A stretch of DNA of 64,000 bases from the NCBI RefSeq assembly GCF_002843315.1, contig NZ_MVDD01000002.1:248001-312000 (forward strand). The letters run 5' to 3'. The notes beneath the pieces are model-generated. The model was not told the origin of the DNA. It worked only from the letters and a program-made list of their open reading frames with translations, and did no database searches. Both the position numbers and the translations under genes were made by a program. Shown one piece after another: positions 1 to 64,000 of this stretch. Positions within the stretch are counted from its first letter, which is position 1. Each line of letters begins with the position of its first letter. Origin of the DNA: Labilibaculum filiforme. GTDB lineage: Bacteria > Bacteroidota > Bacteroidia > Bacteroidales > Marinifilaceae.

Positions 1-357
1 GGCTCCAGTCAACTGAATACTCTCTGCCAAATCGCCCATTGCATCTACAAAGAAATCTGCGTAAGCAATATGATCTCCTAAACCAAAAAGAGCTACTTTT
101 TTCCCTTTCAAGTCTATGCCATTTAATTTTGGAAAGAAAATATCCCAATCGTTTCCTGAATTTGCCGAAGACCAATTGTGTTTGCCAAGCGTTGAAATTC
201 CCATGATGATATGAGAATACTGAGCTAAATCTTTAGCTTCACAATCCTTCACTTTATGCACAACAATTCGATCAGAATCAATTTTTTCAGCAATTAACTT
301 TGCTACCTTTTCTACATTTCCGTTTTCGGGGCCATAGAACAATCCAATTTTACTCAT
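1..357 (-). CDS. Flavodoxin, C-terminus beyond window
   Basis: Small FMN electron carrier of the cytoplasm that can replace ferredoxin. The ATG is at 355-357, and 119 codons are open to the window edge, so the C-terminus is missing. The N-terminus MSKIGLFYGPENGNVEKVA has the first strand and phosphate-binding loop of flavodoxins, although the usual S/T-x-T-G-N loop reads P-E-N-G-N. Further on, IIMGISTLG and the segment VALFGLGDHIAYADFF match the isoalloxazine-flanking loops of the family. The neighbourhood holds hydrogenase and pyruvate oxidoreductase genes, which fits a redox role. Family is confident; the partner enzyme is inference. Confidence 0.9.
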   Translation of the reverse strand, partial: MSKIGLFYGPENGNVEKVAKLIAEKIDSDRIVVHKVKDCEAKDLAQYSHIIMGISTLGKHNWSSANSGNDWDIFFPKLNGIDLKGKKVALFGLGDHIAYADFFVDAMGDLAESIQLTGA

Positions 358-419
358 AGGATACAGTGTTTATTGTTATCAATTTTGTTCGTGTGTTTAA
401 CGCTCTTACAAAGTTAAAA

Positions 420-1112
420 CTATTTGGAACTTTTCAAACTTGCAATTGCAAGTAAAACCCCCAAAATAATTCCTAACAAAGCTGCAAATAATACCTGAAA
501 ATCAGCAGGTAATAAAAAGGTAATGGTATGAGCTGGAATCCAGAAAAAAGGAATGGTTTTTTTAAAAACAAAATTCCACTGCACATCCCAGTTAAGCTTG
601 ATAAAGATATTGGAAATTTGAATTGGCCTCATAAATCCCGACAAGCTTCCTCCATTATCAAGAATATGTGTATCGGTAATTTTATGCAGGGTCATCATCA
701 CCGGCGCATAAATTAAATTTAGACAAGCCGAAGTGGAAAAAGCAACCAATAATTTCACAAGAGAAAAATCTCCCTTCATGGCCTCAACTGCTCCTTCTAC
801 ACCCAATTGAGATAATAAAATGGGAGTTCCTGTTGCAAAAATAACAAAAGACATTTTTATGGTAAGTCCTAAAAATCCCCAAACTATAGCTCTTGGTAAG
901 ATTCCAAATCCTTTTTGATAATAATTTCCTGTTCTTAACCTTAACCCTATGAGCTCACCTAAAGTTGCCAAAACGGCAAATTTCACAAAGCTGGTAATCA
1001 TTCCATGTGCCTGATTAAAGTCGATATAGAAATTAAAAACACTTTGGGAAATAAAAAAAGGCAAAAACAAAAGGCAAAATCCAAAAGCAAAAAGTAGATC
1101 CTGTTTTTTCAT
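420..1112 (-). CDS. Multipass membrane protein, Mpv17/PMP22-like
   Basis: A 230-aa hydrophobic protein with about five predicted membrane segments (roughly residues 7-27, 40-57, 73-97, 118-140 and 190-225). The final part, FFWIPAHTITFLLP followed by a long hydrophobic helix, resembles the C-terminal signature of Mpv17/PMP22-type proteins (W-x-x-P-A-H then F-x-x-P). That is the basis for the tentative family call; Bacteroidota carry such proteins with no known substrate. It lies 62 bp downstream of the flavodoxin gene's start on the same strand order. Three 97-bp repeats lie just upstream of its start codon, so its promoter must lie in or beyond them. Function unknown. Confidence 0.6.
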   Translation of the reverse strand: MKKQDLLFAFGFCLLFLPFFISQSVFNFYIDFNQAHGMITSFVKFAVLATLGELIGLRLRTGNYYQKGFGILPRAIVWGFLGLTIKMSFVIFATGTPILLSQLGVEGAVEAMKGDFSLVKLLVAFSTSACLNLIYAPVMMTLHKITDTHILDNGGSLSGFMRPIQISNIFIKLNWDVQWNFVFKKTIPFFWIPAHTITFLLPADFQVLFAALLGIILGVLLAIASLKSSK

Positions 1113-1125
1113 CTATTTATTTTTT

Positions 1126-1422
1126 CATATGATTATTATTTGTTTTTTAGTTGCCATATGGAACTTACCATGCTGGAATAATCATCTCCCTGCGTGTCAA
1201 AATTGCTTTGACATGGACGTTTCATATGATTATAATTTGTTTTTTAGTTGCCATATGGAACTTACCATGCAGGAATAATCATCCCCCTGTGTGTCAAAAC
1301 ACCCTTGTCATGGACGTTTCATATGATTATAATTTGTTTTTTAGTTGCCATATGGAACTTACCATGCTGGGATAATCATCTCCCTGTGTGTCAAAACACC
1401 ATTGTCATGGACGTTTCATATT
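1126..1422 (+). repeat. Three tandem copies of a 97-bp intergenic repeat
   Basis: Copies start at 1126, 1223 and 1320, each exactly 97 bp and nearly identical. Each begins CATATGATTATAATTTG, carries CCATATGGAACTTACCATG in the middle and ends CATGGACGTTT, so joints form a TTCATATGA palindrome. Copy 1 has the inverted repeat TGTCAAA-attgc-TTTGACA; in copies 2 and 3 its right arm is altered. Further copies lie at 19103 and, inverted, at 28749. A period of 97 is not a multiple of three and reading frames are not conserved, so it is not coding. Confidence 0.95.
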
Positions 1423-1521
1423 AAAATCAGGCAAAACACAGCTCCAATAAATAATCATTTCCATATATAAATGACTAATTCATTTCCTGCCTATTTCCTG
1501 AATAAATCGTTATTATAAACT

Positions 1522-1548
1522 AATAGCATGAGAAATTCTCATGCTATT
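1522..1548 (-). terminator. Perfect 12-bp inverted repeat after the microprotein gene
   Basis: AATAGCATGAGA, a 3-nt spacer, then TCTCATGCTATT. It starts 8 bp beyond the stop codon of the 49-aa minus-strand gene. No long U-run follows, so it may be a stabilising 3' hairpin rather than a strong intrinsic terminator. Confidence 0.5.
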
Positions 1549-1555
1549 CTTGTCG

Positions 1556-1705
1556 CTATTTATCGGTTTGTTCTGTGTATTTATTCCAGCCATTAAAAAA
1601 CCCTTCCTTCACCCCTTTCCATTTCACGACGATCCCTAATAATAGAATTACTACGAAACTAATCATCAACTTCTCATTTAAAGTAAGGTCCTTCAACTTT
1701 CTCAT
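1556..1705 (-). CDS. 49-aa single-pass membrane microprotein
   Basis: A short reading frame starting with ATG at 1703-1705 and ending with TAG at 1556-1558. The product begins MRKLKDLTLNEKLMISFV and has one hydrophobic helix (about residues 12-27, rich in I, L and V) followed by VKWKGVKEGFFNGW and a polar tail. The basic N-terminus, single helix and well-formed end followed by a hairpin make it look like a real small membrane protein. Aromatic-glycine tails of this kind are seen in short conserved Bacteroidota proteins, but I do not recognise a named family. It lies 38 bp downstream of the acyl-CoA synthetase gene on the same strand and may be co-transcribed. Function unknown. Confidence 0.6.
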   Translation of the reverse strand: MRKLKDLTLNEKLMISFVVILLLGIVVKWKGVKEGFFNGWNKYTEQTDK

Positions 1706-1743
1706 CACAAAATTATAAGTTTAAATTCCTAATACATTCGGGA

Positions 1744-3801
1744 TTATTTTTCAATTCGAATACGTGCATCAACAGCAACAACAGCATTTTTATTTCCTAG
1801 CAAAGGATTTAAATCCATCTCGAAAATTTCAGGTGCTACTTTCATTAAAGCCGCAACTCTTGTAATTGCCTCGGCAAATTTGTCTTCATTAACCGGCTCC
1901 TGTCCTCTTACTCCTTTAATAATTCCATAAGATTTTAATCCCTGAATCATTTCATGAGCCTCCTGCTTAGCAATTGGGGCCAATGATGCTTTTACATCTT
2001 TTAAAACTTCGATAAAAATACCGCCTAAACCACACAACACCATATGTCCGAACTTATCTTCGCGTTTTGCGCCAATAAACACTTCGGTTCCCTTAAGCAT
2101 TTGTGCCAGCATAACGGCATACGTATCTTTAATCTGCATCATTCTTTTGAATTCGGAACGAACAGTTGCTTCATCTTTCACATTTAAAGTTACTCCTCCA
2201 ACATCCGATTTATGAACGGGTCCGACCACTTTCATCACCAATGGAAAACCTATTTCTTTTGCTAAAGCTACAATCGCTTCCTCCGAATCGGCCACCCCTT
2301 CTTTTGCCCGGTTAATTCCTGCAGCATCCAATAAATTATGCAACTGTTCTGGACTCAGATAACCATTTTCAGCCTCATCGATAATTTTTCGAATGGCAGT
2401 CTTATTTACTTTAGGCATTTCAATTTCTTCTGCCTGAGGTTTTGATGTATTGTAAACCTTAGCTAAAGCATCACCAAACACCACTTCATCCGGAAAATTA
2501 ATTCTTCCTTTCGCTAGGAAGTGCTCAATTTCATCCTTTACATTAACTATAGATGGCAAAATTGGGTAGATTGGTTTTTTACATTCCTTCATTTTCTCGT
2601 GCAAAAGGTTGTAAACATCGTACACAGGAAATAATCCAGGACTACCAAAAATTACCGCCATTGCGTCAATATTATCAAAGTCATTTTCGCAAGCGTCAAT
2701 AATATCGCCTAATTGTTGGGCAGTACCGGTCGCTAAAAAATCGATAGGATTCGCAACCGAAGAGCCAGCATATAATTTTTCCAACAATTGATCGGCTTTT
2801 GGTCCGTCGATATGAGGAACATCCAAACCATTATTAGAAAGAGAATCTGTTAACATTACCGCCGGTCCGCCAGCGTGAGTAATTACAGCAATATTTTTAC
2901 CTTTTAATTCGGGATGCATAAAAATGGAAGCCACTGTAGCTAACTCATCTCTTCCCTTACAACGCACGATTCCTGCTTTTTTAAATAAAGCATTTACCGC
3001 AACATCTGGACTTGCCAAAGCTCCTGTATGCGACGATGCCGCACGACTTCCAGCTTCGGAGCTACCCGATTTTATGGCTGCAATTTTACAACCTTTACGA
3101 ATTAACGAGGAGGCATGCTTCAGCAGCATTTCGGGCTTATCTATATTCTCAATATATAATAGTTTTACCTTGCTACTAGTTTCCGGATCAAAACTTTCAT
3201 CCAAATATTTTAGAATCTCTTCCACTCCCATTTGGGCAGAGTTTCCCACGGAATATACGCTTGAGAAAGATAAACCTTTAGGAACACCAGATTCCATAAT
3301 AAATACTGCAGTAGCACCTGAACCTGAAATAAAATCACATCCTTTCGGATCTAAACTTGGAATAGGCGTGGTAAATACACCATTGTAATTCGAATTTAAC
3401 ACCCCAACACAATTTGGCCCAATTAAAGAGCCTCCCACCGAATTAACTATTTCTACAATCTCTTTTTCCAACTTTTCGCCTTCTTCATTCTCTTCACTAA
3501 ATCCTGCCGAAAGAATAATAAAAGCTTTTGTATTTTTTTCTGTCGCAAGTAATTTTATCGTTGCAGGACAAAATTTAGCCGCAATAGCTATAATTGCTAA
3601 ATCAACCTGTGGTAAGTTCTTCAAATCTTTATAGGATGTAATTCCCTGTACCTCATTCATTTTAGGATTAGCAACATAAAGCTCTCCTTTGAAATTACCA
3701 TCAATTAAATTTTTTAGGACTTTACCACCTGGCTTTTGCACATCATCAGAACCTCCGACAACTACAATACTTTTAGGTTTAAGTAACTGTTCGTTTATCA
3801 T
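1744..3801 (-). CDS. Acetate/acyl-CoA synthetase, ADP-forming (fused alpha-beta)
   Basis: Converts acetyl-CoA (or another acyl-CoA) plus ADP and phosphate to the acid, CoA and ATP, a substrate-level energy step of fermentation in the cytoplasm. The 685-aa protein has the fused order: CoA-binding Rossmann domain (IVVVGGSDD near residue 12), the succinyl-CoA-ligase-like flavodoxin domain with the phosphohistidine loop SSHTGALAS (about residues 256-264), then a C-terminal ATP-grasp domain (from about residue 460, with GFPLVMKVVGP and HKSDVGGV). Length and order match the single-chain ACD family. Pyruvate:ferredoxin oxidoreductase in this window would supply acetyl-CoA (inference). Substrate range cannot be read from sequence. 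Confidence 0.92.
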   Translation of the reverse strand: MINEQLLKPKSIVVVGGSDDVQKPGGKVLKNLIDGNFKGELYVANPKMNEVQGITSYKDLKNLPQVDLAIIAIAAKFCPATIKLLATEKNTKAFIILSAGFSEENEEGEKLEKEIVEIVNSVGGSLIGPNCVGVLNSNYNGVFTTPIPSLDPKGCDFISGSGATAVFIMESGVPKGLSFSSVYSVGNSAQMGVEEILKYLDESFDPETSSKVKLLYIENIDKPEMLLKHASSLIRKGCKIAAIKSGSSEAGSRAASSHTGALASPDVAVNALFKKAGIVRCKGRDELATVASIFMHPELKGKNIAVITHAGGPAVMLTDSLSNNGLDVPHIDGPKADQLLEKLYAGSSVANPIDFLATGTAQQLGDIIDACENDFDNIDAMAVIFGSPGLFPVYDVYNLLHEKMKECKKPIYPILPSIVNVKDEIEHFLAKGRINFPDEVVFGDALAKVYNTSKPQAEEIEMPKVNKTAIRKIIDEAENGYLSPEQLHNLLDAAGINRAKEGVADSEEAIVALAKEIGFPLVMKVVGPVHKSDVGGVTLNVKDEATVRSEFKRMMQIKDTYAVMLAQMLKGTEVFIGAKREDKFGHMVLCGLGGIFIEVLKDVKASLAPIAKQEAHEMIQGLKSYGIIKGVRGQEPVNEDKFAEAITRVAALMKVAPEIFEMDLNPLLGNKNAVVAVDARIRIEK

Positions 3802-3833
3802 GTTTTGTTGTTTAGTATTTTGCTATTTTGCGA

Positions 3834-3841
3834 CAAATATA
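3834..3841 (-). promoter_or_regulatory. Candidate -7 box for the ADP-forming synthetase
   Basis: Minus strand reads TATATTTG, matching the Bacteroidota -7 consensus TAnnTTTG, 32 bp before the start codon. A TTTG lies upstream but with a 15-bp spacer rather than 19, so the call is tentative. The rest of the 272-bp gap to hydE shows nothing else clear. Confidence 0.4.
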
Positions 3842-4073
3842 ATAATAATCTATTCTCAAAAGAGCGATTTATCGAACAAACCGTAAGCAAAAACAAACGT
3901 TACCGTAAAATATCGTTTATCCATCAAACTTCTCCAATCATTTTTTTATCAACGATTTACTAAGTAAACAAATTCAGAGTTTGTAATGCGAATATCCATT
4001 TTGCATGATGCGGTACAAAAAGCTAAAATTTTATCAGTAATTTTACTTCAGAATTAAAAGTAACTAATTCCAA

Positions 4074-5162
4074 ATGGAGAAAACTATCGACCAGATCTTG
4101 CAACAAGATCAATTTACCAAAAACGACATTGTTCGATTGTTAAAATCGGAAGGTAAAGATGAAAAAGCATTATTTGCAAAATCATCTGAAATAAAACTTA
4201 AGTATGTTGGGAATAATGTATACTTCCGTGGATTAGTTGAGTTCTCGAATATCTGTAAAAAAGATTGTCTTTACTGTGGAATTCGTGCCAGCAACAGCAA
4301 AGTAAACAGATATGATATTGCTGATGCAGAAATAGTAAAAGCAGCCAAATTTGCTCACGAGCACAGGTACGGATCTTTTATACTTCAATCGGGAGAACGA
4401 GCTGACAAACAATTTATTGGTCGGATAGAAAACTTATTAAAAGAAATTAAGAAAATCAGTAATAACGAACTCGGCATTACGATTTCGCTAGGAGAACAAA
4501 CAAAAGAAACCTATCAAAGATGGTTTAATGCCGGCGCTCATCGTTATTTATTGCGCATTGAATCGAGCAATAAAGAACTCTACAATAAAATTCATCCTAA
4601 CAATAAAGAGCATTCGCATGAAACACGATTAGAATGTTTAAAATTCCTTCAAGAAATTGGCTACCAAACTGGAACTGGGGTCATGATTGGACTTCCTTTT
4701 CAAACCTACGACGATTTGGCTAACGATCTGCTTTTTATGCAAAAAATAGATATTGATATGGTTGGCATGGGTCCATTTATAGAACACGATCAAACTCCGA
4801 TGTATCAGTATAAAGATCAACTAATGAGCTTAAAGGATCGTTTTAGACTAAGCTTGAAAATGATTTCTGTACTAAGAATCATGATGAAGGATATTAATAT
4901 TGCCTCCTCGACTGCTCTGCAAGCAATTGATCCGTTAGGAAGAGAAAAAGCAATCCGAATTGGCGCTAATGTTATTATGCCTAACATTACACCAACTACC
5001 GAAAGAGCAAACTACCTCCTTTATCAAAATAAACCATGCATAGATGAAGGAGCTGACGATTGTACAAATTGTATGGAAGCCAGAATAAATATGGCTGATG
5101 GAGAAATTGGATATGGCGAATGGGGAGATTCAAAACATTACAAAAACAAACACATTAAATAA
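4074..5162 (+). CDS. hydE: [FeFe]-hydrogenase maturase HydE (radical SAM)
   Basis: Radical SAM enzyme of H-cluster assembly; acts with HydG and HydF to build the di-iron subcluster, including its dithiomethylamine bridge. The 362-aa length is typical. The radical SAM motif is CKKDCLYCG (C-x3-C-x2-C) at about residues 64-72, preceded by VYFRGLVEFSN as in HydE. A C-terminal pair DDCTNCMEA resembles the second cluster site present in some HydE proteins. It is convergent with hydG and shares a bidirectional terminator with it. HydF is not in the window. Confidence 0.96.
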   Translation: MEKTIDQILQQDQFTKNDIVRLLKSEGKDEKALFAKSSEIKLKYVGNNVYFRGLVEFSNICKKDCLYCGIRASNSKVNRYDIADAEIVKAAKFAHEHRYGSFILQSGERADKQFIGRIENLLKEIKKISNNELGITISLGEQTKETYQRWFNAGAHRYLLRIESSNKELYNKIHPNNKEHSHETRLECLKFLQEIGYQTGTGVMIGLPFQTYDDLANDLLFMQKIDIDMVGMGPFIEHDQTPMYQYKDQLMSLKDRFRLSLKMISVLRIMMKDINIASSTALQAIDPLGREKAIRIGANVIMPNITPTTERANYLLYQNKPCIDEGADDCTNCMEARINMADGEIGYGEWGDSKHYKNKHIK

Positions 5163-5230
5163 AAGTAAGTTCAATTTTCTGATTTTTTTTATAGAAATAT
5201 AAAGTCCTGGCATCTTAGTTCTTTAACAAA

Positions 5231-5259
5231 AAAAAAGTTCGACGATGTCGAACTTTTTT
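5231..5259. terminator. Bidirectional intrinsic terminator between hydE and hydG
   Basis: A-run, GTTCGAC, 3-nt loop, GTCGAAC, T-run. The A- and T-runs extend the stem and give a U-tract on either strand, so it can end both convergent transcripts. Confidence 0.9.
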
Positions 5260-5283
5260 CTTAATCGGTAAGAAATAGTATTT

Positions 5284-6753
5284 TTAATAATAAAGATCAC
5301 GTTCTCCTTGTTTTACTTTATCTAAACGCTTCAATAAATCTTCCGTATCCTGAGAGTCTTTTAATTCATCCACTTTTATATCTATTAATTCATATCCCTT
5401 CCTTTTCACTTCCGAAGTTCCGTAATCTTCCAGATATTCAGCCAAAGTTAAAATTGCATTTCGAGTGCAAAACCGCTTAATAAAACCAGGAACCGAAAAT
5501 TCCATAAAATGCTCTCCAGTTCTGCCTTTTCGATAACAAGCAGTACAAAATGAAGGCAAATACTTCTTGTCTAAAAGCTCATCAATCACTTCCGCTAAAC
5601 TACGAGGATCACCTATTTCGAATTGTTCCTGCTCTAGCTTTTGTTCTTTTGCATTATCTTCGGAATATCCTCCCAATTGAATATTAGTACCTGCATCGAT
5701 CTGAGACACGCCTAATTTAATTACCTCTTCTCTGATCTCTTTTGTTTCTCTTGCAGTAAGAATCATACCTGTGTATGGTACAGCAAGTCTAAGAATAGCA
5801 ACCAGTCGAACAAAATCCTTATCGCTCACCTCAAATTCCGGGTCGATATTCGAATCGGAAGCCGCCTTAATACGTGGAAAAGATATTGTGTGTGGTCCAA
5901 CATTATAACAAGCCTCAAAATGGTTCACATGGCGAAGCAAGCCTAATACCTCATACTTCCAATCGTACAATCCAAACAATGCGCCGATACCCACATCATC
6001 AATCAAAGCCTCTTGAGCTCTGTCGAGACCTGTTAAACGCCAATTAAAATCTCTTTTCTTACCACTAAGGTGATATTTGGCATAAGCTTCGCGATGATAG
6101 GTTTCCTGAAAAATCTGATACGTTCCGATTCCCGATTCCTTTACGATTTTATACCCTTCAATATCGAGAGGTGCAGCATTAATATTTACTCTTCGAATTT
6201 CACCATTACCCGATTTAACCTTATAAACTGTTTTTACCGAATCGGCAATAAAAGAAGCATCATACATGGGATGCTCGCCATAAACCAGAATTAATCTCTT
6301 TTGTCCGGAATCCTCCAAAGCTTTCACTTCTGCACTAATTTGCTCGTGCCCGAGTGTTGTTCGCTTTTGTTTTGTATTAGAAGCTCTAAAACCACAATAA
6401 GTACAATTATTTACGCACTTATTACCAATATACAAAGGAGCAAAAATAACGATACGGTCACCATATACCTTTTCTTTTAACTCTCTTGCACCAGCTTTAA
6501 TTTCTTCTATTAACTTTTCGTCCTCCACCTTTAATAAAACTGCAGTTTCCTGCAAGCTTAACCGATTCTTATCCAATGACTTTTGAATAATTCGACGAAC
6601 ATTTTCTTCAGTTGGTTGGGCCTCTTCCAAAATCTCCCAAATTTCGGCTTCGTCAATAAAAGGTTTCATCCTTTCATCTTTGATCCGATACTCCTGAGGT
6701 TTGTAGATCATTTTCATGTTTTGCGCTGTATTGTCATGAAATTTAGATAACAT
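5284..6753 (-). CDS. hydG: [FeFe]-hydrogenase maturase HydG (tyrosine lyase)
   Basis: Radical SAM enzyme that cleaves tyrosine to yield the CO and cyanide ligands of the H-cluster. The 489-aa protein has the radical SAM motif CVNNCTYCGF (C-x3-C-x2-C) near residue 112 and the HydG-specific C-terminal cluster motif CTACYRKGRTGEHF followed by a third Cys in KRFC. The TIM-barrel core and the C-terminal iron-binding domain are both complete. The first ATG (6753) is used because the predicted promoter lies just upstream; internal Met13 or Met29 are alternatives. Its separation from hydE by opposite orientation means two transcripts. Confidence 0.96.
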   Translation of the reverse strand: MLSKFHDNTAQNMKMIYKPQEYRIKDERMKPFIDEAEIWEILEEAQPTEENVRRIIQKSLDKNRLSLQETAVLLKVEDEKLIEEIKAGARELKEKVYGDRIVIFAPLYIGNKCVNNCTYCGFRASNTKQKRTTLGHEQISAEVKALEDSGQKRLILVYGEHPMYDASFIADSVKTVYKVKSGNGEIRRVNINAAPLDIEGYKIVKESGIGTYQIFQETYHREAYAKYHLSGKKRDFNWRLTGLDRAQEALIDDVGIGALFGLYDWKYEVLGLLRHVNHFEACYNVGPHTISFPRIKAASDSNIDPEFEVSDKDFVRLVAILRLAVPYTGMILTARETKEIREEVIKLGVSQIDAGTNIQLGGYSEDNAKEQKLEQEQFEIGDPRSLAEVIDELLDKKYLPSFCTACYRKGRTGEHFMEFSVPGFIKRFCTRNAILTLAEYLEDYGTSEVKRKGYELIDIKVDELKDSQDTEDLLKRLDKVKQGERDLYY

Positions 6754-6794
6754 ATATCATCCAAATATTTCATGTATTTTGTTAGTTTTCAGAG

Positions 6795-6823
6795 CAAAAT
6801 TAAACATTATTATTTTGATTCAA
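6795..6823 (-). promoter_or_regulatory. Candidate hydG promoter
   Basis: Minus strand: TTG at 6821-6823, an 18-bp spacer, then TAATTTTG at 6795-6802. This is close to the Bacteroidota consensus (TTTG, 19 bp, TAnnTTTG). A start near 6788 would leave a leader of about 35 nt. Confidence 0.6.
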
Positions 6824-6870
6824 TAATAAATTAGAGTTTAAGATCTATTATATTCTTATCCTTATTTCAT

Positions 6871-6903
6871 AAAAAAAACCCAAGCTTAAAAATAGCTTGG
6901 GTT
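6871..6903 (-). terminator. Intrinsic terminator after the outer-membrane protein gene
   Basis: Stem AACCCAAGCT / AGCTTGGGTT with a 7-nt loop, followed on the minus strand by a run of eight U. It lies 21 bp past the stop codon of the gene at 6925. Confidence 0.88.
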
Positions 6904-6924
6904 CTCCTAAAATTATATTTTTTA

Positions 6925-8166
6925 TTATTGATACTTTCTTTTTACAAACCAAGTTTCAAACAAATTAAAATCGATAGTAATCCGTGTATAATCTTCACGT
7001 ATCAAATTACTACTTAAGCTTCCTGAGCTTCCAAATTCAACTCCGATATTCAACATACCTTTTTGTTGCGCCATAGGAATTCCAAGTCCTAAACTCACAC
7101 CATAAGAATCAATAGCAATCCCGTCAACTTTAATATAACCAGAATCGTAAAATGCTCCCATTCGATAAGTCATTTTCTTTAAGAATTTTCTAGCATAACC
7201 ATCATTGGCATCGTACTCCATTCCCAAACTAAATCGATCCCTATCTACTAAATCGGTAGCTTCCTTTAATATCTTAGTTCCACTCCATTGTTCATGTAAA
7301 TAGTCAGCACCAATCCAAAGTCGTTCATTTTTTGAAAATCCCAATCCAAAACCATAGGTCATTGGCACATCAAAAGAACCCTTACTTAAAGTATTATCAT
7401 CAATTATTGTTCCCGAGCTCGAATTGGTAACACTTTCTTTTTTCTCGGCTGCAACCTGAATTTTTGGTTGAAACTTTGCTCCAACAGTAACATCCCATCC
7501 CTTAAAGAAGTTATCCTTATATTGTAGTCCAACATTACCATATATTCCTTTTGAAATTAATTCTTCAACCGTATAATTATAAGTACTACTAAGTGTAATA
7601 GTCTCATTCGAGGTGTTATTTCCAAATAAGTATACCGCATTTACACCTAAGGATAATTTATCGGTAATTGCGACACCGTTACTAATCACAAATTGATTTA
7701 AACCTCCCGAACCAGAGAGTATTCTCTCGTAAAAATCAACACTTCCATTTACTCTTTCCAGAGTTGAAATATTATATCCTACGCTACTATATGGCATCAA
7801 CGAAACTGCTGTTGAAACCTCTGGAGAAATTCGAAACCCCAAAGAAATACGTCTGATATTATTATCGTAGAGTACATCCGAATCCCCACTTTGATTCAGC
7901 TTTGAAATTTTAGAGGATGCACCAACATTAAAGATAAACTTTAAACTATCGATAGCTGCTAATGCTGCAGGATTATCAATAGACAAGTAGCTTTTATTTC
8001 TATAAGAAAGACTTGCTCCACCAAAACCAGAAGCTCGACCGACACCAACCTGTTCTAATTCGCCAAGACCATATCGAGAATATGGTGATGAGGTATTATT
8101 TTGAGCAAAACTAACATGAACTCCACTAACTAATACCAATAAAATCGTGAAATATAAGTTTTTCAT
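6925..8166 (-). CDS. Outer-membrane beta-barrel protein
   Basis: Predicted outer-membrane protein of 413 aa. I place the start at the ATG at 8164-8166 because it gives a clean signal peptide (MKNLYFTILLVLVSGVHVSFAQ) and removes overlap with the upstream lipoprotein gene; a longer frame from 8202 is open but has no signal-like start. After the signal comes NTSSPYSRYGLGELEQ with a glycine-rich stretch, a pattern common at the N-terminus of Bacteroidota barrel proteins. The C-terminus alternates short hydrophobic strands and ends in aromatic-rich ETWFVKRKYQ. It is 19 bp downstream of the DUF4270 lipoprotein gene, so the two likely form an operon. Role unknown. Confidence 0.8.
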   Translation of the reverse strand: MKNLYFTILLVLVSGVHVSFAQNNTSSPYSRYGLGELEQVGVGRASGFGGASLSYRNKSYLSIDNPAALAAIDSLKFIFNVGASSKISKLNQSGDSDVLYDNNIRRISLGFRISPEVSTAVSLMPYSSVGYNISTLERVNGSVDFYERILSGSGGLNQFVISNGVAITDKLSLGVNAVYLFGNNTSNETITLSSTYNYTVEELISKGIYGNVGLQYKDNFFKGWDVTVGAKFQPKIQVAAEKKESVTNSSSGTIIDDNTLSKGSFDVPMTYGFGLGFSKNERLWIGADYLHEQWSGTKILKEATDLVDRDRFSLGMEYDANDGYARKFLKKMTYRMGAFYDSGYIKVDGIAIDSYGVSLGLGIPMAQQKGMLNIGVEFGSSGSLSSNLIREDYTRITIDFNLFETWFVKRKYQ

Positions 8167-8185
8167 ACTGACACTAAATAGTTTG

Positions 8186-9556
8186 TTATTTTTGCACTGC
8201 ATAAGTTGTTCTTAATTTTATTTTCAAACTTGAATTAGGATCATTATTAACTACCATTCTATTAACAAATGCATTATTGTACTGATCCGTTAACTTCACT
8301 AAAAGTCCGTCATCCTCATCCATACCATTAACCAACACGTTACTTACATAGGTAGTTAAGTCAAAAGTTAAAGGAGTATCTTCTGGATTTTCATAATCTA
8401 TATAGTAAATAGAAGTAATCTGACTATTTCTAGAATTGACTACCTGACTTACCAATCGATTCAATCGATCCGTCTGATAAAGTTCAAAATTCAATTTATT
8501 CAAAGGAAATAATTCTTTTTGATCTGTTCCCTCTTCCGGATATAAAAGCAATTCTGCTTTCAGTAAAGAAACCGCATCGCCTTGTTGATTTAATAATTCC
8601 AAATATGGAAATTTCAATTTAGTATATATTCCTGTACCACCTTGAATAAAAGCTAAATTATTTGTTTGTTCCGATGGAATATCAATCTCACTCTCAACCA
8701 AACCACTTAAATTTGTACCTAATTGGTTCGAATTCGATCTATCTGCCTGATAATTTGTAAAAGACAATGTTTTACTAATCTTAAAATCCCGATGTGATTC
8801 AATTGATCCACCAGAACTATTACCAACAGTTCTATAGTACAATCGAATATTCATACTATCCGTTTGGAAGTTAAGAACGGAGGCATTATCATTCTCTCCA
8901 GGAACCAAAGCAATTCCTTCTAAATATTCTTCCCATCTTGTTGCATCAGACAAAATTCCATCATTAACAAGAGCAGAATCAAGAATTTGCTGCCCTAATT
9001 CGTCATTCAATCTAATTCTAAAATCATGATATACTCCTGAATTAACCTCAGTTTTTCGTTTAGGACGAGCAACAAATGTTTTTGTTCCTAATACCTCTGG
9101 ATCAATATTTAAGCTGTAAGTATTAAAATAAGCTAATGTATCTGAGTTTATTTCGATATGATCCGTTACCCGATGTACATTTATGGTTTGCATTTGAGTT
9201 GTATCTCCCCAAAAAATACCAGTACTATATGCTACTAAAACAATAGAATCAAGTCGAGCTTTATCGGTAGTTTCTAAGCTAAAAGTGGCACCCAAATCAA
9301 CTTTTGAATAGGAAGTTGCTTTTATACTTCCCAGGTAATCATCCACGTAACGACCTACAGATACGCTTCCCAAGGAAGATGTTTGGACTGAATCCCTAAT
9401 AACTGTTGAACTTGTTACTGTAAAAGTATCTAGCATGGTAACAACGGTAGAGCTTTCAATTAGATTTCCACCTAATTCGTGTATTTCAAATTCTTCCGAA
9501 TTGCACCCAATAATCAGCACCGAAAAAATAATAATTAACAAAAATAATCTATTCAT
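8186..9556 (-). CDS. DUF4270-family lipoprotein
   Basis: Surface or periplasmic lipoprotein of 456 aa. Signal sequence with lipobox ending IIGC (Cys18). The N-terminal region with MLDTFTVTSSTVIRDSVQTS and GRYVDDYLG, and the C-terminal LLVKLTDQYNNAFVNRMVVNND, agree with the DUF4270 family of Bacteroidota, whose function is unknown. It sits upstream of a barrel protein on the same strand and is divergent from a Kelch lipoprotein, a grouping that suggests a shared envelope role. Confidence 0.85.
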   Translation of the reverse strand: MNRLFLLIIIFSVLIIGCNSEEFEIHELGGNLIESSTVVTMLDTFTVTSSTVIRDSVQTSSLGSVSVGRYVDDYLGSIKATSYSKVDLGATFSLETTDKARLDSIVLVAYSTGIFWGDTTQMQTINVHRVTDHIEINSDTLAYFNTYSLNIDPEVLGTKTFVARPKRKTEVNSGVYHDFRIRLNDELGQQILDSALVNDGILSDATRWEEYLEGIALVPGENDNASVLNFQTDSMNIRLYYRTVGNSSGGSIESHRDFKISKTLSFTNYQADRSNSNQLGTNLSGLVESEIDIPSEQTNNLAFIQGGTGIYTKLKFPYLELLNQQGDAVSLLKAELLLYPEEGTDQKELFPLNKLNFELYQTDRLNRLVSQVVNSRNSQITSIYYIDYENPEDTPLTFDLTTYVSNVLVNGMDEDDGLLVKLTDQYNNAFVNRMVVNNDPNSSLKIKLRTTYAVQK

Positions 9557-9889
9557 ATTTTATATAAATTCTAGTTGAAAAGTCCCTCAAATTAAAACAA
9601 AATTAAGACAGCAAAGAACTTTTATAGATGTCCTATGTTGATTTTCCTGACAAATGTAATTAAAATATCGACAAAGTCGATCCCTAAAAACAATAGTTAA
9701 AATTTCTAAATTATTTATCAGTTTTTAGTCGCACAAAACTAATAATATTGTTTTTTGTTTATATTTGTCCTTTGGTATATTTTAAAACAGGGATTATTAA
9801 CCTTAATTAATCCTATTCGAATTCATATTTTAGAATGGAATTTTTAGATGGCTATTCAAGATATTAACATTGAAAAAAATAAATAACAA
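9557..9889. promoter_or_regulatory. Divergent promoter region between DUF4270 and Kelch genes
   Basis: A 333-bp gap. On the plus strand TATATTTG at 9760-9767 fits the -7 consensus for the Kelch gene, without a clear -33 box. On the minus strand TACATTTG (9649-9656 region) and TAATTTTG (9603-9610 region) are candidate -7 boxes for the lipoprotein gene. Two small inverted repeats occur, ATCGAC/GTCGAT near 9667-9681 and GGATTATTAA/TTAATTAATCC at 9791-9814. No gene is convincing here. Confidence 0.45.
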
Positions 9890-10927
9890 ATGAGAAAAGT
9901 ACTATCATTAGGGATTATTGCTACCCTCTTTCTATTCGCAAGTTGTAGTAGTGGAGATGATCTTATTGGAAACTGGGTTAAGAAAGATGATTTCTCTGGT
10001 GCAGGTCGTAATAACGCTGTTACATTTACTATTGGAAACTATGCATACGTAGGTTGTGGATACGATGGTGAAGACAGATTAAACAGTTTTAAGAAATTCG
10101 ATCTAACAAATGAAACTTGGACTTCGGTAGAAAGTCCGGGTGAAAATTTCGAACTTCGTCAAAATGCAGTTGCGTTTTCTGCAAATGGAAAAGGTTATGT
10201 AGGAACTGGGTTTAATGGTGACTACACTCGTTATGCTGATTTTTGGGAATTTGACCCAGCTACAGAAACTTGGACTGAAATAGCTGCTTTCCCTGGTGGA
10301 GTTAGAGAAGGTGCTGTTGCTTTTAGCACACCAACCTATGGTGTTGTTGGAGCTGGTTACGGAGACTTAGATGAAGCGGACAAAAAATACCTAAATGATT
10401 ATTATAAGTACGATGGTTCTAGTTGGATTAACATGGGTACTCATGGTAGCAAAGTAGAAAATGCAAGTTCTTTTGTAATTGGTAACTATGCTTACATTTG
10501 CACAGGAACTTTAAATACTGGTGCTATGCTTAAAAAAATCTATAAATTTAATATAGAAGCTGGCGATTGGGTATCTCAAGCAGAAGAAGATAATATTGAA
10601 GCTCTTGATGAAGATAACGACAACGAAGATGTTCTTAGAACTAACGCAGTTATTTTTGTGATTAACAACAAAGCATATGTTGCAACAGGAAGTTATGGTT
10701 CTAGCAGCTTAAAAAATGATGTTTGGGAATACGATCCTGCAACAGACAAATGGGATGAAAAAGAAGAATTAGAAACTGAAGTAACTGCAAGAACTAGTGC
10801 TGTTGCTTTCTCTAATGCAGATCAAACAAAAGGTTATATTACCACTGGTAGTGCAGGGACTTATTATCTTGATGACACATGGGAATTCCAGCCTACTATT
10901 GATGAAGACGATATTGATAATTACTAA
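9890..10927 (+). CDS. Kelch-repeat beta-propeller lipoprotein
   Basis: Lipoprotein of 345 aa with a signal peptide and lipobox FASC (Cys19). The rest is about five to six Kelch-type blades, seen as repeated patterns such as NNAVTFTIGNYAYVGCGYDG, FWEFDPATETWTEIAAFPGG, VWEYDPATDKWDEKEEL and RTSAVAFS, each with the glycine pair and the W-x-x-x-x-x-x-P/E strand. Such propellers bind ligands or partners; no enzyme site is evident. It ends in an acidic tail DEDDIDNY. A strong terminator follows, then a DUF4907 gene. Confidence 0.9.
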   Translation: MRKVLSLGIIATLFLFASCSSGDDLIGNWVKKDDFSGAGRNNAVTFTIGNYAYVGCGYDGEDRLNSFKKFDLTNETWTSVESPGENFELRQNAVAFSANGKGYVGTGFNGDYTRYADFWEFDPATETWTEIAAFPGGVREGAVAFSTPTYGVVGAGYGDLDEADKKYLNDYYKYDGSSWINMGTHGSKVENASSFVIGNYAYICTGTLNTGAMLKKIYKFNIEAGDWVSQAEEDNIEALDEDNDNEDVLRTNAVIFVINNKAYVATGSYGSSSLKNDVWEYDPATDKWDEKEELETEVTARTSAVAFSNADQTKGYITTGSAGTYYLDDTWEFQPTIDEDDIDNY

Positions 10928-10940
10928 TTATTATAATTTC

Positions 10941-10975
10941 AAAAAAGGCTGATTCTTTACGATTCAGCCTTTTTT
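10941..10975 (+). terminator. Intrinsic terminator after Kelch gene
   Basis: AAAAAAGGCTGA paired with TCAGCCTTTTTT around a 10-nt loop, ending in a T-run. Located 14 bp past the Kelch stop codon. Confidence 0.9.
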
Positions 10976-10990
10976 ATTTATAGCACATTT

Positions 10991-11341
10991 ATGATTAAAA
11001 AGAAACAGTTTTTTTTGATATTCTTACTTTTGGGAGTACTGCTTATTGCTGTGTACCTTTTTACCAACAGAAATTCAGTCCCAACACACAGTATGGAAAC
11101 CTATAAAACCGAAGACGGATGGGGTTATAAAATATTAAAAAATAATAAACCAATCATTAATCAATACAGAATTCCAGCAATTCAGGAAAAGCATGCCTTC
11201 CCTTCTGAAAAATCTGCAAAAATTATTGGTGAGAAAGTTCTTGAAAGAATACAATCCAAAAAAAGGGTATCTATATCTATAGAAGACCTTATGGAATTAA
11301 TGGTAATTGACTCCCTACAGCAGCCTATCCTTACCGAATAA
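10991..11341 (+). CDS. DUF4907-family membrane-anchored protein
   Basis: A 116-aa protein with a basic start and one N-terminal membrane segment (residues 7-24). The remainder is periplasmic or external: YKTEDGWGYKILKNNKPII, the IPAIQEKHAF segment and a helical region with KIIGEKVLERI, which agree with DUF4907, a Bacteroidota family of unknown function. It follows the Kelch gene by 63 bp including a terminator, so partial read-through is possible. It precedes a LytTR regulator. Confidence 0.8.
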   Translation: MIKKKQFFLIFLLLGVLLIAVYLFTNRNSVPTHSMETYKTEDGWGYKILKNNKPIINQYRIPAIQEKHAFPSEKSAKIIGEKVLERIQSKKRVSISIEDLMELMVIDSLQQPILTE

Positions 11342-11349
11342 AAGTAAAG

Positions 11350-11397
11350 AGCTTAACACTATTTAACCTATGTAGTTAAATAGTGTTAAGCTTTATT
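11350..11397 (+). terminator. Long hairpin terminator after DUF4907 gene
   Basis: A perfect 18-bp stem (AGCTTAACACTATTTAAC at 11350-11367 with its complement at 11375-11392) around a 7-nt loop, followed by TTATTCTTT. It lies 8 bp past the stop codon. Confidence 0.8.
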
Positions 11398-11429
11398 CTT
11401 TCCCGACAAAAGCTACTATATTAGTGGCC

Positions 11430-12149
11430 ATGATAATTGATTGTATTATTCTTGACCGTGACTTGCCTCATATTAAATCTCTTAAAGAATATGGAGAAAG
11501 TATTCCCTTCCTAAATATAAAAGCTTGTTTTTCTGATTTAGATCAAGCTAAGGCTTATATTGACAAGAATAAAATAGACTTACTGTTTATGGATCTGGAA
11601 TTTGCGCAACAGCAGAAAAATGATTGGAGTAATTTCAGCATTCAAAAACCAGAAGTCATTATCAGCATGACTTGTGCTTCCTTTGAATACAAAGATCATT
11701 TTCTTAGTGCATTCGACTATATTATGAAACCAGTAGCATTTGAAAAGTTCATACGAGTGGTAAACAATATTTACATCCAAAAACAAAGAAAAACAGATCA
11801 TCCTAAAGCTGAAAGTAAGAAAAATGATTTTTTCTTTATTAAGAATAATTCACTGATCGAGAAAGTAAAATACAGTGAAATCCTATTTTTTAAAGGAATG
11901 AAAGACTATATCAGGATACAGACAATTCACAAGAAAATTATCACCCTGCAAACAATGAAAAATTTGTGTATTAATCTGCCCGCAGATAGATTTTTAAGAA
12001 TTCACAAATCCTATATTGTTTCCATCGAACAAATTGATGCTATTGATAAAAATAGAGTTGTTATTGGACAAGAAAGAATTCCTATTGGTGATACTTTTCG
12101 TCCTTCTTTCTTCAAAAGCTTAAAAGAGCAAGAACTAATTTGGGATTAA
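11430..12149 (+). CDS. LytTR-family response regulator
   Basis: Two-domain transcription regulator of 239 aa. The start is taken at ATG 11430; an in-frame GTG lies two codons earlier. The receiver domain (residues 1-115) has acidic residues after the first strand (CIILDRD), a putative phospho-acceptor Asp in LLFMDLEF and the conserved Lys in DYIMKPVAF. The C-terminal LytTR DNA-binding domain (about residues 135-235) has FFFIKNN, ILFFKGMKDYIRI, FLRIHKSYIVSIEQI and IPIGDTFR. No sensor kinase is adjacent, so it may be an orphan regulator of the envelope genes beside it (inference). Confidence 0.92.
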   Translation: MIIDCIILDRDLPHIKSLKEYGESIPFLNIKACFSDLDQAKAYIDKNKIDLLFMDLEFAQQQKNDWSNFSIQKPEVIISMTCASFEYKDHFLSAFDYIMKPVAFEKFIRVVNNIYIQKQRKTDHPKAESKKNDFFFIKNNSLIEKVKYSEILFFKGMKDYIRIQTIHKKIITLQTMKNLCINLPADRFLRIHKSYIVSIEQIDAIDKNRVVIGQERIPIGDTFRPSFFKSLKEQELIWD

Positions 12150-12245
12150 TACCGGTTTAATAATTGATGTTATAATTTTTCGATTTTCCGAACAGATTAG
12201 CGCCTCACAATAATTCAAAAAAGGGAACATTAACCAATGTAAACT

Positions 12246-12303
12246 GCAACGAGCTCGAAAGTAACTTCCATCAGCTGATGGAAGCTTGTTGCGAGCTCGT
12301 TGC
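12246..12303. repeat. Nested double palindrome in intergenic region
   Basis: Outer arms GCAACGAGCTCG (12246-12257) and CGAGCTCGTTGC (12292-12303) are perfectly complementary. Inside them lies a perfect 20-bp palindrome at 12265-12284 (CTTCCATCAG and its complement). CTTCCATCA recurs at 12306-12314. It lies between the convergent LytTR and hydC genes, apart from the hydC terminator, and has no U-run. Its role is unknown. Confidence 0.85.
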
Positions 12304-12342
12304 TCCTTCCATCATATTTAAAGAAAGCAATTAATACGATAC

Positions 12343-12376
12343 CAAAAAAAACCTCCGACCAATGGCCAGAGGTTTC
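12343..12376 (-). terminator. Terminator of the hydrogenase operon
   Basis: AAACCTC ... GAGGTTT stem with a partly paired inner part (GACC/GGCC), followed on the minus strand by a U-run. It lies 18 bp past the hydC stop codon. Confidence 0.82.
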
Positions 12377-12393
12377 CAATTCAGAATTCGATC

Positions 12394-12873
12394 CTATTTC
12401 TGATATTCTTTAATGATATCAGCTACGTCGCCAGCAGAAACACGTCCGTAAACACGTTCACCAACGGTTACCACAGGTGCTAATCCACAAGCACCCACGC
12501 AACGCAAACAGCTAATAGAAAACTTACCATCTTCGGTAGTTTCCCCAACAGGCACATTCAGCTGACGTTTGAATTCTTCCAAAACTTTCTCGGCACCTCG
12601 AACATAGCAAGCAGTTCCCATACAAATAGAGATTGGGAATTCGCCTTTTGGCACCATAGAGAAAAAAGAATAGAAAGTTACAACGCCATAAACATGTGCA
12701 ACCGAAACATTTAATTCTCGAGCAATAGTTTCCTGAACTTCAGCCGGAAGATAACCAAAGGTTTCCTGAGCCTTATGAAGCACATTAATCAACTCGCTTC
12801 CTTTATTATCGAATGATTTGCAAATCTCCACAAGTTTCTCCACTTTGGATTTTGCTAATTTAATTTTTGCCAT
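12394..12873 (-). CDS. hydC: Hydrogenase subunit HydC, NuoE-like [2Fe-2S] protein
   Basis: Thioredoxin-fold [2Fe-2S] subunit of a HydABC/Hnd-type NAD-linked [FeFe] hydrogenase. The 159-aa length is standard. The N-terminal helical part (KVEKLVEICKSF ... GYLPAEVQETIAREL) is NuoE-like, and the cluster ligands are CMGTACYVRGA (C-x4-C) and CLRCVGACGLAP (with C-x3-C). Last gene of the operon, 112 bp after hydA; the gap contains a CCCGATA palindrome and simple repeats, so its expression may differ from hydA. Confidence 0.93.
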   Translation of the reverse strand: MAKIKLAKSKVEKLVEICKSFDNKGSELINVLHKAQETFGYLPAEVQETIARELNVSVAHVYGVVTFYSFFSMVPKGEFPISICMGTACYVRGAEKVLEEFKRQLNVPVGETTEDGKFSISCLRCVGACGLAPVVTVGERVYGRVSAGDVADIIKEYQK

Positions 12874-12943
12874 AATATCTTAAGATTTTAGATGTGAGAC
12901 TTAAGATTTGAGATTCTGAATTTCTCCAGCATCTCATTTCTCA

Positions 12944-12961
12944 TCCCGATAGTTATCGGGA
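12944..12961. repeat. TCCCGATA palindrome in the hydA-hydC gap
   Basis: TCCCGATA-gt-TATCGGGA, 8-bp arms. Just upstream (12881-12940) lie degenerate repeats of the type AGATTTGAGA/AGATGTGAGA. Small palindromes of this sort are frequent intergenic repeats in Bacteroidota genomes (family knowledge, not verified here). Confidence 0.6.
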
Positions 12962-12985
12962 CTATAAACTCATTTCTATTTAAAA

Positions 12986-14758
12986 CTATTCAATCTCAAT
13001 ATCATTACTCTTATCGAAATAGTGAGTGTGCAATAATTTATGAGACAATTCACCACATGGTTTTCCCAAGAACTCTTCATACAATTTAATAATATATGGA
13101 TTTTCGTGAGACTTACGAATTGCTTTCCCTGCATCTTCGCGATAAAGAGCCGCTGCGCGTTTCTTCAATATTGAAGAATCGCCATGATGTAATGGCTGAC
13201 CACCGCCACCAATGCAACCTCCAGGACAAGCCATAATTTCAATAGCATGATAATGCGATTTTCCATCACGAATATCTTCCAAAAGTTTACGAGCATTTCC
13301 TAAACCATGAGCAATACCTATATTTAAAGGTAGTCCATCAAAATCGACGGTTGCACTTCGAATACCTTCCATCCCGCGCAAGGCTTCAAAATCAACTTTT
13401 TCAAGTGTTTTGCCGGTATACACCTCGTATGCTGTACGAGCTGCGGCTTCAATAACACCACCGGTTGTACCAAAAATTACACCAGCACCAGTAGATTCTC
13501 CCATTGGATTATCAAATTCTTCATCGGGAAGCGTTTTAAAATCCATATTAGCCTGTTTAATCAGGTTAGCCAATTCACGGGTAGTAATAGAATAATTTAC
13601 ATCCGGATCGCCATCTACTTTAAACTCGTCGCGCTGACATTCGTATTTCTTTGCCAAGCAAGGCATAATTGAAACTACGATCATATCCTCCCGTTTAATT
13701 CCCATTTCTTTTGCTAGATAATTCTTAGCTATAGGACCAAACATTTGTTGCGGAGAACGTGCCGTTGATGGAATCTCTTTCATATCCGGAAAGTGGTGCT
13801 CAAAGAAGTTCACCCAGGCAGGACAACAAGAAGTTAAAATTGGTAATTTAACATTTTTATCTCCATCCAAGTGTTTCTTTAAACGATCCAATAACTCTGT
13901 GCCCTCTTCCATAATGGTTAGGTCGGCAGCAAAATCGGTATCAAAAACACTATCAAAACCTAATTGACGTAGTGCTGCAACCATTTTTCCAGTAACTAAA
14001 GTTCCTGGTTCCATTCCAAACTCTTCGCCTAAAGCAGCACGAACAGCAGGAGCTGTTTGAACAACAACAGTTTTCTTAGCATCAGCAAGATCTCTAATTA
14101 ATTGGTTAGTGTGATCTTTTTCGGTAAGAGCTCCCGTAGGACAAACCGCAACACATTGTCCGCAGTAAGTACAAACTGACTTCTCTAAATCCATTTCAAA
14201 AGCTGGTGCAACCACAGACTGAAAACCTCTATTTACAGCAGAAAGAGCTCCAACTGTTTGCACTTCGTTACACATGGTTTCGCATCTGCGACACATAATA
14301 CATTTGTCCATGTCGCGAATAATCGATGGAGAATAGTCTACCTTATAAGTAGATTGTTCGCCTTTATAGTGCAACTCACGAACGCCTAATTGTTGTGCCA
14401 TTGACTGAAGATCGCAGTTCCCTGATTTCGCACACACCAAACAATCAAATGGGTGATCTGAAAGCATTAACTCCATAACGGTTTTTCGTGCGTTTAATAC
14501 TCTAATGTTATGAGTATTAATCACCATGCCATCTCCACATTTTGTATTGCAAGACGGTGCCAAATTACGACGGCCTTCTACCTCTACAACACAAATTCGG
14601 CATCCACCAGGATTGTGTTCAATTCCCATATCGCCAAGATTCATATAGCAAAGAGTTGGAATATCAATTCCGATTCCTTTGGCGGCTTCTAAAATAGTAG
14701 TTCCCTGCGGTACTTCTACTTGTTTTTTATCAATGATTAATTTGATCATTTTTTCCAT
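12986..14758 (-). CDS. hydA: [FeFe] hydrogenase catalytic subunit HydA
   Basis: Catalytic subunit that reduces protons to H2 or oxidises H2, here as part of an NADH/ferredoxin-linked complex. The 590 residues carry a [2Fe-2S] domain (Cys37, 53, 56, 70), a His-ligated [4Fe-4S] site (His102, Cys106, 109, 115), two further [4Fe-4S] clusters (CIMCRRCETMC from 153; CTYCGQCVAVC from 196) and the H-domain with all three signatures: TSCCPAWV (309-316), MPCLAKKYE and MACPGGCIGGGGQP. The proton-relay Cys311 is present. The start is fixed by AAGGAGGA 7 nt upstream. Order and composition match group A3 bifurcating hydrogenases; reaction direction is inference. Confidence 0.97.
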   Translation of the reverse strand: MEKMIKLIIDKKQVEVPQGTTILEAAKGIGIDIPTLCYMNLGDMGIEHNPGGCRICVVEVEGRRNLAPSCNTKCGDGMVINTHNIRVLNARKTVMELMLSDHPFDCLVCAKSGNCDLQSMAQQLGVRELHYKGEQSTYKVDYSPSIIRDMDKCIMCRRCETMCNEVQTVGALSAVNRGFQSVVAPAFEMDLEKSVCTYCGQCVAVCPTGALTEKDHTNQLIRDLADAKKTVVVQTAPAVRAALGEEFGMEPGTLVTGKMVAALRQLGFDSVFDTDFAADLTIMEEGTELLDRLKKHLDGDKNVKLPILTSCCPAWVNFFEHHFPDMKEIPSTARSPQQMFGPIAKNYLAKEMGIKREDMIVVSIMPCLAKKYECQRDEFKVDGDPDVNYSITTRELANLIKQANMDFKTLPDEEFDNPMGESTGAGVIFGTTGGVIEAAARTAYEVYTGKTLEKVDFEALRGMEGIRSATVDFDGLPLNIGIAHGLGNARKLLEDIRDGKSHYHAIEIMACPGGCIGGGGQPLHHGDSSILKKRAAALYREDAGKAIRKSHENPYIIKLYEEFLGKPCGELSHKLLHTHYFDKSNDIEIE

Positions 14759-14765
14759 ATTAAGA

Positions 14766-14773
14766 TCCTCCTT
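14766..14773 (-). promoter_or_regulatory. Strong Shine-Dalgarno site of hydA
   Basis: AAGGAGGA on the minus strand, 7 nt before the hydA ATG and overlapping the hydB stop codon. Near-perfect SD sites are uncommon in Bacteroidota; most genes here have none. It suggests high and coupled translation. Confidence 0.8.
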
Positions 14774-16565
14774 ACTGTATGCTTATTGCATTAAATTTAC
14801 ACTTCTCCATACATGCACCACATTTAATACATTTTGATGTATCAATAAGGTGTGCCTCCTTACGTTCGCCTGAAATACAATCGACAGGGCAATTTCGTGC
14901 ACAAAGCGTACAACCAACACAAAGCTCCGGATCGATCACGTACTGCATTAAAGCTTTACACTGACCTGCCGGACACCTATGATCTACGATGTGAGCAAGA
15001 TATTCATCGTAAAAATTATCTAGTGTTGAAAGAACTGGATTTGGAGATGTTTGTCCTAATCCGCAAAGAGAAGTATCTTTGATAACATTACTTAAATTTC
15101 TTAATAAATCAAGATCTTCTTTGGTTCCATTACCTAAGGTAATTTTATCTAATATTTCGTGAAGACGTTTGTTACCAACACGACATGGAGTACATTTACC
15201 ACAAGACTCCTCTACCGTAAATTCTAAATAGAACTTAGCCATTGATACCATACAATCGTCCTCATCCATAACAATCATACCTCCCGATCCCATCATGGAA
15301 CCAACAGCAAGTAGATTATCAAAATCGATAGGAGTATCTAAATGTTTTTCGGTTAAACATCCTCCAGAAGGGCCACCGGTTTGAACAGCTTTAAATTTCT
15401 TGCCATCTTTTATGCCACCACCAATTTCGTAAATTACTTCGCGAAGAGTAGTTCCCATAGGCACCTCAATTAAACCCACATTGTTAATTTTACCTGCCAA
15501 TGCGAATACTTTAGTACCTTTCGATTTTTCGCTTCCAATTTTATTAAACCAACTTGCTCCTTTATTAATGATAACAGGAATATTGGCAAATGTTTCAACA
15601 TTATTTACGTTAGTAGGTTTTCCATTATATCCCGATTCAGCAGGAAAAGGAGGTTTTACGGTAGGTTCACCACGAAGACCTTCCATGGAATGAATCAGAG
15701 CTGTTTCTTCACCACAAACAAATGCTCCTGCACCATAACGCATTTCGACATCGAAATTAAATCCCGAGCCTAAAATATCATTGCCTAACAATCCGTATTC
15801 ACGAGCTTGCTTAATCGCAACCTTTAATCGGGTAATTGCTAAAGGATACTCGGCACGAATATAAATTAACCCTTTATCGGCTCCCATTGTGTAAGCACAA
15901 ATGGCCATTGCTTCTAAAACAGAATGTGGATCTCCTTCTAAAATAGAACGATCCATAAATGCTCCAGGATCTCCCTCATCAGCATTACAAACTACATATT
16001 TTTGGTCGGCTATATTTTTGGCAGCAAATTCCCATTTTAAACCAGTTGGGAATCCTCCTCCTCCTCGTCCTCGTAGTCCCGATTCCTTAATCTCGTCGAT
16101 TACTGTTTGAGGAGTCATTTCTGCCAAACATTTTCCAAGAGCGGCATAACCATCTCTAGCAATATATTCATCTAAATTTTCAGGATTAATAAATCCACAA
16201 TTCCGAAGAGCAATTCGAATTTGCTTTTTATAAAATCCCATGTGTTTGGAATCACTAATCACTTCTTTATTTTCAGGATCAACGTAAAGCAATCTCATCA
16301 CTTTACGTCCCTTAACGATATGCTCTTCGATTAGCTCTTCCGCGTCTTCGGGTTTCACTTCTACATAGAAAGTATTATCCGGAAGAATTTTAACAATAGG
16401 ACCTTTTTCACAAAATCCGAAGCAACCAGTCATCACAACCTGTACTTCATCATCAAGTCCTTTGGCTTTAATTGCTTCTTGCAAATTATTTTGAATAGCC
16501 TCACTTGCAGAAGCCCGACAACCGGTTCCTCCACAAATAAGAATATGCATTTTATACTTTTCCAT
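14772..16565 (-). CDS. hydB: Hydrogenase subunit HydB, NuoF-like NADH-binding
   Basis: Flavin subunit that exchanges electrons with NAD(H) in HydABC-type hydrogenases; the proposed bifurcation site. The 597-aa chain has an N-terminal thioredoxin-like [2Fe-2S] domain (CGGTGCRAS and CFGFCEKGP), the NuoF core with the FMN/NADH loops GRGGGGFPTGLKWEFA and EGLRGEPTVKPPFPA, the N3-type cluster SCGKCTPCRVG with the later Cys in DTSLCGLG, and a C-terminal ferredoxin with CVGCTLCARNCPVDC and CIKCGACMEKC. This fused order matches HydB of bifurcating enzymes rather than NuoF of complex I. It is 13 bp upstream of hydA. Confidence 0.96.
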   Translation of the reverse strand: MEKYKMHILICGGTGCRASASEAIQNNLQEAIKAKGLDDEVQVVMTGCFGFCEKGPIVKILPDNTFYVEVKPEDAEELIEEHIVKGRKVMRLLYVDPENKEVISDSKHMGFYKKQIRIALRNCGFINPENLDEYIARDGYAALGKCLAEMTPQTVIDEIKESGLRGRGGGGFPTGLKWEFAAKNIADQKYVVCNADEGDPGAFMDRSILEGDPHSVLEAMAICAYTMGADKGLIYIRAEYPLAITRLKVAIKQAREYGLLGNDILGSGFNFDVEMRYGAGAFVCGEETALIHSMEGLRGEPTVKPPFPAESGYNGKPTNVNNVETFANIPVIINKGASWFNKIGSEKSKGTKVFALAGKINNVGLIEVPMGTTLREVIYEIGGGIKDGKKFKAVQTGGPSGGCLTEKHLDTPIDFDNLLAVGSMMGSGGMIVMDEDDCMVSMAKFYLEFTVEESCGKCTPCRVGNKRLHEILDKITLGNGTKEDLDLLRNLSNVIKDTSLCGLGQTSPNPVLSTLDNFYDEYLAHIVDHRCPAGQCKALMQYVIDPELCVGCTLCARNCPVDCISGERKEAHLIDTSKCIKCGACMEKCKFNAISIQ

Positions 16566-16585
16566 AATTGTTGTTTCGTTTAGGT

Positions 16586-16978
16586 TTAGTCTAGAGTTTT
16601 GTAGTTTACAGGTATTATTCCATCCACCAATTCACCATTTTTGATGTATTTTTCAATAATTTCGTCTGCTTTCTTAATATTTACATCGCCAAATACGATG
16701 GGTTCTTTTCCTGGAAGATGAACCTCGATTGTAGGTTCTGCATAGCAATATCCCATACAACCGGTTTGGGTAACTACGGTCCGAATTCCTCTTTTTGCTG
16801 TTTCCTCAATAAGGAATTCCATCACCTCTTTGGCTCCGGAGGCAATTCCGCAAGTAGCCATTGCAACTTTAATCTGTACAAGGCCTTCTGGATCGTTACT
16901 TTTCTCCCTAAGATCCATTTTCGACTGAAGCGCGTCTTTCATTCTCTTCAGATCTGCAAGGGATTTAACTTTTGCCAT
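16586..16978 (-). CDS. HndB-like (2Fe-2S) ferredoxin-domain protein
   Basis: A 130-aa thioredoxin-like ferredoxin. The first motif is ATCGIASGAKEV, with one Cys, and the second is TQTGCMGYCYAEP. Three cysteines are therefore placed where four would bind a typical [2Fe-2S] cluster; TCGIASGA is usual for the HndB-like family. It lies 20 bp before hydB and is expected to be a subunit or assembly partner of the complex. The N-terminal 35 residues are helical and charged. Whether it binds a cluster cannot be decided from sequence. Confidence 0.85.
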   Translation of the reverse strand: MAKVKSLADLKRMKDALQSKMDLREKSNDPEGLVQIKVAMATCGIASGAKEVMEFLIEETAKRGIRTVVTQTGCMGYCYAEPTIEVHLPGKEPIVFGDVNIKKADEIIEKYIKNGELVDGIIPVNYKTLD

Positions 16979-17004
16979 AATCTCAAATTATTAAAGGTTA
17001 AAAT

Positions 17005-17544
17005 TTATATTATTGTGTTTAGGTTCTCGTTTATTAGTTCTTTCAAATACTTCATAATATTAGGATCTGTTACGGAAACATCTTCTAATACTTCTTTTAC
17101 CTCTTTCGTATCAAAAATATATTCCCCCTTTGCTGTGCAATGCCGATATACAAAATCCATGTTTGGATTTGCACTCACCAACAATACCATTACACCTGCA
17201 ATATCACCAATCACCGGTCTGTCTATATTTTTATGAGAAAACAAAACCTCTAGTACTGTTCCCACTCCCTCTTTCGAATGTATTTCCAATTTCCCTCCGG
17301 TTTGCTCGGCACTCTGTTTTAACAAAGACAAACCTAAGCCTACTTTTCGAGTAGTTCTGGTCGTAAAAAAAGGATCTGTTACCTTCTTAACTACTTCTTC
17401 CGACATTCCACATCCATCATCTTTTATCGAAATAGAATAGATATCTTTCTCCAAATCCTCTTTAATTTCCAATTCGACATTAGAGGCTTCCGCCCGAACC
17501 GAATTCTGGATAATATCCATAATATGTAAAGACAAGTCTTTCAT
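17005..17544 (-). CDS. Histidine-kinase-like ATPase without dimerisation domain
   Basis: A 179-aa protein that is little more than a GHKL ATP-binding domain: N-box IIQNSVRAEA, G1 box DDGCGMSEEV, F-box DPFFTTR and G2 box KVGLGLSLLK. No HisKA (DHp) helix pair or receiver precedes it, so it cannot be a standard sensor kinase. A C-terminal extension of about 60 residues (from GVMVLLVSANPNMDF) is unassigned. Such stand-alone ATPases occur beside hydrogenase operons in anaerobes. It may phosphorylate or sequester a partner (inference). Confidence 0.85.
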   Translation of the reverse strand: MKDLSLHIMDIIQNSVRAEASNVELEIKEDLEKDIYSISIKDDGCGMSEEVVKKVTDPFFTTRTTRKVGLGLSLLKQSAEQTGGKLEIHSKEGVGTVLEVLFSHKNIDRPVIGDIAGVMVLLVSANPNMDFVYRHCTAKGEYIFDTKEVKEVLEDVSVTDPNIMKYLKELINENLNTII

Positions 17545-17591
17545 TTTAATTTTAGGTTAAAGCTTAAAGGTATTAGCTAAAAGCATTATTC

Positions 17592-17960
17592 TCATTTAGC
17601 TTTATAAATTTCAGCTTTAAGTTTATTAATAAACCCACTAATCATTTTCTCTTCTTCTAAAATCATAGACAACAATTTACTGTCTTCTTGATTCGAATAT
17701 TTTAATTCTTGAACAAATAAAAACTGTATCTCTAATTCAAATAATGATCCCAATGCTATTTCTAAAAACCTGACAAAATCTTTATCACTTCCTCTACTAC
17801 AACCTTCCGCTATATTTGAAGGAATCGAAACTGCAGCCCTGCATATTTGACTTCTCAATCCATATTTTTCATTCTCAGGAAGCAATTCTACCAATCGATA
17901 AATCCTTTTAAGTATTGATATTCCATTTTGCCAAACATTTAACTTCCTGAAATTTCTCAT
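17592..17960 (-). CDS. Four-helix-bundle protein (S23/IVP family) inside the operon
   Basis: A 122-aa protein with the S23 signature: LNVWQNGISILKRIYRL, LPENEKYGLRSQICRAAVSIPSNIAEG and a later amphipathic pair. The family forms four-helix bundles and is often found as inserts in 23S rRNA intervening sequences or between genes. Here it splits the hydrogenase operon between the PHP gene and the ATPase gene. It is flanked on both sides by degenerate GCTAAAAGC-type text (17575-17590 and 17970-17990). Function unknown; it may be a passenger rather than an operon member. Confidence 0.9.
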   Translation of the reverse strand: MRNFRKLNVWQNGISILKRIYRLVELLPENEKYGLRSQICRAAVSIPSNIAEGCSRGSDKDFVRFLEIALGSLFELEIQFLFVQELKYSNQEDSKLLSMILEEEKMISGFINKLKAEIYKAK

Positions 17961-18006
17961 TCTTTTTTTTGCTAAAAGCCAAACGCCAATTGCTGCTTTA
18001 AACCTT

Positions 18007-18759
18007 TTACTTTAATCTCTCTTCCAATTCAACTATTCGTCCGTCTTCCCCTTTAAGTGCCTTTTTAATTTCCGAAAAACTTGCTTCCTTCATTGTAAAC
18101 TTAGTACACACATTCCCAATATTCTCAATATAATGAGCATCTGAACTTTGAATGAAAGTATATCCTTTCAGGTACTTATTTTTACTTAAAAATTCTTCTT
18201 TTGTGATATGCATTGAAATTTCCAAAGCATCCACATTTAAATCTGTCGGCAAAAAACCTAGCTGACTTATAATACTATTTTGTGTTTTATTAATATGAGC
18301 CGGAATAAACAAACCTTTCAGTTCATGAACTTTCTGTTCTATCTCATTAATTCCCTGACTCAATCCTGATATCAATAAATTATCTATTTCCTGTACTATC
18401 TCCTCCTCTTCGTTCACCACAACCTGATAACCAAAGTATTTGGTGTCATTTGGTATTTTAGGCAAATATCTGTCCAAGTAAATTTGAAACTCAGAAAGCA
18501 AGTCTTCCGTTTCAAAAAAGCATAAGCAATGCACCTCTTCTTTAGTAGTTACCTCTGCTCCCATTAGCACCATAATTCCCTCTTTTTGTGCCAATTGCTT
18601 AATTAAAGTGGCATGCAAAGTTGAATTATGATCGCTTATCCCCAATATGTCAAGTCCACGTTCTTTTGCTGCCCGAACAATATTTACAGGACTCATCTCT
18701 AAATCTCCGCAAGGAGATAAAACCGTATGTGTATGTAAATCTGCTCGAAAAACCTTCAT
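18007..18759 (-). CDS. PHP-domain phosphoesterase-like protein
   Basis: A 250-aa PHP-domain metalloprotein. Metal ligands are visible in FRADLHTHTVLSPCGD, ISDHNST, GAEVTTKEEVHCLC, FIPAHINK and QSSDAHY. The SPCGDLEMSP variant is characteristic of PHP proteins coded with DRTGG and Fe-hydrogenase genes in anaerobes. A phosphoesterase or nucleotide hydrolase role is expected, perhaps acting on a signal nucleotide or a phosphorylated partner (inference). It follows the DRTGG gene by 10 bp, so the two are tightly coupled. Confidence 0.88.
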   Translation of the reverse strand: MKVFRADLHTHTVLSPCGDLEMSPVNIVRAAKERGLDILGISDHNSTLHATLIKQLAQKEGIMVLMGAEVTTKEEVHCLCFFETEDLLSEFQIYLDRYLPKIPNDTKYFGYQVVVNEEEEIVQEIDNLLISGLSQGINEIEQKVHELKGLFIPAHINKTQNSIISQLGFLPTDLNVDALEISMHITKEEFLSKNKYLKGYTFIQSSDAHYIENIGNVCTKFTMKEASFSEIKKALKGEDGRIVELEERLK

Positions 18760-18769
18760 TCTATATCCT

Positions 18770-19105
18770 TTATGCTTTCAAAAGTTCAAATAATTTCCCT
18801 GATAACTCAAACGCCTCCTCTGTTGAGGAAAGAATAGGAATTCCTTCCACATTACTTTGCTTTGCCGCATCGGCTTCCGGTTCATATCCTTTTACAAGAA
18901 CAATTGCAGCTAACTCTTTTAAAGACGCTATTGCCATGATATTTTTATGAGTCTGCAAAGTCACCCAAACCTGATTTTCATCTGCATTTCCCATCACATC
19001 ACTCAATAAATCGGAGGTATATCCCCCTTCAATCTCGCGATTCAATCCTGCAGATCCACTACAAACTTTTAATCCTAATGCTTCAACTATATCCTGTACT
19101 TTCAT
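18770..19105 (-). CDS. DRTGG-domain protein (first of two)
   Basis: A 111-aa protein consisting of one DRTGG domain, with GGYTSDLLSDVMGNA, VWVTLQTHKNIMAIASL and AAIVLVKGYEPE matching the family. DRTGG domains accompany CBS pairs and kinases and are thought to bind ligands or mediate dimerisation. The start codon lies inside the first bases of a 97-bp repeat copy, which fills the whole gap to the hydrogenase-like gene upstream. A similar protein (115 aa) begins the operon. Role: likely a regulatory subunit of the sensory module (inference). Confidence 0.87.
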   Translation of the reverse strand: MKVQDIVEALGLKVCSGSAGLNREIEGGYTSDLLSDVMGNADENQVWVTLQTHKNIMAIASLKELAAIVLVKGYEPEADAAKQSNVEGIPILSSTEEAFELSGKLFELLKA

Positions 19106-19200
19106 ATGATTATAATTTCAAGTTTTTGCCATATGGAACTTACCATGCTGGGATAATCATTTCCCTGTGTGTCAAAATTGCATTGACATGGACGTTTCAT
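19103..19200 (+). repeat. 97-bp-family repeat copy inside the hydrogenase operon
   Basis: About 95 bp, same orientation as the copies at 1126-1422. It has CCATATGGAACTTACCATG, GGGATAATCATTTCCC and TGTCAA-attgca-TTGACA. It occupies essentially the whole gap between the hydrogenase-like stop codon (19205) and the DRTGG start codon (19105), overlapping the latter. Confidence 0.95.
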
Positions 19201-19204
19201 AATA

Positions 19205-20572
19205 TTAATGATCGTTTAAACTTTTCTTTTCAAACCTTTTTACCCCCCAGGTATTTTCTGATATATCAAATGACTCCTGTGGCGTAATTAAACCTTCCTT
19301 AGTCAACATTTTTTGTAGAAAAACACACTGCGTCATCTTTGCTTTCCCCTGCACTACGTCTTCTGCTAAAGCCTGACAACGTGGTGCGCCACATGCACCA
19401 CAATCGATACCTGGCAACACTTTTAAAATACGATTGATCTTCTCCATCTTTTTCATGGCCTCCATCATATCTGTATCAAGACTTAAAATAGATCGAGGTT
19501 CAATATTCTTGATGGAAATATTTCCCAATAGGTAAGTGCGATACTTTTCCACTTCTTTCTCTTCCAGAATAATTGGTTTATTTCGATGATACCAATCTGC
19601 TCTTTTTCGTAATCTTTCTATTGCTAAAAATCTGTTTTCGGTAGTTAAAACTCCACCAGCACAAGAATGATCACATGCCCGCAACTCCAAAAAGTCAACG
19701 TCGGTAATTTCCTCATTCTCCAACTTCTCGAGTACTTCAATTACATTATGAATTTCATCGATTGCCAAGCATCTGCCAGCATATTGTGAAGCTTCCCCAT
19801 TTGTTAATGTCCAGCCAATACTTCGCCGCGACATGTGTTTATTTAATTCGTATTTACTTCCTGAAGTTTTGTTCTGTTTGATACTTAGTAAAACCTTATT
19901 GTAGATGAAGTCCATATTAATAACACCATCAATAAAAGATTTATCCTCCCCAACAGGACTTTTTACAGCAGCAATTTTTGCAGCACATGGTGTAACGTAG
20001 AAAATTCCAATTTCATCATCTGTAAACCCTTCATCTTTAAGTTTCTTACGATAAAATAAAGCGGAAATATCAATTACAGGTTTTAAATGAATGATGTGTT
20101 CGACCAAAGCTGGAAACTTCACCTGAATTAAGCGAACGATTGCGGGACAGAAGCTAGAAATGAACGGACGTTCCTGATGATGTTTATTCATGTATGTATT
20201 AGTAGCCTCGGTAAGAATATCGACCGTTTCATCTACTTCGTACACATGAGTAAAGCCCAGCTCTTGTATCACAGAATATATTTGTTTTTCGGATATATCG
20301 TTAGGAAACTGCCCTAATAAAACTGTTGGTAAGAGAGCAACACGTTGCTTAAAACTGAATATTTGAGAAAAGTCATCCTGTTCGACAATAATGGCATTTA
20401 CCGGACAAGCATTTAAACATTCACCACAATCAACACAAGCATTTTTATTGATAACAGCCAAACCATTTTTAACACGAATTGCCGAAGTTGGACACACATT
20501 CATACAATGTGTGCATCCAATGCAAACCTCCTTAACAACTTTAAGTGCATGATAAAAATGAGCTTTCTCCAT
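19205..20572 (-). CDS. Putative sensory [FeFe]-hydrogenase-like protein
   Basis: A 455-aa protein with two [4Fe-4S] ferredoxin motifs (Cys17-20-23-27 and 46-49-52-56), a hydrogenase H-domain and a C-terminal four-Cys domain (Cys391, 394, 399, 416). The H-cluster ligand cysteines are kept: Cys142 (SSFCP), Cys196 (TPCAAK), Cys300 and Cys304 (RACDHSCAGG). The proton-relay Cys of TSCCP is Phe141, and the third motif has lost the GGGQP tail. No PAS domain is present. This agrees with group D putative sensory hydrogenases rather than a turnover enzyme; sensing of H2 or redox state is inference. Confidence 0.9.
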   Translation of the reverse strand: MEKAHFYHALKVVKEVCIGCTHCMNVCPTSAIRVKNGLAVINKNACVDCGECLNACPVNAIIVEQDDFSQIFSFKQRVALLPTVLLGQFPNDISEKQIYSVIQELGFTHVYEVDETVDILTEATNTYMNKHHQERPFISSFCPAIVRLIQVKFPALVEHIIHLKPVIDISALFYRKKLKDEGFTDDEIGIFYVTPCAAKIAAVKSPVGEDKSFIDGVINMDFIYNKVLLSIKQNKTSGSKYELNKHMSRRSIGWTLTNGEASQYAGRCLAIDEIHNVIEVLEKLENEEITDVDFLELRACDHSCAGGVLTTENRFLAIERLRKRADWYHRNKPIILEEKEVEKYRTYLLGNISIKNIEPRSILSLDTDMMEAMKKMEKINRILKVLPGIDCGACGAPRCQALAEDVVQGKAKMTQCVFLQKMLTKEGLITPQESFDISENTWGVKRFEKKSLNDH

Positions 20573-20579
20573 TCTTCAA

Positions 20580-20999
20580 TTATTTCAAATAGTTAACAAT
20601 CTCTAATTGAGTTCCCACATTAATGGTACTGCTTATATTCATCCGATCGGAATTCTTTTTAATATTAGGCAATCCCATACCTGCACCAAAGCCCATTTCG
20701 CGAACTTCTGGTGTCGCTGTAGAAAAACCTATTTGCATTGCCATATCGATATCAGGAATTCCTGGTCCTTTATCTTCTATCCGAACTACAATTTTATCCG
20801 GAAATATTTCAACATTCATATTCCCCTCAAAAGCGTGTGCGACCACATTCACTTCTGCCTCGTACAATGAAACAACGGTTCGTTTAATAATTTTTGGATC
20901 GACATTTAATTGCTTTAATATTTTTTTCACTTCGCTAGAGGCAGTTCCTGCCTTAGAAAAATTTCCCCCTTCAATAACAAATGTAAATTTCATTCCCAT
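20580..20999 (-). CDS. RsbW-like anti-sigma/serine kinase ATPase
   Basis: A 139-aa GHKL ATPase of the anti-sigma regulatory factor type. N-box EAEVNVVAHAFEG, G1 box IEDKGPGIPD and G2 box GFGAGMGLPNIKKNSD are intact, and length and layout match RsbW/SpoIIAB. No sigma factor or anti-anti-sigma (STAS) gene lies beside it. It abuts the DRTGG gene upstream (next base after that stop) and precedes the hydrogenase-like gene by 7 bp, so the three are translationally linked. Confidence 0.88.
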   Translation of the reverse strand: MGMKFTFVIEGGNFSKAGTASSEVKKILKQLNVDPKIIKRTVVSLYEAEVNVVAHAFEGNMNVEIFPDKIVVRIEDKGPGIPDIDMAMQIGFSTATPEVREMGFGAGMGLPNIKKNSDRMNISSTINVGTQLEIVNYLK

Positions 21000-21347
21000 C
21001 TAATATACTGGTTCTAAACCCATTTCATACAAAACCGCACATGCCTTAAACATAGAATAACTACATTCTATTAGGGTTATATTATTTTCGCAAGCCAGTT
21101 CTTTCATTTCCTGCGAAACCTTCTTATCCCGAACAAATAAGATAAAAGAAATATCTGACATTTCCGATGTTCTTATCGTTTGAAGATTGTTTAGCCCGGT
21201 GACTAACAGAAGATTATCTGTATCTAATGTCAAAACGTCACTCATCAAATCCGATGCAAATCCGAAATCTATATCCTGATTTAAACCATTTTTTCCACAA
21301 ATAACTTTTGCATTAAGTTTATCAACTACATCCACTACTTTCACCAT
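21000..21347 (-). CDS. DRTGG-domain protein (second), first gene of operon
   Basis: A 115-aa DRTGG protein: LNAKVICGKNGLNQDIDFG, FASDLMSDVLTLDTDN and LLLVTGLNNLQTIRTSEM align with the paralogue at 18770, but it has lost the TLQTH segment. It opens the 12-gene operon. Upstream lies a 330-bp region shared with a divergent universal-stress gene, containing an 11-bp inverted repeat. Confidence 0.85.
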   Translation of the reverse strand: MVKVVDVVDKLNAKVICGKNGLNQDIDFGFASDLMSDVLTLDTDNLLLVTGLNNLQTIRTSEMSDISFILFVRDKKVSQEMKELACENNITLIECSYSMFKACAVLYEMGLEPVY

Positions 21348-21358
21348 ATCGCAGTATC

Positions 21359-21497
21359 AACTTATGTTTATCAATTAATCATTTACAATGGGACTAAGAT
21401 AAGTAATTGAGTAGGATTAATAAATGATATCTAATGGAATAGCGACAAAATAATAAAATACATATTTAATCTAAATAACTCAGTAAAAACATAAGTT
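21359..21497. promoter_or_regulatory. Candidate operator: paired 11-bp inverted repeat
   Basis: AACTTATGTTT at 21359-21369 and AAACATAAGTT at 21487-21497 are exact complements, 117 bp apart, framing the region upstream of the hydrogenase operon. The left arm is 12 bp before the DRTGG start. The rest of the stretch to the USP start codon (21675) is AT-rich leader with no other gene. Regulator unknown. Confidence 0.45.
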
Positions 21498-21674
21498 ATT
21501 CTGATGTCTTACATTTATAGCTATTCATTTTACCATAAATACATCCTCTTTTTTATGTCAATATTTTCTAAAAAAACTCTTCTTCTCTTAAGAATAAAAC
21601 GAACAGAAATTTTTTCTTTATATTCGCAGGTAAGCAAATGCCGACAAACAAATACTTATTTTTTTCTTTATTCA

Positions 21675-22487
21675 ATGAGTCTTAAAAAACAACATATACT
21701 AGTAATAATTCAAGATATTCACTATTCGGAGGTAGCGATAAGGCACGCTTTTAGCTTGGCAAAGTTTTTTAAATCGGAGGTTGCGTTTGGCTACTATCCT
21801 TCCAAAAAGAATCAAGATCTATTGCCCGCTAAGAATTTTATCGAAAAGAATAATTTGTACGCAATTCCTTACCAACTTATGATACTAAAAAATCATAAGA
21901 GTGAACCAAATCATTGTATACAAGAATTAGATGCAATATTTATTGTTACTCAATTTCGGAGAGAATCCTTGAGCTATTTCCCGAAGAATCATTCTATTTT
22001 TAAATGGATATTTGATGCAAAAATCCCATCTATTATCGTAACAGAACACACAAAAGTCGATTACGATTATAAAAATATAATTGTACCCATAAATTATAAA
22101 AAGGAAAGTAAGGAGAAAATGATATGGGCTAGCTACTTTGGGCGTTTCAATAATGCGCTTATTCATATCATTGCACCAAACGAAAAATACGAAGCATATC
22201 TTCGTACCATTAAAGCAACTCTTTTATTCACTAAAAAAATGTTTGAACAATTTTCCTTCGAATATAAAACAGTGAAGGCAAGTTGTCAAAGTAAAAATAT
22301 AAATCGGGAAGCCATTACCTATTCGAAAAGTCTTGATTCCGCTTTAATTGTACTGATATCGAATCGGGATCCTGGCTGGATTGCTTCCTATTGCGGACCA
22401 AGCGAATTAAAATGCATTCTTAAAAAAGAAGAGAATCCAATTCTATTCATTAATCCTTTAAAAGATTACTATCTACCCTGCGACTAA
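21675..22487 (+). CDS. Universal stress protein, tandem and degenerate
   Basis: A 270-aa protein of two UspA-like halves: MSLKKQHILVIIQDIHYSEVA opens the first, and YKNIIVPINYKKESKEK opens the second near residue 133. The ATP-binding G-x2-G-x9-G-S/T loop is not recognisable in either half, so it may not bind nucleotide. I take the ATG at 21675; the frame is open back to 21504, but the extra 57 residues are low-complexity and lack USP character. It is divergent from the hydrogenase operon and could share its regulation (inference). Confidence 0.75.
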   Translation: MSLKKQHILVIIQDIHYSEVAIRHAFSLAKFFKSEVAFGYYPSKKNQDLLPAKNFIEKNNLYAIPYQLMILKNHKSEPNHCIQELDAIFIVTQFRRESLSYFPKNHSIFKWIFDAKIPSIIVTEHTKVDYDYKNIIVPINYKKESKEKMIWASYFGRFNNALIHIIAPNEKYEAYLRTIKATLLFTKKMFEQFSFEYKTVKASCQSKNINREAITYSKSLDSALIVLISNRDPGWIASYCGPSELKCILKKEENPILFINPLKDYYLPCD

Positions 22488-22540
22488 CAGTCGATGGATA
22501 TTCTACTCTACCATTTATCGTTTACTTCTAAATGGCAATA

Positions 22541-22574
22541 AAAAAGGAATTACCTTTAACAGTAATTCCTTTTT
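22541..22574. terminator. Bidirectional terminator between USP and S46 peptidase
   Basis: AAAAAGGAATTAC / GTAATTCCTTTTT with an 8-nt loop. A- and T-runs on both sides serve both convergent genes. Confidence 0.92.
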
Positions 22575-22603
22575 ATAGATTGGGAAGTAAGTCTCTTAAA
22601 AAA

Positions 22604-24787
22604 CTATTTCACAAGATTCATTTCGTCTAGCAAGTAACCCGCTCCGGCAAATTTATCAACAATAAATAATACGTAGCGAATATCTAATGATACGTTACGG
22701 CAAATTTCCGCATCGTACATTAAATCGGACATTACACCTTCCCAAGCACGATCGAAATTTAAACCGATTAACTCTCCATTAGCATTTAAAACCGGACTAC
22801 CTGAATTTCCACCTGTAGTATGATTGGTTGCTGCAAAACAAACCGGCATTTCTCCCTTTGCATTTGCATAGCTTCCGTAATTCTTAGTCTGATAAAGAGC
22901 TTTCAGCTTTTGAGGAACATCGTAATCAAATATCTCTGGATTATCTTTCTCGATGATTCCTTCTAATGTAGTATAATGATCGTAAGTTACGGCATTACGT
23001 GCCTTATAACCAGACACTTTTCCATAATGAACTCTAAATGTTGAGTTGGCATCTGCATAAAAGATTTTATCCTTTTGCATCTGCATTAAACCCGCCATAT
23101 AGATGCGTTGTAGTTTTGTTGTTTTTGTAAGAATTTTACTATACTTCGGAGCAATTTCGGCTTCGTAAAAGAAATAGATACTATTTGCTAATACAAAAAT
23201 TGGATCTTTGGTCAAGCGTTTTCCCGAAGATAACTTATAATTATTCAACAGATTATTCAATTTATTCTCGTCGGCAAATACCGATTTAGCCATTGCCTTC
23301 TCAGCATAAGCTTCAAAATCACCTTTATATTTGTCTCGAATAGCTATAATTTCTTTTGGCAAATACTCATCTGTCAAATTCTCGCTATACATTTTCAATA
23401 AAGCAGCCAAAAGTTTTTTATCCGTAGGATTATTATAATTTTTAAAAAACTCGGCACTCGACTTCTTTAATTCTGTAAGCAAATCAGGAATATCCTTCTG
23501 ATCTTTTTTAGTTAAACCCGCCAACTTTTTAAAATTATAGGCAAAAGTTACAGCTTCGGCTCCACGCAAACCTGCTTCAATAGCATAATCGCGAGCCAGA
23601 CTCGTTGGTGCTAATTCGGTATACAAAGCGCCCATTTCAGCAACAATTCCAGCATATTTTTTCTTCAAATCATCGGTGCTATTCGCCCAAGTTTCGAAAT
23701 TCTCTTCCAATTCTTTTTTCTTGGCAATAGCATCCAATCGCTTCAGGCCGGTAATCTCTCCTTGCCATCTTTTCCAAGAATTTGCAACCCCTGCATATTT
23801 TGCAGAATACTGAATTCGAACCAATGGAGAAGCGTCCATGTCCGCTCTCATCAGATCTAATTTTTTTGTTCTGATTTTGATTTTATGAGGATTATCCACC
23901 TTAGTCATTAAATCTAAAGCATGAGATGTTAGATATTCCGTAGTGGTTCCAGGATATCCGAAAACCATTGTGAAATCGCCTTCGTTTACCCCTTTTAAAG
24001 AAATTTTGAACGACTGTTTTGGTACCATTGGAACATTCTCTTTCGAGTAAGAAGCAGGCTTATTGTCTTTATCGGCATAAATTCGAAACATCGAAAAATC
24101 TCCAGTATGACGAGGCCACATCCAATTATCGGTATCGCCGCCAAATTTTCCAATTGCTGATGGAGGAGCACCTACTAAACGAACATCCTTATATATTTCG
24201 TAAACTGAAAGAAAATACTGATTCCCATCAAAATAAGCTTTTACGCTTGCACGATAGTCTGAATCCTTTTCTGTTGCTTCCTGAATTTTTTTAATTCGCT
24301 TTTGAATCATTTTCTGACGATCCACCTCTTTTGTTTCATCGGTAATACTATCTAAAACTTGCGCAGTAACATCTTCCATACGAATTAAAAATGAAGCAGT
24401 TATTCCTTCATTCACCAATTCCTCTTCTTGACTCATTGCCCAAAAACCATCTTTTAAATAGTCGTGTTCCAGAGTTGAATGATTCTGTATTGCACCATAG
24501 CCACAATGATGGTTGGTAACAATTAATCCCTTATCCGAAATTAATTCGCCAGTACAAAAGTGATGAAAAGGACTTCCCTCGCGTCCTAAACCAATAACGG
24601 CATCCTTTAAACATGCCTTATTGATATCGTAAATATCATCCGCAGAAAGCTTAAATCCAGCTTTTTGCATCTCTTCAATGTTGTATTTTTTTAAAAGCAT
24701 TGGAATCCACATTCCCTCATCCGCTTTTACCTGTGTTCCTATCAGCAATATAAATGCGATAAGAAGTAGACTTAGTTTTTTAATCAT
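22604..24787 (-). CDS. S46-family dipeptidyl-peptidase (DPP7/DPP11 type)
   Basis: Periplasmic serine peptidase that removes dipeptides from peptide N-termini, supporting amino-acid use. The 727-aa chain has a signal peptide (cleavage after QVKA), the His site VTNHHCGYGAI (about residues 90-99), a WPRHTGDFSMFRIYAD segment with the likely catalytic Asp, and the nucleophile GGNSGSPVLNANGELIGLNF near the C-terminus. The following DRAWEG has Arg where DPP11 enzymes use Arg for Asp/Glu specificity and DPP7 has Gly, so acidic specificity is likely (inference). The length is normal. Confidence 0.94.
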   Translation of the reverse strand: MIKKLSLLLIAFILLIGTQVKADEGMWIPMLLKKYNIEEMQKAGFKLSADDIYDINKACLKDAVIGLGREGSPFHHFCTGELISDKGLIVTNHHCGYGAIQNHSTLEHDYLKDGFWAMSQEEELVNEGITASFLIRMEDVTAQVLDSITDETKEVDRQKMIQKRIKKIQEATEKDSDYRASVKAYFDGNQYFLSVYEIYKDVRLVGAPPSAIGKFGGDTDNWMWPRHTGDFSMFRIYADKDNKPASYSKENVPMVPKQSFKISLKGVNEGDFTMVFGYPGTTTEYLTSHALDLMTKVDNPHKIKIRTKKLDLMRADMDASPLVRIQYSAKYAGVANSWKRWQGEITGLKRLDAIAKKKELEENFETWANSTDDLKKKYAGIVAEMGALYTELAPTSLARDYAIEAGLRGAEAVTFAYNFKKLAGLTKKDQKDIPDLLTELKKSSAEFFKNYNNPTDKKLLAALLKMYSENLTDEYLPKEIIAIRDKYKGDFEAYAEKAMAKSVFADENKLNNLLNNYKLSSGKRLTKDPIFVLANSIYFFYEAEIAPKYSKILTKTTKLQRIYMAGLMQMQKDKIFYADANSTFRVHYGKVSGYKARNAVTYDHYTTLEGIIEKDNPEIFDYDVPQKLKALYQTKNYGSYANAKGEMPVCFAATNHTTGGNSGSPVLNANGELIGLNFDRAWEGVMSDLMYDAEICRNVSLDIRYVLFIVDKFAGAGYLLDEMNLVK

Positions 24788-24862
24788 AATTTGTGTTTAA
24801 GTAATGAATTATTAGTCATGAATTATGAGTGTTACAAGCAAAACCAAACCTTTACATCAAAA

Positions 24863-25177
24863 CTAATCCTTCTTTTTATTATTTTGTTTTGTTGTTAATA
24901 TGATACTTCTAATTATTTTCAACAATTCAGACGCGTCACTTTTCATAGAAGTAAATTCATCATCTGCAATGTAATTCGTCTCTCTTAGTAATTCTAACCA
25001 GTATAAAGATTCATCTGTTTCTTTTTGCGCAATTCCCAATTTATGAATAAAATCAGCTTTACTTTCAGCATTTTGACTCTCTCCAACATTTGCTCCAATT
25101 GAAGTTCCTGAACGTAAAAGTTGTTTACTCAATACAAATTCCTTCTTTTCACTAATAAGATATTTGTATAGTTTCAC
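24863..25177 (-). CDS. Four-helix-bundle protein (S23 family), uncertain start
   Basis: A 104-aa product, with KEFVLSKQLLRSGTSIGANVGESQNAESKADFIHKLGIAQKE split over the standard S23 helices. The frame begins at GTG 25175-25177, but in-frame coding continues upstream to 25231 as IRSKSIIKEKSFRFAIRIV, the normal N-terminus of this family. No ATG/GTG/TTG exists there; the codons are ATT/ATC. Either a rare ATT/ATC start is used or the original ATG has mutated. The C-terminus is Lys-rich. Confidence 0.75.
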   Translation of the reverse strand: MKLYKYLISEKKEFVLSKQLLRSGTSIGANVGESQNAESKADFIHKLGIAQKETDESLYWLELLRETNYIADDEFTSMKSDASELLKIIRSIILTTKQNNKKKD

Positions 25178-25249
25178 AATTCTTATAGCAAACCGAAAAG
25201 ACTTTTCTTTGATGATACTTTTACTCCTAATTTATAACTCGAGTGGCAA

Positions 25250-25828
25250 TTAGAAATTTAATAATTCCTGATACAAGCGTTGAATAGGTAAACCCACCAC
25301 ATTAAAGTAGGATCCTTCTATTCCATCAATCCCAATAAATCCAATCCATTCTTGAATTCCGTATGCTCCTGCTTTATCGTAAGGTTTATAATTATCTATG
25401 TAATAATCGATTTCTTCATCCGACAAGGCTTTAAAATGCACATTAGTAGTTGTTGAAAAGCTTAGTTTCTTCTCGTTACTCATTAAACAAACTCCACTTA
25501 TTACTTGGTGCGATTGGTTCGATAATGCATTTAGCATTTTTACCGCATCCTCTCTGTCTTTTGGTTTCCCCAGTATCCAACCGTTAACACAAACAATTGT
25601 ATCAGCAGTAATCACCAGCTCTTTAGATGTAAGTTCTTTTTCGAATGCTTTCGCTTTTAGCTCTGCCAAGTAAACCGGAATTTGCTCTGGTGTTAATCCT
25701 TCCGGATAAATCTCTTCTATTTCTTTTGTTCTTATTTCAAAAGTTAATCCCAAATCCTTCAACATTTCATGCCGGCGAGGCGATTGAGAGGCTAATATTA
25801 TTTGATAATCTTTTAGATTATTCAGCAT
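25250..25828 (-). CDS. maf: Maf-family nucleoside triphosphate pyrophosphatase
   Basis: Hydrolyses non-canonical or dTTP/UTP nucleotides to monophosphates, a house-cleaning activity. The 192-aa protein has the Maf signature ILASQSPRRHEMLKDLGL, VITADTIVCVNGWILGKPKD and YKPYDKAGAYGIQEW. These fit the YhdE-like subgroup. It begins 11 bp from the downstream end of the UbiA gene in the same direction, within a run of housekeeping genes. Confidence 0.94.
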   Translation of the reverse strand: MLNNLKDYQIILASQSPRRHEMLKDLGLTFEIRTKEIEEIYPEGLTPEQIPVYLAELKAKAFEKELTSKELVITADTIVCVNGWILGKPKDREDAVKMLNALSNQSHQVISGVCLMSNEKKLSFSTTTNVHFKALSDEEIDYYIDNYKPYDKAGAYGIQEWIGFIGIDGIEGSYFNVVGLPIQRLYQELLNF

Positions 25829-25838
25829 GTTAACTAAA

Positions 25839-26792
25839 TTATAATTTATGAACTATATAATTGACCACAAAAGCATATGAAATACCTGCTAAAATGGCAA
25901 ACCGTATCAGAAAAAGTCCCGTCTTAAACTTATCTCCTTCCGAAAATTGATAAATTCGATAAGCCAATAAAAATAATGGCAAAATAATTAAAATACCAAA
26001 ATACCACGGAGTAATTTGATCTAAAGGAGCATTTAAAAATTGATACCAAACCCCAAAAACAGATACCGATAAAAATAGAATAAGCAGGATAATAACGACT
26101 TTTGCCCACTTTACACCAATTACAATTGGCAAGCTTTGGCGAAGAATTTCACGATCTCCTTTTATGGAAAGTAAATCTCGAATAAATTGCGCAATTAGAA
26201 CACCTACAAAGGAGAAAAAAGAAAAGGCTCCAACCCAATATAACAAATAGTTAAAATTAGTTTTGGAGGCAATTAGTACTTCGGCATACGTTTTATTAAG
26301 CGGTGGTATCTCGTAGATAACCACTAAAAAAGGAATGGTGGCAACCAAAAAAGCCATTAAAAAACTACCTAGCAAAAAGTAATATTTATAGGATGTTGAG
26401 TAAAACCAAAGCAATCCTCCGCCCATAAAAAAGATAAAAACAAATTGCCAATGACCAATTTTATAGGAAATATATGCTCCTAGCAAAACCGATATAGCTG
26501 CAATTATTTGTTGCAGAAATAGTGCAACTCGTCTTGTAATTTTTCGTCCTACAATAACATCTTTTTTATTGATACGATCGGCTTTGGTATCAAAATAATC
26601 ATTTATTACATAACCTGCAGCAGCCATACAAACGGTAGCCAAAACCAGAATAGCAAAATGCCAATCGGATAACTGAAGTTTAATTCCATTGATTCCCAAA
26701 ATAGGTTGAATAATAAAATACCGCATCACATATTGAGTTAATGCAATAATAACCAGATTGGGTAATCGGATCAATTTTAGGTAACTGTTCAT
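25839..26792 (-). CDS. UbiA-family prenyltransferase (GGGP geranylgeranyltransferase-like)
   Basis: Integral membrane prenyltransferase of 317 aa with about eight or nine helices. The prenyl-diphosphate site is VINDYFDTKADRINK (N-D-x2-D-x3-D). Bacteroidota homologues are annotated as geranylgeranylglycerol-phosphate geranylgeranyltransferase; the true acceptor is uncertain. The start is set at ATG 26790-26792, which gives MNSYLKLIRLPN typical of the family; the longer frame to 26882 would overlap the KdsC-like gene. Confidence 0.88.
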   Translation of the reverse strand: MNSYLKLIRLPNLVIIALTQYVMRYFIIQPILGINGIKLQLSDWHFAILVLATVCMAAAGYVINDYFDTKADRINKKDVIVGRKITRRVALFLQQIIAAISVLLGAYISYKIGHWQFVFIFFMGGGLLWFYSTSYKYYFLLGSFLMAFLVATIPFLVVIYEIPPLNKTYAEVLIASKTNFNYLLYWVGAFSFFSFVGVLIAQFIRDLLSIKGDREILRQSLPIVIGVKWAKVVIILLILFLSVSVFGVWYQFLNAPLDQITPWYFGILIILPLFLLAYRIYQFSEGDKFKTGLFLIRFAILAGISYAFVVNYIVHKL

Positions 26793-26817
26793 TGGGCTTT
26801 GTGGGTTAAACTTATTA

Positions 26818-27345
26818 CTAAATACTTTGAATATTCGTATCGGCCTCGAGCCATTTACTATGGGCACGTAAAACTTGTTCAATTACGTCGCGAACACAAC
26901 CGTAACCGCCCTCTTTATCGGATATGTAATTGGAGATCGCCTTAATTTGCTCTACTGCATTACACGGACAAGTTGGAACTCCAATCCTCTTCATCACCTC
27001 ATAATCAGGCAAATCGTCACCCATATACATAATATTGTCAGGATTTAAATCGTATTTGGCAATAAAATCTTCAAAATCTTTTATCTTATTTTTCGATCCC
27101 ATGTAAATATCTTTCACACCAAGACCACGATACCGCTTTTCTACAGCATCGGAAACTCCGCCAGTTATAATTGCAACAGGATAGCCTTTTTTAACCGCAT
27201 ACTGAATAGCATATCCATCTTTTGTATTTGCTGTGCGCAACATTTCTCCCGATGAATCGATAACAATACATTCATTGGAAAGAACTCCATCCACATCGAA
27301 AATGAATGCAGCAACTTTCATTAAATCTTCCTTAAAAAACGCCAT
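26818..27345 (-). CDS. HAD-IIIA phosphatase, KdsC-like
   Basis: A 175-aa C0-type HAD phosphatase of the KDO-8-phosphate phosphatase group, in lipopolysaccharide core synthesis. Motif I FIFDVDGVLS, motif II AIITGGVS and motif III YMGDDLPDYEVMK are intact, with the C-terminal GGYGCVRDVIEQVL. The first Met (MAFFKEDLMKVAA) is preferred because homologues share the F-K-x-D-L leader. It sits between the DUF2520 gene and the UbiA gene, a common Bacteroidota grouping. Confidence 0.9.
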   Translation of the reverse strand: MAFFKEDLMKVAAFIFDVDGVLSNECIVIDSSGEMLRTANTKDGYAIQYAVKKGYPVAIITGGVSDAVEKRYRGLGVKDIYMGSKNKIKDFEDFIAKYDLNPDNIMYMGDDLPDYEVMKRIGVPTCPCNAVEQIKAISNYISDKEGGYGCVRDVIEQVLRAHSKWLEADTNIQSI

Positions 27346-27435
27346 TTTACTTAGAATTGAGAAACAAGATATGAGAGGTTAGAAAAATAGTACATTCAAC
27401 TTCCCATTTTCTTTTTCGAAATACAACAAATTTAC

Positions 27436-28212
27436 TTATTTACTTTTATGCATCATATAGATGCTTTCACTCACAAATCTATACAATTTTTGAAATACAG
27501 GAGAATCTTTTAGCTCCTTCTCGTGCGAACTCATTATTTCTTGGTCGAAACGAACCGCTGGACCTGTTTGTGCCACTATAGGATCTAATTGCAACGCCTT
27601 TTGTGCCGTTTCCATAATTAAAGGTTTTAACAAGTCGAAATCAAGCTCTTTTTCTGCCAGTAATTTCTGTCCAACACTATACATGTGATTGGTAAAATTA
27701 CAGGTAAAAACGGCTGCTAAATGCAATTGCTTTCGTTGTTCCGAACTTATTAAATGAACGTTATTTGATATTTTCGTTGCTAATTCAATCAAATCTGTCT
27801 GTAACTTCGAACCATTAGATTCTATACAAATAGGTACATTCGAAAAATCGACATTACGTTCCTTCGAGAAAGTTTGCAAAGGGTAAAAAACCCCATAATT
27901 ACCGCTGTAATTTTCAAAAATAGCAGCAGGAATACTGCCAGCAGTATGCACAACAGTACCAATTGGAAGTATAAATTCATCCAACACAAGTTGCAAAGCT
28001 TTATCGCTTAAAGCAAAAACGTACAAATCGGCATGTTTTTCAATTTTATTTACGGCTATGGTAAACGAGCAGTCTAGTTTATCCGCCAACGCTTTTGCTG
28101 ATGCAACCGTCTTGCTGTAAACTTGCAAAATTTCGATGCCATTTTCATGAAGGGCCAAAGATAGCTGTGTTGCTAAATTACCGGCACCAATCATTACTAC
28201 TTTTTGAATCAT
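27436..28212 (-). CDS. Rossmann-fold and DUF2520 protein
   Basis: A 258-aa dehydrogenase-like protein. N-terminal NAD(P) fold MIQKVVMIGAGNLATQLSLAL (G-x-G-x2-A), then VVHTAGSIP and GVFYPLQTFSKE, and a C-terminal DUF2520 helical domain with QRKQLHLAAVFTCNFTNHMY and TGPAVRFD. The family resembles pyrroline-5-carboxylate and ketopantoate reductases, but its substrate is unknown. The gene upstream ends 10 bp before its start. Confidence 0.92.
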   Translation of the reverse strand: MIQKVVMIGAGNLATQLSLALHENGIEILQVYSKTVASAKALADKLDCSFTIAVNKIEKHADLYVFALSDKALQLVLDEFILPIGTVVHTAGSIPAAIFENYSGNYGVFYPLQTFSKERNVDFSNVPICIESNGSKLQTDLIELATKISNNVHLISSEQRKQLHLAAVFTCNFTNHMYSVGQKLLAEKELDFDLLKPLIMETAQKALQLDPIVAQTGPAVRFDQEIMSSHEKELKDSPVFQKLYRFVSESIYMMHKSK

Positions 28213-28222
28213 TTTCCCGATT

Positions 28223-28723
28223 TTATAAGATTCCTAATTCCTGTGGAGAGGCTGCAATATTCTTTAAAGGTACTTTTCCCCGATCAATCATGCCAAATAG
28301 TTTTTCGCAAGCATTCACCAAATCCTCATACATATCCTCGGCTACTAGTACCAGTCGCTCATCTATAAAATCTAAATGTTGTGCATCCTCAGGCTGATTA
28401 TTTCGAGAACAAAGTAAAAGAGATTTACTAGGAACAAATGAATGCGTTAACTGATTTCTCAACCTATCGTACAGCCAAAAATCCTTATTTACAATGCGAT
28501 AATCGTTCCCCATTAATATATTTAGAGCTTTTGAAAAACGTTTCGATGATTGCGCACGCGCTTTTAACGGTTTGTTATCCAGGAAGCAACCTAAAGCCTC
28601 AATGGCTTGTCCCATCATGATAAATGAAAAAAAATAGAATCCTTCTTTTTGCAAACGACCTATTTCATCAATGAATATCTTTCTTATAAACTGTTTCTCC
28701 TGTTCAGCTTTTTCTTTGTCCAT
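28223..28723 (-). CDS. Uncharacterised protein with HEPN-like RNxxxH motif
   Basis: A 166-aa soluble, helical protein. I do not recognise a named family. Residues 84-94 read LYDRLRNQLTH, and R89-N90-x3-H94 is the R-x4-6-H pattern (polar residue after Arg) of HEPN RNase domains; preceding helices fit a bundle. It lies 10 bp upstream of the DUF2520 gene in the same operon, with no toxin-antitoxin partner visible. A 97-bp-family repeat lies 26 bp before its start codon. HEPN membership is inference from one motif. Confidence 0.65.
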   Translation of the reverse strand: MDKEKAEQEKQFIRKIFIDEIGRLQKEGFYFFSFIMMGQAIEALGCFLDNKPLKARAQSSKRFSKALNILMGNDYRIVNKDFWLYDRLRNQLTHSFVPSKSLLLCSRNNQPEDAQHLDFIDERLVLVAEDMYEDLVNACEKLFGMIDRGKVPLKNIAASPQELGIL

Positions 28724-28748
28724 ATGGCAAAGATAATTAGATAATATG

Positions 28749-28845
28749 AAACGTCCATGTCAAAGGTGTTTTGACACACAAGGAAATGATTATCCCAACA
28801 TGGTAAGTTCCATATGGCAACTAAAAATCAAATAATAATCATATG
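28749..28845 (-). repeat. 97-bp-family repeat copy, inverted
   Basis: On the minus strand it reads CATATGATTATTATTTG, CCATATGGAACTTACCATG, GGGATAATCATTTCC, TGTCAAA-acacc-TTTGACA and CATGGACGTTT. It is exactly 97 bp, with the central hairpin perfect. Orientation is opposite to the other four copies. Confidence 0.95.
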
Positions 28846-28952
28846 AAATCTTACTAAGCTTTCGCTGGATGAAAAAAGGAAAACAACAGCTTACTTTGGT
28901 AAAATCTACCTAGTACCAACTTCCATTTAAAAGATAAAATACTATTTAGATC

Positions 28953-28990
28953 AAAAAAAAGGGTGAGGCAATAAAAATTGCCCCACCCTT
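28953..28990 (-). terminator. Intrinsic terminator of the porin-glpQ-glpT cluster
   Basis: AAGGGTGAGGCAAT paired with ATTGCCCCACCCTT (one mismatch) around a short A-rich loop, then a U-run on the minus strand. It lies 28 bp past the porin stop. Confidence 0.9.
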
Positions 28991-29017
28991 ACAAGTACAA
29001 ATACTGTCTGCTTTCTA

Positions 29018-30370
29018 CTAGAAATTCACTTGAACTCTAGCTTTTAGCATGCCAATTTTTTCATCCAATGGATACGCTTGATTTTGAACATCCATATAGC
29101 TGTAGTTTAAACGAAACATTACATTATCGCTTAAATAATAGTTAACTGCTACGCTATAGCTTTCTGATTTTCCACCTTGAATACTCATATTTCCAGCTCC
29201 GCCTAAAGCAGCATCTAGATCAGCAGGACCATAAGATCCGTTAAAATAAGTACCATCGATATCATTCAAATTAGTATTATCGTAACGTACAAGAAATTCG
29301 TAAGAACCTGCTTTTGGACGTTTGATATAAGCTGATGCTGAATCGTAAGCATAGTTATCTCCTAAAAGGAAACCTGCCTGAACATAGTAAGCTTTTGTTT
29401 CGATATCACGTAACTCACCATACCATCCTGGGTAATCGCCAGGTGTTGTAGGCCATGCATATCCGCCAGAAGCTGTGTGCGTCCAATAAGGATTATCCTT
29501 CATTAATCTTGAAACATAATCGTCGTCACGAGTAACTTTTGTTTTAGTGTATTCAGCTTGCAATAGAAAAGGACCGCTAAGTACCATCGATTGGAAGTTA
29601 TAACGCATATCGGTTCTTGCATACTGGATATCTGCATTTAAAAATTTATCCTCAGGACCAGCAGCTAAAACAACTTCTCTATTATAATCATCATCATTTA
29701 AAGACTCATTGAAGCCATTAGCTTCTGGAATACGATAAGTAAATGATCCTCCCAATTGGAAAGTTACTTTATCGGTTACAATTGGAGTATAAACTAATTT
29801 TGTAGTAGTTGCAAATCCTTGATCCCCTTCGTTATCGTTATCAACCGATCCAGCAAAAACACCTGTAGATCCGTAAAATTTATCGGTATAGTAAGTATAA
29901 CCTAAACCAATACTACGACCAATTCCCATTGCTTCTGTCATGTTTGAAGCTCCGATAAAACGAAGATCTTTACTTGATGCAGCACCTTCGATACCAAATG
30001 GTTCGAAGAAATTACCTACAGTAAAAATACTGTTCTTTGCATAGTTATATCTCAAAAATGCATCTTTAATTTTCACTTCATCATTACCAAAGCTAACATT
30101 CACTTTAGCACTCCATTGTCCCCATTTTACGCTTGTTCCTAATCGGATATCACTAATGGAAGCATCAGAACTTAGGTCGGTTGCATCATCGAAATAATGA
30201 ACTCCGTCCATATAAATTCTGCCGTTAAGGCTAACTTGATAATCTTTATCCGCGGAGGTTAAAACAATCCCTCCTTTATTTGATTCAGCAGTCAATTGTT
30301 TTTCCTGCCCTATTGCACTTGTCGCCACCAATCCTAAAGCTAGTGTAGCGATATATAATTTTCTTAACAT
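29018..30370 (-). CDS. OprO/OprP-like porin
   Basis: A 450-aa outer-membrane beta-barrel with a signal peptide (cleavage after SAIGQ). The family pattern shows in YQVSLNGRIYMDG, KDAFLRYNYAKNSIFTVGNFFEPFG and the closing YYLSDNVMFRLNYSYMDVQNQ with terminal RVQVNF. OprO/P porins take up phosphate and other anions. Here the gene follows glpQ by 26 bp, so uptake of glycerophosphodiesters or glycerol phosphate is the likely job (inference). Confidence 0.88.
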   Translation of the reverse strand: MLRKLYIATLALGLVATSAIGQEKQLTAESNKGGIVLTSADKDYQVSLNGRIYMDGVHYFDDATDLSSDASISDIRLGTSVKWGQWSAKVNVSFGNDEVKIKDAFLRYNYAKNSIFTVGNFFEPFGIEGAASSKDLRFIGASNMTEAMGIGRSIGLGYTYYTDKFYGSTGVFAGSVDNDNEGDQGFATTTKLVYTPIVTDKVTFQLGGSFTYRIPEANGFNESLNDDDYNREVVLAAGPEDKFLNADIQYARTDMRYNFQSMVLSGPFLLQAEYTKTKVTRDDDYVSRLMKDNPYWTHTASGGYAWPTTPGDYPGWYGELRDIETKAYYVQAGFLLGDNYAYDSASAYIKRPKAGSYEFLVRYDNTNLNDIDGTYFNGSYGPADLDAALGGAGNMSIQGGKSESYSVAVNYYLSDNVMFRLNYSYMDVQNQAYPLDEKIGMLKARVQVNF

Positions 30371-30396
30371 ATCTTTATCTATTATAGATTTAACAA

Positions 30397-31707
30397 TTAG
30401 TAGCCTAAGTTGTCCATTACTTCCTGAGCAGTACCCGCAACTTCACGGTTTTGATACTTCATCGACAAATCAGTCAAGTTAGTAAAACCACCATCAATAA
30501 ACATATTTGGGTTTACATCGTATTCAAAGTCACCACTAACTGTACGAGCAGGATCGTCGAAACGAGAAACTCCAGCATAAAAATAATCTCCATTGTATTT
30601 TCTCAACTGATCTTCAGTATCGAAAGAGTAAGCATGAATAATCATACCCGCACGGTGATACATTTCACACATCCAAGGCTCTGTTAATTCAGGATATCCA
30701 TTAGGACTTCCTGCAATCGAAGGACCAGCAATATGACAATTATAATCTACTGAGAAATTAATAAATTCTGCTAAAGATTCAATTGAATTTGAAGGACGAA
30801 CATAAGCCGCACTCTCATCTTCCCAAAGCAACATACATTTAGGAACACCTGGAAGAACTTTCTCTAAGGATACAATAGATTGACGAGAAAATGTTTGTAA
30901 AATAAAACGTCCCATAGTGTTTGCAACATCTACTTTACCAGGAGTTGTAGCAATTACTTTTGGAGAATCGGTTACATTCCATCCCATTTCTGACAAAAAC
31001 ACTGCTAAATCGGCTTCCATACTAGGAAATAAATATGGCTCTTTTGTTTCAGCATAAACACCTGGACGGTTGCCATTATCTTGTGGATCTACTTCAAACT
31101 CGTAATATCCAGCCCAATCACCCTCTGAATCTAAACGAGTCATATCTTTTACTGGCTCACCAGCAATATCACGCTTAATTCTCATTCCTTCAGAAATTTT
31201 TAAAACTTCTTCTAGAGTTGAAATTTTTTGTCCTACAAATGATTGACGAGCATTTTCCGGCACATCAATATTAAACCAAGAACCAGCATCTAATTGACGC
31301 AATTGAGCTAAAGTAAAAACACTTACAGGATAATCTTCTTTTCCTGGAAATTGACTTTCAATATTTGAAGTACGACGAAGGTTTCCATCGTGCAAAGCAA
31401 GCAATACACCATCTTGAGTTCTCTGAAGATCAATTTCTAAATAGTCAGCACCCATATTACGAGCCCAACGAAAAGCAGCTTCTGTTTCTTCAGGAGCCCA
31501 AAAAGTAGAACCACGGTGAGCAATAACAGCATCAGCTTTCACATAATCGCGAACAGCTTTAGCTTCATCACTTAGCTCTTTAAGAGGATAAGTTTTATAA
31601 TTATTGTAAGGATTGTAGTCAGGGGTGTCATCTTCACACCCTGCAAACCCAATGCTGGACAAGATAAGTGCTCCTGCCAACAAATTCTTCACATTAAAGT
31701 TTTTCAT
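30397..31707 (-). CDS. glpQ: Glycerophosphodiester phosphodiesterase lipoprotein
   Basis: Lipoprotein (lipobox GFAGC, Cys24) of 436 aa with a GDPD domain: VIAHRGSTFWAPEETEAAF, DYLEIDLQRTQDGVLLALHD and the closing MIIHAYSFDTEDQLRKY. It would hydrolyse glycerophosphodiesters from phospholipids to glycerol-3-phosphate and alcohol at the outer membrane or periplasm. An insert of about 130 residues in the middle is larger than in minimal GDPDs. It is followed by the porin and preceded by a GlpT-type transporter, so the three form a salvage module. Confidence 0.93.
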   Translation of the reverse strand: MKNFNVKNLLAGALILSSIGFAGCEDDTPDYNPYNNYKTYPLKELSDEAKAVRDYVKADAVIAHRGSTFWAPEETEAAFRWARNMGADYLEIDLQRTQDGVLLALHDGNLRRTSNIESQFPGKEDYPVSVFTLAQLRQLDAGSWFNIDVPENARQSFVGQKISTLEEVLKISEGMRIKRDIAGEPVKDMTRLDSEGDWAGYYEFEVDPQDNGNRPGVYAETKEPYLFPSMEADLAVFLSEMGWNVTDSPKVIATTPGKVDVANTMGRFILQTFSRQSIVSLEKVLPGVPKCMLLWEDESAAYVRPSNSIESLAEFINFSVDYNCHIAGPSIAGSPNGYPELTEPWMCEMYHRAGMIIHAYSFDTEDQLRKYNGDYFYAGVSRFDDPARTVSGDFEYDVNPNMFIDGGFTNLTDLSMKYQNREVAGTAQEVMDNLGY

Positions 31708-31812
31708 TTGTTTAAAATTATAGTTTGTAAATAGTATTAGAATTTATGATTAGGAGGTGTAATTAAGCTTCTCTCCTTTTATTATGAGCTTAACTCCACA
31801 ACAAAATCCTCG

Positions 31813-33147
31813 TTAATGCAATCCGTTATATCCTTTATTTTCAAGAATCCACGACATTCCAATCAATATAATTGAACCTACACATGCTCCTAAAAGAACA
31901 ATAAAACCGCCAGTCCAACCCCAAGTATCAACAACTGCACCCATGGCAATATTGGCAAATAAAGCACCTCCCATATAACCAAACAATCCAGTTAATCCAG
32001 CTGCAGTTCCTGCTGCCTTTTTAGGCACCAAATCCAATGCATGAACTCCAATTAACATTACAGGACCGTAAATAAGGAAACCAATACATACCAATGCAAT
32101 CGAATTTGCTATAATTGATTCACTAGTCCAGTACATAAACACAGAAACAAATACCAGTACCATATAAATAATACTAACCGGAGCACGTTTCCCTTTAAAT
32201 ACTTTATCGCTTAAATAACCACAAAGTAAAGTTCCTGGAATACCTGCCCACTCGTAGGCAAAGTAAGCCCAACCCGATTCTTTAATCGAAAATCCCTTTG
32301 CTTCTTCAAGATATAAAGGAGCCCAATCGAGCACACCATATCTCACCAAATAAACAAAAGCATTCGCAAAGGCAATTGCCCATAACAATCTGTTCTTCAG
32401 AATATACTTCATGAAGATCTCCTTTGCAGTCATCTCTTCTTCAAATTTCTCTGAATAGGAATCGGGATAATCATTTTTATATTTTTCGATATTCGGAAGC
32501 CCACAAGATTGAGGAGTATCACGAATTAATAACCAAGCAATAAATGCCACAACTAAAGCAACAATACCAGGAAAATACAATTTCGAATGCCAATCGGTAA
32601 AAATGGCAACTCCAAGAATAGCTAATGGACCAATAATTCCGCCACCAACATTATGTGCCACATTCCAAATAGACATTTTAGTTCCTCGTTCCCGAATAGA
32701 AAACCAGTGAACCATTACACGACCACTTGGAGGCCAACCCATACCTTGAAACCAACCATTTAATAGGAGCAATACAAACATGATAGCTATTGATGATGTA
32801 GCTACAGGTAGTATTCCCATTACAATCATAGTAATGGCAGAAAGCACCAAACCTAAGGTTAAGAAACGTCGAGCATTACTACGGTCCGACACATTTCCCA
32901 TGATAAACTTACTTAAACCATAAGCTACGGAAACCCCGGACAATGCGAATCCCAACTCTGTTTTTGAATAACCCAAAGCGATTAAATCAGGCATTGCTAA
33001 AGAGAACACCTTTCTTACTAAGTAATAGCCAGCGTAACCTAAAAAAATACCTACAAATACCTGAAATCGCAATCGTTTGTAAGTTGGGTCAATTTTACTT
33101 TCCGGCAACAATTCCTTATGTGCCGCCGGCTTCAAGAAACCAATCAT
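31813..33147 (-). CDS. glpT: Organophosphate:phosphate antiporter, GlpT-like MFS
   Basis: A 444-aa MFS transporter with twelve predicted helices of the organophosphate:Pi antiporter family. Landmarks are [38 protein letters not shown] and [18 protein letters not shown]. Imports glycerol-3-phosphate in exchange for phosphate; the neighbouring glpQ makes this substrate likely. UhpC/UhpT-type sugar phosphate transport is an alternative. Confidence 0.92.
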
Positions 33148-33406
33148 ATTAAAAGATTTAGAGTGATTATTTTAATACACGATTCATTACTGAACCTGTA
33201 ATATTTCCATTAGAATTTTCTCCTTTCGAAGCTAAAAACCTTAGTTTTTAAGTCATTACACTTACAAAGCCACTATTAAAACTAACACTATTTCAGATAT
33301 TTAACAACTAACATTACCACTTATTAAATATGTCTGATTATATAATACATTACATAGTATTATACGTACCGCTACCTTATATCTTGTATTGCTATGTATT
33401 GTTGAC

Positions 33407-33477
33407 AAAAAAAAACCAATCTGCTTTCAGATGAGGTTTTTCGTGGCGACAAACTTAGGAATAAAATACTTGGTCAA
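33407..33477 (-). promoter_or_regulatory. Promoter followed at once by intrinsic terminator (tiny RNA or attenuator)
   Basis: On the minus strand, TTG (33475-33477), a 17-bp spacer and TAAGTTTG (33450-33457) form a good promoter. About ten bases later comes AAAACC-TC-ATCTG-aaag-CAGAT-TGGTTTT and a long U-run (ending 33407). A transcript would be about 35-40 nt. It lies 260 bp upstream of glpT in the same direction. Confidence 0.5.
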
Positions 33478-33810
33478 CAAGAATAACATTAAGGAATATT
33501 ACTATTTAGAATTAATTCACACAGCCGTTATTTAAATATACATTTTACTGACACACAATACCATATACTTTCCACTATTGTAAATTATGTTTTGTTTCTA
33601 ATTTTATCAATTCAATTCTCAACTCCAATTTACTTGTTTTAAATATAAAAACTCCACTACTATTATCTACCATCAAACTATTAAATACAACGTATGCTTA
33701 CTGATATTACAGGCAATTCTTTGGAAACAATCCATTTCATTTACTTACCACTCCCAGTTCTATAAATAAAAAAACATAGGATAGTGAATCTAGATGCAAC
33801 TAATCTGTAT

Positions 33811-33838
33811 AAAAAAAAGACTGCCAAAAGCAGTCTTT
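33811..33838 (-). terminator. Terminator of second porin gene
   Basis: AAAGACTGC, 5-nt loop, GCAGTCTTT, followed on the minus strand by a U-run of eight. It is 22 bp past the stop codon. Confidence 0.92.
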
Positions 33839-33860
33839 GCATCACTTATATCCACCCAAC

Positions 33861-34895
33861 TCAAAATTTAAACTCAAAATTTAAATAAACTAATGATTTG
33901 TCTTCATTACTAGAATCCTTAAAATTATATCCTTGATAATTTAAAGCCATTTTAACTCCATTTACAGGAGCATACTGAATTCCTGTTGTAATAGCTCCTC
34001 CATTTTTCGATATATTCCATTTCTCGCTTTCCCCTTTTAGGGTATTAGAACTAAGCTTATCGTATCTTCCAAATACTTCCCATTTGTCATTAAATGTATA
34101 AGTAGAATATATAGATATCCCGGTCATATCTTTATCTGCTTCAGCTACCGAATATTTGGTTGCATTACTTAATAGGATATATTCTGCACCTAATCTTAAA
34201 TGATCGGAAAATTTGTATCCGAGAAAGGTGGCAAAACTAGTTGCTGTAACCTCCTCTTCATTTCCCTCTTCATCAGCAACAGCCGCTGTAAGTGCATCTA
34301 CATAAACTTTTGCTGATAAACCTTTCTTTTCGTATACTAAGCTCGCTCCTACCTTTTGTTTTCCATCTTCATCTTGAAGGTTCTTATATCCCTCACCGTT
34401 CATTACAATAGCATTTGCGGTGAAAGCATTACTCAGCTTAAAACTAGCTTTTATCCCAACATCAGCACTTGGTTCAAAACCAAATTCATCTGCAAAAGAC
34501 TTCAACATATAACGATATCCCCAGAATTTCTCTTGCTCCTTAAATTGAATAGTACTTATCATACCTAAAGAAACTTTTACAACTGGTGAAATAGTCCATT
34601 CTAACTGCGCCTTTTTAAGATAGGCTGTATAATCACTACCTCCATCATTTTTACCAACATCAAGCGTAATGCTTGCTTTAAAATCTTTGGCTATATTATA
34701 ATCATACCCTAAATAAGTTCTTGATATTTCAAAACTACTTTCCTGTTCTTCTCCACTTGTCATGTCGTAATGGTAGTTAAAGAAAACTTTTCCAGTAGCC
34801 TTTCCCGATGGGATAAAATCCTGACTTTCTTGCGCAATAGTCGCAGAAGCTAAAAATAATGCAATTGCGCTGATTAATAATTTTTTGCCTTTCAT
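33861..34895 (-). CDS. Porin-like outer-membrane beta-barrel protein
   Basis: A 344-aa protein with a signal peptide (LFLASATIAQES) and continuous amphipathic strands, including KATGKVFFNYHYDM, RTYLGYDYNIAKDFKASITLDVG and the terminal SLVYLNFEFKF, whose final Phe is typical for barrel insertion. It resembles the OprO/P-like group at lower similarity than the neighbour at 29018. Substrate unknown. It is a single-gene transcript with its own terminator. Confidence 0.8.
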   Translation of the reverse strand: MKGKKLLISAIALFLASATIAQESQDFIPSGKATGKVFFNYHYDMTSGEEQESSFEISRTYLGYDYNIAKDFKASITLDVGKNDGGSDYTAYLKKAQLEWTISPVVKVSLGMISTIQFKEQEKFWGYRYMLKSFADEFGFEPSADVGIKASFKLSNAFTANAIVMNGEGYKNLQDEDGKQKVGASLVYEKKGLSAKVYVDALTAAVADEEGNEEEVTATSFATFLGYKFSDHLRLGAEYILLSNATKYSVAEADKDMTGISIYSTYTFNDKWEVFGRYDKLSSNTLKGESEKWNISKNGGAITTGIQYAPVNGVKMALNYQGYNFKDSSNEDKSLVYLNFEFKF

Positions 34896-35146
34896 TTGGT
34901 TTGTTTAGTGGTATGTAATTTTTCTGAAATTAAGTCGACATATTTTCTTAACAACTGCCGACAAAATTAGTAGCTTTCTTTCTCCTAGCACTCACAACTA
35001 TTTTAAATAAACGTTAATTCGGCTTAACGAAAAATTAACACGGCCATTCAACAGCGCTGTAAGCGTCTCCGCGTCGCCAGCCCATCCAAAAAAACACACC
35101 CGGTCAAATTTTGGTTCAAATTGACGGGGTATTACAATTTCAGATA

Positions 35147-36616
35147 TTACTCAGCCCACTTATCAGGAAGCAAGTCTCTCATTTGTTCGTTGGTCATGGT
35201 TTGGTGTTCTGCTAGGTGCTGTATCACATCTTTGAAATAAGAAAAGGTATTCACATTGTTCAGTCTACATGAAATGGCCAGAGAATATAGTTTCGCAGTT
35301 CTAGCAGCTCCAGCATTAGAGCCACAGAAAAGCGAATTGCGACGACTAATGCTAATGTAACGCATCGGTCGTTCAATCCTATTATTATCCAAATCGTAAT
35401 CTGTAGATATTATAATATTGTAAATTGATTCCAGTTCGTTGAGACAGTATGCAGTGGCTTTATTTAAAATATGGTTGGGTAGTATTTCAGGGTCTCGATC
35501 AATAGTCCTGAGTTTTTGTTCTAAATCCGTGTAAACTTTCAAGGATTCTTCTTTCCATTTTTCTTTTGGTTTCTTTTTTCGGATAATGTAAAATTGGTTG
35601 TACAGATCAATAATATTTTGTGCTTTTGGTTGTTCTTGAATCTCTATAAATTTTCGTTTGCAATGTTGAATACAACCTAATCGCATTGCTTTTGGATAAT
35701 TCCAACCTTCAAGTACTTTGTACGAGCTGTAACCATCAGTCTGAACGACTCCTTTATAATCTCCAGACAGGTAGTTTGTAAATACCTTTTTGGCTCTTGA
35801 TCCATTTTCATAAATGAACTGAATTAAATTATTTTGATGGGATAAAGCACTCCAAAAGTAACCTTTGCGACTTCCTTTATCGCCGTCTAATACGGTATGA
35901 TAGGTTTCATCGAAATGGATATAAGGATCTGCAAGAATAGCATCCTTAAGGTGTGGAGTCAATCTATCGAGCAGATCCGCTGATTTTTCAATTAAGCCAT
36001 GAACAGTTGCTTTGGGGATATCAATGCCCATCTCGTTCAAGTATTTCATAATGCGTTCTACGGGCATGCCGTACACATATCTTTGTTGAATTAGATGTGC
36101 CAATATCGAGCTATCGAAGTTGGAGTTCTGAAATGGCGCCACTGGAGCTTTTCCTTCAAAAATGTTATCACCCATCCGATATTTCTTACAACGATAAATA
36201 TGTTTGATCAGTCGGGGTGGTATATATGTATACCTTATCACATCACGGTGAAACAAGTAAACAGCAACTTTTTCGTCAAAGTCGGCATCGCAAGGCAGTA
36301 CATCTTCAACAAGCTCTTCTATATTATCGTAAACCTTTCGTTTAGCACCATTATTACCTCTTTCTTTTGGGGAGAGAGCTGGTTTTTTATCAACTGCAAC
36401 AGGAGCTGTATATTTACGTTTTTCGGTCTTTTTAGGAAGGTTGATATTCGCAAATCACTTCAACTTTTGGGCATCTTTATCCTTCTCTAAAAGTACTGCC
36501 TTCAAAGCAGCTAACTCTTTAGCTTGTTCTTCTATGGTTTTAGTCAAAGATGCCAGTACAGCTGTTAATTCTGAAATCTGTTCCTGATAAAAAGCGCTTA
36601 ACTCTCTGTTTGTCAT
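35147..36616 (-). pseudogene. tnpC: IS66 transposase TnpC with in-frame stop
   Basis: DDE transposase of 490 codons starting at ATG 36616 (MTNRELSAFYQEQ). An in-frame TGA at 36455-36457 follows DAQKLK; the frame then continues as FANINLPKKTEKRKY without shift to the end. Catalytic motifs remain downstream: DPYIHFDETYH, VVQTDGYSSY and DNNRIERPMRYISISRRNS, with the C-terminal IS66 domain. A change such as CGA to TGA would explain it. Re-initiation at TTG 36254-36256 could give a 369-aa fragment lacking the N-terminal zinc-finger region. Confidence 0.9.
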
Positions 36617-36690
36617 GATATAAAGATACAAAAATAGTAGGGTTTTACCATGCAAAACGCATACTATTTTTACATCTTTCACACTCTATA

Positions 36691-37053
36691 TCAGGCCGTT
36701 ATCGTAGCTTTTAAGCGAAGTTCGTTCGAATTGCTTTTGTGTTTTATTGAGTTGACGATTTGATCAAGAATAGTACTTTCTACCTCAAAGAAAGGTGCAT
36801 CGCCTACTTGTTGTGGCAGAGTATAGCAACCCAATTCAAACTTCTTGTTGTAAAGAACAAATCCTTCTTTTTGCCATCGTAAAACCTTAATTGATTTACG
36901 CGTACTACCAACAAAAACATAAGCATTGCCATTTAGTGCATCCTTTTTACCTAAAGTCTTTACCAGATGATAAAGCGAATGAATTCCCTTACGCATATCT
37001 ACTGGTTCGCGAAAAAAATAAAAACGTGTCGTAGCCGTGAAATTGAAAATCAT
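36691..37053 (-). CDS. tnpB: IS66 accessory protein TnpB (Orf2)
   Basis: A 120-aa IS66 Orf2 protein: FYFFREPVDMRKGIHSLYHLV, YVFVGSTRKSIKVLRWQKEGF and the C-terminal helix. Intact. The family is needed for IS66 transposition but its biochemical role is unknown. It is upstream of the broken tnpC gene, so the element is probably immobile on its own. Confidence 0.92.
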   Translation of the reverse strand: MIFNFTATTRFYFFREPVDMRKGIHSLYHLVKTLGKKDALNGNAYVFVGSTRKSIKVLRWQKEGFVLYNKKFELGCYTLPQQVGDAPFFEVESTILDQIVNSIKHKSNSNELRLKATITA

Positions 37054-37194
37054 AGTACATCCTTTTTATGTGAATTTTAAGAATGTAAAAATCAAAAGTT
37101 TTTTCTCAAGAAACTATGCGCTATTGTGGAGACGGATACGACACAAGCTACTGAATGTCATAAAATAGAAGCAACAAATTCATATCAATACTGA

Positions 37195-37374
37195 AATGAT
37201 ATCTTTAACTCTTCGGACAATGCGTGGGAAGACAAATACGGCAACATTACAGCCGGATCAATTCCTGACCATGACAACACGTGGGTACGATTTTCTATCC
37301 AATACAATTTTAATGATTTTAAAGGAGGAGCAAGTAAAAAATCGGCAAGCGAAAGCGAACTAAACCGCTTATAA
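37195..37374 (+). pseudogene. C-terminal remnant of an outer-membrane receptor gene
   Basis: An open stretch of 59 codons with no start, ending in TAA. It translates to NSSDNAWEDKYGNITAGS, PDHDNTWVRFSIQYNFNDF, KGGASKKSASESELNRL. The last strand RFSIQYNF and the S/A-x-E-x-E-L-N-R-L ending look like the C-terminus of Bacteroidota TonB-dependent or outer-membrane beta-barrel receptors. It is preceded by an in-frame stop and then the IS66 end, so the rest of the gene has been lost. Confidence 0.7.
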
Positions 37375-37397
37375 ATATACAGGAGTCCCTTGCATAC

Positions 37398-38408
37398 TTA
37401 TTCGTAAAACCCTTTTCCAAACACACCAAACTCATCTTTCCCCAGCACCTTATGTTTCCATGCAGCATCCATAAATCCGATACCATAAGCAAATAATTGA
37501 ACAAAACTTGCAGCAAGCGCCTTTATGGCAATGGTGAACGATTTGTTTTTTGTTAGTGCATCGGCAAACACAAGGAAAGCATATAAAAGAACTGGAAATG
37601 CAAAAATTCGGTGAACAGCCAAGCCTAAAACCAATGCTCCAATGGTTCCAATTGCAAATAAAGATGGAAACAAGAAGAAGATCTTGAATGTTTCGGGATA
37701 ATGTTTTGAGATGATATAGCGGGTTTTTCCAAAGCCGAAAACCTGTTTATAGAATTTTTTAAAGGATACTCTTCGCTTGTGAAACACATAAGCATCTCGC
37801 ACCAAGCGAGTCTCGAAACCACGCTTAATTACTTCTATGGCAAAAACCATATCTTCACCCGGATGCATAGTAGTAACTGGAAATCCACCAGTGTTTTCAT
37901 AAACGGCTTTCGAAAAGCCCAAATTAAAACTACGTGGGTGAAATTGGTGAACCTGTTGCTTTCCTCCACGAATACCTCCAGTAGTAAAAAAGGAAGTCAT
38001 GGCATAAGAAACGGCTTTCTGAAAATCCGAGAAATCGTTCATAGCACCATCGGGACCACCATAACAATCCACAAAATTCTCACTTAGCTCCTTATGAATG
38101 GTCTGCATGTATTGAGGAGGAAGAATACAATCGGAATCAAAAAACAGGAAATAATTCCCTTTTGCTCTGGCCAATCCGTAATTGCGCCCAATGCTGGGTC
38201 CTTCGTTTTGTTTGTAGAAATACGATATATGTATTCGATCGCGGTACGTATCGCAAAGCACTTCACTTTTAATGGATGAACCATCTTCAACAACAACCAA
38301 TTCAAAATCTTTATCGGTCTGCACCGCTAAACTATCTAGCAATTCTTTCATTTCATCCGGACGATTGTACACCGGAATAATAATCGAAAATTTAATTTCT
38401 TCGGTCAT
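37398..38408 (-). CDS. Family 2 glycosyltransferase, membrane-anchored
   Basis: A 336-aa GT-A transferase. Start at ATG 38406-38408 (MTEEIKFSIIIPVYNR), 1 bp from the upstream methyltransferase stop; a longer frame has no support. Motifs: NEGPSIGRNYGLARAKG, FLFFDSDCILPP and HPGEDMVFAIEVIKRG. Two to three C-terminal membrane helices (about residues 245-310) anchor it to the inner membrane. It follows the methyltransferase in what looks like an envelope polysaccharide or lipid glycosylation cluster. Acceptor unknown. Confidence 0.9.
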   Translation of the reverse strand: MTEEIKFSIIIPVYNRPDEMKELLDSLAVQTDKDFELVVVEDGSSIKSEVLCDTYRDRIHISYFYKQNEGPSIGRNYGLARAKGNYFLFFDSDCILPPQYMQTIHKELSENFVDCYGGPDGAMNDFSDFQKAVSYAMTSFFTTGGIRGGKQQVHQFHPRSFNLGFSKAVYENTGGFPVTTMHPGEDMVFAIEVIKRGFETRLVRDAYVFHKRRVSFKKFYKQVFGFGKTRYIISKHYPETFKIFFLFPSLFAIGTIGALVLGLAVHRIFAFPVLLYAFLVFADALTKNKSFTIAIKALAASFVQLFAYGIGFMDAAWKHKVLGKDEFGVFGKGFYE

Positions 38409-38409
38409 T

Positions 38410-39186
38410 TTATAATTTTTGATTGAAATAAAAGATTTCATTCATCGGCAAGCGATACTTTTCGGCCAAATCAGAAGGAATTTCTTTTGCATATGGCGAT
38501 TGGGAAACAGAAAATCCCACTTTTGACAATTTATCAGCATAATCTAATCCGTACAAACGAACATGATCTTTTTGACGGTAAAGTCTCTCTCTTTCTTTCG
38601 GATCTGTAACCCCTGGATCTTCCATGGTTACCGGATTCTCGGAATCCATAGGAACTTGTAATATTGCAAAGCCATTCGGTTTTAACACCCGGTAAATCTC
38701 ACGCATTGCTTTAGCATCATCGGTAACATGTTCCAACACATGATTACAGATCACCACATCATACGATGCTTCGGGAAAGGGAATTTCCTGCACATCGAAA
38801 TGAACATCAGCAATAGGTGATTCTAAATCGGCGGTAGTATAATCCAAATTAGGGAGCTTTCTGAATCGCTTGTAAAAACATTGTTCCGGAGCGATGTGTA
38901 AAACTTTAAGCTCCTTCGTGAAGAACTCCGTTTTTTCATTCAGATACAACCACATTAACCGATGACGTTCTAAGGAAAGACATTTAGGACAAAGAGCATT
39001 ATCTCGCCCTGTTTCCTTTGTGTAACCATAAGGAAGAAACTTTCTAAATCGTCCACCACAAACCGGACATTCAACTTTATTTCCAATTAAAAATACAGCA
39101 ACAATACGATTTATTACCAAGCTCATCCGAATCAGAACAGGGCGAGGAAATATTTGCAATAAAATTCTTATTATACGTTTTATCAT
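38410..39186 (-). CDS. SAM-dependent methyltransferase with zinc-ribbon start
   Basis: A 258-aa class I methyltransferase. The N-terminus has two Cys pairs, CPVCGGRFRKF and LCPKCLSLERHRL, forming a likely zinc ribbon. The core has the VLHIAPE motif I variant, YTTADLES, VICNHVLEHVTDDAKAMREI and RVLKPNGFAILQVP. Found with glycosyltransferase genes on both sides, it probably modifies a sugar or lipid intermediate (inference). Confidence 0.88.
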   Translation of the reverse strand: MIKRIIRILLQIFPRPVLIRMSLVINRIVAVFLIGNKVECPVCGGRFRKFLPYGYTKETGRDNALCPKCLSLERHRLMWLYLNEKTEFFTKELKVLHIAPEQCFYKRFRKLPNLDYTTADLESPIADVHFDVQEIPFPEASYDVVICNHVLEHVTDDAKAMREIYRVLKPNGFAILQVPMDSENPVTMEDPGVTDPKERERLYRQKDHVRLYGLDYADKLSKVGFSVSQSPYAKEIPSDLAEKYRLPMNEIFYFNQKL

Positions 39187-39267
39187 TTGGAATTTCGTAA
39201 GATTTCAAAACTACAAATCACAGTAAGGGATAATTCATAACTCCTCACTCATAATTTATAATTCAAC

Positions 39268-40215
39268 TTAGATTTCTTTTTCAATTTGATAAGTATTTCG
39301 TTCAGATGAACTTCGACTTACCAATTCAGCAACAAATCCTGTAAGAAAAAGTTGAGTACCTATAATCATTGTTGCTAATGCAATATAAAAATACGGACTA
39401 TCAGTTACCCGAGGAGCCATTTCCCCTAGACTCATACTATACAATTTCTGAGCACCAATCCAAGCAGATGCAAAAAATCCAATAAGGAACATAAGTGTCC
39501 CCAACAATCCAAAAAAGTGCATGGGTTTTTTACCAAATTTACTGATAAAGGTAATTGATAGTAAATCTAAAAATCCATTAATAAATCGGCTTAAGCCAAA
39601 TTTAGTAACACCATATTTTCGTTCTTGATGTTGCACTACCTTTTCGGTGATTTTCACAAAACCGGCCTCTTTAGCCAAAATTGGAATATATCGGTGCATT
39701 TCGCCATACACCTCGACACTTTTTACCACCTTTTTCTTATAAGCCTTTAACCCACAATTAAAATCGTGTAGTTTAATACCCGACATAGCTCTCGCCGTTC
39801 TATTAAAGAATTTACTAGGAATAGTCTTTGAAATTGGATCGTAACGTTTCTGCTTCCATCCCGAAACCAAATCGAAACCCTCCTCTTTTATCATACGATA
39901 CAGTTCAGGAATCTCATCAGGAGAATCTTGAAGATCGGCATCCATAGTAATAACAACATCCCCTTTAACAATTTCGAAACCACTAAAAAGAGCCGCTGAT
40001 TTCCCGTAATTCCTACGAAATTTAATTCCCCGAACCGAAGCATTCTTGCTTTTTAAATCCTCTATCACCTTCCAAGAGGTATCATTACTTCCATCATCCA
40101 CTAATACAACCTCATAGCTAAAACTATTTGCCTGCATTACCCGGTCGATCCAAGCAAGTAATTCGGGAAGCGATTCTTCCTCGTTATATAAAGGAACTAC
40201 AACAGAAATATCCAT
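39268..40215 (-). CDS. Polyisoprenyl-phosphate glycosyltransferase (DPM1/GtrB-like)
   Basis: A 315-aa family 2 transferase with the DPM1-like pattern: MDISVVVPLYNEEESL, VVLVDDGSNDTSW, NYGKSAALFSGFEIVKGD and VITMDADLQDSPDEIPELY (D-A-D metal site), plus two C-terminal helices (FFGLLGTLMFLIGFF and YIALATMIIGTQLFLTGF). It transfers a sugar to undecaprenyl phosphate for periplasmic glycosylation. The gene starts 9 bp from the DUF4199 stop, the two forming an operon. Confidence 0.93.
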   Translation of the reverse strand: MDISVVVPLYNEEESLPELLAWIDRVMQANSFSYEVVLVDDGSNDTSWKVIEDLKSKNASVRGIKFRRNYGKSAALFSGFEIVKGDVVITMDADLQDSPDEIPELYRMIKEEGFDLVSGWKQKRYDPISKTIPSKFFNRTARAMSGIKLHDFNCGLKAYKKKVVKSVEVYGEMHRYIPILAKEAGFVKITEKVVQHQERKYGVTKFGLSRFINGFLDLLSITFISKFGKKPMHFFGLLGTLMFLIGFFASAWIGAQKLYSMSLGEMAPRVTDSPYFYIALATMIIGTQLFLTGFVAELVSRSSSERNTYQIEKEI

Positions 40216-40224
40216 ATTGAAATT

Positions 40225-40788
40225 TTACTGATTATTCGATTCGTTAAATTTATCAATAGAGTTCTTATTAAGCAAATTTCTATTCTGACGAAAGAAAAAG
40301 GCTAAAATAAGAGAAAAAAGCAAACCAGATAAAGCTTTGCTAAACCACTGTCCAAAGGCAAATACTCCAGGGGTAATTTTGTTGTAAATTCCCATCAGCA
40401 AATCAATATCTTTTTGCTGATAACCCATTTCGTGTAGGCCTTTTTCTAGAAATACTATAGCTTCTTGAAGAATAGAAGTATCAAAATAGCTGATTAGAAT
40501 GTATAGAAATATGGAATAAAACATAGAGGCAAACCCTATAATAAGAATGCCTGCAACCAAAGCTTTCCCATAACTAATTAGGCCTCCCAATTCATCGTCG
40601 CGATATTTTTTCACGCCAAAAAATATACCGCTTACAATTAAAAACAGATTTATCGACCGAAGATTTGGATCAAAACTAACCGATAAACCTTTCAGGTAAA
40701 CCACCAAAGCTGCCACAATTAATGCCCCTCCAACCAGAGTTCCAAATAAAAAGGTATGCCTAAGTAATGAATTTTTAAAAATCTGCAT
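40225..40788 (-). CDS. DUF4199 membrane protein
   Basis: A 187-aa integral membrane protein with four helices. The start is at ATG 40786-40788 (MQIFKNSLLRHTFLFGTLVGG); the upstream 28 residues of the longer frame look non-coding. GLISYGKALVAGILIIGFAS and FYSIFLYILISYFD fit the DUF4199 family of Bacteroidota. Function unknown; adjacency to a polyprenyl glycosyltransferase is common. Confidence 0.85.
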   Translation of the reverse strand: MQIFKNSLLRHTFLFGTLVGGALIVAALVVYLKGLSVSFDPNLRSINLFLIVSGIFFGVKKYRDDELGGLISYGKALVAGILIIGFASMFYSIFLYILISYFDTSILQEAIVFLEKGLHEMGYQQKDIDLLMGIYNKITPGVFAFGQWFSKALSGLLFSLILAFFFRQNRNLLNKNSIDKFNESNNQ

Positions 40789-41003
40789 GAAATAGTAAAT
40801 TTGTTTTTCCCGCACAAAGATATCCGTTTTTACTAGAAAGCCTTGCTCAAAAAAGCTTAATTCTGATTTCAATTGCTCTTAATTTATCTCCAAAATGAAT
40901 GAATGTGAAAAAAAAACATCACATTCTAAAAAAATTATTTCTCTGAAAATAAAACCATTGGCTTACCTTCACTAAAAAATTAAATAAGAAGTTGCATAAT
41001 TTG

Positions 41004-41034
41004 TTTGCGAGGAATCAGGATTTTTCTACTTTTG
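41004..41034 (+). promoter_or_regulatory. Consensus promoter of SRP RNA
   Basis: TTTG at 41004-41007, exactly 19 bp, then TACTTTTG at 41027-41034: a full match to the Bacteroidota TTTG-N19-TAnnTTTG promoter. The RNA starts about 6 bp later. Confidence 0.9.
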
Positions 41035-41039
41035 TCCTC

Positions 41040-41136
41040 GGGTAAGCACTATGCGACCAGCTCCTATTGAATCCCCCCAGGGTCGGAAGGCAGCAAGGGT
41101 AGGTGGTCGAAGCGGTGCGACGTAGTTGCTTGCCCA
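41040..41136 (+). ncRNA. ffs: Signal recognition particle RNA (small type)
   Basis: About 96 nt. The conserved apical hairpin with CCCCCCAGGGTCGGAAGG, CAGCAAGGGTAGG is present, including the GGAA tetraloop region and the symmetric internal loop. The ends pair (GGGTAAGCA with TGCTTGCCC). A TTTTTA follows. The RNA joins Ffh in membrane targeting of nascent proteins. Confidence 0.95.
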
Positions 41137-41166
41137 CTTTTTATACTTCAATATTCGTATAAAAAT

Positions 41167-41243
41167 GCCGATATAGCTCAGTTGGTCAGAGCAGCTGATT
41201 TGTAATCAGCAGGTCGCGGGTTCGAATCCCCCTATCGGCTCCA
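41167..41243 (+). tRNA. tRNA-Thr(TGT), copy 1
   Basis: Cloverleaf with acceptor GCCGATA/TATCGGC, D-arm, anticodon stem GCTGA/TCAGC, loop TTTGTAA (anticodon TGT), T-loop GGTTCGAATCC and encoded CCA. It heads an array of five threonine tRNA genes. Confidence 0.97.
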
Positions 41244-41335
41244 AGAAAAAAATTAAAAGAAAGCTTGCGGGCTTTCTTTCGTTCTTTACAAGATTATTTG
41301 AAGGTTTATAGTAGCCCTTTAAAATAATAACAATT

Positions 41336-41412
41336 GCCGATGTAGCTCAGTTGGTCAGAGCAGCTGATTTGTAATCAGCAGGTCGCGGGTTCGAATCCCC
41401 CTATCGGCTCCA
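41336..41412 (+). tRNA. tRNA-Thr(TGT), copy 2
   Basis: Same as copy 1 except for position 7 of the acceptor (GCCGATG, giving a G-U pair). CCA encoded. 169 bp after copy 1, with a homologous spacer. Confidence 0.97.
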
Positions 41413-41503
41413 AGAAAACTTAAAAATAAGTTTTTGAGTTTTCGTTCGTTCTTTATTAAGATTATTAGAAGGTTAAAAGTACACCTTCAAAACAGTAACA
41501 ATT

Positions 41504-41580
41504 GCCGATATAGCTCAGTTGGTCAGAGCAGCTGATTTGTAATCAGCAGGTCGCGGGTTCGAATCCCCCTATCGGCTCCA
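41504..41580 (+). tRNA. tRNA-Thr(TGT), copy 3
   Basis: Identical to copy 1, CCA encoded, 168 bp after copy 2. The repeating 168-169-bp unit shows tandem duplication of gene plus spacer. Confidence 0.97.
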
Positions 41581-41617
41581 TAAAGGAAAAACACTTTCCT
41601 TTTTTAATTTTGTTACT

Positions 41618-41689
41618 GCCGTTGTAGCTCAGGGGTAGAGCGCTTCCTTGGTAAGGAAGAGGTCATGAGTTCAATTCTCATCAATGGCT
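41618..41689 (+). tRNA. tRNA-Thr(GGT)
   Basis: Cloverleaf with acceptor GCCGTTG/CAATGGC (one G-U pair), anticodon stem CTTCC/GGAAG, loop TTGGTAA (anticodon GGT), T-loop AGTTCAATTCT. CCA is not encoded. It sits between TGT copies 3 and 4. Confidence 0.95.
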
Positions 41690-41698
41690 CAGAATATT

Positions 41699-41772
41699 GC
41701 CGATATAGCTCAGTTGGTCAGAGCAGCTGATTTGTAATCAGCAGGTCGCGGGTTCGAATCCCCCTATCGGCT
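41699..41772 (+). tRNA. tRNA-Thr(TGT), copy 4
   Basis: Body identical to copies 1 and 3 but without encoded CCA; a run of T follows directly and probably ends the transcript. It is only 9 bp after tRNA-Thr(GGT). Confidence 0.97.
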
Positions 41773-41877
41773 CTTTTTTTTTACCCCCACCAACTTCATA
41801 TTTTTCGAATCAATCCGATGCGAAAATAATTTCGTATCTCTATGTTTTATTTCATGCGTTCAAAATGAATTGTATTC

Positions 41878-41908
41878 TTTGTTGATCAAAGAATTTAATG
41901 TATTTTCG
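41878..41908 (+). promoter_or_regulatory. Candidate promoter of fsa
   Basis: TTTG at 41878-41881, 19-bp spacer, TATTTTCG at 41901-41908 (one mismatch from TAnnTTTG). The leader to the start codon would be about 27 nt. Confidence 0.6.
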
Positions 41909-41940
41909 TTTTGAACAAATAACAAACTAAAAATCGTAAA

Positions 41941-42597
41941 ATGAAGTTTTTTATCGACACAGCAAATCTTGATCAGATTAAAGAAGCCCAGGATTTAGGA
42001 ATCCTTGACGGCGTTACCACTAACCCTTCTCTTATGGCTAAGGAAGGGATTAAAGGGGAGAAAAACATCAAAAAGCACTATGTTGATATTTGCGAAATTG
42101 TAGATGGCGATGTAAGTGCAGAGGTTATTGCAACCGATTTTGAAGGAATGATTTCTGAAGGCATGGAATTAGCTGCTCTTCATCCTCAAATTGTTGTTAA
42201 GGTTCCTTGTACCAAAAATGGTATTAAAGCAGTAAAATACCTTAGTTCAAAAGATATCAAAACTAATTGTACTTTGATTTTCTCTGTAGGACAAGCATTA
42301 TTAGCAGCTAAAGCTGGAGCAACCTATGTATCTCCTTTTGTTGGACGTTTAGATGATATCTGCGCCGACGGAATTGACTTAATTCGTCAAATTGTAGACA
42401 TGAACAGTTACTATGGTTTCGAGACTCAAGTTTTGGCCGCATCTGTTCGTCACACCATGCACATGGTTCAATGTATTGAAGCTGGAGCTGATGTTACAAC
42501 TAGTCCTTTAAGCGCTATTACAGGCTTGTTAAACCATCCTTTAACAGATAAAGGATTGGCTCAATTCCTTGCAGATTACAACAAATTAAACGGTTAA
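41941..42597 (+). CDS. fsa: Transaldolase / fructose-6-phosphate aldolase family
   Basis: A 218-aa small transaldolase (TalC/FSA type), a class I aldolase of the pentose phosphate or sugar phosphate pathway. [38 protein letters not shown]-like [28 protein letters not shown] (Schiff-base Lys in the KVP segment), [27 protein letters not shown] are all in place. Length and motifs do not separate transaldolase from FSA activity. A single-gene unit with promoter and strong terminator. Confidence 0.93.
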
Positions 42598-42612
42598 TCA
42601 CCACATGACATT

Positions 42613-42644
42613 AAAAAAAGGAGTACTTCGGTACTCCTTTTTTT
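42613..42644 (+). terminator. Intrinsic terminator of fsa
   Basis: AAAAAAAGGAGTAC, TTCG tetraloop, GTACTCCTTTTTTT, 16 bp past the stop. The symmetric A/T runs make it bidirectional. The 128 bp to tsaC hold nothing else clear. Confidence 0.94.
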
Positions 42645-42772
42645 GTTGCTTTATAACTATTTATTTAGAATAACGAATCACTAAAAAACTAAAATAAATA
42701 AGCATCAGTAGATTAGCTATTGCAAAGAATCTTCTATCTTTACCTGCGTAATAACCCAAAACCACTACTAAA

Positions 42773-43384
42773 ATGCTTTTAAAATTGTATCCTGACAATC
42801 CCAACTATAGGGAATTTAGGAAAATTGCCGATGTTTTAAAAGACGGCGGCATCATCATCTACCCTACTGATACTGTTTACGCCATTGGTTGCGACATCAA
42901 TAACAACAAAGCTATTCAGAAGATTGCGAATATAAAGGGAATTAATGCTGACCAGGCAAATTTCTCCTTAATTTGCAGTAGTTTGAGCAACTTGTCGGAA
43001 TATGCCAAAGTAGACAATACGACTTTTAAAATGATGAAGAAAAATTTACCCGGAGCCTTCACATTTATTCTACAGGCAAGCAATAATGTGCCTAAACTCT
43101 TCAAAAGTAAAAAAAAGACCGTTGGTATTCGTGTTCCCGATCACTACATCCCTTTAAGTATTGTAGAGGAATTGGGAAATCCGATACTAACCACCTCTAT
43201 TCACGATCCGGATGAAGTGATTGAATACACTACCGATCCGGAATTGATACATGAAAAATATCACAAACAGGTTGATCTAATTATTGATGGTGGCTTCGGC
43301 AAAAATACAGCATCAACAATTGTTGACTGCACCACTAATTCGTTTGAAATTATTCGCCCAGGAATTGGAGAATTAAAACTTTAA
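42773..43384 (+). CDS. tsaC: Threonylcarbamoyl-AMP synthase (Sua5/YrdC/YciO)
   Basis: Makes threonylcarbamoyl-AMP for t6A37 in ANN-decoding tRNAs. The 203-aa YrdC domain has GGIIIYPTDTVYAIGCD, FSLICSSLSNLSEYAKV, PGAFTFILQAS, KKKTVGIRVPDH and ASTIVDCT. Lacking a Sua5 C-terminal domain, it is of the short TsaC/YciO type; a YciO-like role is possible. It converges on trkH with only 25 bp between. Confidence 0.88.
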   Translation: MLLKLYPDNPNYREFRKIADVLKDGGIIIYPTDTVYAIGCDINNNKAIQKIANIKGINADQANFSLICSSLSNLSEYAKVDNTTFKMMKKNLPGAFTFILQASNNVPKLFKSKKKTVGIRVPDHYIPLSIVEELGNPILTTSIHDPDEVIEYTTDPELIHEKYHKQVDLIIDGGFGKNTASTIVDCTTNSFEIIRPGIGELKL

Positions 43385-43409
43385 AATCAACAATTTAGAT
43401 AGGACTTTT

Positions 43410-44858
43410 TTAATGCCTCCAGAAAGAGGGCGAAAATAGAATTAACACGGTAAACAATTCCAATCGACCTAACAGCATTAAAAACGATAAAAACCATTTT
43501 GCCAAGGCAGGTAAATGAAAGAAATTCTCCATTGGTCCGATTTCTCCAAATCCGGGACCAATATTTCCGAGTGTTGTAGCAACAGCACTAAATGCGGAAT
43601 AAATATCAGGAGTCCACAATGACATGAGGATGGAAGATATCATGAAAATGATAATGTAAAAAACAAAAAATGCCAAAATATTAGTTACTGTTCTTTGATC
43701 GACAACATGACCATTGTAACGTATTGGAATAATTGCATTTGGATGTACCAAACGTTTCAATTCGTAAAAGCTATTTTTGAAAAGCAATAAAATTCGCACC
43801 ACTTTTACTCCTCCTCCTGTTGAGCCAGCAGATCCTCCAACAAAAAACAAAACGAAAACCAGCATTCCTAAAAATGGCGACCATAACAGATAATCGGCTG
43901 TTGCATAACCTGTTGTTGTAATAATTGAAACCACAGTAAACAAACTATCGCGAAAAGCTTGTTCGAATCCAAAATTATTTCCAATAACCAACACAATTGT
44001 AATAATTCCGGTAAACATCAGAACCACCAAGGTGTAAAAACGAAATTCCTCATCTTTAAAAACCCTCGACAATTTTCCTGTTACCATAGCATAAGCAAGA
44101 GTAAAGTTGGTACCTGCAATAAACATGAAAAAGATCATTACATATTGCAAATAAGCAGAGGTAAAGAAACCAGCACTGGCTTGTTTCGTTGAATAACCAC
44201 CTGTAGCCATTGTTGTTAGCGAGTGATTAATTGCATCGAAAAAAGTCATTCCACCAACAAAAAGCAGAATAGTTTCGGCGAGTGTAAAAAGAATATATAA
44301 ACCCCATAAATTACGAGCTGTCTCTCTTATTCTTGGCGCTAGCTTATCGGGTGCAGGACCAGGAACTTCGGCGATAAACAATTCGCGACCGCCAATTCCT
44401 AGAGTTGGAAGTATCGCAAGAAACATTACAATAATACCCATTCCTCCCATCCATTGGGTTAAGGATCGCCAAAAAAGAATTCCATGAGGTAGTTCTTCAA
44501 TATTATTAAGTATTGAGGATCCTGTGGTTGTAAAACCCGACATGGTTTCAAAAAAAGCATCGGTTACCGATGGAATAGCTCCACTAAAAAGGTATGGTAA
44601 ACAACCAAATATCGAAAAAACAACCCAAACTATACTTACAATAATATATCCTTCTCGTTTTCCCAGGTCTTTTCCAGCCCCTTTAGAAAGCATATAACTC
44701 ATTCCTCCAACTGTAAAAGTTATAAGGATCGACTTAACAAATGCCATACTATCAGGCTCTTGATAAATCAAAGAAACCAATAGCGACAAGAATAAGAAAA
44801 GACTTTCTCCAACCAGTAGCTTCCCAAGAATGTTTAGAATTATTTTGTGTTTTATCAC
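43410..44858 (-). CDS. trkH: TrkH-type potassium channel subunit (paralogue 1)
   Basis: Potassium-translocating membrane subunit of a Trk system, 482 aa, about ten helices. The four selectivity-filter loops can be seen as SGFTTTGSSIL, TMATGGYSTK, ISTTTGYAT-like IITTTGYATADY and GNIGPGFGEIGP. An equally long paralogue lies 61 bp upstream on the same strand. The regulatory NAD-binding TrkA is coded just before them. Confidence 0.94.
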   Translation of the reverse strand: MIKHKIILNILGKLLVGESLFLFLSLLVSLIYQEPDSMAFVKSILITFTVGGMSYMLSKGAGKDLGKREGYIIVSIVWVVFSIFGCLPYLFSGAIPSVTDAFFETMSGFTTTGSSILNNIEELPHGILFWRSLTQWMGGMGIIVMFLAILPTLGIGGRELFIAEVPGPAPDKLAPRIRETARNLWGLYILFTLAETILLFVGGMTFFDAINHSLTTMATGGYSTKQASAGFFTSAYLQYVMIFFMFIAGTNFTLAYAMVTGKLSRVFKDEEFRFYTLVVLMFTGIITIVLVIGNNFGFEQAFRDSLFTVVSIITTTGYATADYLLWSPFLGMLVFVLFFVGGSAGSTGGGVKVVRILLLFKNSFYELKRLVHPNAIIPIRYNGHVVDQRTVTNILAFFVFYIIIFMISSILMSLWTPDIYSAFSAVATTLGNIGPGFGEIGPMENFFHLPALAKWFLSFLMLLGRLELFTVLILFSPSFWRH

Positions 44859-44919
44859 TTTTAATTAGCTTAAAATTTTAACCAAAGATATTACTCTCAA
44901 GTCTTAAAAAAAACAGTGT

Positions 44920-46368
44920 TTATTGATTCCTCCAAAAAGAGGGGACAAAAATAATTAAAAAGGTGAATAACTCTAACCTTCCGAGTATCATTAAAAAAGA
45001 AAGTATCCATTTCCCAACTTCCGGAACCGATGCAAAATTATTCATTGGTCCTACAACGCCCAATCCTGGACCGATTCCCCCCATAGTTGTTGCTACTGCA
45101 CCCATAGCGGAAATTAAATCCAAACCAATAAGTGTCATGGCAAAACAACCTATAAAAAACACCATAAAATACAAAATAACAAATGCTAAAGTTTTCGAAA
45201 TCACATCCTGCCCCACCATCTCCTTATTGTAACGCACCGGCAATACTGCCGATGGATGAATCATTCTTTTAAATTCGAGAATAGCATTTTTAAAAAGAAG
45301 TAAATGTCGAAGAATTTTTACACCACCCGATGTAGAACCAACACAAGCACCTGTAAACATCAAACCAAAAATAAGAAACACCAAATAAGGATGCCACAAA
45401 GAATAATCAGCACTCACAAAACCTGTACTTGTTATTACCGAAGTAACCTGGAATAATGCATCCCGAAATGACTTCTCTAAAGATCCGTGATCCAAATAAA
45501 CCAAAGTAAGAGTAATAATACCGGTAACTATTATAATTAAGCTGGTATAGACTCTAAATTCCTGATTCTTCCAAATTTTATTCAGTTTTCCTTTTATCGC
45601 AAAATAGTGTAAGGTAAAATTCACACCAGCTAAAAACATGAATACGATAAGTACATACTGTATATATGGAGAGTAATTCGCAATACTCGAATTTTTGGTA
45701 GAAAATCCACCCGAAGCTAAGGTCCCAAATGAGTGACAAATTGCATCGAACCAATCCATTTCTCCAAAAACCAAAAAAATGGTTTCGACGACCACAAACA
45801 GCATATAAATTCCCCAAAGGCGCTGAGCAGTTTCTTTAATTCGCGGATGTAATTTATCGGGAGTAATACCTGCAGCTTCAGCATTAAACATCGCCATTCC
45901 ACCAACACCAAAAACAGGTAAAACAGCCACTGTTAACACCAAAATACCCATTCCTCCCAATAGATGAGTTAAAGACCTCCAAAATAAAATACCATGAGGT
46001 AAAGCCTCTATGTCGTTCACAATGGAAGCACCAGTAGTCGTGAAACCAGAAATAGTTTCAAAAAAAGCATCTGTGAAAGTTGGAATATAACCGCCTAAAA
46101 GAAATGGGAATGCACCAAAAATAGAAAAAACAACCCAAACTAAGCTAACTACCAAAAACGCTTCCCGTTTGCCAATTTCCCGGCTACCATTTCGGGTATT
46201 TAGAAATACAATACCTCCTAATAAAAAACAAATTCCTGCCGATTGAACAAAGAATATAAAGTCACCTTCTCCGTAGAGTAAGGCAACGGCAGAACTAATA
46301 ATCAGGAAAAAACTTTCCACGATCATTAAAACCGACATCACATAAAAAATAAATTTCCAGTTGAACAT
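44920..46368 (-). CDS. trkH: TrkH-type potassium channel subunit (paralogue 2)
   Basis: A second 482-aa TrkH with the same topology: SGFTTTGASIVND, GTLASGGFSTKNSS, ITSTGFVSADY and GGIGPGLGVVGP filter loops. Clearly homologous to the neighbour but well diverged, so an old tandem duplication. It may form heteromers or serve a different affinity (inference). Located 116 bp after trkA, with a terminator in the gap. Confidence 0.94.
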   Translation of the reverse strand: MFNWKFIFYVMSVLMIVESFFLIISSAVALLYGEGDFIFFVQSAGICFLLGGIVFLNTRNGSREIGKREAFLVVSLVWVVFSIFGAFPFLLGGYIPTFTDAFFETISGFTTTGASIVNDIEALPHGILFWRSLTHLLGGMGILVLTVAVLPVFGVGGMAMFNAEAAGITPDKLHPRIKETAQRLWGIYMLFVVVETIFLVFGEMDWFDAICHSFGTLASGGFSTKNSSIANYSPYIQYVLIVFMFLAGVNFTLHYFAIKGKLNKIWKNQEFRVYTSLIIIVTGIITLTLVYLDHGSLEKSFRDALFQVTSVITSTGFVSADYSLWHPYLVFLIFGLMFTGACVGSTSGGVKILRHLLLFKNAILEFKRMIHPSAVLPVRYNKEMVGQDVISKTLAFVILYFMVFFIGCFAMTLIGLDLISAMGAVATTMGGIGPGLGVVGPMNNFASVPEVGKWILSFLMILGRLELFTFLIIFVPSFWRNQ

Positions 46369-46450
46369 TTCGAACTAGCTTAGGTTATAATTTTCAAAAA
46401 AAAAAAGAAAACTATGTTTTAAAATTCGTTCTATAAAGAAGGGTAAAAAG

Positions 46451-46475
46451 AAACCGAATTAATCCAATTCGGTTT
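46451..46475 (-). terminator. Terminator after trkA
   Basis: AAACCGAATT, 5-nt loop, AATTCGGTTT; on the minus strand followed by TTTCTTTTT. It lies between trkA and the trkH pair, so trkH genes may have their own promoter or depend on read-through. Confidence 0.85.
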
Positions 46476-46484
46476 CGGGTCATA

Positions 46485-47825
46485 TTATTTGAAGAATTTT
46501 TCCACTTTTTTAATTGCTGAAGGAAGCGTAAACACTACCACTTTATCGTAAGCCTGAATTTGCGTTTCACCAGTTGCAATAAAACCTTCATCTTCCCTAA
46601 TAATTCCCCCAATATTCGCATCCTCGGGGAAATCCAGATCCATTAAAATTTCTTTGGTGATTCGGGAATCTGGTTTAGCTACCAGCTCAACAACTTCGGC
46701 CTCCGAAACAGTTAACCATTTACAATGCTGCACATCGGCATCCATCGTAAAGCGATAGATATAACTCGCGGCCAATAATTTTTTATTAATCATGGTACCA
46801 ACACCAATATTATCGGCCAAATCGATATAATCAATATTTTCTACCTCGGCAATGGTTCTTTTTACCCCCATTTTTTTTGCCAACAGACAAGCTAAAATAT
46901 TGGTTTCTGAATTTCCGGTAACTGCTACGAAAGCATCCATCTTGTGAATTCCTTCTTCTTTTAGCAATTCTTTATCGCGACCATCTCCATTAATAACTAA
47001 AGTATCTTGAAGATAATCAGCAAGTTTTAGACTTTTATCTTTATCAATCTCAATTAATTTCAGGTTCATTTTTTTGCCCAGTTCCATTGCTGTTTTCTGA
47101 CCAATACGGCTTCCCCCTAAAATCATTGCATTTTTAATTTCGTATTTCTCTTTTCCTGCAAGATTCATAACTCTTTCCATTGCATCGGGCTTGCTAACCA
47201 CAAAAACTAAATCGCCACGAGAAAAACGGTTGTGTCCTCTTGGAATAATAGTTGTATCGCCTCTTTTTATGGCAACTGCTCTAAAATCCAAATTAGTAGT
47301 CATTTCGGCTACCTCGGCCATGGTTTTATCCATGAACACCGATTTGCTGCTTATTTTAATTCCATACAAAAGAAGTTTCCCTCCTGAGAACTCATAGAGC
47401 TGACGCGTTCCTGAACGTGATAAATAACTAATTACTTCTTTCGAAGCCAACCGTTCGGGATAAATCAATTCATCAATCCCTAAACTCCTAAGGTATTCTC
47501 TATTTTCAGGAATCAAATATTCTTGATTATCGATACGAGCAATTGTTCTAAGTGCGCCCAACTTTTTGGCCAGAATAGACGAAGTAATATTGGTTTCCTC
47601 CGATTGAGTTACAGCTATAAAAAGATCCGCCTTTTTAACACGAGCTTCTTTAAGATCATTTAATGATGAACTTGATCCTACGATGGTTAATAAGTCCAAA
47701 TGCGAATCAATTTCCTTCAATTTTTCCTCATCATTATCTAATAATATGATGTCGTGATCTTCATTACTCAGCATTTTAGCTAAGTGTATCCCTACTGCCC
47801 CTGCACCAGCAATTACAATCTTCAT
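46485..47825 (-). CDS. trkA: Trk potassium uptake regulator TrkA
   Basis: Cytoplasmic gating subunit, 446 aa, with two RCK halves. The first Rossmann fold MKIVIAGAGAVGIHLAKML and DIILLDNDEEKLKEID, then a TrkA-C region, followed by a second fold NAMILGGSRIGQKTAMEL with LIEIDKDKSLKLAD and another TrkA-C domain. Binds NAD(H)/ATP and gates TrkH. First gene of the potassium cluster. Confidence 0.95.
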   Translation of the reverse strand: MKIVIAGAGAVGIHLAKMLSNEDHDIILLDNDEEKLKEIDSHLDLLTIVGSSSSLNDLKEARVKKADLFIAVTQSEETNITSSILAKKLGALRTIARIDNQEYLIPENREYLRSLGIDELIYPERLASKEVISYLSRSGTRQLYEFSGGKLLLYGIKISSKSVFMDKTMAEVAEMTTNLDFRAVAIKRGDTTIIPRGHNRFSRGDLVFVVSKPDAMERVMNLAGKEKYEIKNAMILGGSRIGQKTAMELGKKMNLKLIEIDKDKSLKLADYLQDTLVINGDGRDKELLKEEGIHKMDAFVAVTGNSETNILACLLAKKMGVKRTIAEVENIDYIDLADNIGVGTMINKKLLAASYIYRFTMDADVQHCKWLTVSEAEVVELVAKPDSRITKEILMDLDFPEDANIGGIIREDEGFIATGETQIQAYDKVVVFTLPSAIKKVEKFFK

Positions 47826-47994
47826 AACATGGTTCCGTTAAATAAATGGAATTTGAGCGGCAAATTAACACATAATCAAGCGAAATTTAAAGCTATTTCT
47901 TGAAAATAATTAATTAAGCCAAGCCGACTAAATTAGCAAAAGACTTTCTGAAATCAAAGAGAACGATTAAAAGCTTTTGTTTCAAGGATAAAGC

Positions 47995-50082
47995 TCAATT
48001 ATATGTTGATAAAGTGCATAAGTAGGCTCCATTCTCTTGCACATCAAAAAAATTCACCTCCTCCTCTTTATCATTTAAGAGGTATTTTTTCCGATCTTTC
48101 TGATAAACCGAGGCATCAATAATGATTTTAGAATTCGCAAATTCTTTTTCCAACATTTTTTTTGCTTTTAAGGCTCCCGAACGTAAAATAATATAATTAG
48201 GCTGAGTAGCCTTCAATATTTCCTTCAACTGAAAATTGTTTTTACCTATTATAGCAACAACATCACTACCCAATACTTTAATATCAAATGGCTGAAGCGT
48301 ATCATAGCTTATTGATTGAATATTCTCTTCTAAAACAAATGGTTGAATTACTCTATCTCTTATTTCGGATGAAATTTGTTTATCCACTAAAAAGAAACTT
48401 TTATTCCCTTCCACAAAACCAATAATACTATGTCCGCGAGAATTGAATACCAACAATTCATTTTTCGGCTTTTGAAAAATTTGATAGCTATATGGCAACT
48501 GAAAACAAATTAAAATAATTAAAAGAAAATAAACAGCTTTTTTACGTTTAAACGAGAGGATAGCAATAAGCGAAAAAAGAAGAAAATAGCTAAGAATTAA
48601 TTGATACTGACTAATCGACAAATCTCGAAGAACTGAACCAGGCAAGCCTTGAATTTTTACAATTAAAAAATTCATTCCCTCAACAAGACTTCGTAATAAC
48701 CATCCTAAGCTTTCGGAAATAATAGGAATTGGAGATAAAAGAAGTAATAATGCAGAGAGATAAATAAGTATTCCCGCCATCAGTATAACCACATATCCTG
48801 AAAGTAAAAAATAGGATGGAAACTGATGAAAATAAAAAATAGCCAAAGGAAAAGTTCCTATCTGCGCAGCAATTGAAACCGTTGTTAATTGCCAGAATTT
48901 TTTCAAAATTGGATTGCCTACATAAATAAGTTTGTCGAACTGAGGTTGAAAAAACACAATACTCACAACTGCCAAATAGGAGAACTGAAAACCCACTGTA
49001 AACAGCAAAAAAGGATCAATCAGCAACAGAAAAAATGCGGATATCGCTAATGAATTGTAAATACTTCCGTTCCTTTTTAGTATTTCTCCAAACACAATAA
49101 AACTAAACATGGTTGCCGATCGCATTACTGAAGGCGACATTCCGGTTAAGAGAGCATAAATCCATAGTATCAGCAAAAGAAGCAAGCCACGCAAAATTAT
49201 CCCATATTTAAAGCGAGTTAAAAATCGAAGCAGATAACTCATAATCATATAAATAATCCCAACATGCAAACCCGATACAGCTAAAACATGCATGGCACCT
49301 GCATCGGCCCAAGCTTTTTTTATTTCGGGATCCATCCCGGTTTTATATCCTAATGTGAGCGCAGCTAAAATATCAAAACTCTCATTTTGAATTCCATTTT
49401 TTCGGTAAATGGCTAATAAACGATCCCTCCAGTTCGATGCCAATACTTTCATCGAAAAAGCAGATTTCTCTTCTATTTTATTCCAGGCTAAAGAGTCGGA
49501 ATAAGCGGCATACAGAATATGTTGAGTTTTTAGATAGTTTGCGTAATCAAACTCATGAGGGTTCCCAGCATTTTTCACTCTTTGCAGTTCGGTATTCACT
49601 ACTAACAAATCTCCAATTCTAAGCTCTTTAGCTTTGCTGTTTTTTTGAAGATACACCATTGTTTTTCCCGAAACTTTTTGCCATTTTTCCGACACTTTAA
49701 TTGTTTGAACAGCAAGAACAAAAGCATAACTACTCTTCTTTTCGATAGGCGTATCGACAACTTCCCCTTTTAAAATAATTTTTGACTTATTGGTAGGAAG
49801 ATACATGAGAGACTGAATATCCTTATTCCTAATAACTCCGGCGCCGAAACAAATAGCAAATACAAAAACGCCAAATAAAGTACGAAGCGAATACGATTTT
49901 CGAAGCTTTACAAAAAATGTGAAAAGGAAAACACCTATTATGCCAAAGAGAACCAATATCCAATTCAAAAGAGGAGGAATGTCGATTAGATCCGACAAGG
50001 CAATTCCAATTACCACGGGCAATAGAAGTCGAAGAAAAGGATTTTGACGGAACAGTTCTCTCGTTGTCATCAAATAATTCAA
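47995..50082 (-). CDS. comEC: ComEC/Rec2-family competence membrane protein
   Basis: A 695-aa membrane protein for DNA import across the inner membrane. N-terminal helices, then the OB-like domain (KSKIILKGEVVDTPIE ... GDLLVVNTEL), the competence channel with the signature MHVLAVSGLHVGIIYMIM, and about eight helices. The C-terminal 150 residues resemble the metallo-beta-lactamase-like part but lack an H-x-H-x-D-H motif, as usual in Bacteroidota homologues. Start at Met1 or Met5; both plausible. No other competence genes nearby. Confidence 0.9.
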   Translation of the reverse strand: MNYLMTTRELFRQNPFLRLLLPVVIGIALSDLIDIPPLLNWILVLFGIIGVFLFTFFVKLRKSYSLRTLFGVFVFAICFGAGVIRNKDIQSLMYLPTNKSKIILKGEVVDTPIEKKSSYAFVLAVQTIKVSEKWQKVSGKTMVYLQKNSKAKELRIGDLLVVNTELQRVKNAGNPHEFDYANYLKTQHILYAAYSDSLAWNKIEEKSAFSMKVLASNWRDRLLAIYRKNGIQNESFDILAALTLGYKTGMDPEIKKAWADAGAMHVLAVSGLHVGIIYMIMSYLLRFLTRFKYGIILRGLLLLLILWIYALLTGMSPSVMRSATMFSFIVFGEILKRNGSIYNSLAISAFFLLLIDPFLLFTVGFQFSYLAVVSIVFFQPQFDKLIYVGNPILKKFWQLTTVSIAAQIGTFPLAIFYFHQFPSYFLLSGYVVILMAGILIYLSALLLLLSPIPIISESLGWLLRSLVEGMNFLIVKIQGLPGSVLRDLSISQYQLILSYFLLFSLIAILSFKRKKAVYFLLIILICFQLPYSYQIFQKPKNELLVFNSRGHSIIGFVEGNKSFFLVDKQISSEIRDRVIQPFVLEENIQSISYDTLQPFDIKVLGSDVVAIIGKNNFQLKEILKATQPNYIILRSGALKAKKMLEKEFANSKIIIDASVYQKDRKKYLLNDKEEEVNFFDVQENGAYLCTLSTYN

Positions 50083-50125
50083 TTTATGATGAATTGAATG
50101 TAAGACTAATCCGCCAAAAAAACAA

Positions 50126-50152
50126 AAGTCCTTGTTGTAAAAACAAGGACTT
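50126..50152 (-). terminator. Terminator after DUF6588 gene
   Basis: AAGTCCTTGTT, 5-nt loop, AACAAGGACTT, with TTTTGTTTTTTT after it on the minus strand. Confidence 0.9.
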
Positions 50153-50192
50153 AAATATCTAAGCTAGAGAATACTGTAAGTTATTTCCTCTA

Positions 50193-51214
50193 TTATCTAA
50201 AACTAAATGCTATTCCTGCAGTAATCGTATTGTACTCCTGAATGGTGTAATCTCCAAATAACTTGAAAAAACCTAAATTAAAACGAGTACCAATAGTAGC
50301 TCTTAGTCCATTCGCCTTAAAATCAATCGACACCGGATCAACAACGGTTTCAGAAACACTCATTCCCGACCCTTCTTCTCTATACTCTAATTCGTAAGAA
50401 CCCTTTATATCGACATCCATTTTTGCGGTATTGTAACCAACTGCTCCATAAAATTCAATCAATTTTAGATTAACCGAAGCAATAGCCTGTATGGTATAAG
50501 CATTCGTTGTGAATTCCATCATTTGACCACTACCATCCAAATCCGAATCCCCCTGAATATCGTATTCTGAAGTCAATTTTGTATAAGCAATCAATGCAGA
50601 AACATCTACAGGAGTTTTATCAATCTTCAAAATTTTCGATAGGTTTTTCTGAATTCCAACACCAAACATTCCCACTTCTAAATCGGAACCACCAACTTTA
50701 GGAAGGTATCGCAGTTTTAAATCAGCATCAATTCCAGGAATACCAAGTCCAACTTGCAAGGTGGCTGTAGGAACTGCATTCATCGGTAAATCATCTCCAA
50801 TACCATCAGGCATTGTAAAATCTGTTAACTTATAATCGCCATTCTCTGTTTGAATTCTTGCCGAAAGAGTTGTGTTATTATCTCCTCCCATTAAAGTCTG
50901 AATTCCAGTCGATCCGCTAGCCAAAGTAATATTCGAATAATCACTTTCTACAAATTGAAACATTTCATCTTTACTTGGAACCTTTGCCAAATTTGCAACA
51001 AAAGTAATATCAAAGCCAAATTTCTTATGTGTACGCGCGGTAGAATACCAACCATTATTTAAGCCATACATAAAACCTTTCGATACCGGATTTACATAGT
51101 TTTTAGTCAATTTTGATGCATCTTCGGTTCCGGCAATAAAAATTGTTCAATATCTTGCGATTGGCCAAAAAGTGGAGCAAATAAAATAAATATTAAAAAT
51201 AATTTTTTCATCAT
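50193..51214 (-). pseudogene. DUF6588-like outer-membrane protein gene with frameshift
   Basis: The start at 51212-51214 or 51209-51211 gives a signal peptide (MKKLFLIFILFAPLFGQS, then QDIEQF). Near 51141-51148 the frame is lost. In the next frame the protein continues as IFIAGTEDASKLTKNYVNPV into a 305-aa stretch that ends in a barrel-like FSFR terminus. A single missing A (CAATTTTT where CAAATTTTT would keep frame) explains it. LTKNYVNPVSKGFMYGLNNGWY and later features fit DUF6588. True mutation or sequencing error cannot be told apart. Confidence 0.85.
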
Positions 51215-51358
51215 AAGAGATTTAAGTTAGTTTAAAAGTTAACTCCTGCTAATACGAACCGATTGTAATTTTGTTTAAACATTAGAAAACAATTCAGCAC
51301 ACATACCCAGTAATATGGTTCGTTACCAAACAGATAAGGAAACTATTTTAAGAAAAAA

Positions 51359-51383
51359 AAACCTTACCGAAATGGTAAGGTTT
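51359..51383 (-). terminator. Terminator after def
   Basis: AAACCTTACC, 5-nt loop, GGTAAGGTTT, preceded on the plus strand by a run of A (U-run on the minus strand). 5 bp past the def stop. Confidence 0.9.
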
Positions 51384-51387
51384 AAAA

Positions 51388-51942
51388 TTATTTTGCGAGA
51401 GTAAAGCGATATTTAGCTTTAAAATTTCCTTTCGAGATCCCCGTCAGTTTTCCTTTTAACAATCTTCTTTTTAAAGGTGCGCAATGATCGGTAAACATGA
51501 TTCCTTCCAAATGATCGTATTCATGTTGAATTACTCTGGCTGCAAAACCAGAATATTCTTCCTTATGAAATTCCCAATTCTGATCGTAATACTCAATTTT
51601 AATACTTTCTGGACGACTAACATCCTCATTAATACCGGGAATACTCAAACAGCCTTCCGACATGTCCCATTCATCACCAGTGCGTTCAGTAATTTTTGCA
51701 TTAATAAACATCTTCTTAAAACCTTCCAATTCAGGTTCCTCTTCGGCAAAAGAAGAGCAATCAAGTACAAACATTCGAATAGCTCGCCCCACTTGAGGTG
51801 CAGCAAGACCAACTCCATCGGCAAAATACATTGTTTGCCACATATCATCCATAAATTTCTCTAATTCCGGATAATCTTTATCAATATCTTTGGCGACCTT
51901 CCTTAAAACCGGATGGCCGTAAATAGTAATGGGTAAAATCAT
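51388..51942 (-). CDS. def: Peptide deformylase
   Basis: Removes the formyl group from nascent N-termini. The 184-aa chain has the three signatures G-x-G-L-A-A-P-Q (GVGLAAPQVG), E-G-C-L-S (EGCLSIPG) and H-E-x-D-H (QHEYDHLEG) that ligate Fe/Zn. It is 36 bp downstream of ruvX in the same direction, a usual Bacteroidota pairing. Confidence 0.97.
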   Translation of the reverse strand: MILPITIYGHPVLRKVAKDIDKDYPELEKFMDDMWQTMYFADGVGLAAPQVGRAIRMFVLDCSSFAEEEPELEGFKKMFINAKITERTGDEWDMSEGCLSIPGINEDVSRPESIKIEYYDQNWEFHKEEYSGFAARVIQHEYDHLEGIMFTDHCAPLKRRLLKGKLTGISKGNFKAKYRFTLAK

Positions 51943-51978
51943 TCTATATTTCTCTAATTATCTAAATACAAACAAATC

Positions 51979-52401
51979 TTAAAAAAGATTTCTTTTGGTT
52001 TCCATATACGATTGCAATATAATAGTAGCACTTACCTTATCAATCATCGCTTTATCTCTTCTCGCTTTCTTTCCTAAACCACCATCTATCATAGCCTGAA
52101 AAGCAAGTTTCGAGGTAAATCTCTCATCAACGAACTCGATTGGCATTTCCGGAAATTTCTTTTTTAACTGTCCTAAAAACGGTTTTAGATATTTCATTGA
52201 TTCACTATCCTCATTATTCATTTGCTTTGGATATCCTACCACAATACATTCCACCTTTTCAGTCAGAAAATACTTTTCTAAATAGCTTAGAACATCTTTT
52301 GCTGCAACAGTATCCAAACCATTGGCAATTATTTGAGATGGATCAGTAACTGCTAATCCTACTCGTTTTCTTCCGTAATCAATTGCTAAAATTCGTGCCA
52401 A
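51979..52401 (-). CDS. ruvX: RuvX/YqgF-type RNase H-like nuclease
   Basis: A 140-aa putative Holliday junction resolvase or pre-16S rRNA nuclease. [42 protein letters not shown] and [19 protein letters not shown] show the catalytic Asp and Glu positions. Housekeeping gene in an operon with def. Confidence 0.95.
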
Positions 52402-52686
52402 ATCTCTTATTTAAACTAATTTTGAATTGCAAAGATAGAAGAAACTGATTAAAATATATCTTTTTCAACAAAGAATGAAGCAAATAGAACCCAATAAAGA
52501 GGATGTTTAAAGGCGCTCAAAACTTATTACCGCTAACTTTTTTTTAATGTAATTACCAGTTTTAGCGAGCTAAGCAGTAGCTTGTGCAAATAATTCCACC
52601 CAGAAATAGATTAAGCAATTAACTTCAATAAACAACAAAGCTTGCTTCATTTGAGGAAAGCTATTTTTTTTGTGCTAAACCACAGC

Positions 52687-52998
52687 CTATTCTTTGTTAC
52701 CTCCCAATAGGCGAATTACCTTTTTCAAGGTTTCATTTTCGGTAGTAAGCTTCTCAATTTCAGGATTAATTGGATGATCGATATGAAGGTCAGCGGCTAA
52801 TATTTTAAAAAAATTCACCTGAAGAATCTCACTAATCTGAGCCAAACGATCGGTTTGAATACTTGGCTTTTTTAAAGCATTGTGCGTGGCATTTATGCTT
52901 AGATTCAGCTCTTTGGCCATTACAGATATACTTACATCCTGCTTTCTCATTTCTAATAATATCAGCTCGCCTATAAAGATTGTTTTATTCGCAGTCAT
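52687..52998 (-). CDS. Small HTH regulator with C-terminal coiled coil
   Basis: A 103-aa protein. Residues 10-65 form a Cro/XRE-like helix-turn-helix (SISVMAKELNLSINATHNALKKPSIQTDRLAQISEIL) and the C-terminus INPEIEKLTTENETLKKVIRLL is a leucine-zipper-like dimerisation helix. It is a stand-alone gene in a gene-poor stretch. A 21-bp direct-repeat array lies about 200-300 bp upstream of its start and may be its operator (inference). The 285-bp gap downstream of it (52402-52686) shows no feature. Confidence 0.8.
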   Translation of the reverse strand: MTANKTIFIGELILLEMRKQDVSISVMAKELNLSINATHNALKKPSIQTDRLAQISEILQVNFFKILAADLHIDHPINPEIEKLTTENETLKKVIRLLGGNKE

Positions 52999-53163
52999 AT
53001 TTAAATGTAATATTTATTAAAAAAACAGTATTTTATTATCTATTTATAGTAAAAATTCAATTTATTAAACAATTTACTAATTTATTTTGATATTTAAATT
53101 AACTAATACTTATAATATTTACTGGTAATAATTAAAATTGTAAGTAAAATCGTCTTATTTCCT

Positions 53164-53329
53164 AGTAGAATAGTAATAGTAGTCATTAGAACGGATATTG
53201 TATTCATTAGATCAGATATTGCAATCACTAGAACTGATATTGTAGTCGTTAGAACGAATATTGCAATCATTAGAATGGATATTGTAGTTAGTAGAATGAA
53301 TATTGTAGTTAGTAAATCAGTAATATTTG
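53164..53329. repeat. 21-bp iteron-like direct repeats, about seven units
   Basis: Units start at 53185, 53206, 53227, 53248, 53269 and 53290, each 21 bp of the type ATTAGAACGGATATTGTAGTC, with the core GATATTG or AATATTG kept. A degenerate unit precedes at 53164 and a partial one follows at 53311. The period is two helical turns. On the minus strand the repeat reads as a heptapeptide, but a stop and no start argue against coding. Confidence 0.9.
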
Positions 53330-53490
53330 CGCGTTAAACAGCACAAATATCACTTAAAATGACTACTGTATTAATTTTTATGGTATAATATTGTTATTTA
53401 GAATAATAATATACATTAAAACAGCATTAGAATGCAGTTTTTCGGTAAAATAGACCAGTAATCGTGTTTGCTTTATTTCTGATGTGAACA

Positions 53491-53697
53491 ATTGGCTTAG
53501 GGATTGTAGAGGAAACCCCACAGCGATGATAAGGCTGACTAATAGGTATGCTTGTGATTTCGAAACAGAATACCGGAAAGCTAAACATGGGCAGGAGCCT
53601 AAGCGAGGAGTTGGAACGAAAAGCCCGCCCTGAAAGGGAAGCCCCTAAAAACATAAATGACTGTCCTTCAAAGTAAGCTTTGCAATTTATTTTTTGT
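53491..53697 (+). other. GC-rich, possibly structured intergenic segment
   Basis: About 170 bp that is clearly richer in G and C than the AT-rich surroundings. GCTTAGG (53495-53501) is complementary to CCTAAGC (53598-53604); CCCT-gaa-AGGG and AGGG-aagc-CCCT small hairpins follow near 53628-53645. A CAAAG-taag-CTTTG hairpin and T-rich tail lie at 53670-53697. No known RNA family recognised. The remaining parts of the 52999-53701 gap are plain AT-rich DNA. Confidence 0.35.
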
Positions 53698-53701
53698 TGA
53701 T

Positions 53702-54253
53702 TTACAGAAAAAACCACAACACCGATGGAATGGCAACACCAACAAGAGCTAATTTCCATCCCCGTTTTTTAAATCCGTTCTTCCCTTTTGGGATAAGCAA
53801 ACCTGTAATACAGATTAAAAGAACACTTATTGCAAATAAATCTGAATACCAAACCCAGGTATTGCTATTCGATTTGTGCAAATCTACCATCTGACCCAAA
53901 ACTGGTCTTATTTTAAAACGTTCAATCTCACCTTCGCCAGTAAAAGGATCAATAAAGGCGTAAGCGCCATCAAAATAAAGGTTATATCCACCTCTTCGCC
54001 AAGCGGTTCCTCTCAATTCAAGATCTACTTGATTCTCTTTCAAGCAAGTCTTAAAAAATTCCTCCGTAATTAAATCTCTATTCTTTGGCATATCCATTTT
54101 CACCGCAATTGTTTCATACACATAATCGCGAGGATCCCAAGCGTGACGATGATTCAAGGCAATTCCAGAAATTGCAAATGCCATTAATAAACCTGCATAG
54201 AAATAGGAAAAATCTCGGTGCCAGTTTCTTAATTTCAAGTTCCAGTTTATCAT
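53702..54253 (-). CDS. PepSY-associated transmembrane protein
   Basis: A 183-aa protein with the PepSY-TM layout: helix 1 in FSYFYAGLLMAFAISGIALNH after the start WNLKLRNWHRDFSY, a periplasmic domain (FDGAYAFIDPFTGEGEIERF), VDLHKSNSNTWVWYSDLFAISVLLICITGLL and a last helix. Family members accompany iron or redox systems. It is shorter than full PepSY-TM proteins. Its own neighbours give no pathway. Confidence 0.8.
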   Translation of the reverse strand: MINWNLKLRNWHRDFSYFYAGLLMAFAISGIALNHRHAWDPRDYVYETIAVKMDMPKNRDLITEEFFKTCLKENQVDLELRGTAWRRGGYNLYFDGAYAFIDPFTGEGEIERFKIRPVLGQMVDLHKSNSNTWVWYSDLFAISVLLICITGLLIPKGKNGFKKRGWKLALVGVAIPSVLWFFL

Positions 54254-54297
54254 TTAACTATTAATTTTAATGAATTTAAACAAATTTTAAGATAGAA

Positions 54298-54566
54298 CGA
54301 AAGACTGTCTCGTGTGAGACAGCCTTTCTATATATTGAGAATTTGAATTCTCTTGGTTTTGCTTCCAATTTGCTTGAGCAGCAGCTTATCTCTTAACAAA
54401 GACTTTTCGATAATGCCGATGGATGTTTTTAAATAAATTGTAAACGAAGTGAAACGATTTATTATGAAAACACATATCGGTATAAACGTGCAATAGGTAC
54501 TCGGAAAGGAGAACAAGAAACCCTGGAAATTAATTTTCCATACCAACTGAGTTACAAAACTTAACT
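54298..54566 (-). pseudogene. Duplicated and interrupted 3' end of ppdK
   Basis: Bases 54298-54386 repeat 54691-54779 (ppdK terminator and last codons) with about 3-4 mismatches. Bases 54484-54521 repeat 54780-54817 with one mismatch, and 54537-54566 repeat 54822-54851 with a few. Between the first two blocks there is a 97-bp insert, and between the last two a short replacement. The copy therefore holds the last 35 or so codons plus the terminator of ppdK and is not functional. Confidence 0.9.
54413..54483. repeat. MITE-like imperfect hairpin in the ppdK copy
   Basis: Arms of about 28 bp, starting ATGCCGATGGATGTTTTT and ending ATGAAAACACATATCGGTAT, are largely complementary around TAAACGAAGTGAAA. 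It is the larger part of the 97-bp insert (54387-54483) in the duplicated ppdK tail. Confidence 0.7.
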
Positions 54567-54692
54567 AGATAAATAACTCTTCTCAGCGCAAAAATACAAA
54601 TTGACTCTCAAATAAAAAAACGAGTTCTTTTGAGCTTCATCACCTCTAACTTTTCCTGCGAATTCAAAATTAAAGGTATTCCTAAAAACACG

Positions 54693-54720
54693 AAAGGCTG
54701 TCTCGTGTGAGACAGCCTTT
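54693..54720 (-). terminator. Terminator of ppdK
   Basis: AAAGGCTGTCTC, GTGT loop, GAGACAGCCTTT: a perfect 12-bp stem. It lies 25 bp past the stop. A near-copy with one mismatch is at 54300-54327. Confidence 0.88.
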
Positions 54721-54745
54721 CTATATATTGAGAATTTGAATTCTC

Positions 54746-57466
54746 TTAGTTTTGCTTCAAATTTGCTTGAGCAGCAGCTAAACGTGCAATAGGTACACGG
54801 AAAGGAGAACAAGAAACGTAATCCATACCAACTGAGTTACAGAACTCAACTGAAGATGGCTCACCACCGTGCTCACCACAAATACCTAATTTGATATTTG
54901 GACGAGTAGATTTTCCTTTTTCACAACCCATACGTACTAATTGTCCGATACCTTCTTGATCTAACACTTGGAAAGGATCATTTTTCAAGATTCCTTTTTC
55001 AATATAGATAGGCAAGAATTTACCAGCATCATCACGAGAATAACCGAATCCCATTTGAGTCAAGTCATTTGTTCCGAAAGAGAAGAATTCAGCATACTCA
55101 GCAATTTTATCAGCAGTAAGAGCAGCACGAGGAATCTCAATCATAGTACCTACTAAGAAATCAACTTTCACACCTTTCTCAGCGAAAACAGCAGCAGCAG
55201 TTTCTCTGATAATAGCTTCTTGCATTTGGAATTCTTTCAAAGTTCCGATTAAAGGAACCATGATTTCTGGTTTAGGATCTTTTCCTTTCGCTTTCAAATC
55301 ACAAGCGGCTTCGATAATAGCACGAGCTTGCATTTCTGTAATTTCAGGATAAGTATTTCCTAAACGACAACCTCTATGACCTAACATTGGGTTGAATTCG
55401 TGTAAAGACTCTACTTTCGCTTTCACGATAGATACATCGATACCTAATTTTTGAGCCATTTCAATTTGAGACTCTTCATCGTTAGGAGTAAACTCGTGCA
55501 ATGGTGGATCCAGTAAACGGATAGTTACACCAAAACCGTCCATAGCTTCCAAAATTCCAGAGAAATCTTCACGTTGAACAGGAAGTAATTTAGCCAAAGC
55601 TGCTTTTCTTCCTTCTACATTTTCTGCAAGAATCATCTCACGCATTTTCCAGATTTTATCGCCTTCGAAGAACATATGTTCTGTACGACAAAGTCCAATA
55701 CCTTTAGCTCCGAATTCACGAGCAGCTTTAGCATCAGCAGGAGTATCAGCGTTAGTACGAACGTACATACGAGTGTTGTTTTCTGCAACCTCCATCAATT
55801 TACCAAAATCACCATCTAAAGAAGGAGTGATTGTAGCAACTTTACCTTCGTAAACTTTACCAGTAGTACCGTTTAATGAGATGAAATCACCTTCTTTAAA
55901 CGCAACACCATTGATTGTCATTGATTTTCCTGTTACCAGAACACCAGCAGCAGAAGAAATACAACATTTACCCATACCACGAGCAACTACAGCAGCGTGA
56001 GAAGTCATACCACCACGTTCGGTAAGAATACCTTCAGCAGCGTACATCCCTTTCAAATCTTCTGGAGAAGTTTCGCGACGTACTAAAATTACTTTTTTAC
56101 CTTCAGCGGCCCAAGTTTCAGCAGCTTCTGCAGAAAATACGATTTGACCAGTTGCAGCACCTGGAGAAGCTGGAAGACCTTTAGAAAGTTCTTTGGCAGT
56201 ATCAAGGGCAGCTTGATCAAATACAGGGTGAAGTAATTCATCCAATTTATTAGGCTCTTGACGTAAAATTGCTGTTTTCTCATCAATCATACCTTGAGCT
56301 AACATATCAACAGCCATTTTTACCATAGCTGCTCCAGTACGCTTACCATTACGAGTTTGCAACATCCAAAGTTTACCATCTTGAATGGTGAACTCCATAT
56401 CCTGCATATCAGAATAATGATCTTCTAATTTTTGTTGAATTGTATTCAACTCATTATATAATGATGGCATAGCTTCTTCCATAGAAAGGAAGTTAGCTTT
56501 ACGAGCTTCTTCAGAAGTACCGTTACGTTCAGCCCAACGTAATGAACCAACTTTAGTAATCTCAAGAGGAGTACGAACACCAGACACAACATCTTCACCC
56601 TGTGCATTGATCAAATACTCCCCGTTGAATTGATCTTCACCAGTAGCTGCATCACGAGAGAAACAAACTCCTGTAGCAGAAGTATCACCCATGTTACCAT
56701 AAACCATTGCTTGAACATTTACTGCAGTACCCCACTCCGATGGAATGTTTTCCATTTTACGGTAAAGGATAGCTCTTTCAGTATTCCAAGAATCGAATAC
56801 TGCACATACAGAACCCCAAAGTTGATCCCAAGGATTTGTTGGAAAATCAACACCAGCGTGCTTGCGAATAACTGCTTTGTATCCTTCAACAAGACCTTTA
56901 AGATCTTCAACAGTTAATTCTGTATCAACTTTATAACCTTTAGCTGCTTTTACTTCATCCAAAACAACTTCGAATGGGTTGTGGTGACCTTCTTCAGCCT
57001 CAACACCCATAACAACGTCACCATACATGTGAATGAAACGACGATATGAATCGTAAGCAAATTTTTCGTTTCCCGATTTTTCAGCAACAACTTTTACTGT
57101 TTCATCATTCATACCTAGGTTAAGAACAGTGTTCATCATACCTGGCATAGATGCACGAGCACCAGAACGAACGGATACTAATAATGGGAAAGAACCATCT
57201 TTAGCATCGAACTTAGCATTCATTGCAACTTCTGTATCTTTAACAGCAGCTTCAACTTGCTCTTTGATCATTGCTACAACAGCATCTTTTCCAAGCTTGT
57301 TGTAATCAGTACAAACGTCAGTAGTGATAGTAAATCCAGCAGGAACTGGAACACCAATTAGGTTCATTTCAGCAAGGTTAGCACCCTTACCTCCAAGCAA
57401 ATTCTTCATGTCTGCTTTACCTTCGGCTTTCCCGTCACCAAAAGTATAAACGTACTTAGTACTCAT
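54746..57466 (-). CDS. ppdK: Pyruvate, phosphate dikinase
   Basis: Interconverts pyruvate, ATP and Pi with PEP, AMP and PPi. The 906-aa chain has the N-terminal ATP-grasp domain (LLGGKGANLAEMNLIGVPVPAGFTI), the phosphohistidine domain with GGMTSHAAVVARGMGKCC and the C-terminal PEP/pyruvate barrel with GLCRTEHMFF, IEIPRAALTADKIAEYAEFFSFGTND. Standard length. It uses PPi-linked glycolysis in anaerobes. The tail is duplicated downstream (54298-54566). Confidence 0.97.
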   Translation of the reverse strand: MSTKYVYTFGDGKAEGKADMKNLLGGKGANLAEMNLIGVPVPAGFTITTDVCTDYNKLGKDAVVAMIKEQVEAAVKDTEVAMNAKFDAKDGSFPLLVSVRSGARASMPGMMNTVLNLGMNDETVKVVAEKSGNEKFAYDSYRRFIHMYGDVVMGVEAEEGHHNPFEVVLDEVKAAKGYKVDTELTVEDLKGLVEGYKAVIRKHAGVDFPTNPWDQLWGSVCAVFDSWNTERAILYRKMENIPSEWGTAVNVQAMVYGNMGDTSATGVCFSRDAATGEDQFNGEYLINAQGEDVVSGVRTPLEITKVGSLRWAERNGTSEEARKANFLSMEEAMPSLYNELNTIQQKLEDHYSDMQDMEFTIQDGKLWMLQTRNGKRTGAAMVKMAVDMLAQGMIDEKTAILRQEPNKLDELLHPVFDQAALDTAKELSKGLPASPGAATGQIVFSAEAAETWAAEGKKVILVRRETSPEDLKGMYAAEGILTERGGMTSHAAVVARGMGKCCISSAAGVLVTGKSMTINGVAFKEGDFISLNGTTGKVYEGKVATITPSLDGDFGKLMEVAENNTRMYVRTNADTPADAKAAREFGAKGIGLCRTEHMFFEGDKIWKMREMILAENVEGRKAALAKLLPVQREDFSGILEAMDGFGVTIRLLDPPLHEFTPNDEESQIEMAQKLGIDVSIVKAKVESLHEFNPMLGHRGCRLGNTYPEITEMQARAIIEAACDLKAKGKDPKPEIMVPLIGTLKEFQMQEAIIRETAAAVFAEKGVKVDFLVGTMIEIPRAALTADKIAEYAEFFSFGTNDLTQMGFGYSRDDAGKFLPIYIEKGILKNDPFQVLDQEGIGQLVRMGCEKGKSTRPNIKLGICGEHGGEPSSVEFCNSVGMDYVSCSPFRVPIARLAAAQANLKQN

Positions 57467-57603
57467 AATTATCGCTTTTTAGTTTTAATGTTATTATCCT
57501 GCAATAAATCAAGGCATTCAATAACAATTATATATTAACTTAATATTTTCAAAAACTTAAATTTGCAAGGCCATATTCTTAAATACGCCCTGAAAATTGT
57601 ACA

Positions 57604-57611
57604 CAAAAGTA
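57604..57611 (-). promoter_or_regulatory. Candidate -7 box for ppdK
   Basis: TACTTTTG on the minus strand, a consensus -7 box, about 138 bp before the start codon. No clear TTTG 19 bp upstream; the leader would be about 130 nt. Confidence 0.4.
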
Positions 57612-57741
57612 GTGTTCTTTTTTTTAAAAAGGAAGTAAAGAAGAGACAATCTAACTGTCTTTTTTCAAATGATTTACACTTTTGTTTTTCAAACGTTTGC
57701 AGAATATTATAACCCACTTTCGCCTGAGTAATATTCATTAA

Positions 57742-57769
57742 AAACAGCCGATCTTTTAACCGGCTGTTT
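57742..57769 (-). terminator. Terminator of the dihydroorotate dehydrogenase-like gene
   Basis: AAACAGCCG, 10-nt loop, CGGCTGTTT with U-run on the minus strand. 18 bp past the stop. Confidence 0.88.
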
Positions 57770-57787
57770 CCTCAAATTATCAAAGCT

Positions 57788-58801
57788 TTATCTCATTGGA
57801 TACTTATTTATTATTTCTTCGGGATGCAGAATAAAATCCAAATATTGAGCTCTGTAATAAATATCAGAAGCTTTTAATTTGTTATCCGACAATTTTCCTC
57901 TAAACTCATCCAGACTCTTGTATCCTTTCTTATCCATCCACTCCTCTAACTCCGAAAGAACTTGAGCAATATGCGAAGGTTTATTTTTATATAATGCACT
58001 AACCACCTGAACAATGTCGGCACCACTTAAAAGCATCTGTATTACATCCTCATAGTTATAGATCCCATTTGAACCACATAATCCTCCTGAAATCTTTTTA
58101 TATAACAAACCAACATAGCGCAATCCTAATTTATAATCTCCCTGATGACTCAAATTAAAGTTTGTAACATGTCGTTCGGTTTGAATATCAATTTCTGGTT
58201 GAAACAATCTATTAAATAATACAAATGCCGAGGCTCCTGCCTGATCTAATCGATTCACAAAATTTAATGTATTGGTATAGTACGGACTAAGCTTGATACA
58301 AAAAGGAATTGACAATCTCTCTTTAAGTGTTTTTACAATTTTCACCTTTTCATCCTCCATTTGAGCCGCCGTTTTATCAATATCTCCCGGCATTTGGTAA
58401 AAATTCAATTCCAAAGCATCCACTCCAGCTGCCTCCAGTTGTTTGGCGTAATCGAACCAGGTAACATCGTAAATGCAATTTAAACTGGCAATTACAGGAA
58501 TATTCACAGCCTTTTTCACCTCCGACAACCTCATGATATGTGCTTTAGGTCCGGCATGTTCAATAGCTGGAAAAAGAGAAGTCATCTCTGCATTTCTATC
58601 CGTATATTCATCAAGTTCATTCGCTAATTGTGCTCGTTCCATCTGAATTTGCTCTTCGAAAAGAGATTTATAAACAATTGCTGCCGCCCCTGCTTTTTCC
58701 AATTCTTGAGCTCCTTCAACGGTAGCTGAAAGAGTACATGCTCCTACGACTATGGGATTTTTGAGTTTTAATCCCATAAATTCAACGCTTAGATTTGCCA
58801 T
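57788..58801 (-). CDS. Dihydroorotate dehydrogenase-like flavoprotein
   Basis: A 337-aa TIM-barrel FMN protein of the PyrD-like group. LSVEFMGLKLKNPIVVGACT, NIPVIASLNCI, ALELNFYQMPGD, IPFCIKLSPYYTN, and CGSNGIYNYEDVIQMLLSGADIVQVVSAL give the flavin site. The motif near residue 175 that would carry the class 1 catalytic Cys (or Ser) is not clear, so substrate may differ from dihydroorotate. Upstream, 58802-59136 (335 bp) is AT-rich with no gene. Confidence 0.85.
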   Translation of the reverse strand: MANLSVEFMGLKLKNPIVVGACTLSATVEGAQELEKAGAAAIVYKSLFEEQIQMERAQLANELDEYTDRNAEMTSLFPAIEHAGPKAHIMRLSEVKKAVNIPVIASLNCIYDVTWFDYAKQLEAAGVDALELNFYQMPGDIDKTAAQMEDEKVKIVKTLKERLSIPFCIKLSPYYTNTLNFVNRLDQAGASAFVLFNRLFQPEIDIQTERHVTNFNLSHQGDYKLGLRYVGLLYKKISGGLCGSNGIYNYEDVIQMLLSGADIVQVVSALYKNKPSHIAQVLSELEEWMDKKGYKSLDEFRGKLSDNKLKASDIYYRAQYLDFILHPEEIINKYPMR

Positions 58802-59136
58802 ATTATTTTTGATTTTAAATTTCTGTTCTTATTAAATTTAATAAATGAACCTGATATATTCAACCAAAAAATCAAATTTAAAATTCTGACTATCAATACA
58901 AAACCCTGAAGCGCCCACAAATAAAGGACTTGACAGTCTTATTTTTTTTTAATTACAAAATGCCTTCTAAAAATAGATCCAAACATTTTCATTACACTTT
59001 TGCAATTCTACAATAATTAGATCCCTTTTATCGATGACATGGTATAAAAAGCACCATTTCTGCAAGAAAGAATATTGATCTGAAAATAACATGAACAGCT
59101 TATATCGCTTATCCCTTAGTTAATTATTAATGCAAA
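58802..59136. other. AT-rich gap without a recognisable gene
   Basis: 335 bp between the dihydroorotate-dehydrogenase-like start and the nifJ terminator. I see no gene, repeat or clear promoter; it should contain the promoter of the 57788 gene. Confidence 0.5.
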
Positions 59137-59166
59137 AAAAGGGATTCCAAAAATGGAATCCCTTTT
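59137..59166 (-). terminator. Terminator of nifJ
   Basis: AAAAGGGATTCC, 6-nt loop, GGAATCCCTTTT with a U-run beyond on the minus strand; 20 bp past the stop. Confidence 0.93.
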
Positions 59167-59185
59167 ATTATGTATACTTAAAAGT

Positions 59186-62100
59186 TTATTCTTCGGAATA
59201 ATCTAATGCAGCTTGACGTTTGTAGGTCTTAAATCTCCACTTCGCATTCTCTTCGGCAGCAACAAACAATTCTTTAGCTTGCTCAGGGAACGATTTTTGT
59301 AATGAAGTATAACGAACCTCACCCAACAAGAAATTTTGGAAATTTTCCCAAACAGGCTCTTTTGAATCAAGAGTAAATGGGTTTTTGCCTTCATTTTCCA
59401 ATGCTGGATTGTTACGATACAAGTGCCAGTATCCTGCTTCAACCGCTTTTTTCTCTTCTGCTTGTGATTTACCCATAGATGCTTTCAATCCGTGAGAAAT
59501 ACATGGAGAATAAGCAATGATCAAAGATGGTCCTGGATAAGCCTCAGCTTCTTTAACAGCTTTCATGTATTGTGCTTGATTTGCTCCCATAGCAACTTGA
59601 GCTACATAAACATATCCGTAAGACATTGCTATCATACCAAGATCTTTTTTTCTGATACGCTTACCTGCAGCAGCAAACTTAGCAACAGCACCAACAGGAG
59701 TTGCTTTAGATGCTTGACCACCTGTATTAGAGTATATCTCAGTATCCATTACCAAAACATTTACATCTTCACCAGAAGCCAATACGTGATCTAAACCACC
59801 AAATCCGATATCATAAGCCCAACCGTCACCTCCAAAAATCCATTGAGATTTCTTGATCAGGTAATTTTTAAGCTCTAGAATCTCTTTAGCAACAGCATGA
59901 GTTTCATTTGCAAGAACTTCTTCCACTTTAGCCGAAGCAGCAATAGAAGCCTCTCCATTGTTTTTGTTCTCTAACCATTCTGCAAAAGCAGCTTTAGTAT
60001 CAGCATTCACAGCATCCATTGCAGCTTCCATACGAAGAGCAATACGGTTACGCATTTTACGTACACCTTCGTTCATACCAAAACCAAACTCGGCATTGTC
60101 TTCGAATAATGAGTTAGCCCAAGCCGGACCTTTACCACTCTTATCGTTTTTACAATATGGAGTAGATGGAGCAGAACCACCGTAAATAGAAGAACAACCA
60201 GTAGCATTAGCAACCATCATTCTCTCGCCAAACAACTGAGTAATTAATTTGATATATGGAGTTTCACCACATCCAGCACAAGCTCCAGAGAACTCGAATA
60301 ATGGTTGCGCAAATTGTGAATTCTTCACGTTGTTTTTAGGCAACAAATCTTTGTAACCTACTTTTTCGTCCATATAATGCCATCTTTCTTTCTCAGCAGA
60401 CTGAGTTTCCAAATGTTTCATTTCTAAAGCTTTTGCTTTAGGAGCAGGACAAACATCAGCACAGTTACCACAACCTGTACAATCTTCAACTGCAACCTGA
60501 ATACGGAAATGTAAACCTTTCAATTCTTTTCCTGTAGCAGGCTTAACAGTAGTTCCAGCAGGAGCTGCTGCTAATTCTTCGTCGGTTAAAATAAAAGGAC
60601 GAATTGCAGCGTGAGGACAAACGTAAGCACATTGGTTACATTGAATACAAGTTTCCTCATTCCACTCAGGAACACTTACTGCAACACCACGTTTTTCGAA
60701 TTTAGTAGTTCCATTAGGGAAAGTACCATCTTCGCGACCAGAGAATGCAGAAACAGGTAGATCGTCTCCTTTTTGAGCGTTCATTGGATCACAAACATCA
60801 GCAACAAACTTAGGACGATCATTAGAAACAGCAACAGCTTCGTTTTTAATTTCCAATTTTTTCCAATCAGCAGCAACTTTAACTTCAACAACATTAGATC
60901 CACCAGCATCAACAGCTGCGAAGTTCATGTTAACTACTTTTTCTCCTTTATTACCATACGATTTCACAATCGCTTTTTTCATTTCCTCAGCAGCTTTCTC
61001 GAAAGGAATTACACCGGTAATTTTAAAGAAAGCAGCTTGCATGATTGCATTAGTACGGTTACCAAGACCTAACTCTTCACCCAATTTTGTACCGTTAATA
61101 ATATAGAATTTGATCTCATTATCAGCCAAGTACTTTTTCATATGATTTGGAAGATTCTTAACCGTTTCTTCAGCATCATAAATGGAGTTTAATAGGAAAG
61201 AACCACCTTTTTTCAATCCTTTCAATACGTCGTATAAATACACGTAAGCAGGAACGTGACAAGCAACAAAGTCAGGAGTAGTTACTAAATAGGTAGAACG
61301 GATAGGTTCATCACCAAAACGAAGGTGAGAAGCTGTAAATCCACCAGATTTTTTAGAATCGTAAGCAAAATAAGCTTGACAATATTTATCGGTAGAACCA
61401 CCAATAATTTTGATTGAGTTTTTGTTAGCTCCAACAGTACCATCAGAACCTAAACCATAAAATTTAGCTTCGTAAAGAGATTCAGAGTTCATTTTCACCT
61501 CAGGCAACATAGGTAGAGATGTAAAAGTAACATCATCAACGATACCCAAAGTAAATTGATTTTTAGGTTCGTTCATTGCAAGGTTTTTGTAAACTGCAAC
61601 AATTTGAGATGGAGTCACCTCTTTAGAACCTAATCCATAACGACCACCAATAATTACAGGAGCATTTTCTTTTCCGTAAAATATCTCTCTTACATCAAGA
61701 TATAAAGGCTCTCCGTTGGCACCAGTTTCTTTGGTACGATCCAAAACGCAAATACGTTTTACTGATTTTGGAACAACACTTAAGAAATGTTTTGCAGAGA
61801 AAGGACGATACAAATGAACACAAACAAGACCAACCTTTTCTCCGTTAGCCATTTTGAAATCAATTGTTTCCTTAATGGTTTCGTTTACAGAACCCATTGC
61901 AATAATGATATTTTCTGCATCAGGAGCACCATAATACATGAAAGGCTTATATTCTCTTCCAGTAATTTTAGTCATTTCCTTCATATAATCAGCAACGATA
62001 TCCGGAACCGCATTATAAAATGGGTTAGCAGCCTCGCGAGACTGAAAATACACATCAGGATTCTGAGCTGTTCCTCTTGTTACAGGAGCTTCAGGATTTA

Positions 62101-62728
62101 ATGCACGAGCACGAAAAGCTTGAAGAGCTTCTTGATCAACAAGACCTCTCATGTCTTCCATATCAACAGATTCGATTTTCTGAATTTCGTGAGAAGTACG
62201 GAAACCATCGAAAAAGTTCATAAAAGGAACTCTTGATTTGATTGCAGTTAAGTGAGAAACAGCAGAAAGATCCATTACTTCCTGAACTGAACTTGACGCT
62301 AACATAGCGAAACCAGTTTGACGTGCTGAATAAACATCTGAGTGATCACCAAAAATACTTAATGCTTGAGCTGCAAGAGCACGAGCACTAATATGAAATA
62401 CACATGGCAATAATTCACCAGCGATTTTATACATATTAGGAATCATTAACAACAATCCCTGAGAAGCAGTGTATGTAGTTGTTAATGCACCAGCTTGTAA
62501 AGAACCGTGAACAGCACCCGCTGCACCAGCTTCCGATTGCATTTCTACTAACTGAACTGTTTCTCCAAAAAGATTCTTACGTCCTTGTGCAGCCCACTCA
62601 TCAACATATTCAGCCATAGGCGAAGATGGTGTGATTGGGTAAATACAAGAAACCTCACTAAACATATATGCTACGTGAGCGGCAGCTGCATTACCATCAC
62701 AGGTAATGAATTTTTTTTCTCTTGCCAT
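59186..62728 (-). CDS. nifJ: Pyruvate:ferredoxin (flavodoxin) oxidoreductase
   Basis: Converts pyruvate and CoA to acetyl-CoA, CO2 and reduced ferredoxin. The 1,180-aa single chain has the fused domains in order: EVSCIYPITPSSPMAEYVDEW (TPP-pyrimidine), transketolase C-like, gamma domain, 2x[4Fe-4S] (CIQCNQCAYVCPHAA and CTGCGNCADVCPAPK), and the TPP domain with GGDGWAYDIGFGGLDHVL plus CACGE-like SGACAGCGETPY. The start is ATG 62726-62728 with GGAGGAG before it; the 34-residue longer frame is not coding-like. Central to the fermentation here; HydABC would reoxidise the ferredoxin (inference). Confidence 0.96.
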   Translation of the reverse strand: MAREKKFITCDGNAAAAHVAYMFSEVSCIYPITPSSPMAEYVDEWAAQGRKNLFGETVQLVEMQSEAGAAGAVHGSLQAGALTTTYTASQGLLLMIPNMYKIAGELLPCVFHISARALAAQALSIFGDHSDVYSARQTGFAMLASSSVQEVMDLSAVSHLTAIKSRVPFMNFFDGFRTSHEIQKIESVDMEDMRGLVDQEALQAFRARALNPEAPVTRGTAQNPDVYFQSREAANPFYNAVPDIVADYMKEMTKITGREYKPFMYYGAPDAENIIIAMGSVNETIKETIDFKMANGEKVGLVCVHLYRPFSAKHFLSVVPKSVKRICVLDRTKETGANGEPLYLDVREIFYGKENAPVIIGGRYGLGSKEVTPSQIVAVYKNLAMNEPKNQFTLGIVDDVTFTSLPMLPEVKMNSESLYEAKFYGLGSDGTVGANKNSIKIIGGSTDKYCQAYFAYDSKKSGGFTASHLRFGDEPIRSTYLVTTPDFVACHVPAYVYLYDVLKGLKKGGSFLLNSIYDAEETVKNLPNHMKKYLADNEIKFYIINGTKLGEELGLGNRTNAIMQAAFFKITGVIPFEKAAEEMKKAIVKSYGNKGEKVVNMNFAAVDAGGSNVVEVKVAADWKKLEIKNEAVAVSNDRPKFVADVCDPMNAQKGDDLPVSAFSGREDGTFPNGTTKFEKRGVAVSVPEWNEETCIQCNQCAYVCPHAAIRPFILTDEELAAAPAGTTVKPATGKELKGLHFRIQVAVEDCTGCGNCADVCPAPKAKALEMKHLETQSAEKERWHYMDEKVGYKDLLPKNNVKNSQFAQPLFEFSGACAGCGETPYIKLITQLFGERMMVANATGCSSIYGGSAPSTPYCKNDKSGKGPAWANSLFEDNAEFGFGMNEGVRKMRNRIALRMEAAMDAVNADTKAAFAEWLENKNNGEASIAASAKVEEVLANETHAVAKEILELKNYLIKKSQWIFGGDGWAYDIGFGGLDHVLASGEDVNVLVMDTEIYSNTGGQASKATPVGAVAKFAAAGKRIRKKDLGMIAMSYGYVYVAQVAMGANQAQYMKAVKEAEAYPGPSLIIAYSPCISHGLKASMGKSQAEEKKAVEAGYWHLYRNNPALENEGKNPFTLDSKEPVWENFQNFLLGEVRYTSLQKSFPEQAKELFVAAEENAKWRFKTYKRQAALDYSEE

Positions 62729-62732
62729 TTTA

Positions 62733-62739
62733 CTCCTCC
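62733..62739 (-). promoter_or_regulatory. Strong Shine-Dalgarno site of nifJ
   Basis: GGAGGAG on the minus strand, 4 bp before ATG 62728. It decides the start and is, with hydA, one of the few near-perfect sites in the window. Confidence 0.8.
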
Positions 62740-62783
62740 GATTAAATTTTATTATTTGGTATTTTATTTTTCTATTTAATTCT

Positions 62784-63971
62784 TTAATACAAAAAGCCGA
62801 ACAACCAAAGTGGAATTTTATTTCCCTCACCTCGTTCTATCATATCAGCAGCAATAAAAAAGTCCTCCGTCCTAAATTTTGACTCCGACGAATCATCACT
62901 ACCTGTAATTTCAAAATTATACTTATCATTCACTAAAAAATGCCCTCTGTCGGTACTCGAAATATTCCTATCGGGACCAACCTGATTGTAAAAAAACGTT
63001 TCTCGAAGATTGCTTTCATTTACATTCTCGGGTGCTATAGCATATAATAAATTTGTATTGTGTAGATATACCTTATTAGGTTTCTTGGAGGCATCCTTAT
63101 AACTCTCCGAAGAATTCAGTAAACGAATTAATCTTGCATTTTTTAAATAACGCAGGTAATTCATAATTGTAGCTCTTGATGTTTCCACATCGTTTGCCAA
63201 CTTACTAACATTTGGCTGAAAGGGTACATTACAAGAAATAATGTATAGAAGTTTCTTTAATTTCGAGAGGTATTTCAACTCAATTTGATTCAAATAAGTG
63301 ATATCAAACTCCAAAATTAAATTAATCATTTTCAATAGATTATCTATAAAGCTTTTCTCATCCTGATAACAAGGATAATATCCAAATCTTAAATAATCAT
63401 TAAAATAAGCTAACGGACGAACTTTGCCAAGAATTTCTTCTACAATACTTTCGTGATTTGTTAAAAGTTCTTCCAAGGTGTAACGAGGAAAACTATTTCC
63501 CGATTCATAATTTAAAAATTCTCTAAAAGACAGGCCATTTAAGTAGTAAACACTTGCATAACCTTTCAAATCTTCATTCGTTTTAATGCGAAGAATAGAT
63601 GAACCGGTAAAAATAATTTTTAAATCAGGATATTCTTCATAGCAAGTTCGCAAGCCTTTTGCCCACTCTGGATATTTATGAATTTGATCCAATAATAAAA
63701 TTTTACCACCTCTTTTATAAAACTCATCTACAAATGGCACTAAACCTTTCTCGGTAAAAAATAGATTGTTCAAATTAATGTACAAGCAATTTTTATCGTT
63801 TGCATGATGCTCTCGAATGTAATCCAATAAAAAAGTTGTTTTCCCAACTCCTCTGGATCCTTTAATGGCTATTAAACGATGCGACCAATCAATTTCATCG
63901 GCCAGCTCACGTCTAATCGTGCCTTTCTTATGCTTCAACAAACTATTGTGAGTCTGTACTAAAGTATTCAT
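62784..63971 (-). CDS. AAA-family ATPase with DUF4143-like C-terminus
   Basis: A 395-aa ATPase of the AAA_14/DUF4143 group. Walker A IKGSRGVGKTTFLL (about residues 36-49), Walker B GGKILLLDQIHKYPEW, sensor LKIIFTGSSILRI, then a winged-helix-like region and the closing IPLWLFGFLY. Walker B has Gln after Asp (LLLDQIH) where relatives usually have Glu, which may weaken hydrolysis. The family is variable in Bacteroidota genomes and has no settled function. It is 55 bp upstream of nifJ in the same direction. Confidence 0.88.
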   Translation of the reverse strand: MNTLVQTHNSLLKHKKGTIRRELADEIDWSHRLIAIKGSRGVGKTTFLLDYIREHHANDKNCLYINLNNLFFTEKGLVPFVDEFYKRGGKILLLDQIHKYPEWAKGLRTCYEEYPDLKIIFTGSSILRIKTNEDLKGYASVYYLNGLSFREFLNYESGNSFPRYTLEELLTNHESIVEEILGKVRPLAYFNDYLRFGYYPCYQDEKSFIDNLLKMINLILEFDITYLNQIELKYLSKLKKLLYIISCNVPFQPNVSKLANDVETSRATIMNYLRYLKNARLIRLLNSSESYKDASKKPNKVYLHNTNLLYAIAPENVNESNLRETFFYNQVGPDRNISSTDRGHFLVNDKYNFEITGSDDSSESKFRTEDFFIAADMIERGEGNKIPLWLFGFLY

Positions 63972-64000
63972 TTTCTGTCGAATTTACTTCGCAAATTTAT

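Follow-up and report, generated by a model that had tools for sequence, protein, structure and literature searches.

The window analysed here, a 64,000-nucleotide stretch of Labilibaculum filiforme DNA (contig NZ_MVDD01000002.1), contains what we take, with a probability of about 0.6, to be the Labilibaculum-type version of an operon of the Bacteroidales in which a putative H2-sensing [FeFe] hydrogenase of Group D (HydS) is coupled to the electron-bifurcating hydrogenase HydABC, with signalling by the route proposed below. The operon reading is based on gene content, gene order and its conservation, on the shared history of the sensor and structural halves, and on the co-occurrence of HydS with its own type of HydB; that the sensor half transduces a signal is what we infer. 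Re-annotation left the extent given in the original prediction (12394-21347, minus strand) and all its gene identities unchanged, and domain searches supported the presence of a presumed H2 sensor and a bifurcating-type hydrogenase in one gene string. The features are as follows.

12347..12377, minus: terminator-like hairpin of 14 pairs with a T-run, after HydC (hairpin search)
12394..12873, minus: HydC (NuoE-like), 159 aa; PF01257, 168.5 bits
12986..14758, minus: HydA, 590 aa; NCBIfam FeFe_hydrog_A6, 906.6 bits (cut-off 765)
14772..16565, minus: HydB, 597 aa; thioredoxin-like N-terminus, FMN/NADH domain, NADH_4Fe-4S, two C-terminal 4Fe-4S
16586..16978, minus: HndB-like thioredoxin-type [2Fe-2S] protein, 130 aa; PF01257, 22.3 bits (below the cut-off of 24.8)
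17005..17544, minus: HATPase, 179 aa, with a GHKL domain and without a HisKA match; PF02518, 67 bits
17592..17960, minus: four-helix-bundle / 23S rRNA intervening-sequence protein; PF05635, 118.8 bits
18007..18759, minus: PHP-domain phosphoesterase-like protein, 250 aa; PF02811, PF13263
18770..19105, minus: DRTGG2, 111 aa; PF07085, 23.8 bits (cut-off 25.2, narrowly missed)
19101..19207, no strand: interspersed repeat copy of ~107 bp in the HydS-DRTGG2 gap; further copies occur at other places of the window and of the genome
19102-19200, minus: 32-aa ORF within the interspersed repeat (translated)
19205..20572, minus: HydS, 455 aa, PAS-less putative sensory [FeFe] hydrogenase of Group D pattern; PF02906, Fer4, PF04060
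20580..20999, minus: SpoIIAB/RsbW-like GHKL ATPase, 139 aa; HATPase_c/HATPase_c_2
21000..21347, minus: DRTGG1, 115 aa, stand-alone DRTGG domain; PF07085, 27.8 bits (cut-off 25.2)
21393..21403, minus: box2 CTTATCTTAGT, probable -7-like element; 12 aligned genomes of the family keep CTTATCTTAG, with T or C as its final base
21457..21479, minus: box1 GTTATTTAGATTAAATATGTATT, upstream promoter element, conserved across 12 aligned genomes of the family

From 5' to 3' the order is DRTGG1, SpoIIAB/RsbW-like ATPase, HydS, DRTGG2, PHP, four-helix-bundle insert, HATPase, HndB-like, HydB, HydA and HydC. We counted 11 genes, all of at least 111 aa, instead of the twelve predicted; a twelfth is reached only by including the 32-aa ORF, and we rejected the idea of a conserved micro-protein encoded in the HydS-DRTGG2 gap because this ORF falls inside the interspersed repeat. 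The intergenic gaps, from DRTGG1 to HydC, are 0, 7, 99, 10, 46, 47, 26, 20, 13 and 112 nt. Near-abutting starts are therefore found at most junctions, as had been described, but not between HydA and HydC, nor between HydS and DRTGG2, where the gap is widened by the repeat that sits in it. The latter gap is merely 6-7 nt in L036, L039, L040 and L041, and L038 has a partial repeat match. The four-helix-bundle gene is present in L036, L038, L040, L041 and L044 and absent from L037, L039, L042, L043, L045 and L046; it is an optional insert and probably not part of the system. This gene (17592-17960) had been omitted from the original prediction. Terminator-like sites are not enriched across the region (5, versus a shuffle mean of 5.6).

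By its sequence, HydS fits Group D, the putative sensory [FeFe] hydrogenases that lack a PAS domain, and its role is presumably sensory. It has an N-terminal Fer4 pair and PF04060 at residues 386-418, with no PAS match in a Pfam scan (E 0.01). Residues C142, C196, K199, C300 and C304, which we take to be the H-cluster cysteines and Lys of the [FeFe] hydrogenase family, are kept in 52/52 sequences, as are T257, E260, D272 and E296. A search of PDB sequences with HydS gave partial matches only, to ferredoxin-type and catalytic hydrogenase parts. TamHydS (Thermoanaerobacter mathranii, Group D/M2e) similarly lacks a PAS domain and has an N-terminal 4Fe-4S pair and a C-terminal FeS domain; both proteins lack the proton-transfer Cys and have a Glu/Glu/Thr/Asp pathway of matching spacing, the spacing before the Asp being one residue shorter in HydS. 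The HydS proton-path residues were equated with TamHydS E252/E289/S249(or T)/D265 by motif and spacing from the published description, and the pattern agrees with that given for Group D in the available text (PMC10407848). At the Cys position, HydS has Phe in 50 and Ser in two of the 52 sequences, in contrast to the Ala mostly reported for Group D. As here, the genes of TamHydS-type enzymes in Firmicutes are described, in the available parts of two reports, as lying close to those of a kinase and a bifurcating hydrogenase (PMC3561251, PMC3608648); unlike TamHydS, HydS sits in a ten-gene string ending in HydC.

The predicted structure of DRTGG1 (pLDDT 95.5) most resembled PDB folds 3l2b/3l31, the CBS-DRTGG region of a C. 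perfringens pyrophosphatase, and 2ioj, a DRTGG protein; no PDB sequence matched DRTGG1 below E 0.4. DRTGG1 and DRTGG2 have in common a D-L-x-S-D-V core. The model of the neighbouring ATPase (pLDDT 88.1) appeared closest to SpoIIAB (1l0o, 1til; TM 0.86-0.87), and the protein keeps E47, N51, D76-x-G78-x-G80 and G103-x-G105-x-G107-x-G109. It would thus share fold and ATP-site motifs with the SpoIIAB/RsbW anti-sigma kinases; unlike in their systems, there is no STAS antagonist or sigma partner among the 11 operon genes. Its curated scores fall short of the anti-sigma equivalog cut-offs (spIIAB, 51.1 versus 135 bits; RsbW, 25.7 versus 145), and on these scores we do not file it as an anti-sigma factor. 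Pfam and NCBIfam searches found no sigma factor or DNA-binding protein in the string, in agreement with the original prediction. The PHP protein keeps H9, H11, D43, H44, E69, H77, H155, D207 and H209 and has a phmmer match to endonuclease Q (E 1.8e-8).

HydABC is assigned from its domains to the electron-bifurcating family (group A3/A6), and bifurcation is predicted. HydB has full-length PDB matches to 7t2r_B, which belongs to a NiFe HydABCSL complex, and to 7q4v_B, 8a6t_B and 7p5h_B. The last three come from the electron-bifurcating HydABC of A. woodii (7q4v, 8a6t) and T. maritima (7p5h), which have the same HydA and HydC domains.

A full gene set had been considered notable in the Bacteroidota. 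It is in fact common in Bacteroidales: ten core genes occur in the same order in 52 of the 54 testable GTDB loci of other species (26 of 80 loci, lying at contig ends, could not be tested), an arrangement that exceeds chance. The DRTGG1-kinase pair lies directly 5' of HydS in 78/78 loci, which makes DRTGG1 and the SpoIIAB-like ATPase the likeliest HydS partners, an assignment that is new here. The pairing of sensor and hydrogenase is already in print for Firmicutes (2012) and for one Bacteroidales species (2020). In Petrimonas mucosa ING2-E5A, as here, a sensor-type hydrogenase (HydA, HydDB 'C1') has been reported close to hnd genes (hndABCD) in a member of the Bacteroidales; the available text of that account gives the neighbourhood only and does not mention DRTGG or PHP genes (PMC7768429). 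A search of a plasmid collection for Firmicutes outgroups gave one useful locus (Subdoligranulum variabile, L143). This clostridial locus has the same ten gene families in two divergent strings, HydC-HATPase-HndB-HydB-HydA and DRTGG1-kinase-HydS-DRTGG2-PHP, with 782 nt separating kinase and HydS, whereas the Bacteroidales have one string with HydC last.

Unrelated histories of the two halves, the outcome that would have spoken against the original prediction, were not found within Bacteroidales: in the 51 of 80 loci with all ten genes readable, the trees of the sensor and structural halves are congruent (Mantel r 0.911, maximum of 999 permutations 0.188; 37/49 splits in common). Orthologous HydB was present in 44/44 HydS genomes and in 10 of the 85 other genomes, or 17/85 if seven further HydB matches of HydS-negative genomes are counted, one at 67% identity and six in which the N-terminal domain is missing. 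Where a divergent HydS (31-33% identity) is the only one, as in two genomes, a divergent HydB lies 3.0 and 0.6 kb from it. HydS was not within 8 kb of HydB in 12 of the 44 HydS genomes, at least one of these cases (G028) being a contig break, and in P. distasonis the sensor cassette is present but HydBAC is not next to it. Among the 10 genomes with HydB and no HydS, the fetched stretch held no cassette gene in six (L172, L174, L176, L177, L179 and L180).

Two HydS-less operons are a new observation. G148 has lost HydS and carries a formate dehydrogenase alpha subunit in the HydA slot (TIGR01591, 901.5 bits, cut-off 666), with the rest of the cassette kept; this combination suggests that HydS goes with H2 chemistry. 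Relatives of this formate dehydrogenase (E 1e-250 or better) were found in 11/129 genomes, and a scan of viral contigs for such relatives found none. In G190 only HydS is missing: FeFe HydA (77% identical) is in place together with the remaining eight genes. The kinase/DRTGG/PHP set therefore either functions in the absence of HydS or serves some other purpose.

The original prediction left open how a signal reaches RNA; a Rex-type operator, likewise new here, gives part of the answer for other Bacteroidales, though not for the window's own family. The operator TGTKA-N6-TMACA-N-TGTKA-N6-TMACA, a motif derived from the same upstream regions that were later scored, is exact in 30 of 78 regions (L084 left out), and none of 1560 shuffles had fewer than 3 mismatches; shuffles are the valid control, the operator being a palindrome for which reversed sequence is uninformative. 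Tandem sites with no more than one mismatch were present in 32/78 regions, and a site scoring 15 or more, mostly tandem, at 43/78 related operon starts (35/78 without), compared with 5/31 operon starts of rearranged or other genomes (L151 left out). The operator core is identical to the published Rex consensus TTGTGAANNNNTTCACAA (PMC6391272). In 4/4 inspected genomes, rex lies in a hydrogenase gene string that begins with such a site. The presence of rex alone was rejected as an explanation of the operator, since 44/50 genomes have rex, site or no site, and only the Rex helix type (RRD, the type that goes with the site, versus TKD) co-segregates with it. Rex was not found in the other six genomes, five without the site and one (G088) with it; a second Rex copy in G082 is outside the helix-type classification. 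The 20 TKD-type genomes presumably represent about three families; the split follows families and may thus reflect few evolutionary events. We consider the Rex-type operator a candidate transcriptional link for many Bacteroidales hydrogenase operons, with Rex binding predicted; a CRP/FNR-type regulator may also be its reader.

In the window's family, Rex is of the other helix type, the Rex-type operator is absent and the promoter has an element of its own. In the L. filiforme genome, ACA-N-TGTKA-N6-TMACA had 0 exact matches, and the best matrix score within the window was 6.2. Box2 is a probable core promoter -7-like element and resembles TAnnTTTG, which we take to be a Bacteroidota promoter element; box1 is a candidate activator site. 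The box1 consensus had one exact and four two-mismatch matches in its own genome (reversed-pattern control, 2), and box1 as a genome-wide regulon motif was rejected on these counts. A motif search in Odoribacteraceae-type genomes gave a core-promoter-like element only.

We propose that H2 would equilibrate with the slow H-cluster of HydS and so alter its iron-sulfur redox state or its shape. The SpoIIAB-like ATPase, encoded beside HydS, would read this change and act on its DRTGG partner, the PHP and HATPase proteins would adjust or reset the output, and this output would tune the activity or the expression of this HydABC. Transcription of the operon would be set separately by the redox state of the cell, through the Rex-type operator at the promoter in many other Bacteroidales and through some other regulator, possibly at box1, in the window's family.

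Other readings of the sensor half were considered. DRTGG1, DRTGG2, the SpoIIAB-like kinase, HATPase and PHP may together make up a phosphorylation switch that works without a sigma factor and acts on the NADH/ferredoxin core (HydB-HydC), with DRTGG proteins replacing STAS antagonists and Rex as a separate NADH input at the promoter. HydS would then be an exchangeable H2 input that drops out when formate dehydrogenase takes the HydA slot, the switch staying. The formate dehydrogenase of G148 raises the probability of this reading, which we nevertheless hold only tentatively. A classical partner switch, with the SpoIIAB-like protein as anti-sigma factor or kinase and its sigma factor and STAS antagonist encoded elsewhere, is decidedly improbable: the modelled SpoIIAB fold is in its favour, as are two SpoIIE-type genes (one confirmed by Pfam) beside two longer HydS-type genes at the genome's second sensory locus (G000:C3), whose phosphatases could take part, but the operon has no STAS or sigma gene and the equivalog cut-offs are clearly missed. 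Stress sigma factors of the B. subtilis type, moreover, are not known from Bacteroidota.

HydS and its neighbours could instead serve in activation, repair or assembly (electron feed, cluster protection) and not in signalling. In 44/44 genomes HydS comes together with its HydB type, genes for a HATPase and an HndB-like protein lie beside HydABC in the clostridial relative as well, and the cassette survives without HydS, even with formate dehydrogenase in the HydA slot. We consider such a role unlikely, since HydB orthologues occur without HydS in 10 genomes, most of them with no cassette gene in the fetched stretch, and Group D enzymes are reported, in the available texts, to be slow and to change secondary structure with H2 (PMC10407848, PMC13104023). 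That the operon is regulated by Rex and NADH only, the sensor half being a conserved bystander with a separate target, is quite unlikely. The Rex-type site heads the operon also where HydS is absent (G148, G190, G162 and G110), and the sensor half is not always beside HydB; against this, the sensor co-occurs with one HydB type, the trees are congruent, and the window's family keeps the operon intact where the site is missing.

Finding the interaction partners of Group D hydrogenases was called critical in the available text of a 2026 study (PMC13104023). DRTGG1 and the SpoIIAB-like ATPase stand out as first candidates on account of their strict adjacency, of the operons that lack HydS and of the split genomes, and the version with formate dehydrogenase supplies a natural control in which H2 chemistry is absent. 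For hydrogenase operons of many Bacteroidales, where H2 control matters for fermentation, the Rex-type operator offers a testable transcriptional link.

Eleven genes, rather than the twelve of the original prediction, were found by ORF listing and by Pfam and NCBIfam scans of the window; they run on the minus strand from 21347 to 12394, and associate a putative sensory Group D [FeFe] hydrogenase (HydS) with an electron-bifurcating-type hydrogenase (HydABC).

21504-22487, plus strand: 327-aa protein, divergent from the operon
21457-21479, minus strand: box1, upstream promoter element
21393-21403, minus strand: box2, core-promoter-like element
21347-12394, minus strand: predicted operon encoding, in order, DRTGG1, a SpoIIAB/RsbW-like ATPase (the kinase), HydS, DRTGG2, PHP, a 23S-rRNA-intervening/four-helix-bundle protein, HATPase, HndB-like protein, HydB, HydA and HydC
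19101-19207: ~107-bp interspersed repeat, inside the operon
1124-1423: three overlapping copies of this repeat
28741-28847: further copy of this repeat
17592-17960 and 24863-25177: four-helix-bundle-type genes a short distance apart; assignment of the second is by eye only
41033-41773: five consecutive tRNA-Thr genes adjoining a Bacteroidales small SRP RNA

DRTGG2 and the HndB-like protein score slightly below the Pfam cut-offs (23.8 vs 25.2 and 22.3 vs 24.8, respectively). Intergenic gaps are 0-47 nt, except for 99 nt 3' of HydS, occupied by a single copy of the repeat (also present on another contig, L035:6872-7070), and 112 nt ahead of HydC, 3' of which lies a terminator-like hairpin. The four-helix-bundle gene, found in the window species and a few related ones, is an optional insert; at locus L118, a gene of this type lies between HydB and HydA. 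The divergent 327-aa protein shares a promoter region with the operon and is kept in the family; it had no Pfam match at 1e-5, and looks like a universal stress protein by eye. Box1 and box2 are conserved in 12 genomes of the window's family.

The closest named record among the matches listed, from which own-genome records were possibly excluded, is Labilibaculum sp. K2S (HydS 93% identical). In a search of 40 genomes (our own and 39 relatives), HydS orthologues were present in 7/8 other genomes of the genus, one of them partial, and in 12/15 other genomes of the family. Scanning GTDB contigs gave at least 590 pattern matches, at least 435 of them confirmed; the best 80 confirmed matches are all Bacteroidota by record titles. 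DRTGG1 and the kinase immediately precede HydS in all 78 loci with more than 1 kb upstream. The ten core genes (the operon minus the four-helix-bundle insert) are collinear with the window in 52 of the 54 loci that have more than 1 kb upstream and 9.5 kb downstream of HydS, including three (L066, L067 and L068) in which 0.9-3.3 kb of other sequence separates PHP from HATPase. Subdoligranulum (Clostridia) has the same set of gene families, but split into two divergent strings, whereas in Bacteroidales it forms one string. For Firmicutes, proximity of Group D hydrogenases to kinases and bifurcating hydrogenases is on record (accessible text of PMC3561251 and PMC3608648), as is a sensor-type hydrogenase gene near hnd for Petrimonas mucosa (accessible text of PMC7768429). 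No treatment of the DRTGG-hydrogenase pairing was found in the accessible, largely non-subscription literature, in which a single paper mentions DRTGG and hydrogenase, each a single time.

Among 129 genomes across the order, at least 95% complete, HydS (at least 44% identity) was present in 44, and all 44 had an orthologous HydB (at least 72% identity full-length, or at least 77% for two cut at contig ends). Orthologous HydB was also present in 10 of the remaining 85 genomes, a count that excludes seven shorter or weaker matches from genomes negative for HydS. Beyond the 44, genomes G133 and G189 carry a more divergent pair, HydS at 31-33% and HydB at 51-52% identity, lying 3.0 and 0.6 kb apart. 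The two genes are at most 8 kb apart in 32/44 genomes; of the remaining 12, a contig break accounts for at least one (G028). Trees of the sensor half and the structural half, built for 51 loci and the window, were congruent (r 0.911, compared with at most 0.188 in 999 permutations), with 37/49 splits in common. For splits with support of at least 0.9, 31 were in common out of 39 and 44, and 15 pairs conflicted. The phylogenies did not refute the original prediction within Bacteroidales, where the two halves have therefore mostly travelled together.

Rearranged forms were also observed. DRTGG1-kinase-HydS occurs without DRTGG2 downstream (L162, L164, L030), DRTGG2-PHP-HATPase-HndB-HydBAC as one unit (L165), HndB-HydBAC alone (e.g. 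L153, L172, L174), and P. distasonis has a six-gene cassette with no adjacent HydBAC. HydS is missing from the string in two genomes. One is G190 (L175), where the nine other core genes are present (HydA 77% identical), with 173 nt at the HydS position. In the other, G148 (L171:6948-11950), the gap is 34 nt and the DRTGG-kinase-PHP-HATPase cassette is kept. Its HydA slot, between HydB and HydC, is taken by a protein of 900 aa that combines a NuoG-like N-terminus with a formate dehydrogenase alpha module (TIGR01591, 901.5 bits against a cut-off of 666). In this one genome, HydS loss thus goes together with a changed catalytic subunit.

HydS retains the H-cluster cysteines and ends in a C-terminal FeS domain; the Pfam scan gave no PAS match. 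The proton-transfer Cys position is Phe in 50/52 sequences and Ser in 2/52. T257, E260, D272 and E296, invariant in all 52, are alike in kind to S249, E252, D265 and E289 of the Group D proton pathway of TamHydS, with spacing within one residue (accessible text of PMC10407848). Structural models predict a SpoIIAB fold for the kinase-like protein (TM 0.86-0.87) and the fold of known DRTGG domains for DRTGG1. Our own genome has a second sensory-looking locus (contig C3, ~72-78 kb; L034:6026-12387), with two further HydS-type hydrogenases of 571 and 617 aa. A SpoIIE-type phosphatase comes after each of them, and the two pairs are separated by a NuoE-like gene of 83 aa; neither hydrogenase has a Pfam PAS match, a PAS-like region being visible by eye only. 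A second HydABC set (contig C19; L181:7574-12533) lies 3' of a butyrate/acetate-kinase-like gene (by eye), at the end of which is a TGTTA-N6-TAACA palindrome.

A motif search applied to 63 upstream regions from other species returned the palindrome ACAnTGTtAaTtaAtTAACAAa (log-likelihood 363 vs 71-77 in three shuffles), scoring at least 15 in 39/63. In many regions it is contained in a 33-bp double site, TGTKA-N6-TMACA-N-TGTKA-N6-TMACA, which is exact in 30 and has one mismatch in 2 of 78 correctly cut upstream regions; the best of 1560 shuffles had 3 mismatches. Six genomes selected for carrying the site have 2-9 occurrences each of the half-site with flank (reversed control, 0-2); our own genome has none. 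Seventeen of the 22 places in those genomes were inspected: 2 sites were elsewhere and 15 at energy or redox genes, namely the HydS operon, a second HydABC set, longer HydS-type and SpoIIE-type genes, glutamate dehydrogenase, V-type ATPase (the adjacent subunit below the NCBIfam cut-off) and a NuoG/formate-dehydrogenase-like gene; one example of most kinds was identified by Pfam/NCBIfam, the rest by eye.

A CRP/FNR-type site is expected to have a similar appearance. The operator core is that of the published Rex consensus TTGTGAANNNNTTCACAA (accessible text of PMC6391272). In all four genomes inspected (G066, G067, G069, G072), the site, double in two, heads a HydC-HydB-HydA string continuing with a protein of 660-673 aa, a pair of response-regulator genes, rex and a riboflavin kinase/FAD synthetase gene; at L217 (13101-15116) the long protein (672 aa) is a fusion of a [FeFe] hydrogenase domain with HisKA and HATPase, and a kinase module is also present in the second response regulator. 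Rex was present in 44/50 genomes. With the helix QVRRD(I/L)M(L/F) (23 genomes), the site scored at least 15 in 22, the exception being G070 (11.6), and the double site (at most one mismatch) was present in 17. With QVTKDLS (20 genomes plus our own), one of the 20 scored above 15 (L099, 16.3) and none had the double site. Our own Rex, above the NCBIfam cut-off, is of the QVTKDLS type; its gene neighbours are folC- and phoH-like by eye, with no hydrogenase gene among them. Helix types follow families, and the association of Rex type with the operator is therefore suggestive, not proof. The site was present at only 5/31 operon starts in rearranged and other genomes, which counts against a universal role. 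Two genomes (L214:4366-5040, L223:14193-14828) have a second Rex paralogue at a distance of ~6 kb from the HydS operon; some genes around it resemble hypA/hypB by eye. Literature listings on Rex in Bacteroidales/Bacteroidetes, largely of non-subscription papers, contained no study addressing the operons described here.

We propose that H2 would be perceived by HydS and the signal relayed through the kinase and DRTGG proteins to HydABC; in families other than that of the window, NADH may provide a further input via Rex.
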